A DNA stretch of 21,559 nt from positions 1 through 21,559 of the IMG/VR virus record IMGVR_UViG_3300047548_000327. One strand, given 5' to 3'. Positions 1 to 21,559 of this stretch are shown piece by piece. How positions within the stretch are numbered: position 1 is the first letter of the stretch; the number at the start of each line of letters is the position of its first letter. The DNA is from a virus. A program made the translations under genes and the position numbers. The notes beneath the pieces are model-generated. The model did no database searches and was not told where the DNA came from. It was given only the letters and a program-made list of their open reading frames with translations.

Positions 1-1249
1 TCTGAAGGTCTTCGATGATATCGGGGATAGAGCGGCCCCAGAACGAGCCCGGCGTCTTGATGAACGAGGACTTGGCGTAGGGTTTCTCGCCCAGCGGATC
101 GTAATTTAGCACCGCCTTGATGACCATGGTGCCGACCATCCAGACGTTCGCGTCATACTCCTTGGCCTCGTCAGGCACTTCCTCGGCGGTCATACCCCAC
201 TCGCGGAGCATCTTGCCGGATACCTTGCCCCAGAACTCAATGGCGTCATACACATCGGTCGGGCGCATTTCGGTGTAGTATTTGCGCTCTTCCTCCTCGC
301 GGGCGTCATCCTCCATCGGTGTGACCCATGAGGACTGCGGACCTTCGTCCAGCGCCTTGCGGATGGCCTGTTCGTCATAGCCCGGAACGCCGATCAGATC
401 GGCCAGCGCCTGCCGGGTAAGCTCATGGCGCTCGAAAAGATACCCATCATTGATGCGGGTAATGCCCGGCTCCGGGTAGATATTGAATGGGCTGACGCGC
501 TCGTATTCAGGCGCGATGCGCTCACCGGGCTCGACGGTCGTGCGGCCATCGGGAGACGTGTTCCACTTGAGATACCGCTGGCGGCGAACGATGGGGCCTT
601 TGATGAATGCGCAGGGGAACGTCACCAGATCGGTAATGAACTCGTTGAACGCATCGGACCAGCCGCCCTGCACAAGCTGGTCTTCGATCTTGGTCTTCAT
701 CCGCTCGACGCGGTTCTGGGCCATCTGCAACAGCTTGAACCGGAACTGCTGGGAGACGACCTCCTTCAGTTCCATCATTTCGCTCTTGGTCGGAGCCTGA
801 CCGGTCTGCTGCATGGTAATCACCACCTGCTCGGCAAACGCGGCCTTCAGTTCGGCCATGTCGTTGGGCGACAGGTCGGGGATCGGCGTAGCCTGCAAAT
901 CCCACGGGGGCGTACCCTGATCCATCAGGATGTCGCGCAGCCAGCTTTCCGCCGCACGGCACTTGATCTCGGTCAGCATCATGTAGACTTCGGACCCGCC
1001 CTGCGCGCGAATGGCGTTCAGCTTCTCGGGCTCGTACTCGCCATTGCGCTGGCGCATGGCCTTGAGCATGACGGCTTCGATGGGCCGCTTCGCCATCTGG
1101 GCAGCGTCCCAGCAGTCGCGCAGGTAGGCCGCGAGACCAAGGATGAGCGGACTGTTCTGCCGGGCTTCCGCGTCAGCCTCGCGCTGGCGGCGCTCCTGCT
1201 CATCAAGCTCAGCATTGCTGACGACACGAAGTAGGGTAAGTCCCGGCAT
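1..1249 (-). CDS. Phage portal protein (head-tail connector), C-terminus cut off by window edge
   Basis: The minus frame opens at ATG 1249 (MPGLTLLRVV) and stays open for 416 codons to the left edge, so only the C-terminus is missing. The product should form the dodecameric portal ring through which TerL pumps DNA. Portal-like features are an N-terminal charged helical region (ELDEQERRQREADAEARQ), the segment EYERVSPFNIYPEPGIT near residue 260, which matches the conserved 'sP.niyp.p' portal motif, and KSSFIKTPGSFWGRSIPDII near the truncated end, typical of podovirus and P22-like portals. The start overlaps the stop of the upstream 82-aa gene by one base (TAATG), so it is probably translated by coupling. 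A 269-codon plus-strand frame over the same DNA is treated as a shadow. The family call is from memory of portal motifs, with no search run; confidence in portal is good and in subfamily moderate. Confidence 0.85.
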   Translation of the reverse strand, partial: MPGLTLLRVVSNAELDEQERRQREADAEARQNSPLILGLAAYLRDCWDAAQMAKRPIEAVMLKAMRQRNGEYEPEKLNAIRAQGGSEVYMMLTEIKCRAAESWLRDILMDQGTPPWDLQATPIPDLSPNDMAELKAAFAEQVVITMQQTGQAPTKSEMMELKEVVSQQFRFKLLQMAQNRVERMKTKIEDQLVQGGWSDAFNEFITDLVTFPCAFIKGPIVRRQRYLKWNTSPDGRTTVEPGERIAPEYERVSPFNIYPEPGITRINDGYLFERHELTRQALADLIGVPGYDEQAIRKALDEGPQSSWVTPMEDDAREEEERKYYTEMRPTDVYDAIEFWGKVSGKMLREWGMTAEEVPDEAKEYDANVWMVGTMVIKAVLNYDPLGEKPYAKSSFIKTPGSFWGRSIPDIIEDLQ

Positions 1250-1497
1250 TATTTTGTCTCTCTGCATTTCTTGCGGAAGTTATCCCAGACCCCGCCGCGC
1301 CTGATACATTCGTGCATGCGTTTCTCGTCTTCAGGGCTCATGCGCTTGGTGAGGTAGTTCCACAGCGGAGCGCGTATCACGGCGAAGATGCGAGCCCCAA
1401 ATTCGATCCAGAAGGCCGGGCGGCGACCATAGAGAAACGCACCGGCAAACAGCCCTGCGCACACTATGATCACCGCGACAACCTCCTGCCATGTCAT
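1249..1497 (-). CDS. Small membrane protein of the lysis cassette (82 aa), unknown function
   Basis: Begins MTWQEVVAVIIVCAGLFAGA, giving a hydrophobic N-terminal helix (about residues 5-24). A second amphipathic stretch follows, then a basic Cys-containing tail (HECIRRGGVWDNFRKKC). The frame continues upstream to 1719, but the extension lies out of frame over the holin-like gene and reads as low-complexity shadow. ATG 1497 is preferred because it overlaps the upstream stop as ATGA (1494-1497). The C-terminal motif resembles a small protein I associate with phage genomes next to endolysins, but I know no function for it. Its position between the holin-like gene and the portal suggests a lysis accessory or a membrane-bound passenger. 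The topology inference is moderate. Confidence 0.7.
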   Translation of the reverse strand: MTWQEVVAVIIVCAGLFAGAFLYGRRPAFWIEFGARIFAVIRAPLWNYLTKRMSPEDEKRMHECIRRGGVWDNFRKKCRETK

Positions 1498-1673
1498 ACG
1501 GTCGGCTTCGCCTTGTTCGGCACGGCCCAGACCAGAACGGGCGTCAGCAGACCAACGATGGTGGCTACCGTCTCCTGATTGATCCAGCCGGTGTTGAGGT
1601 TGAAGAAGTAATTCGCCAGCCACAGCACAGCCATGACCAGCGCAACCAGAGCCTTGTCGATAGAGGAAAACAT
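1494..1673 (-). CDS. Holin-like membrane protein (59 aa)
   Basis: Direct translation gives 59 residues starting MFSSIDKALVALVMAVLWLA. There is one clear transmembrane helix (about residues 7-24), a short polar turn (FNLNTGWINQE) and a second hydrophobic segment (VATIVGLLTPVLVWAVP), ending in a short basic tail. Two transmembrane segments, a tiny size and adjacency to the amidase gene fit a class II holin, which would make membrane lesions that release or activate the endolysin. An AAAGGA Shine-Dalgarno lies a few bases upstream of ATG 1673. The stop overlaps the next gene by ATGA. The holin role is inferred from topology and context; a small unrelated membrane protein is the alternative. Confidence 0.7.
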   Translation of the reverse strand: MFSSIDKALVALVMAVLWLANYFFNLNTGWINQETVATIVGLLTPVLVWAVPNKAKPTV

Positions 1674-1688
1674 AAGGTTGTCCTTTCG

Positions 1689-2123
1689 TTACACGGGAAA
1701 TCCGTTCTTCTTGGCCCAAACCTTGGCCTCAAAGCACGGACACTGTTTCTGGACGCCGGGAAAGTCCCTGTGCCCGAGAACCTTCGCATCAGGATATCTT
1801 TTTACAAGGGTGTCCACAAGCTGCTTGAGTGATTTCCACTGCGCAGGCGTGAAGTTATCTGCTGGCTGCCACGTCTTGTCGTCGATGCCGCCGATCAGGC
1901 AGATGCCCACGCTGTCGGCGTTGTGGCCCTTCACATGGGAGCCGATGGCGTCGAGCGCCCGGCCCTTCTCGACCTTGCCGTCCCGGCGGATCACGAAGTG
2001 ATAGCCGATGTCCGACCAGCCCTGCGCCTTGTGCCAGCGGCGAACGTCAACCGCGCCAAAGTCCTGAGACCCGCGTGTTGCGCTGCAATGCAGCACGATC
2101 CAGTTGGTTTTCTTGCGGCTCAC
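1689..2123 (-). CDS. N-acetylmuramoyl-L-alanine amidase endolysin (T7 lysozyme type)
   Basis: This 144-residue zinc amidase (Amidase_2/PGRP fold) cleaves the bond between MurNAc and L-alanine in peptidoglycan during lysis. It aligns by eye over its whole length with T7 gp3.5: LHCSATR at 11-17, RRWHKAQGW at 28-36, GYHFVIRRDG at 40-49, GSHVKGHN at 61-68 and NFTPAQWKSL at 90-99. The T7 zinc ligands His17, His122 and Cys130 correspond to His12, His118 and Cys128. The catalytic Tyr46 and Lys128 correspond to Tyr41 and Lys126, so the active site looks complete. There is no signal peptide, consistent with release through a holin. T7 lysozyme also inhibits T7 RNA polymerase, but nothing here shows that function. 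The start overlaps the upstream stop (ATGA, 2120-2123). Confidence 0.95.
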   Translation of the reverse strand: MSRKKTNWIVLHCSATRGSQDFGAVDVRRWHKAQGWSDIGYHFVIRRDGKVEKGRALDAIGSHVKGHNADSVGICLIGGIDDKTWQPADNFTPAQWKSLKQLVDTLVKRYPDAKVLGHRDFPGVQKQCPCFEAKVWAKKNGFPV

Positions 2124-2446
2124 TGTTCCTCCGGAAATGCGCTGGCGGGTGATAAAGTCTGGGTCTTCGGAATGGCGCTCGCGCGCTTGTCGCGCAACAT
2201 CATCTTGATCTCGGTGATGTCCTCGCTGATCTGGATGAACCGCTGCTCCAACACGACGAGGCGGCTCTCATGGCTGCTCATGGCAAGGGCAAACTTTTCG
2301 AGCGCCGCAAGTTTGGCCTCGGTCTCGGCCTTCCACGATGTCACAAACGTGGACGCGCCGAAGGTGTAAATGAGGAGAGTGGCAACGACAGGTAGAGGAA
2401 ATGCCTGCTTGAGCCAGAGGGTTGTGTCATTTACGACTGGCGGCAT
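2120..2446 (-). CDS. Membrane-anchored coiled-coil protein in lysis cassette (108 aa)
   Basis: One hydrophobic helix (LPVVATLLIYTFGASTFV, about residues 18-35) is followed by a heptad-rich charged segment (AETEAKLAALEKFALAMS...ISEDITEIKMMLRDKRA) predicted to be a coiled coil, then a short Pro/Ser tail. This is the shape of an inner-membrane spanin-like or antiholin-like protein, though I recognise no family. ATG 2446 (MPPVV) was chosen over ATG 2476 (MFTC) because AAGGG lies about nine bases upstream; the longer 118-aa form remains possible. It is the first gene of the lysis block, with a 60-base gap after the tail gene, and overlaps the amidase start by four bases. Function in lysis is inferred from context only. 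Confidence 0.7.
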   Translation of the reverse strand: MPPVVNDTTLWLKQAFPLPVVATLLIYTFGASTFVTSWKAETEAKLAALEKFALAMSSHESRLVVLEQRFIQISEDITEIKMMLRDKRASAIPKTQTLSPASAFPEEQ

Positions 2447-2506
2447 GTAGAAAGCCCTTTTAACACAGGTAAACATATCTATAGCCTATTGTCGTTTTCC
2501 TGACAA

Positions 2507-3226
2507 TCATGCTAGCCGCCACAAATCGTCGTAGTATTTTAGCGGACATGCTCGCCAATCCGTGCCATCCCAGACCCGAACGGGCTTCTCTACCCACTCG
2601 GTTCCCATCCAGACATAGACATAGCCAGTGCGCAGCGGGTTGCGCAGCGATGCCAGCGAACCCGTAACCGAATAACCGCCGGGCTCGGCCAGAGCGTACC
2701 AGCGGGTGTCAAGCGCAGCATCCGTACCGGATGTCAAGTAAGTCCCGCCGTCAGTATAGATGCGCTGGGCCGATGGTCTGAGTATCGCGTCTGCGCCAGA
2801 GACAGCGTGGCTCCCGCCTGTCGCCATCATGCTGACGGACGCAAACGGCATCTGATAGCTCAGATACTGGAAGCCGTCAGACTGGAAGCCATCGACGTTG
2901 GAGGTCTTGCGCAAGGCGGCGGGCTGGCCGACAACCTCATAAGAAGCGCCTGCGCCGACGATAATATTGGCATGCCGCAGTGCAGCATCGGCCCCGGCAA
3001 CAGCGTAACTGACGCCATTAGCGACAATCGAACCGGTGGACTGGATGGTAAACGCAACATCCAACCCGGCGACAGCATGTGCACCGGTATCGCCAAACAG
3101 CAGTTCATTGAGCCCAAGCGTAGCGTTCGCCCCGGCCACGGCATAGGTGCCGCCATTGGCAGCGACAGCCAGCAACTCGGCATCGAATGCCTGCGGCTCA
3201 AAGGTGTTTGGCTGGAACGCTGTCAT
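2507..3226 (-). CDS. Repeat-containing phage tail/virion protein (239 aa, seven short beta repeats)
   Basis: The protein is built from seven variants of a roughly 12-16 residue unit with pattern G-x-(Y/H)-x-V-x-G-x-x-A-x-L: GTYAVAGANATLGL, GAHAVAGLDVAFTI, GVSYAVAGADAAL, GASYEVVGQPAAL, GGSHAVSGADAIL, GGTYLTSGTDAAL and GGYSVTGSLASL. Between repeats 4 and 5 sits a spacer (DGFQSDGFQYLSYQ). The C-terminus is Trp/Tyr rich (YVYVWMGTEWVEKPVRVWDG, then WRACPLKYYDDLWRLA), suggesting a binding or adhesion end. The N-terminus (MTAFQPNTFEPQAF) resembles openings seen in phage tail proteins. It lies at the end of the tail operon just before the lysis genes and overlaps the 58-aa gene as ATGA. I infer a virion surface or tail decoration protein; the exact role is unknown. 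Confidence 0.65.
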   Translation of the reverse strand: MTAFQPNTFEPQAFDAELLAVAANGGTYAVAGANATLGLNELLFGDTGAHAVAGLDVAFTIQSTGSIVANGVSYAVAGADAALRHANIIVGAGASYEVVGQPAALRKTSNVDGFQSDGFQYLSYQMPFASVSMMATGGSHAVSGADAILRPSAQRIYTDGGTYLTSGTDAALDTRWYALAEPGGYSVTGSLASLRNPLRTGYVYVWMGTEWVEKPVRVWDGTDWRACPLKYYDDLWRLA

Positions 3227-3399
3227 CTGTCAGGAACGAGTATGTACCATTTGCCGTTGGCCAGACCGGTGAACGTATCCCCCACGCCGCGCACGACTTG
3301 ATACCAGACGACACCCTTATGCGGGATGTCTTCCGGGCGCTCCTCGAAAGGGCGTATCTCTACAAACTCACCGTCCATGAGAAGCGCATATTCTGTCAT
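3223..3399 (-). CDS. Small conserved phage protein in tail operon (58 aa)
   Basis: Translation from ATG 3399 gives MTEYALLMDGEFVEIRPFEE followed by RPEDIPHKGVVWYQVVRG and a short beta-rich tail ending YILVPDR. It overlaps both neighbours by ATGA (3396-3399 and 3223-3226), which supports it as a real, translationally coupled gene. The opening 'yAl...G.vvei..f...P.dipHkgv.W' resembles small proteins that often sit beside tail-fibre genes, sometimes as fibre chaperone-like proteins, but I cannot assign a function. No transmembrane segment is visible. Confidence 0.7.
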   Translation of the reverse strand: MTEYALLMDGEFVEIRPFEERPEDIPHKGVVWYQVVRGVGDTFTGLANGKWYILVPDR

Positions 3400-4073
3400 A
3401 GCGGGCTCAATGCTGTCGTGAAGCTAAGCGATGTTCCGACCGCGCTGAACGCAAACGCAGCCGGATTTTCCGTACCGGTGTCCGTCAGAAGCCTCGACGC
3501 CATGGCCATGGTGCTCTGCCCAGCACCAGCACTTTCATGTGAATGGCCGTTGGTGATGTAGTTGGTCGGCGGCGTGCCTGTCGTGGAGATACCGTCTTCC
3601 TGCGCGCCAAACGCCACGATCAGGGTATTCGGTATGGTCGTGGTCACAGACGGCGGGTCTGGCTGCGAGGCCGTGTCGCTGATAGCCGCCGCACTGGCAT
3701 GGATCGGAGTGGTCCGGTTCACATACCGGTAGCTGGCGATATTTATCGCGTAATTGTAGGACCCGTATGTGACATCGACTGAAGCGGGTGGTGTACCGTT
3801 CACCATCAAATAATAAATGGCAAGCCCTCTATCAGAGCCTAACTGCACGTACGTCAGTTCCGTATATCCAGCCGTGACGACAACCGGTCTTGCCGCCCAG
3901 TTAAAGTCATTGGCAGCACCGATGATGATAAGATCGCCGTCCTGCAACCCGAGCGGCGTGAGCGAGATCGTCTTGTTGGCAGCCGTAGTACCGAACGTCT
4001 GGATGCTGGCAACATACTGGGGCAGCCCACCCACACTGCCGCCAAAGCCGGTGAGGTTATTGACCGCGAGCAT
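3396..4073 (-). CDS. Putative tail/virion structural protein (225 aa)
   Basis: This protein is rich in Thr/Ser/Gly/Ala with alternating hydrophobic residues (LGLQDGDLIIIGAANDFNW, YNYAINIASYRYVNRTTP, NTLIVAFGAQEDG), consistent with an all-beta fold. It has few charged residues and no Cys. The middle motif 'DGDLIIIGA..' with a later 'PNTLIVAFGA' is a pattern I associate with phage tail-associated beta-sandwich proteins, but no named family is certain. It is flanked by a fibre-like gene at 4073 (shared base) and the 58-aa gene at 3396 (ATGA overlap). A structural role is inferred from operon position and composition. Confidence 0.6.
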   Translation of the reverse strand: MLAVNNLTGFGGSVGGLPQYVASIQTFGTTAANKTISLTPLGLQDGDLIIIGAANDFNWAARPVVVTAGYTELTYVQLGSDRGLAIYYLMVNGTPPASVDVTYGSYNYAINIASYRYVNRTTPIHASAAAISDTASQPDPPSVTTTIPNTLIVAFGAQEDGISTTGTPPTNYITNGHSHESAGAGQSTMAMASRLLTDTGTENPAAFAFSAVGTSLSFTTALSPL

Positions 4074-4951
4074 CAGTCGTCCTTTGCAGCAATGGTGGTG
4101 TAGTGGATTTTGACACCATGCAATCGGGCATCGACGGCGAGCGTATCCGACACGTTGGCAGGAACGCGCTTAACCTGAAACACCACCAAGTCCTCGGCAG
4201 CGGGTGAACTGGCCACCGTCACCGGAGAAGTTTCGGCTGTGATATACAAGGTATTGGTCGATCCACCGACATCGGCAACAGTGACTTCCGTGCCGAATAT
4301 TGTGTCTAGGGCTTCGCCATTGCCAAGTGACATTGCTTCGATGGCCCAGACCACGCCGAAATTAGTCGTGGTCGCGCCGTGGCTCCAGATGAATTGGCAG
4401 ACCAGTGTACCGGCGTTCCAGCTTTTCGGCATCTGAACAGCAAACTGGGCGAACTCCTGCGTAGCGGTGTCGAAGTCCAGCGTACGCAACATAACTTTAT
4501 TGGTCGCAGTCTCGACCGTGCCGATGCTTGCGCCGTTGGTGGTACGCGCGATCATGCCGCTGGCGGGCATCCAGATCGTCTGCTGGCCGATCACATCCGT
4601 GGTCTTGGCGAGGTTCACACCCTCCACGGCGACCGTACCGGCAGCCGAGCGCGTCAGCGTGGTGTCGCTGGCGTTGCCCAGTTCGATCCCGGCAAACTGC
4701 GGAGTGGACGCGGTGCCGAGCCCAAGGGTCGTGCGCTGGTCGGCGGTCGTTGCATCATCCAGCAGGGCACGGCCAACCGCCGTGCAAGTGATTTCTTCAA
4801 CCGCGCCCGCGCCTGCGGTCGCACGTCCGAGCAGCGTGTTAGTCGCCACCGTCAGGTCATGCTCGTCGTTCCAGTTGGACGGCCTCACCAGCGTGGTATC
4901 GCCGCCATCGGCCTTCGGTGACGTGAACTTATGCTTGAGCGAGACGACCAT
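4073..4951 (-). CDS. Tail fibre-like protein (292 aa)
   Basis: The N-terminal segment (HKFTSPKADGGDTTLVRPSN, then WNDEH) is a recurrent opening of phage tail-fibre and virion proteins. It is followed by ADQRTTLGLGTASTPQFAGI and SDTTLTRSAAGTVAVEGV, which resemble the short repeated fibre-shaft motifs (LGLGT.atPqFagie.G.a.dTtl.R...G.laveG). From about residue 120 the protein changes to a beta-rich globular region (LVCQFIWSHGATTTNFGVVW) ending in a hydrophobic strand-rich tail, a plausible receptor-binding or trimerisation tip. The gene overlaps the upstream stop by one base (TAATG at 4951). The fibre call is moderately confident and the ligand is unknown. Confidence 0.75.
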   Translation of the reverse strand: MVVSLKHKFTSPKADGGDTTLVRPSNWNDEHDLTVATNTLLGRATAGAGAVEEITCTAVGRALLDDATTADQRTTLGLGTASTPQFAGIELGNASDTTLTRSAAGTVAVEGVNLAKTTDVIGQQTIWMPASGMIARTTNGASIGTVETATNKVMLRTLDFDTATQEFAQFAVQMPKSWNAGTLVCQFIWSHGATTTNFGVVWAIEAMSLGNGEALDTIFGTEVTVADVGGSTNTLYITAETSPVTVASSPAAEDLVVFQVKRVPANVSDTLAVDARLHGVKIHYTTIAAKDD

Positions 4952-5358
4952 TACCTAGCACTCCATTTCGGGCGAATATCGAACAGGTCAGGCCGGGCGT
5001 TGATCCCTTGCAGGATACCGAGCGGGTGCGTACCGCCTACGCAGAACATCACATGGCAGTAGCCGCGCTCGCCGCCCGCGTCCGGATGACCCTCGCAGAC
5101 CTTGCAGTAGAACTTGTAGATGTCGGGCGTGCCCTTGTCGCGCTGCTCCGCGTTGGAATACCACGCGTCGATGTCGAGGTTGTCGGGCTTGCGGCAGCAG
5201 TCGTGCTTGGCCTTCTGCTGGATGTAGACCAGCCACTTGCCCTTGCCCGCGTTCTCAAGGATGCCGCGCACAGTGAGATAGGGCACGCGCGGGCACGCCT
5301 GAACGTGCTCGCTGTCAAGCGGCTCCCACGCAAGGGTTCTTGGCTGGTTGGTCAACAT
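4951..5358 (-). CDS. Cys-rich protein encoded within the tail operon (135 aa), unknown
   Basis: Nine potential metal ligands stand out: Cys22, Cys54-Cys55, a YCKVCEGH group (Cys85, Cys88, His91) and GYCHVMFC (Cys101, His102, Cys106). The spacing suggests a structural zinc site. The N-terminal half (MLTNQPRTLAWEPLDSEHVQ) and the aromatic middle (WLVYIQQKAKHDCC) do not match a family I know. It overlaps both neighbours by a single base (TAATG at 4951, TGATG at 5358), so it belongs to the virion operon. It could be a minor virion protein or a small host-takeover protein carried in the late operon. Composition differs clearly from the surrounding Thr/Gly-rich structural proteins. Confidence 0.65.
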   Translation of the reverse strand: MLTNQPRTLAWEPLDSEHVQACPRVPYLTVRGILENAGKGKWLVYIQQKAKHDCCRKPDNLDIDAWYSNAEQRDKGTPDIYKFYCKVCEGHPDAGGERGYCHVMFCVGGTHPLGILQGINARPDLFDIRPKWSAR

Positions 5359-5780
5359 CAGGTCAGGGTCTGAACGCTAGCGCCAAAATCAAGGGTGAAC
5401 GTCTCGCCGTTGCCGACCGCAAAGGTCGTGCCGTAATCCCAGTAGGCAATCAGCGGATCGGCAGTCGGGGTGGTCGGCGTGTCGTCGTAGATCGACACAT
5501 AGCGTGCGGAGGTGGACCAGTCGGCGGCACCCGCCGTCCAAGTGTAATCGACCGCCGTCATCGTGACCGTGCCGCCCGTGCGGGTGGCGTCATTGTTGAT
5601 GTCCGCTGCGGTGTAACCGGTGCCGGTGATCTGGGTCAAATTGGCCACGGTGGTGTCGGACGCGACGACAGGCGCGTCAGTGTGGATCACGGCACGCACG
5701 GTATCGGTCGTGCCGAACAGGTCCACTTCCTTGTTGTAGAGGACCTGAACGAAGTTGTCGTACTTGACGTAGGTAGCCAT
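5358..5780 (-). CDS. Putative virion structural protein (140 aa)
   Basis: Opens MATYVKYDNFVQVLYNKEVD and continues as a Thr/Asp/Ala-rich beta protein (TDTVRAVIHTDAPVVASDTT, YTWTAGAADWSTSARYVSIY, FTLDFGASVQTLT). The N-terminus 'y.kfdnFv..l..k..dL..dt..v.L.....a' is a pattern seen in small phage structural proteins, possibly head decoration or tail components, but I cannot name the family. A reasonable AGGAG-like site lies upstream (GGAGACGCCCGC before ATG 5780). Overlap with the Cys-rich gene is TGATG. Confidence 0.65.
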   Translation of the reverse strand: MATYVKYDNFVQVLYNKEVDLFGTTDTVRAVIHTDAPVVASDTTVANLTQITGTGYTAADINNDATRTGGTVTMTAVDYTWTAGAADWSTSARYVSIYDDTPTTPTADPLIAYWDYGTTFAVGNGETFTLDFGASVQTLT

Positions 5781-5792
5781 GCGGGCGTCTCC

Positions 5793-6038
5793 TTAGCAGT
5801 TCCACGCTCTCAACGACTTGTTGATACGCGAATTGGGGTCGTTGGCCGTTTTCTTGGACGTGAGCTTTTTCTTCATGCCGGACATTCGAGCGCAAAACGA
5901 CTTCTTACGCGGGCCACCCTCGGGCTGCGGCGGCTTGAGGTTCATCCCCTGCTTCTTCGCAGACGCACGCCCCTTGGCGTTGAGCCCACCGTTTTTATTT
6001 TGGCCTTCTTTTCGTTGCCATGCCGGTGTCTTGGCCAT
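5793..6038 (-). CDS. Small basic phage protein, DUF6321-like (81 aa)
   Basis: Sequence elements are MAKTPAWQRKEGQNKNGGLN, AKGRASAKKQGMNLKPP, KSFCARMSGMKKKLTS and a tail INKSLRAWNC. These match my recollection of a highly basic small phage protein family (DUF6321 type; 'M.KTPAWQRkeGkn..GGLNakGraSak', 'rrkSFCaRM.GM', 'slr.WdC') whose function is unknown. Lys/Arg richness suggests nucleic-acid contact. Start: two ATGs in a row lie at 6041 and 6038. The GGAG at 6047-6044 is only two bases from the first and five from the second, so 6038 is preferred. It begins just inside the end of the neighbouring gene's stop region (6047). Confidence 0.8.
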   Translation of the reverse strand: MAKTPAWQRKEGQNKNGGLNAKGRASAKKQGMNLKPPQPEGGPRKKSFCARMSGMKKKLTSKKTANDPNSRINKSLRAWNC

Positions 6039-6046
6039 CATTGCTC

Positions 6047-6436
6047 CTAGCGAGTGTCGATCCACAGCATGTTGAGGGTGGGGTTCTCGGGCGGCGAGGT
6101 GCCGACATGGATGCGGACCTGCGCGAGATCGTCGTAGATCGCGTCTCGGATCGACTGGGCGGTGATGCGAAGCTCGACGCGGGTTCCCGGCTGGAACGCA
6201 GCCGCCTGCGTGTTCTCCTGCGCGCGCGTGATGGTGAGCATGTCACCGGTACGGCCCGTGACCTTGACGATCTCCATGCGCCGGTCGGTCGCAATGAGCG
6301 TGGCGTAATAGTATTGACCGGCGACCAGCACAGGAAAATAACTTCCTGTGCCGCTGGCAACGAACATGCTTCCGGCCCCGGCAGACAGATCAGCCGCCAG
6401 TGTGGTCGCTACGTTATTTGCCAGCACAACCGTCAT
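6047..6436 (-). CDS. Conserved phage tail-region protein (129 aa)
   Basis: MTVVLANNVATTLAADLSAG, then SMFVASGTGSYFPVLVAGQYYYATL, EIVKVTGRTGDMLTITRAQE, FQPGTRVELRITAQ. This layout (short leader, 'tsl.V.sgtg..FP....g.yf.atl', 'EIVkVt.r.GdtltV.RaqegT.a..f..Gd.velR.Ta') is a well-known small phage protein usually encoded beside tail fibres, with no biochemical role that I know. It probably adopts a beta-rich virion-associated fold. It overlaps the upstream gene by ATGA (6433-6436). No signal peptide or membrane segment. Confidence 0.75.
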   Translation of the reverse strand: MTVVLANNVATTLAADLSAGAGSMFVASGTGSYFPVLVAGQYYYATLIATDRRMEIVKVTGRTGDMLTITRAQENTQAAAFQPGTRVELRITAQSIRDAIYDDLAQVRIHVGTSPPENPTLNMLWIDTR

Positions 6437-6777
6437 TGCGTGGGTTCCTGTACGATCACAAGGCCGAGCCGCGCCATCGCAGAGAAGGGCTCTTCCTCCG
6501 AGATGTCCGCGTTGGCGAACACCGCGTCAATGGCTTCCTGCGTGGTCTCGACGCCCTGCGCCGTCACAGCCTGATACACCGCCACTGGGTCCGTCAGCAG
6601 CGCAGCGAACTGCTCAGGGATATAACCGCTGGAGATGTAATGGCTGGCGGGTTCTGCGCCGTCAGAGGACAGCGGTGTCGTCCACATGCCAACGCCGCCG
6701 GGTCCGAAGGAAGCGGCGATCTCGCGGGCCAGCGGTGCGCTGTCAGCAGTCACGATGAGCGTGCGGTAGATGTCCAC
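6433..6777 (-). CDS. Conserved hypothetical protein in tail operon (114 aa)
   Basis: The N-terminus, MDIYRTLIVTADSAPLAREI, is followed by AASFGPGGVGMWTTPLSSDG, an aromatic Gly-rich turn, then SHYISSGYIPEQFAALL and a helical acidic C-terminus (AIDAVFANADISEEEPFSAM). The pattern of a small alpha/beta N-terminal half with a helical tail is common in phage tail-gene neighbourhoods, but I cannot name the family. It lies two bases after the stop of the 121-aa gene and overlaps the next gene by ATGA, so it is part of the coupled late operon. Confidence 0.65.
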   Translation of the reverse strand: MDIYRTLIVTADSAPLAREIAASFGPGGVGMWTTPLSSDGAEPASHYISSGYIPEQFAALLTDPVAVYQAVTAQGVETTQEAIDAVFANADISEEEPFSAMARLGLVIVQEPTQ

Positions 6778-6779
6778 TG

Positions 6780-7145
6780 CTACGTCACCGTGATGGGAGC
6801 CACGCCATCAGCCGCAGCCTTCGCCGCTTCGGCCTTCTCATGCGCCACGGTGGCTGCGAGCAGCGATGCGAGAATGGCGTTGGCATAATTTGCTGCTGCC
6901 TCTTCGGGCGTAGCCGGGCGCGTCACCCATGCCTGCGTGGTGATGGTGGGGCGATCTGCTTCGGTCTGATCCTCGCCGGGGGTCCAGTTGGCGTCCGGTT
7001 CCGTGGTCTGGATGTTCTCGGTCACGGTGCCGTAGGACGAGGCCATGAGGTAGGCCATGATGCGCGGGGCGTCAGCGTCCGCGATGGCAAGGTTCTGCTG
7101 GAAGGTCAGCGTGGGGCCGTTCACCCCGAAGAAGAAATTGGCCAT
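6780..7145 (-). CDS. Hypothetical tail-operon protein (121 aa)
   Basis: MANFFFGVNGPTLTFQQNLA starts a small protein with a polar middle (TTEPDANWTPGEDQTEADRP) and an Ala-rich helical C-terminus (AAANYANAILASLLAATVAH). Nothing catalytic is visible. The start ATG 7145 shares a base with the stop of the 54-aa gene (TAATG). Size and position suggest a virion-associated or assembly protein of the tail module. Function unknown. Confidence 0.65.
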   Translation of the reverse strand: MANFFFGVNGPTLTFQQNLAIADADAPRIMAYLMASSYGTVTENIQTTEPDANWTPGEDQTEADRPTITTQAWVTRPATPEEAAANYANAILASLLAATVAHEKAEAAKAAADGVAPITVT

Positions 7146-7309
7146 TATTCAGTTTCCTTCTGTTCATTCGCCTTGGCTACGGCGGCTTCCAGCTTGGTCA
7201 GGATGCTCGCGGCCTGCTTCACACCCTGAAGGCCGGTGGCCTTGACCCCGGCGTCGAGCAGCCCAGCGAGAGCGGTGAGTTCATCCTGCGTGAGTTCGAT
7301 GTTGATCAT
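7145..7309 (-). CDS. Small helical protein between fibre genes (54 aa)
   Basis: Direct translation from ATG 7309 gives MINIELTQDELTALAGLLDA followed by GVKATGLQGVKQAASILTKL and a short charged tail ending NEQKETE. It is almost entirely helical and amphipathic. 'MinieLt.dEl..l...ldagvka.Gl..v..a..il.kl' is a pattern shared by several small phage tail-region proteins, though none has a function known to me. The GAACCC stretch before ATG is a weak ribosome site. TAATG coupling to the 121-aa gene supports it. Confidence 0.7.
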   Translation of the reverse strand: MINIELTQDELTALAGLLDAGVKATGLQGVKQAASILTKLEAAVAKANEQKETE

Positions 7310-7321
7310 GGGTTCTCCAGA

Positions 7322-8767
7322 TTAGAGGGCGACTGCCGGGACTTTGTAGGCGGTGCCGTTGCTGTCGTAGATGACGAGGTAGCCCGTGGTAGTCGGGTCG
7401 CCAGCGGTGTAAGCCGTCTCGGTGGTGAGCTTGCCCTGAACAGGAGCGAAGGCGCTGTCGTCCGCGAGGCGGGCTTGGAGCGTGGTGCTGGATCGCTTGA
7501 GGGCGGGGAAGCTGGAGGTGGTGCCGCCGAACTGGAGGCGGTTAAACCCGCTGTCGCTGTTGCCGCTGGCAATCTGAATGATGCCAGCGTTGTTCATACG
7601 GATAGATGTTCCGCTGCCAGCACCATAAATATAGTCAGCGTTGAGGACGCTGCCGACATTGACATTTCCAGCCACATACACATTGCGCGGCCTTGCAGAA
7701 CCGGATGCGCCGATGTCGTAGGTGTTGTCTGAGACAGCGACGAAGTGGCCGGTAGTGCTAATCTCCCAACGGTCAGCGGTATCGGTCCAGAACCGCAGGC
7801 TACGAGCCGTTCCTCCACCGGAACCCTTCGCGGTCCCGATGTGAAACACATTTCCGGACCAACTCAAGAAGCCGCTCTCATAACTGGTCGAAGAGGTGTA
7901 TGTGTTGTAGATGTTAAACGTCTGCGCGTTCGCCCCGTGCCGCAGTGCGAGGGTGTTGGCGGCGTCACGGGCGAGGATGGTGTCGGTTGATCCAACAAAC
8001 AGCTCAACACTTGCTTGCAAGTAACTGCTAGAAACTACATTGGCGGCACTGAACAGAAGCCCGCCCAGCGCCGAGCCATTTGTACGCCCAATGTAACCGT
8101 CGCTTGGTACGACGATATTTCCAGCAAAAGTCGCCAACCGCGCACTATTAATCGTCAGCGCCGTAACCAGCGCATTCTGCGCGCTGCCAGCGGTCCCAGC
8201 CGGGGCCACTTGGAACACGATGCTACCGCCAGCGCCCGTGCCAGTACCCTGCGAACCCGCAATGGTGAAGTTAGCACCAGCGGTGTCGGCAACGCCAGTG
8301 ACGGACTGCACACCCAGCGTCTGGGCGACAGGTGCGGCAGCGTCAGCAGCGCCGAGGCGCAAGTTGGCGGCAGCGCGGCGGGTGAGGAAAAGATCAGTGC
8401 TAACCGTGTTGGTGTCGCCCCAAGACAACGCCGAGGTGTTTTTGACTATTACCTGCTCGCCGCGAACCAACATACCAATTGCACCAGATGCAACTGACAC
8501 GGCGTTGTTTCCAACTAAGCCTAAACCGGCATTAACTACAAACCCGTTCGTAGGGGTTCCGTTTGCGTTGACGCCGCCACCAACGCCAACTCCAGCAGAA
8601 CCAGTGGACCGAGACACATAGAACTGCGTAGTCCCACCAACTTGCAAATCCAGCAGCAAGGAATTTACGGCGCTCGCCGTGTTCGTGACGTTCATCTTGA
8701 TCGCGGTGAAGGTCGTGGCCCCCGCGTTCCAAGTGTCAACTAGATCGTAGATATTCTGTGTCGGCAT
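7322..8767 (-). CDS. Tail fibre protein (481 aa)
   Basis: This is a Gly/Ala/Ser/Thr/Asn-rich protein with shaft-like repeats. The N-terminal segment (MPTQNIYDLVDTWNAGATTF, TAIKMNVTNTAS) is followed by fibre motifs such as GTGTGAGGSIVFQVAPAG near residue 175 and ISTTGHFVAVSDNTYDIGAS near 345, with PRNVYVAGNVNVG. The pair 'gG.i.f.tapag' and 'n.yDiG....rprnvyv.g.v' recurs in fibres of many aquatic phages. The C-terminus (TAYTAGDPTTTGYLVIYDSN) is a typical fibre-tip tail. No peptidase or lyase signature is visible. It starts by TGATG overlap with the frameshifted fibre gene upstream. Role: host adsorption, inferred; receptor unknown. Confidence 0.8.
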   Translation of the reverse strand: MPTQNIYDLVDTWNAGATTFTAIKMNVTNTASAVNSLLLDLQVGGTTQFYVSRSTGSAGVGVGGGVNANGTPTNGFVVNAGLGLVGNNAVSVASGAIGMLVRGEQVIVKNTSALSWGDTNTVSTDLFLTRRAAANLRLGAADAAAPVAQTLGVQSVTGVADTAGANFTIAGSQGTGTGAGGSIVFQVAPAGTAGSAQNALVTALTINSARLATFAGNIVVPSDGYIGRTNGSALGGLLFSAANVVSSSYLQASVELFVGSTDTILARDAANTLALRHGANAQTFNIYNTYTSSTSYESGFLSWSGNVFHIGTAKGSGGGTARSLRFWTDTADRWEISTTGHFVAVSDNTYDIGASGSARPRNVYVAGNVNVGSVLNADYIYGAGSGTSIRMNNAGIIQIASGNSDSGFNRLQFGGTTSSFPALKRSSTTLQARLADDSAFAPVQGKLTTETAYTAGDPTTTGYLVIYDSNGTAYKVPAVAL

Positions 8768-10535
8768 CAGTTTGCCCTCGCAATGATGGTGTCGCCCGCG
8801 CGCGTCAGGATCGTGCTGCCGTCACGGGTTAGGATTTCAATATCAACAGGCGGGCCGTAGGCGGCGGTTTTGCCGTTCATCCACGTTTCCATGCTGGTGA
8901 TCTCCGCAGCCGTGGGCGTGCGTCCGAGGACAACGAGGCCGTAGTCGCGGCCATTGAACCAGAGGCTGCTGCCGCCGCGTGCGCCGAGGTAGAGCGGGTA
9001 GTTGCCGAAGTTTCCGGTGCCTTGGTCTGCGCTATTTGTTCCGGCAGAAGCGCCATTGACGCGCAGTTCTTTGGCATCACCCGCAATATTTCCTGTACCC
9101 GTAACCACATAACTGCCCGGTGCCGGGTATGCTGCATTGCTGGGAGTAACAAACTGACCACCCCCAACACCCGCAGAGCCGCGTGTGAACCAATCAAACG
9201 CAACAACACCTCCTGAACTACCCGGAGCAAACAGCCAAAACGCACCAGCGTTGGTGTTAGTGTTTGCGCTCAACTCGACAAACGCTCCTGCTGTATCACT
9301 CAACTTTCTCAGACCGCTGAACACCGACATCTTGTCCGTGCTGCTGAAGTCGATGGAGGGCGTCTGCATCGTGGAGTTCGTGCCGTTGTAGCGGAGGTAC
9401 AGCGGGAAGCCCGTGGTGTCGTAGTCCGTGGCGGTGGTCACGCGCTGATACGCGGGGAGGCCCACGCCATCGTTGGAGACGCGGAGGTCTGGATGCCAAA
9501 TGTCAACAGCATCCCCACTTGTCGCTATGTTGAGCACCCAGCAGTTTTGGGTGGCACCAACAGCAGTGACCGAAATGGTGAACAACTGCCAGCTTGAAGT
9601 CAGAGCAAGCGTTGTCGCCGTATTGTTCTGCGCATGGTTGCGAAGCGTAACATCGCCCGTACCTGTCCTGCGCCTTGCCCAGACTGTCGCCGTTGCCGTT
9701 GTGTTGGTTGGGTTGGATGTGGTGTTATAAAAGAAGAATGCGTTGGCGTTCGTCGCAGTTATAGTGGAAGCCGTGTTCCCACCAATCGGGTCAGACACGT
9801 TATGCGCAGAGGCAGTGCAGTTGCTCTTCGACCAAACGCTTTGGCTGAAGTCTTCAGTTTGCGTGAGCAGATTGTACCTCGCGCTCAGCACGGGCCTGTT
9901 GATGTCCGTGGTCTGGAAGGCGTGGGAGCCGGGGAGTTCGCGGACGGAGAAAGACGTAATGTCGAACACTTGATCCGTGCTGTCGCTGCGGACATACACA
10001 TAGGTGGTTGTTGCGGAAGCAGTAACGTAAAAGGTGTGGGTTCCACCCGACACATTTGTCACGCCGCCGAAACCGGAGCTTCCATCAGAGTTATTGGAAG
10101 CCCTTACGGAATATAGCGTGCCGTTGGAGCCAGAAATGTTTTCAAACACTGCGGTGACTTTGTACGTCGCGCCAATTGCAGTGCTAACTAAACTAATGGC
10201 TCTTGGAGCAGGACTGCCTGATGCAGTTACCCTGAGTTTTGAAGAAGAGACAGCAAGAGATGCGGCTAACCCCGTCCATCCAGTTGTCGCAGTGAACGGC
10301 CCGGGGTCGTAACCAACTCAGTACCCAGCACCAGACCCCGGCTTTTGTCCAGCCGCAGGCCCACGGGCTGCTCCACCGCCGTCACGGGCGTGGTGCCTGC
10401 TGCGTCTTGAAACATCGTCGTGAGGTCAGAGGGGTCGTACCAGACGCCGGGTTCGCTGGCGGCGAAGAGGGATATGGGTGAAAAGGCGCTCCCGCCAGAC
10501 CGCAGACGCCGCAGGATCGGGAGGTGGATACCCAT
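8767..10535 (-). CDS. Tail fibre/adhesin with carbohydrate-binding-like domains, interrupted by a -1 frameshift
   Basis: Two frames together encode one continuous protein. Frame 0 starts at ATG 10535 and contains the common phage motif GVWYDPSDLTTMFQDAAGTT, then ELVTTPG, and stops at 10266. The -1 frame continues the expected sequence with PFTATTGWTGLAASLAV, SSSKLRVTAS, ISLVSTAIGATYKVTAVFEN and runs to 8767. If joined at CCCGGGC (10299-10305) the product is 589 aa: 79 aa plus 510 aa. Later parts include NLLTQTEDFSQSVWSKSN and a C-terminal concanavalin/LamG-like region with YPLYLGARGGSSLWFNGRDY. Downstream and upstream junctions are TGATG overlaps. The break is either programmed slippage, a real indel or a sequencing/assembly error in a G/C run. 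A GTG at 10149 could start a shorter product but lies mid-domain. Confidence 0.75.
10299..10305 (-). other. CCCGGGC slippery heptamer at the fibre-gene frameshift
   Basis: In the zero frame the codons are ACC CCG GGC CGT. The heptamer C-CCG-GGC fits X-XXY-YYZ exactly, and slipping back one base gives CCC GGG, then CCG TTC ACT in the frame that carries the rest of the fibre. A stop in the -1 frame at 10320-10318 and the zero-frame stop at 10266 confine the switch to about 50 bases. I see no convincing stem-loop in the correct downstream window, which weakens a programmed-frameshift reading. Confidence 0.45.
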
Positions 10536-10882
10536 CAGTACAGTCCGCGAAACGCCACGATCACGTTGACACTGTTGGCCGAGCCGCCGGTAATCGCCGG
10601 GCGGAAATACACAGACGACAGCGATACCTCGAAAATGGCCGCTGCCGTGGCCGAGACCGTATTGCCCCGGATGTCCACCGCGTCGAACCAGTTGGTGCCG
10701 TCATTGCTATGCTGGAGCTTGACCGTGGCACCGCCGAAGGTGCCGCTGATCTGGACGGAACCCGCCAGACCCCACTGTTCGCGGATCGTATAGGCGTTGA
10801 TGGTATCCCCGGTGATGATCCCGGCCCACGTCACGCACGGGACGCCGGTTGTAGTTACAGTGCTCGGAGTAACAGTGGGCAT
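10535..10882 (-). CDS. Conserved phage virion protein (115 aa)
   Basis: Key segments are WAGIITGDTINAYTIREQWG, LAGSVQISGTFGGATVKLQH, SNDGTNWFDAVDIRG and a C-terminus YFRPAITGGSANSVNVIVAF. The arrangement 'GLagSvq.sGtfggatvtLq.SnDGtnw..l.d..Gn..s.Taa.i.e..t...y.Rp.isgG.a.svnv' is a familiar small phage structural protein fold (beta sandwich), with no individual function known to me. CTGGAGGTCGT before ATG 10882 gives a strong GGAGG ribosome site. It is the first gene after the terminator that follows terL and is coupled to the fibre gene by TGATG. Confidence 0.75.
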   Translation of the reverse strand: MPTVTPSTVTTTGVPCVTWAGIITGDTINAYTIREQWGLAGSVQISGTFGGATVKLQHSNDGTNWFDAVDIRGNTVSATAAAIFEVSLSSVYFRPAITGGSANSVNVIVAFRGLY

Positions 10883-10944
10883 ACGACCTCCAGCGTCAAG
10901 GACACGTAAAGATACCCTAAAGCGTCAAGCAGTGCAACATACAT

Positions 10945-10971
10945 AAAAATCCCCCGGCACGAAGCCGGGGG
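10945..10971 (-). terminator. Rho-independent terminator after terL
   Basis: On the minus strand an 8-bp GC stem (GCCCCCGG-type arms CCCCCGGC/GCCGGGGG at 10971-10964 and 10958-10951) with a TTCGT loop is followed by ATTTTTATG. It lies about 95 bases after the terL stop. It would end or reduce transcription between the packaging genes and the fibre operon, so the latter needs read-through, antitermination or its own promoter. A weak TTGCAC-N17-TATCTT pair follows on the same strand before ATG 10882. Confidence 0.85.
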
Positions 10972-11066
10972 TAAGTTCCAACAGGGAGGAAGTGCCCAGC
11001 GGGGGTGGACAGACCGCGAGGCACTATTAGTATGGCATGACGTGTGGTCATACGCAAGGGGTTGTG

Positions 11067-13325
11067 TCAGGTCCAGCCATGGGCCGAAATCGGCCTGATA
11101 TCCCGCCGCAGGTGCTGGTACATCGCGTCTCCCCCCACGCTGTTGATATGCAGCATGAGATACTGGAGGGCTTCCGCAACGTGCGAGTGCTTGTTCTTGT
11201 CGATCAGGTTGTCGCCGGTGGGCTTGTACCGATACCCGCCCATCATCGCCGCCTTGAGGTGCGTACACCCCGGATCGACCAGAAACGCCGGGTCGCCGTC
11301 CACCTGCCGCATGAGGAAGTCGTCCACCGCGCTGATGCGCGCCGAGATGTTGTTGGTCTTGGCCGGGATGACCTTGAACCCCTCGGCCCGCACGATGTCC
11401 ACCGCGCTGCGCTCGTCGGTCTGCGACCTCGCCGTTCCCGCCGGATCGACCACCACCATCACCGGGCAGCCGGTGAACCGCTCGTACAGCAACGGCTTGA
11501 GCATGGTCCGCACGAACCGCTGGATGCCCATGTCGTAGCTGACGCATTCCGCCATTATGAGCGAGCGTCCGCGCGGGTCCTGCTGTCCGATCACGGCTGC
11601 TGGCGTGAGCCCAAGGTCCATACCGACGATGACAGGGCGAGTGCCATTAGTGATTGGGCGCAGGCTGCTGTGAGCCATATGGTAGTCTGGGCGGAAATAC
11701 TTGTAGACAGGCATACCAGCGAGGCTAAGGCCATATTCGCCGTCAATATAGACGCGGATGTATTCCTCGGATCGGCCTTGGGTGTCATAGTATCCTTCCG
11801 GAAGATTCTCGATATTCTCGGCATAGGCGCTGCGCCCTGACGGCTGCTTGAACACCTCCCAGCCGTTGTCATTGGGGGAAACCCCGTCAGCAGGGTCGAG
11901 ATGCTCCATCTGGTAGTAAAACCACGTATCCATGGTCGGGGGGTTGGTATCCATGAAGATACCGTGCCATGTCGGACCGCCGTCCTTGGCGCTCGGGAAA
12001 CGACCTACACGCTTGGACAAAGCGTCGATGATATCGGGGTGGATGTCCCGGCACTCGTTTACCCATGCAAACGTGGCTTCCAGTGAGTTGAGGTTCGCCA
12101 CATCATCCGCATCATCAAGGGCGCGGAACATCACTTCGCACTCTACGTCACCGATGGACAGGTGATACGTCTTGGTCGTCTTGAGATAAACTCCGCAGGG
12201 GCCGGGAGGAAACCAATCCAAAAATGATTTTATTGTCGTATCTTGCAACTGGCGGGCGGTCTGTCGAACCACGATGCAGCGCGTCCTGCGCTTCCCATTC
12301 TGATCCGGCTTTTGCATTGAAGCTCGTCGAATAACTTCAAAGCAGCAAGTAACACTCTTACCGCTGTTGTGATGGATAGCACCATCCACGGTCACATAAT
12401 TGTTCGTATCCAAAACTTGCATATCCCAATACGACCGCTTGACGGTCTCACGCTCGACCGCTAAGATGGTCCCGTTGGATATGGAGCTTATGTATGAACG
12501 AGAACACGCAGCGGATTGTCGCCCTTTCGGACGGAACCCGTTCGTCAATTGAGATTGCCAAGCTTGTAGGTCTGTCGCCACGTTACGTGCGGAAAGTGAT
12601 GCTGCGGCTGAACCTGCCACGCTGGGGCGAAGGAGCGCAGCCGGGAAAAGAAAATCACCAATACAAGACCGGGCGGCGGATAGACCTCGACGGATATGTT
12701 CTCGTAACCGCGCCGAAAGACCATCCGTATGCGCGTCAACGCACAAATCGCTCTGGCAAGCTGATATACGAACACCGGCTTGTCCTCGAACAACATCTTG
12801 GTCGATACCTGCTTCCTGAAGAAGTCGTAGACCATATCGACGGGCTGACGCTGCATAACGCGCCAGAAAACCTACGGCTGTTTGCGTCGAATGGGGAGCA
12901 TCTTGCAACGACAACGACTGGCCGCACAAAGCTCTGGTCAGCGCAGGGGCGTCAGAACATAGGGACAAGGACTGACCGGGGGAAAGTTCTTCAACGCGTC
13001 GATAGCTACGGCCAGCGGCGTAAGTCAGGTGATGTCCGCTTGCGGCAAATACTCCTTGCCGCGTTACAACTCGGTACAGATAGTCCGTTCCTTTCGGGAA
13101 CGCTCCACCACACCAAGAAAGCTGGAATTGACCTGTCTTTGCGTTCCACGATACAACGCGCATTGGACGATCTATACGCCAGATGGGCATAGGCCCATAC
13201 TCCGTCAAAACCTCCGTATCAGGTGCAACACAGCCGACAGGCCCCATGAGCACGCGCATCCGCGCGTTGCTCTCCATGAACAGTTTGCCGGTGGGCGGCG
13301 GGGTATAATTGATCTCAATCGCCAT
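11067..13325 (-). CDS. terL: Terminase large subunit (TerL) containing an in-frame intein
   Basis: TerL is the ATPase and nuclease that packages DNA into proheads. The 752-codon ORF is 463 residues of extein plus a 289-residue intein. The extein starts MAIEINYTPPPTGKLFMESN, and its P-loop is split as GPVG (28-31) | intein | SGKS (321-324). Later motifs are intact: Walker B-like FAWVNE at 419-424, motif III MDTNPP at 458-463, and an RNase H-like nuclease with VGMDLGLT (Asp570), MVVVDPAG (Asp627) and HSHVAEALQYL (Glu718 where an Asp is usual). Without splicing the ATPase would lack a P-loop, so splicing is needed for packaging. The ORF begins eight bases after the stop of a 63-aa gene and ends before a strong terminator. 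TerL assignment is strong. Confidence 0.95.
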   Translation of the reverse strand: MAIEINYTPPPTGKLFMESNARMRVLMGPVGCVAPDTEVLTEYGPMPIWRIDRPMRVVSWNAKTGQFQLSWCGGAFPKGTDYLYRVVTRQGVFAASGHHLTYAAGRSYRRVEELSPGQSLSLCSDAPALTRALCGQSLSLQDAPHSTQTAVGFLARYAASARRYGLRLLQEAGIDQDVVRGQAGVRISACQSDLCVDAHTDGLSARLREHIRRGLSAARSCIGDFLFPAALLRPSVAGSAAASLSARNVATDLQAWQSQLTNGFRPKGRQSAACSRSYISSISNGTILAVERETVKRSYWDMQVLDTNNYVTVDGAIHHNSGKSVTCCFEVIRRASMQKPDQNGKRRTRCIVVRQTARQLQDTTIKSFLDWFPPGPCGVYLKTTKTYHLSIGDVECEVMFRALDDADDVANLNSLEATFAWVNECRDIHPDIIDALSKRVGRFPSAKDGGPTWHGIFMDTNPPTMDTWFYYQMEHLDPADGVSPNDNGWEVFKQPSGRSAYAENIENLPEGYYDTQGRSEEYIRVYIDGEYGLSLAGMPVYKYFRPDYHMAHSSLRPITNGTRPVIVGMDLGLTPAAVIGQQDPRGRSLIMAECVSYDMGIQRFVRTMLKPLLYERFTGCPVMVVVDPAGTARSQTDERSAVDIVRAEGFKVIPAKTNNISARISAVDDFLMRQVDGDPAFLVDPGCTHLKAAMMGGYRYKPTGDNLIDKNKHSHVAEALQYLMLHINSVGGDAMYQHLRRDIRPISAHGWT
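12439..12467 (+). promoter_or_regulatory. Sigma70-like promoter for the antisense HNH gene
   Basis: TTGACG (12439-12444), a 17-base spacer and TAAGAT (12462-12467) sit about 27 bases before the HNH start. Five of six -35 bases and four of six -10 bases match consensus. The DNA simultaneously encodes residues about 287-296 of the TerL precursor, within the C-terminal splicing domain. The expected start is near 12474, giving a leader of about 20 bases that holds the GGAG ribosome site. Confidence 0.65.
12494..13192 (+). CDS. HNH homing endonuclease encoded antisense within the terL intein
   Basis: This 232-aa protein begins with a helix-turn-helix-like segment (SIEIAKLVGLSPRYVRKVML, 18-37) and a GAQPGKENHQYKTGRR linker. 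An HNH_3-type core follows: YVLVTAPKDHPYA (68-80), YEHRLVLEQHLGR (92-104), VVDHIDG (111-117) and NAPENLRLFASNGEH (122-136). Likely metal and catalytic residues are His94, Asp113-His114, Asn126 and His137. A C-terminal region (residues 140-232, with VRLRQILLAALQLGTDSPFL) follows and is ordered in appearance. GGAG lies seven bases before ATG 12494, and a promoter lies upstream. The whole gene is complementary to residues 45-278 of the TerL precursor, codon position 1 facing position 1. It probably cuts intein-less terL at the P-loop to spread the intein; this is inferred, not shown. Confidence 0.92.
   Translation: MNENTQRIVALSDGTRSSIEIAKLVGLSPRYVRKVMLRLNLPRWGEGAQPGKENHQYKTGRRIDLDGYVLVTAPKDHPYARQRTNRSGKLIYEHRLVLEQHLGRYLLPEEVVDHIDGLTLHNAPENLRLFASNGEHLATTTTGRTKLWSAQGRQNIGTRTDRGKVLQRVDSYGQRRKSGDVRLRQILLAALQLGTDSPFLSGTLHHTKKAGIDLSLRSTIQRALDDLYARWA
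13183..13198 (+). other. Perfect stem-loop overlapping the HNH stop codon
   Basis: ATGGGC-ATAG-GCCCAT forms a 6-bp perfect stem with a four-base loop that contains the HNH stop codon TAG. No T-run follows, so it is not a classical terminator. It lies in DNA encoding TerL precursor residues 43-48, just after intein block A. It could affect HNH mRNA stability or be a chance palindrome. Confidence 0.4.
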
Positions 13326-13332
13326 GGATGGG

Positions 13333-13524
13333 TCAATGCGGCTTTCTCAGGCCGTCCTCGTAATCCTCGCGCCGGTCATAGGCGTGATGGGTGATAATCT
13401 TGTCGTCGTCACAGTCGATCTCAATATCGGGGTCGCACCAGCAGGAACCATCGGCATCGAAGACGTGTTTGTAGAGGTCGTTCTGCGGAGTGATGTGATA
13501 AACCGGAATGGGGTTCTTAGGCAT
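13333..13524 (-). CDS. Small acidic protein upstream of terL (63 aa)
   Basis: MPKNPIPVYHITPQNDLYKH leads into an acidic Cys-containing stretch (FDADGSCWCDPDIEIDCDDD) and ends HHAYDRREDYEDGLRKPH. The pattern '..H.t..h....C.CdP.ie....... v.HhafD.RE' is common in small phage proteins near terminase genes, without known function. Two ATGs (13530, 13524) are possible. GGAGG abuts the first and is six bases from the second, so 13524 is chosen. It overlaps the upstream gene end by eight bases. Confidence 0.7.
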   Translation of the reverse strand: MPKNPIPVYHITPQNDLYKHVFDADGSCWCDPDIEIDCDDDKIITHHAYDRREDYEDGLRKPH

Positions 13525-13747
13525 AGACATCCTCCAGCAGGGTGATCAGAAAGTATGTTCCGCGTTTGCGCGAGCGGACAATCCGTGTCTGGTAGCTGGC
13601 CCCATGTTCCGCCAAGCTGCGCTCAACCTCGCGGGCTTCCACGGAAGAATATATCTGGGTGATGTACTGGCCGGTGGAGGGATTCTCCACGAACAGGCTC
13701 GAAAGGGCTTCAGGCAGGCTGGTAATCGTCGTCATCGGAAGGCTCAT
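13517..13747 (-). CDS. Hypothetical protein between terminase genes (76 aa)
   Basis: The sequence MSLPMTTITSLPEALSSLFV is followed by NPSTGQYITQIYSSVEAREV and a basic beta-rich tail (TRIVRSRKRGTYFLITLLED). No motif is recognised. It overlaps the small-terminase candidate by 38 bases at its start, or 26 if ATG 13735 is used, and the 63-aa gene by eight bases at its end. The position suggests a packaging accessory or unrelated small protein. Confidence 0.6.
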   Translation of the reverse strand: MSLPMTTITSLPEALSSLFVENPSTGQYITQIYSSVEAREVERSLAEHGASYQTRIVRSRKRGTYFLITLLEDVYA

Positions 13748-14198
13748 GGTCGATTACCTGCGGCTTCTCTTCGTAGCCGTATTCCGGCTCGGGCGCGTTG
13801 AGGTTAATGGTGATCTTCACACCGCCACCGGCTGTGGCCTCGACCTCGTTCTTGGGCTCCAGCCCGCCCCACTTGACCGTCTGCTTGATAAGATCGGCTT
13901 TGACTGCGGCTGAGACATCGGGTGAATGGATCAGCGTCCAACTGGTGACAAGAAGTTCCTCTGCCTGTGCCCGGGCCTTCATCCGGAAGGTCAGCCCTTT
14001 GTCACGGACCTCCTCGCGGTAATGCTCCACCTTCTTGATGAACACCGGGTCCTTGCTGAACCCGGAGATGTCGTCGGTGGTGAGCCGGTGCCGCTGGAGC
14101 AATTCCTCCATCGCTTCGCCCGAACCTTCCAAGAGGAGGGCCATGTCGAATGCCAAGCGGTCGGTCCACTTGGTGTAGTTGAACGGGCTCAGGTCCAT
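13710..14198 (-). CDS. Putative terminase small subunit (162 aa)
   Basis: The protein starts MDLSPFNYTKWTDRLAFDMA and contains a probable helix-turn-helix (ELLQRHRLTTDDISGFSKDP, VFIKKVEHYREEV), then a helical segment TFRMKARAQAEELLVTSWTL with IHSPDVSAAVKADLIKQTVK, and a basic/acidic C-terminal tail with VKITINLNAPEPEYGYEE. This layout, with a DNA-binding N-terminus, a coiled central region that could oligomerise and a disordered tail, fits small terminases that recognise the packaging site. It is the first gene of the leftward operon, two small genes ahead of terL. The frame opens upstream with a TTG at 14234, but ATG 14198 is chosen although its ribosome site is poor. TerS identity is inferred from layout and position. 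Confidence 0.75.
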   Translation of the reverse strand: MDLSPFNYTKWTDRLAFDMALLLEGSGEAMEELLQRHRLTTDDISGFSKDPVFIKKVEHYREEVRDKGLTFRMKARAQAEELLVTSWTLIHSPDVSAAVKADLIKQTVKWGGLEPKNEVEATAGGGVKITINLNAPEPEYGYEEKPQVIDHEPSDDDDYQPA

Positions 14199-14258
14199 CC
14201 GGGGAGGATATGTTTTCGGGTGGGTGGTTGTCAATCGTCAGTGGGCTGAGGGCGTAAG

Positions 14259-14346
14259 CTGTAAAGATTATACACGTAGAAGTTGAAATGGAAAAATGGG
14301 GGCCTGCTGTAAATTTTACTCGCGTAAAAGTTGAAATGGAAAAATG
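14259..14346 (-). repeat. Two 40-bp direct repeats (48-bp period), candidate leftward promoter/operator pair
   Basis: Copies lie at 14259-14298 and 14307-14346 and match at 34 of 40 positions. Their last 19 bases (AAGTTGAAATGGAAAAATG on the plus strand) are identical. Read leftward, copy 1 carries a perfect TATAAT (14272-14267) and copy 2 a TAAAAT two bases away from the equivalent place, each preceded by CATTTTTCCATTTCAACTT in place of a normal -35. Copy 2 also holds the dyad TTTTAC-TCGC-GTAAAA. This suggests tandem activator-dependent promoters for the terminase operon, or a repressor operator pair. Confidence 0.55.
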
Positions 14347-14526
14347 ACCCTGTAGTGAAACAGTCTGCCTACAAATGGCCGGGGCCTATGCCAAGCCAAT
14401 CCATGTGCCCCCCGGAGTACCCCTCCCTCAGCCTCTTTCGCGTCATCGTCATCCGCTTTTGCGCCGCGCATGGCGCGCGTGGCCGCACACTAGACAACGC
14501 CTAAACCCGCCTGAAAACGAGCTGAT

Positions 14527-14555
14527 TTGACAGTCTGGGACGTTCCTGCCATATT
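14527..14555 (+). promoter_or_regulatory. Sigma70-like early promoter, rightward
   Basis: A perfect TTGACA (14527-14532), 17-base spacer and CATATT (14550-14555; four of six) give a probable start near 14562 and a leader of about 75 bases before the 90-aa gene. It faces away from the terminase operon, as expected for the early rightward promoter. Confidence 0.65.
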
Positions 14556-14582
14556 GGGCTCATCGAAGCACACCGCTTCGGT

Positions 14583-14616
14583 GGCCCCCAAAAGGGCCGG
14601 GTCAACCAAGGCCCTT
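14583..14616 (+). promoter_or_regulatory. Mutually exclusive hairpins in the early mRNA leader
   Basis: Three segments compete: GGCCC (14583-14587), AAGGGCC (14592-14598) and GGCCCTT (14610-14616). The second can pair with the first (5 bp, 6-base loop) or with the third (7 bp, 11-base loop). The second hairpin ends about 20 bases before the 90-aa gene start. This could be an attenuator or protein-binding leader, but there is no T-run and the function is speculative. Confidence 0.3.
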
Positions 14617-14637
14617 GCTGATTGAAAGTACGTGAAT

Positions 14638-14910
14638 ATGGATAACTCCAAGCTCGTGTGGATGCAGGTCGAAATCTCGGACCTCACCGCTGACAACCAG
14701 AAGCTCTACGCCGCTCTCAAGAAGGCGCAGGAGCAGACGGCGAAGATCAGGGCTGACTTCGAAGAGGCCGTGCGCAAGCAGGCTTCCGCGATGATCCCCG
14801 AGGGTCATACCCTCGCCTTCGGCTACCGTTTCGGTAGGTTGTCGGTTGCAGCCGTCCCGGTCGAAAAGCCGAAGGCTGCCGCGAAGAACGTGTTCAAGCT
14901 CGGCAAGTGA
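14638..14910 (+). CDS. Small coiled-coil protein, first gene of rightward unit (90 aa)
   Basis: MDNSKLVWMQVEISDLTADN begins a helical, heptad-rich segment (QKLYAALKKAQEQTAKIRAD, FEEAVRKQASAM) of about 50 residues. It is followed by a small beta region (GHTLAFGYRFGRLSVAAVPV) and a Lys/Ala tail ending FKLGK. GTG 14632 would add two residues; ATG 14638 is preferred. I recognise no named family. A strongly expressed early DNA-associated or host-interaction protein would fit its promoter-proximal place. A stable hairpin follows its stop. Confidence 0.65.
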   Translation: MDNSKLVWMQVEISDLTADNQKLYAALKKAQEQTAKIRADFEEAVRKQASAMIPEGHTLAFGYRFGRLSVAAVPVEKPKAAAKNVFKLGK

Positions 14911-14918
14911 CACGAACG

Positions 14919-14940
14919 GGAGGGGGTTCCGACCCCCTCC
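14919..14940 (+). other. Stable stem-loop after the 90-aa gene
   Basis: GGAGGGGG-TTCCGA-CCCCCTCC is a perfect 8-bp GC stem starting eight bases after the upstream stop. It is followed by TACATCCCCC and not by a T-run, so it is more likely an mRNA-stabilising or partial attenuating hairpin than a full terminator. The next gene starts 27 bases later. Confidence 0.55.
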
Positions 14941-14967
14941 TACATCCCCCAACAGGAGATAAAAGCT

Positions 14968-15141
14968 GTGTATGTCGTGACCTATTTTGCCGCCAATGGA
15001 CGGGAAACGTCTTCCTCGGCTCCCTCATGGAGCCGTGCGCTGGACAAGGCGTCAATGCTTGCCACCAAGCAGGCGAAGCCGCCTTTCCCGATCATCATCA
15101 AGGATGATCTCGGGCGGATCATTCACGAAATCAAAGGCTGA
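14968..15141 (+). CDS. Small early protein with GTG start (57 aa)
   Basis: Translation from GTG 14968 gives MYVVTYFAANGRETSSSAPS, then WSRALDKASMLATKQAKPPF and a short strand-rich end with IIIKDDLGRIIHEIKG. AGGAG at 14954-14958 stands nine bases before GTG. An in-frame ATG is lacking nearby; the ATG at 14972 is out of frame. A beta-alpha-beta layout is likely. Flanking hairpins on both sides make it a separate small transcript segment. Function unknown. Confidence 0.65.
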   Translation: MYVVTYFAANGRETSSSAPSWSRALDKASMLATKQAKPPFPIIIKDDLGRIIHEIKG

Positions 15142-15147
15142 ACTGGA

Positions 15148-15173
15148 GGGGCGGCGCAAGCCGCCCCTTTCTC
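15148..15173 (+). terminator. Hairpin terminator-like element
   Basis: GGGGCGGC-GCAA-GCCGCCCC forms an 8-bp stem capped by a GNRA-type tetraloop, followed by TTTCTCC. The short T-run makes it an intermediate-strength intrinsic terminator between the 57-aa and 33-aa genes. Confidence 0.65.
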
Positions 15174-15193
15174 CATCACAAGGATACTCGCAC

Positions 15194-15295
15194 ATGAACG
15201 ACTTCGCCTATCTCACGCTGCAACTCGTCAAGGTTGCCGCACTGTTCCTGAGTGCATGGGCACTCGTCTATGCCTTCATGCTTATCGCACCCTGA
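15194..15295 (+). CDS. Very small membrane protein (33 aa)
   Basis: MNDFAYLTLQLVKVAALFLS continues as AWALVYAFMLIAP and stops at 15293-15295. Residues about 8-31 make a single transmembrane helix with almost no soluble part. AGGA lies nine bases before ATG 15194. It sits between two terminators, the second very strong, which supports a real small transcription unit. Role unknown; single-helix early phage proteins often modulate host membrane functions. Confidence 0.55.
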   Translation: MNDFAYLTLQLVKVAALFLSAWALVYAFMLIAP

Positions 15296-15300
15296 TCACA

Positions 15301-15328
15301 ACCCCAGCCCTCGCGGCTGGGGTTTTTT
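15301..15328 (+). terminator. Strong rho-independent terminator
   Basis: ACCCCAGCC-CTCGC-GGCTGGGGT followed by TTTTTT: a 9-bp GC-rich stem, the last pair shared with the T-run. It begins five bases after the 33-aa gene stop and closes the first rightward transcription segment. Confidence 0.9.
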
Positions 15329-16142
15329 ATGTGCCACAGCGCGCGGCGCTGAGTGGCCTCGGACATGGTGGCCGCTACCACCCTACCTGAAGCACCACGA
15401 AACGGCTGTAGCCCCGGTCTGAGGCCCGCAAAATGCAAATGCTTGCGTGTGCACAATTGCTCGGCTGTCGCCTCGCCATACGTCGGGGGCCTATAGCTCA
15501 CGCGTGATAACAGCTAACTTTACAGGCAAATAGTGTAAACTTTGTAAAGTTCCGCTATTCAGTTGCTTACTTGGTTTTTGATAGTTGGGCGAAGTCATTG
15601 ATTTCATTGGTTTTTTGTCATGTGTAAATATAAATAAGCAAATTGGAGGTGGTCGGTGGGTACCAGCAAGGCATTGATTTCACGGCACTATCTTGCAAAG
15701 GTCGACTAACTTTTAGTAACTTAACCGATTATGTTCCTAATACTTTACACTTTACACCAGGAAAACGCAGTAAAACCAGGGGGTTAGGCTTATATATATA
15801 TATTATTTCAGTTAGATAATATAAATAATAACGGTTTTTGATGGTCATTGGACACCAAATTTTAAGTCGAGAACAAAAGTAGAACGGTAGCTATGCGTCC
15901 CTTGCATACCTCCTTGGCTCCTACCCAACTTTACACTGGGACGTTCGTCCAAAAAATTTTTTAGTAGCACATTACCTCCAAAAACTTAGATAGTTTAGAT
16001 AGTTTGCTACTTTACACGCTAAGCCATTGGTTTTCCTACTATATTCACTATCTCTAATATGCCCCTCTCGCCCTGAATTTTTGCTACTTTACACTCCATT
16101 TTTGCTACTTTACACTCTTTTACACGACTTTAGGCCGCCGGT
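15329..16142. other. Gene-free AT-rich region, candidate replication origin or operator array
   Basis: I find no convincing gene in these 814 bases. The left part (15329-15500) is GC-rich and palindromic (GCGCGCGGCGC). From about 15510 it becomes AT-rich, with a TATATATATATTATT run near 15793, a tandem TTAGATAGT repeat (about 15986-16004) and most of the CTTTACAC/GTGTAAAG-type sites described separately. AT-rich melting DNA plus iteron-like sites is the classic look of an origin, but no initiator gene is present in the window to support it. A control region for the genes starting at 16209 is the alternative. Confidence 0.55.
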
Positions 16143-16346
16143 TTGACGCCGGGCCTGCCCCGTGGCATAATCGGGGCCGGGCCGAGCCCCGCCTAGAGGA
16201 AACTATACATGCAAAAGACGCATAGCTCAGAGGCCGTTGAGGCCGATATTTGTAAAGTTTGTAAACTTCCTATACTGCCTGTAGCCCGTGCGCGTATCTC
16301 GGATACCTGTATCACCTGTGGTGCTCACCACGCTAAGAGTGTAAAG
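15518..16346. repeat. Array of about a dozen CTTTACAC / GTGTAAAG-type sites
   Basis: Exact CTTTACAC occurs at 15743, 15750 (sharing one base), 15929, 16010, 16087 and 16108 on the plus strand, and GTGTAAAG at 16339. One-mismatch forms lie near 15518 (CTTTACAG), 15533 (GTGTAAAC), 15542 (TTGTAAAG), 15622 (GTGTAAAT), 16250 (TTGTAAAG) and 16259 (TTGTAAAC). Three are extended to 15 identical bases, TTTGCTACTTTACAC, at 16003-16017, 16080-16094 and 16101-16115. Two lie close upstream of the promoter at 16143 and three lie within the gene that follows. Confidence 0.75.
16143..16171 (+). promoter_or_regulatory. Sigma70-like promoter for the zinc-ribbon/ATPase operon
   Basis: TTGACG (16143-16148), a 17-base spacer and CATAAT (16166-16171) match consensus at five of six bases each. 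The expected start is near 16178, which lies within the loop of a GC hairpin (CGGGGC 16172-16177, GCCCCG 16186-16191); the hairpin may therefore act on DNA or only on upstream transcripts. CTTTACAC repeats end about 28 bases upstream of the -35. Confidence 0.75.
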
Positions 16347-16433
16347 TTTACCATCGTGCCCATGCACAAGAGCAACTATACAGTGGTCACTGACCGTGAC
16401 ACGCTGAAGCAACTTAACAAGAAGGGAGTATAG
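16209..16433 (+). CDS. Small zinc-ribbon protein (74 aa)
   Basis: The sequence MQKTHSSEAVEADICKVCKL has CxxC at Cys15/Cys18, and the second pair lies in DTCITCGAHH (Cys34/Cys37), giving a four-Cys zinc ribbon. The C-terminal part (VKFTIVPMHKSNYTVVTDRD) is strand-rich. AGAGGAAA lies about ten bases before ATG 16209. Its own coding sequence holds three of the TGTAAAG-type sites that also cluster upstream of its promoter, which hints that it or a partner may autoregulate. A small transcription regulator is plausible but not shown. Confidence 0.7.
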   Translation: MQKTHSSEAVEADICKVCKLPILPVARARISDTCITCGAHHAKSVKFTIVPMHKSNYTVVTDRDTLKQLNKKGV

Positions 16434-16434
16434 A

Positions 16435-16803
16435 ATGGGTAAGATTAACGGCGTCACCGCCCATGAGACCACTGTCGCTAACTGCCGTAGCTACGTGGAG
16501 CGTAGGGTTCCCTTCCATACGAGCAACAAGCAACTGTTCGGCTACTGGTGCGATAGCGGCGTCTACGCGGTCTTCAGCTATGGCCAGCACTGGCCGCTGT
16601 TCGTCTACGAGCCCACCACGGACAAGTGGTTCGCCAATGAGGACATGTACAGCACCACCACGTCCAAGCACTTCAGCAAGGCTCATCCGTTCAACGTGCC
16701 AACACCCACCAAACTCTCCTGCACCGCGATGAAGCAGCTTGTGGCCCAAGGCTATACCAAGCTGGTAGAGTGGCGGCTTGCTGGTAACGAGGTAACAGCA
16801 TGA
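16435..16803 (+). CDS. Conserved phage protein of unknown function (122 aa)
   Basis: MGKINGVTAHETTVANCRSY is followed by VERRVPFHTSNKQLFGYWCD, a Tyr/Trp-rich middle (FSYGQHWPLFVYEPTTDKWF) and a helical C-terminus (CTAMKQLVAQGYTKLVEWRL). The pattern 'v..y...r.pF..sn..L.g..........Y.VySYg.h.Pl.vyd...w..N..kyS.tTs.H...v.P' is one I associate with many lytic phages, without function. It starts one base after the zinc-ribbon stop and overlaps the next gene by ATGA. Confidence 0.75.
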   Translation: MGKINGVTAHETTVANCRSYVERRVPFHTSNKQLFGYWCDSGVYAVFSYGQHWPLFVYEPTTDKWFANEDMYSTTTSKHFSKAHPFNVPTPTKLSCTAMKQLVAQGYTKLVEWRLAGNEVTA

Positions 16804-16967
16804 ACAACTGGACAAAGGAAGAAATCGCCTTAACCCGCCGAGCATGGCTCATGTACGACATGGATGCCATCATGAAGCGCCACAATAAGTTTGAGCGTGT
16901 TAGTCGCTATGTGGCTCTCTCAGCCACAATGCTTGTCATTCTCGCAGCCATAGGAGTTCTGGTATGA
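16800..16967 (+). CDS. Small membrane protein (55 aa)
   Basis: The N-terminal 35 residues (MNNWTKEEIALTRRAWLMYD, then DAIMKRHNKFERV) are soluble and charged. A C-terminal transmembrane helix follows (YVALSATMLVILAAIGVLV). It probably sits as a tail-anchored inner-membrane protein. Both ends overlap neighbours by ATGA, which supports expression. Function unknown. Confidence 0.65.
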   Translation: MNNWTKEEIALTRRAWLMYDMDAIMKRHNKFERVSRYVALSATMLVILAAIGVLV

Positions 16968-17182
16968 CAACCATCACCCGTGCAGAACGCCGTCACCGCC
17001 GTGACCGCGCAGTAGCCTATGCTCGTCGCAAACTGCTCCAGTGGGGCGAAGCCCAAGCCGCCAAAGCCCCGTGGTGGGCCGACAACATGGCGAAATGCGA
17101 TTGCTGGATGTGCAACGGCGAAGCGCGATGGACGAAGCCCGCTGAGCGCAGGTACAAGCTACAGGTCGAAACGGGGGAATAA
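16964..17182 (+). CDS. Small basic protein with CxCxxC motif (72 aa)
   Basis: MTTITRAERRHRRDRAVAYA is strongly basic. The centre carries CDCWMCNGEARW (Cys45, Cys47, Cys50) and the end is RRYKLQVETGE. A CxCxxC-N-x-(A/P)-R arrangement recurs in small phage and bacterial proteins and may form a metal knuckle that binds nucleic acid. It overlaps the 55-aa gene by ATGA and is followed by a 67-base gap before the ATPase. Confidence 0.7.
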   Translation: MTTITRAERRHRRDRAVAYARRKLLQWGEAQAAKAPWWADNMAKCDCWMCNGEARWTKPAERRYKLQVETGE

Positions 17183-17249
17183 CCCCCGTCGCGGTGTCAT
17201 GCACCGCCTGATGAGACCATAACAACCACAACCAACAGGAAGATACGCA

Positions 17250-18305
17250 ATGCGTCCTGAACTGCTCAAGTCCACGCTCAAGGCCATCTACAACAGCAAC
17301 AAGCGGTCGGTGATCATCGAAGGTGCGCCCGGTGGCGGCAAGACCTCACTGGTGCGCGATACGGCGGCTGATCTGGCCGGAACCAGTTCCTACAACTACG
17401 TGGGTTCCTGTCAGGTGTTTGGCGACAACTTGTTCGGTTACGTCGAGAAGCACATGCCCACCATGGTGGTCGAGGACTTCGGTATCCCTGACATGCTCAA
17501 CACGCAGAGCAATACGTTTGGCTACAAGGTGCCCGATTGGTTCCCTGCCGAGTACAGGGACGACCTGCCGGAACGGGGGTTTATCTGCTTCGATGACCGC
17601 AACCAGTGCGGTGCTGAGTTGCAGAAGGTACTCGCCAACGTCCAGCAAGCCCGTAACCTCCATGGTGTGCGGATGAAGGACGGCTGGATGGTGGTGTCCA
17701 CTGGCAACCGCCAGAAGGACCGTGCTGGTGCCAACAAGGTGCTCAGCCACCTCTCGGACCGTGAGACCACCTACGAGTACGAGACGCACCTTGACGACTG
17801 GACGAAGTGGGCCATTGACCATAACGTGCAGCCTGAGCTTATCAGCTTCATCCGGTTCAAGCCCGCCATGCTGCATGACTTCGACCCTCAGCGCGATAAG
17901 AACCCCACTCCGCGTTCGTGGGTTGAGGGTGTCGCTGCCATGATCGGCAACGTGCCGCCTGAAGCCGAGTACGAGACGTTCAAGGGTGCCGTGGGTGAAG
18001 GCCCTGCGGCTGAGTTCACTGGCTTCCTGCGCATCTGGCGCAAGCTGCCCAATCCTGACGCTATCCTGCTCAACCCGGCAACGGCGGAAGTACCGAAAGA
18101 GCCGAGCACCCTGTACGCTCTCGCTGGTTCACTGGCGTCCAAGGCCACTGTGGCCAATCTGGATCGTGTGGTGACGTATGTCGAGCGTATGCCGCCTGAG
18201 TTCAGTGTGCTGTCCATCAGCCTTGCCTGTCGTCGTGACCCTTCACTTGCCTCAACGTCAGCCTTCGCGAAATGGGCTGTGGCGCATCAGGACGTATTAT
18301 TCTGA
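17250..18305 (+). CDS. MoxR-type AAA+ ATPase (351 aa)
   Basis: Walker A is GAPGGGKTS (25-33, Lys31). Walker B is FICFDDR (111-117), with Asp where MoxR proteins usually have Glu. Sensor 1 is VVSTGNRQ (Asn153), and Arg171 in SHLSDRE follows as a likely arginine finger. The C-terminal half is helical with PTPRSWVEGVAAMIGN. MoxR ATPases act with VWA-domain partners to remodel or mature target protein complexes, and here a VWA-like metallopeptidase gene lies 2.6 kb downstream in the same direction with a DUF3150-like gene between. AGGAAG gives the ribosome site. Loss of the usual Walker B Glu may lower hydrolysis. Target unknown. Confidence 0.88.
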   Translation: MRPELLKSTLKAIYNSNKRSVIIEGAPGGGKTSLVRDTAADLAGTSSYNYVGSCQVFGDNLFGYVEKHMPTMVVEDFGIPDMLNTQSNTFGYKVPDWFPAEYRDDLPERGFICFDDRNQCGAELQKVLANVQQARNLHGVRMKDGWMVVSTGNRQKDRAGANKVLSHLSDRETTYEYETHLDDWTKWAIDHNVQPELISFIRFKPAMLHDFDPQRDKNPTPRSWVEGVAAMIGNVPPEAEYETFKGAVGEGPAAEFTGFLRIWRKLPNPDAILLNPATAEVPKEPSTLYALAGSLASKATVANLDRVVTYVERMPPEFSVLSISLACRRDPSLASTSAFAKWAVAHQDVLF

Positions 18306-18400
18306 TGGTTGACGATACAATCGCCGCTTATTGGGTTGGTATCGCCCTAGGTTTCGTCATCGGCTTCTCTGCCGCTATGGCGTTGCGTGGTATTCTATAA
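18305..18400 (+). CDS. Very small membrane protein (31 aa)
   Basis: Translation from ATG 18305, which shares one base with the ATPase stop (TGATG), gives MVDDTIAAYWVGIALGFVIG followed by FSAAMALRGIL. Nearly the whole protein is one transmembrane helix with an acidic N-terminus, and a GxxxG-like GIALG packing motif is present. It is immediately followed by a perfect palindrome. Role unknown. Confidence 0.55.
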   Translation: MVDDTIAAYWVGIALGFVIGFSAAMALRGIL

Positions 18401-18404
18401 CAAC

Positions 18405-18428
18405 GTGGTGGGGCTATAGCCCCACCAC
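18405..18428. terminator. Perfect 24-bp palindrome, possible bidirectional hairpin
   Basis: GTGGTGGGGCTA is directly followed by its exact reverse complement TAGCCCCACCAC. As RNA it would form a 10-bp GC-rich stem with a four-base TATA loop. It begins four bases after the 31-aa stop. No T-run follows, so termination is uncertain; mRNA 3'-end protection or a protein-binding site are alternatives. Confidence 0.5.
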
Positions 18429-18472
18429 TCCTGCCGCTAGTGCTGTCATGCAGCATTGCCGGGAGGAGTGGC

Positions 18473-18676
18473 ATGGATACGTATTTCAACATCGAGAAAG
18501 CCATACAGGCAACGGATGGGTATGACGCCTATCAGCGGCTGTTTGCGGCATGGGCCAAGGCGTACGTTGAGCCGAAAACACGGCGCTTCATCATGTTCGC
18601 TGATTTTGTGCGACACTACTATCCCGAGATTTACAACAGGGCACGGGCTTATGCCCGTGTGATGGGTGATCTATGA
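18473..18676 (+). CDS. Duplicated small-gene family A, copy 1 (67 aa)
   Basis: Start MDTYFNIEKAIQATDGYDAY at ATG 18473 follows GGGAGGAG. The rest is helical with FIMFADFVRHYYPEIYNRAR and a tail AYARVMGDL. Copy 2 at 18849 has the same length of 67 and shares the frame KAI...DG..A...L...W...Y...F..F..YV....(Y)NR..AYAR..G. No known domain was recognised. Stop and next start overlap as ATGA. It forms the first half of an A-B-A'-B' arrangement. Confidence 0.7.
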   Translation: MDTYFNIEKAIQATDGYDAYQRLFAAWAKAYVEPKTRRFIMFADFVRHYYPEIYNRARAYARVMGDL

Positions 18677-18852
18677 GCGAGGAAATCAAGCTGGTGTTGC
18701 AGTTCATGCGGGCTACGATGCGCAAGAGCGACAGCGACAAGCTGTGGCAGTCATATCTGGCCGATCAGACCTATCGGACATTGCTGGATCACATCAGACT
18801 GAAACATCCTGATGTGTGGTTCAGGTTCCAATCATGGAAGGCTGCACGATGA
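18673..18852 (+). CDS. Duplicated small-gene family B, copy 1 (59 aa)
   Basis: MSEEIKLVLQFMRATMRKSD starts a fully helical 59-aa protein that ends DVWFRFQSWKAAR. Copy 2 at 19052 is also 59 aa and ends with LWFKWLAWKAAR plus a short tail, and both share an acidic N-terminal amphipathic helix. It overlaps family A genes on both sides by ATGA. Function unknown; the strict pairing with A suggests that the products act together. Confidence 0.65.
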   Translation: MSEEIKLVLQFMRATMRKSDSDKLWQSYLADQTYRTLLDHIRLKHPDVWFRFQSWKAAR

Positions 18853-19052
18853 GCAGACTGTGGGACATTGCCAAGGCCATCAGGGAAGTGGACGGTAACG
18901 AAGCGGTCAACAAGCTGTATGACGAGTGGCTGGCCGAATACTACCTTGTCGAGAGCGAGGAGTTCATGGCGTTCCAGCACTACGTACAGATCAAACACCG
19001 CGACAAGTACAACCGATATGTAGCTTATGCACGGCTACAGGGGTGGATGTGA
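18849..19052 (+). CDS. Duplicated small-gene family A, copy 2 (67 aa)
   Basis: ATG 18849 (MSRLWDIAKAIREVDGNEAV) is used because it overlaps the B1 stop as ATGA; a frame extension upstream to 18816 is redundant with B1. The second half (FMAFQHYVQIKHRDKYNRYV, then AYARLQGWM) lines up residue for residue with copy 1 at 18473. It ends TGATG into B2. Confidence 0.7.
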   Translation: MSRLWDIAKAIREVDGNEAVNKLYDEWLAEYYLVESEEFMAFQHYVQIKHRDKYNRYVAYARLQGWM

Positions 19053-19231
19053 TGGAGTTCGGTGAAGCAGTGCTGTTCGCCAAGTTCCTGCGTGAGCATG
19101 TGAAGGGAAGCAAAAGCTATCTTAATCTAAAGCATAGCACGGCGGAGCGATTCCAAAAGGAAGAACCCGGCCTCTGGTTCAAGTGGCTGGCATGGAAAGC
19201 GGCTCGTCAGCATAAGTTGACAGATGTGTGA
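19052..19231 (+). CDS. Duplicated small-gene family B, copy 2 (59 aa)
   Basis: MEFGEAVLFAKFLREHVKGS starts at ATG 19052, sharing a base with the A2 stop. The frame is open further upstream to 18926, but that part is out of frame within A2. The C-terminal LWFKWLAWKAARQHKLTDV parallels the end of B1. A gap of 45 bases with a new AGGAG site follows. Confidence 0.65.
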   Translation: MEFGEAVLFAKFLREHVKGSKSYLNLKHSTAERFQKEEPGLWFKWLAWKAARQHKLTDV

Positions 19232-19276
19232 AGTTCTGTCATACTAAAACAAAAACACCAACAACAGGAGAAGACA

Positions 19277-20125
19277 ATGCACCTCAACGACCGTGCGCTG
19301 CTTGTGCAGCTAAACATCTCGCAGTGGACAGCCCGCAAGTTCGACAAGCGCGTCACCAAGGACGTAGCCAACGCTCATAGCGTGGTGGAAGCCGTGGGGC
19401 GCTATAACAAGTCGCTGCTGCCCATGAACGACCAGCTTGATCTGGTCCACAAGAAAGCCAACAGCATCCGCGCCGAGTTCTACCAGAACACGCTGCCGTG
19501 GGGTATCGAAGGGACACAGCTTCTGCCCACGTCGAACTACCTTGAGTTCATGACCAAGTTCCGCAAGTACAAGGGCGAGTGGCAGTGGCTCACTCAGGCG
19601 TTCTGCATGAACTACGAGAGCTACATCGAAGACGCTCGTCGGACACTGGGTTCGCTGTTCAACGCCGAGGATTATCCGCATCCGACAGCCATCGAAAGCA
19701 AGTTCAAGATGGACTTGGCGGTGTTCCCGGTGCCCAGCACCGACTTCCGCGTCAGCATTGCCAGTGACGAACTGAACCGCATCCAGCAGGACGTGGAGCG
19801 CCGTGTGCAGGAAGCAAGTGCTTCCGCAATGAAAGACGTATGGCAGCGTCTCTATGACAAGGTGAAACATATTGAGGAGCGTCTGGCTAACCCCAGCGCG
19901 GTGTTCCGTGACACAATGCTGGAGAATGCCCGTGAATTGTGTGAGTTGCTGCCGCGTCTCAACTTCGCTGATGATCCGACACTGGAGCAGATGCGCCGTG
20001 AGGTGGAGAGCAAGCTGATTAGCTATCACCCTGATGCTCTGCGCAATGATCCTGACCTGCGGCGCGATACTGCTGCCAAGGCGAAGGAAATCATGGATCG
20101 TATGGCTGTGTTCATGGGGCAGTGA
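19277..20125 (+). CDS. DUF3150-like protein of the MoxR-VWA module (282 aa)
   Basis: MHLNDRALLVQLNISQWTAR opens a mostly helical protein. Other segments are SLLPMNDQLDLVHKKANSIR, FYQNTLPWGIEGTQLLPTSN and a long charged helical stretch DELNRIQQDVERRVQEASAS. The opening 'l...lnIs.Wtark.Dk.vt.ev' and the 'tlpw...G..llp..ny..f' motif match my memory of DUF3150 proteins, found between MoxR-type ATPases and VWA-like metallopeptidases in phages. A role as adaptor or substrate linker is an inference. AGGAG lies six bases before ATG 19277. A shadow frame on the minus strand is ignored. Confidence 0.78.
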   Translation: MHLNDRALLVQLNISQWTARKFDKRVTKDVANAHSVVEAVGRYNKSLLPMNDQLDLVHKKANSIRAEFYQNTLPWGIEGTQLLPTSNYLEFMTKFRKYKGEWQWLTQAFCMNYESYIEDARRTLGSLFNAEDYPHPTAIESKFKMDLAVFPVPSTDFRVSIASDELNRIQQDVERRVQEASASAMKDVWQRLYDKVKHIEERLANPSAVFRDTMLENARELCELLPRLNFADDPTLEQMRREVESKLISYHPDALRNDPDLRRDTAAKAKEIMDRMAVFMGQ

Positions 20126-20331
20126 TGGATATTCCACGACAGTATCCCGGCTTGAAGAAGGCTAGGCTCATCATGGCACAGCTACGGGTGCAGGGTGTCG
20201 AGTTCCCGCTGTACTACGCAGCAGATAGTATTGAGCCAGTGCCGTTTTGGGCATTGAAAGCGAGTAAGCTGCGCTACTGGTGGCCGACATTCGTTGACCA
20301 CTTGGACATCCATGGTGGAACTAGCAAGTGA
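20125..20331 (+). CDS. Small early protein, family C copy 1 (68 aa)
   Basis: ATG 20125 shares a base with the previous stop (TGATG); the GTG three bases upstream is possible but less likely. MDIPRQYPGLKKARLIMAQL then RVQGVEFPLYYAADSIEPVP are followed by a Trp-rich stretch LRYWWPTFVDHLDIHGG. It resembles the next gene in size and in the pattern (L)(R/K)..A.LRV.G...P.Y.AD...P. No known domain. Its end overlaps the next start as GTGA. Confidence 0.6.
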   Translation: MDIPRQYPGLKKARLIMAQLRVQGVEFPLYYAADSIEPVPFWALKASKLRYWWPTFVDHLDIHGGTSK

Positions 20332-20552
20332 AGTACAGCAAACGCAATGTGACAACGCTACTCGCCAAGCTGCGCGTGATGGGGCTGGATGAGCCGGGTT
20401 ATTGGGCTGATGCGTCCAAGCCTAACACGTTTACTGTCGCCGCTATGCGATGGAAACCCTACTCTGAAATGGAGGAACACGAGCAGAAAGCAAACTGGCA
20501 GCAATTCCAACAAGACGTGAACAGACTAACCAACAAGGCTAATGCGAAATGA
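20328..20552 (+). CDS. Small early protein, family C copy 2 with GTG start (74 aa)
   Basis: GTG 20328 is the only start that fits the four-base GTGA overlap with the previous stop. The protein reads MKYSKRNVTTLLAKLRVMGL with DEPGYWADASKPNTFTVAAM and a charged C-terminus (EEHEQKANWQQFQQDVNRLT). The first 40 residues mirror the preceding gene (A.LRV.G...P.Y.AD...P), suggesting an old duplication. Function unknown. Confidence 0.6.
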   Translation: MKYSKRNVTTLLAKLRVMGLDEPGYWADASKPNTFTVAAMRWKPYSEMEEHEQKANWQQFQQDVNRLTNKANAK

Positions 20553-20953
20553 CACAGATGGATATGTTCGACAAGGAACTGCACCCCATGCAGCGGGCAA
20601 TGGTGGACCGCATCGTTGCGGCGCTCCAGAACATGGGATGCCAGTATAGCATCCTGCTGCCGGGCAGCATGGAACTGCTCAGCAACGTGCCGGATGAGCC
20701 GGAACCGGAGCGTAAGAGCAAGCGGGCACCGCTGAAGCATCCTCGCGGTGCGGTGCGCAACTACTACAAGCCCCTGCTGGAGAACGTGAAGCCCGGTGAT
20801 GTGGTGTGCATTCCGTTCGACCGATTTGACCGGAACGATTTGCAGTCTAACATCGCATCGTATCTCACCAACGAGTGGGGTGCGAAGACCTACCAGACCC
20901 GCATTGATGATGAAAACAAGTGTGTGGAAGTGTTCCGCACGGGAGGTATCTGA
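20549..20953 (+). CDS. Hypothetical phage protein (134 aa)
   Basis: The N-terminus is MTQMDMFDKELHPMQRAMVD. A basic linker (PERKSKRAPLKHPRGAVRNY) separates two parts, and the C-terminal half reads VKPGDVVCIPFDRFDRNDLQ and NIASYLTNEWGAKTYQTRID with EVFRTGGI. That C-terminal layout, 'l..GdvV.ip.......lqs.i.....k.wG..tyqTr......veV.Rtg', is a compact alpha/beta domain I recall from other phage and plasmid proteins of unknown function. It overlaps the previous gene by ATGA and ends one base before the metallopeptidase start. Confidence 0.65.
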   Translation: MTQMDMFDKELHPMQRAMVDRIVAALQNMGCQYSILLPGSMELLSNVPDEPEPERKSKRAPLKHPRGAVRNYYKPLLENVKPGDVVCIPFDRFDRNDLQSNIASYLTNEWGAKTYQTRIDDENKCVEVFRTGGI

Positions 20954-20954
20954 T

Positions 20955-21559
20955 ATGAAGCACAACCATCTTCCGCTCGAAAAGCGTCTCGCAAAAGCGA
21001 GGACGGCGCTCGTCCTTGAGCAACCCTTCATTGGCACACTGGCGCTGAACCTCGAATTGCGGGTGAGCGACCGCTTTCCCACTGCTGCCACCAATGGCAA
21101 GTGGATCGAGTTCAACCCCAAGTTCTGCGAGGAACTGGATGACGAACAGCTTAAGTTCCTCATGGCCCATGAGGTGTTCCATCCCATGTTTGAGCACAAC
21201 TACCGTGTGAGGGGGCGCAACCCCAAGAAGTGGAACATGGCTGGTGATTACGTCATCAACCAAATCCTCACCGATGAGAAGATCGGTAAATTTATTCCCG
21301 GTGGTCTGCTCAACAAGGCGACCTACGACGCTGGCAAGGGAACCACGGACGGTATCTACGACATCCTGCCCGAGCCTGACGGTAACGGCGGTAATCAGGG
21401 TGGTGGCGCTGGTGGCAACAGCGGCAACGGTAACAACCCCATTCCCGGCACTGGCGATGACGTGGTGGAAGCTGACGGTTCTCCTGCCGAGGTGGCGCAG
21501 GAACAGGCTGAGATGCGTGTTCGTGTGGCTCAGGCTGCGCAAGCTGCCAAGATGATGGG
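20955..21559 (+). CDS. VWA-like putative metallopeptidase (DUF2201 type), C-terminus cut off by window edge
   Basis: The frame opens at ATG 20955 after GGGAGG and stays open for 201 codons to the right edge. MKHNHLPLEKRLAKARTALV leads to a zinc-peptidase motif FLMAHEVFHPMFEHNYR with His72, Glu73 and His76. Then WNMAGDYVINQIL (Asp98 a possible third ligand) and GGLLNKATYDAGKGTTDGIY follow, with a Gly/Asn-rich linker (about residues 142-165). Family members carry a C-terminal VWA-like domain, here beyond the window. With the MoxR ATPase and the DUF3150-like gene this makes a complete three-part module seen in other phages and bacteria, thought to mature or remodel a protein target. Confidence 0.85.
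   Translation, partial: MKHNHLPLEKRLAKARTALVLEQPFIGTLALNLELRVSDRFPTAATNGKWIEFNPKFCEELDDEQLKFLMAHEVFHPMFEHNYRVRGRNPKKWNMAGDYVINQILTDEKIGKFIPGGLLNKATYDAGKGTTDGIYDILPEPDGNGGNQGGGAGGNSGNGNNPIPGTGDDVVEADGSPAEVAQEQAEMRVRVAQAAQAAKMM

Follow-up and report, generated by a model that had tools for sequence, protein, structure and literature searches.

A predicted mobile intein in phage terL genes with a putative HNH homing endonuclease encoded on its opposite strand

A terL precursor gene split within its Walker A motif

The window, the whole 21,559-nt (21.6-kb) virus record that we analysed, carries a TerL gene on its minus strand, the product of which matched the profiles of the PHROG 2 terminase large subunit (5.7e-24) and the PBSX-family TerL (6.8e-8). 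The Walker A motif of this TerL is split by an intein as GPVG^SGKS (the caret marks the insertion point), and in intein-free relatives GPVGSGKS is continuous with no gap. The exteins and the intein form a single frame (Table 1). A complete intein with Cys1, blocks B and F, His-Asn and Ser+1 had been placed here by the sequence-only reading, and its coordinates and residues proved right in the sequence and in the alignment. Block B reads G..F.ASGHH, block F/G ends with VLDTNNYVTVDGAIHHN, and the C-terminal junction is HHN^S. C1, G284, H287, H288 and N289 were invariant in a 59-member alignment, while the +1 residue was almost always Ser, with Thr in four loci.

The window intein alone matched Pfam Intein_splicing weakly (0.0029), while 49 of the 59 family members matched it, the best with 1e-8, and a search of solved structures by sequence returned only weak matches to the intein. 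Its AlphaFold model showed a Hint fold, with pLDDT of 87–98 for residues 1–100 and about 250–289 and below 50 for residues 152–246. The best structural matches of the model were mini-inteins, including the Npu DnaB intein (2.3e-7, TM 0.82 of target). The insertion lies in frame within a conserved motif, and intein-free alleles exist in 80 relatives. From its residues, its fold and the selection described below, the TerL precursor is predicted to splice and to rebuild the Walker A loop.

Elsewhere in the window, two 41-nt direct copies (GCTGTAAA and TTGAAATGGAAAAATG; 85% identical, 48 nt start to start, positions 14258–14346) lie between two divergent gene blocks and are perhaps regulatory. An Amidase_2 protein (1.9e-21), encoded on the minus strand at 1689–2123, is probably the endolysin.

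Table 1. Features of the terL locus in the window and the basis on which each was assigned
Feature	Position	Strand	Basis
terL precursor (intein and both exteins, same frame)	11067–13325	minus	752 aa, uninterrupted ORF; PHROG 2
N-extein, ending ...MGPVG (first half of Walker A)	13233–13325	minus	sequence; intein-free relatives
Intein, 289 aa, Cys1 ... His-Asn, +1 Ser	12366–13232	minus	sequence, alignment, fold
N-terminal splicing domain, intein residues 1–100, block A/B, GHH	12933–13232	minus	AlphaFold beta-rich Hint fold
Intein linker, residues 103–246, complement of HTH and HNH core	12495–12926	minus	low pLDDT; relaxed
C-terminal splicing domain, residues 247–289, block F/G	12366–12494	minus	pLDDT 95–96; alignment
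C-extein, starting SGKS (remainder of Walker A)	11070–12365	minus	ORF, sequence
HNH endonuclease gene, 232 aa and stop	12494–13192	plus	ORF; profile matches; structure model
N-terminal helix-turn-helix, HNH residues 3–38	12500–12607	plus	three helices, pLDDT 89–95; weak HTH Pfam matches
HNH catalytic core, residues 60–140	12671–12913	plus	HNH_3; alignment; I-HmuI nearest structure
C-terminal helical third, HNH residues 145–232, over N-splicing domain	12926–13189	plus	pLDDT 79–97 by block
Sigma70-like promoter TTGACG-17-TAAGAT	12439–12467	plus	consensus match inside C-splicing-domain coding DNA
Shine-Dalgarno GGAG, 7 nt before HNH ATG (12494)	12483–12486	plus	family-wide enrichment

An HNH gene antisense to the intein

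The plus strand opposite precursor residues 45–278 encodes an HNH protein, and the helix-turn-helix and core residues that the same reading had attributed to it were recovered in the ORF. The protein matched PHROG 10730 over residues 6–232 (1.7e-59) and Pfam HNH_3 (4.4e-8), and the HNH catalytic motif of homing endonucleases is present, with H94, D113, H114, N122 and N126 invariant in a 39-member alignment. Its structure model had a mean pLDDT of 89, and the C-terminal third in it was ordered and helical. Among solved structures, the model came nearest to the homing enzyme I-HmuI, with a probability of 0.98 and an E-value of only 0.079; comparison with I-HmuI yielded no structural counterpart for the C-terminal third. 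Searching solved structures with the HNH sequence gave one match, which was unrelated. In the overlap, codon positions pair 1-1, 2-3 and 3-2, and not one site can vary synonymously in the two frames at once, so every change alters at least one protein.

I-HmuI is itself encoded in an intron, and I-HmuI-like HNH endonucleases are typical of phage introns. The insert could accordingly be read as a group I or II intron with an HNH ORF, removed at the RNA level and open in the terL frame only incidentally. We regard this as very improbable and rejected it, because C1, His-Asn and the +1 Ser/Thr are conserved, the N-splicing domain is selected in the TerL frame and has a Hint fold, and the HNH gene is antisense to terL. 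Moreover, no Rfam intron RNA match was obtained in window positions 11000–14600 up to an E-value of 0.1.

Distribution of the arrangement and integrity of both frames

Protein searches, after removal of duplicates, gave 92 distinct loci of phages and prophages with this intein/antisense-HNH arrangement, the window included. Carriers are IMG/VR contigs, contigs of bacterial genomes (including Enterobacter cloacae and Acinetobacter), the genome of E. coli MEI003 and, among isolated phages, Pectobacterium phages (8 records, including Dickeya phage Setonix) and Pseudoalteromonas phage PHS3. The insertion is always in the P-loop, at G..G^(S/T)(G/S/T)K(S/T), with a single variant (GNR^SGKT, in L047), and the site is constant even where the exteins show no detectable similarity to the window TerL. 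Ten TerLs (L139, L143, L146, L151, L157, L161, L162, L168, L075 and L079) have the unusual Walker A G..G^STKT or SSKT instead of SGKS/T, likewise with this element at the usual insertion point. An apparent second N-terminal helix-turn-helix repeat was seen in the HNH proteins of L088, L164, L172 and L262, where the intein linker is correspondingly longer.

As GC-rich DNA does harbour long antisense ORFs, only one strand might be a gene, either with a chance or compositional ORF opposite the intein or with an HNH gene lying in a broken TerL. Neither frame was found broken in homologues, since both the HNH and the TerL-intein frames were open in 92 of 92 loci. We recoded the loci synonymously, counting HNH stops while the intein protein was kept and intein stops while HNH was kept; this null gave, per locus, 5.1 stops for HNH and 6.6 for the intein, against none observed. 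The same antisense register in the TerL C-extein contained 24 stops per 439 codons; among 87 genes, every open stretch fell short of 225 codons. A broken TerL would seem to be indicated in E. coli MEI003 (L262, chromosome positions 4076–6388), where PGAP calls TerL a pseudogene without its N-terminus and RefSeq has the HNH gene called. The frame is actually open, however, over 802 aa, with a 336-aa intein bearing C1 and HN^S. Together with the PHROG match of the HNH protein, and with the rate ratios relative to a control frame given below, these results refute a gene on one strand only, to which we give almost no credence.

Annotation was also incomplete in isolated phages: the TerL of PHS3 (L001) is truncated in its annotation, and the HNH genes of the Pectobacterium phages are unannotated.

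An intein-based search found 80 loci, one of them with a truncated HNH. Beyond the truncated L156/L283, no HNH-free mini-intein of the family, with splicing blocks only, was found. At 207 aa, the intein of L156, on the same contig as L283, is the sole strongly shortened one; its linker deletion removes the helix-turn-helix of the HNH protein and keeps the splicing residues and an open TerL frame, which may hint that the helix-turn-helix region is dispensable for splicing.

Selection in both frames

We classed substitutions by their effect in both frames, in close (2–15% divergence) and distant (15–28%) pairs of loci. The rate ratios come from a simple counting method on non-independent pairs, and as the pairs share ancestry the confidence intervals in brackets are too narrow for a strict reading. 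Opposite the linker, close pairs gave ratios of 0.23 (0.17–0.31) for HNH and 1.18 (0.86–1.68) for the intein. Opposite the N-splicing domain, the ratios were 0.29 (0.17–0.44) for HNH and 0.43 (0.25–0.70) for the intein. Distant pairs pointed in the same direction more weakly, with 0.34 and 0.54 for HNH and 1.55 and 0.70 for the intein. In the C-extein control, a fake antisense gene gave 1.55 (1.37–1.78) and TerL 0.24.

HNH is under purifying selection throughout, and the intein only in its N-splicing domain. Selection is therefore not confined to one strand, both ratios being below 1 over the N-splicing domain. As both products are selected and conserved, the overprinting is real, as had been proposed. 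The further proposal, that each protein constrains the other over different parts, is supported with one refinement, namely that the two sides are constrained unequally. Both proteins are constrained, and thus both maintained, where the C-terminal third of HNH overlaps the N-splicing domain. The linker is unconstrained in the intein frame and appears to be filler, kept free of stops.

Putative expression signals inside the intein codons

Upstream of the HNH start, a Shine-Dalgarno sequence was present in 66 of 89 loci, compared with 13.7 ± 2.8 in synonymous recodings of the intein codons; about a quarter of the loci have no clear one. A promoter with at least 9 of 12 consensus matches was found in 54 of 89 loci (null 19.2 ± 3.6) and was lacking in about 40%, these being consensus matches only. 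In L037 and L066 the promoter is perfect (12/12; TTGACA, 17 nt, TATAAT). The distance from promoter to HNH is similar across many loci, with the signals at a nearly fixed place, and Val-Lys, a common dipeptide of the intein, is the complement of CTTGAC. Since the promoter and the Shine-Dalgarno sequence lie within intein codons, HNH could be made independently of terL transcription. The counts support, statistically, separate transcription and translation of HNH from the embedded putative signals.

Sporadic occurrence and probable homing

The nearest relatives of the window TerL, 83–85% identical to it, are all intein-free. In a quick tree of TerL genes, 26 of them filled and 80 empty, supported branches forced at least five changes of state, and the parsimony minimum was seven. 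HNH proteins kept roughly 46–57% identity even between carriers for which blastp hardly recognises, or fails to recognise, a relationship of the TerLs.

As E. coli MEI003 and ET729 were too diverged for a conversion-tract test, we compared the filled L033 with the empty L220, over 97 nt upstream (to the contig end) and 1148 nt downstream. Their flanks differed only at -4, -1, +1, +2 and +31. Such differences beside the junction are expected if flanking DNA was copied along with the insertion (co-conversion); precise loss of the element is an alternative to gain, and the pair fits either. Within the window TerL family, the +1 Ser codon was AGY in 12 of 24 filled genes and in 7 of 80 empty ones, an excess which points to a +1 codon carried in by the element itself. 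Sporadic occurrence, horizontal spread and conversion-like differences in the flanks of the host element, as associated with homing, were all seen. Homing of the intein is thus supported, at the level of sequence comparison, by intein-free close relatives, by spread to one site across unrelated TerLs and by the filled/empty pair.

In some phages, HNH proteins encoded beside terminase genes have a part in DNA packaging (Kala et al. 2014, as cited in PMC12613952), and the intein could likewise splice while its HNH protein serves the phage, for example in packaging, rather than homing. We think this unlikely, given that TerL genes 78–85% identical to that of the window do without the element, that unrelated TerLs share the site, that the junction differences are conversion-like and that the nearest structure is a homing enzyme. 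There is a similarly small chance that HNH is a homing enzyme by descent, now inactive, and that the observed pattern is a residue of past homing, as many intein endonucleases decay once fixed in the homing cycle (PMC8966425, PMC6801210). Purifying selection on HNH is strong in close pairs, however, its catalytic residues are invariant and almost no decayed copies were found.

Origin of the C-terminal third of the HNH protein

Outside the element, matches to HNH relatives cover the core but miss the C-terminal third, with plasmid matches ending by residue 165 and other phage matches by residue 177, and among phage records HNH residues 148–232 occurred only in loci with the intein. The HNH gene usually ends near intein residues 9 or 14. 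In L049, L174 and L175, the HNH protein lacks the C-terminal third and ends near intein residues 69–81, and in L047 a diverged C-terminal third ends at intein residue 23; these four loci possibly represent earlier stages of the overlap.

Probably an intein linker first received the HNH core in antisense orientation, and the C-terminal third would have arisen later by overprinting the N-splicing domain. This order, linker first and N-domain extension second, would be the simplest reading of the direction of change.

Comparison with known systems

The Ssp GyrB intein carries its HNH domain in frame. In-frame nested endonucleases are the rule in inteins (PI-SceI, VMA, CDC21; PMC8966425, PMC6801210), and these share with the window intein the Hint fold, an endonuclease in the linker position and homing. 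Their endonuclease, however, is normally a domain of the same polypeptide, whereas here it is a separate protein of the opposite strand with its C-terminal third over the splicing domain. A nested in-frame endonuclease does not apply to the window, where the linker frame has no family match and is disordered and unconstrained. The Walker A inteins TerL1-a/b of mycobacteriophage TerL have been assayed for splicing and endonuclease activity, in a paper whose text contains neither "antisense" nor "opposite" (PMC5050341). TerL1-a sits between Lys and Thr; the insertion point in the window, between G and S, is three residues upstream of that.

The ShiLan domain of a phage DNA methylase, described in 2025, conceals an out-of-frame HNH (PMC11855218; PMC9957025). 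Like the window element, it is an insert open in the frame of the host gene, with HNH in another frame, sporadic and spread horizontally in phages. In ShiLan, HNH lies on the same strand (third frame), with no splicing domain (its authors reject both intein and intron) and no detectable RBS; the window element, by contrast, is a true intein with an antisense HNH and an evident promoter and Shine-Dalgarno sequence. A ShiLan-type hidden insert was rejected on account of the Hint fold and the antisense HNH. Antisense homing endonuclease genes are also known in nuclear rDNA group I introns of Porphyra (PMC2585584), where the endonuclease gene is likewise opposite to the strand of the host gene within a mobile element. 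There, the enzyme is of the His-Cys box type and the intron interrupts an rRNA gene, so that only one protein frame is constrained.

The endonuclease is likewise separate in split-intein systems, but the window intein is contiguous and overlaps the HNH gene. Fractured genes with a free-standing endonuclease gene were reportedly described by Dassa et al. in 2009 (cited in PMC3229294). In such genes a split intein flanks the endonuclease gene. This arrangement was not found here, the TerL frame being uninterrupted in the window as well as across the remaining loci.

An incomplete literature search, by which prior art is possible, found no endonuclease encoded antisense to its intein. The claim of the sequence-only reading that no such case had been described could be checked in part within that search; an HNH hidden on the same strand of an insert that is not an intein has been published (PMC11855218).

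Proposed mechanism and implications

We consider it highly probable, from sequence and predicted structure, that the window element is a mobile intein and that its homing endonuclease comes from a gene of its own, written antisense in the intein DNA, and we classify the element as a mobile intein with a coding architecture that is new within the literature searched. In the mechanism that we propose, TerL would be translated as a precursor from which the Hint domain splices, restoring the Walker A loop, and HNH would be expressed on its own from the promoter and Shine-Dalgarno sequence antisense to the C-splicing domain. The HNH protein would recognise intein-free terL P-loop DNA through its helix-turn-helix and C-terminal domain and would cut or nick it. 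Repair from the filled copy would then insert the element of about 870 bp, as its distribution and the conversion signature suggest, and the insertion would split the HNH target, thereby protecting the carrier.

With somewhat less assurance, we also favour a broader view of these loci as a family in which intein and endonuclease occupy opposite strands, the C-terminal domain of the enzyme (probably DNA-binding) arose de novo over an ancient Hint domain, and the DNA for C-splicing also provides the antisense gene with its promoter and ribosome-binding site. Annotation software gets one gene of the pair wrong in some loci, which makes the arrangement a blind spot of annotation. Self-removal and self-spreading would here be packed into the two strands of less than 900 bp and kept across very distant phages, an unusually clean system for overlapping genes, the birth of a domain de novo and the homing cycle. 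If this view is true, the overlap may bind the enzyme to its intein, so that it decays more slowly than homing enzymes usually do.
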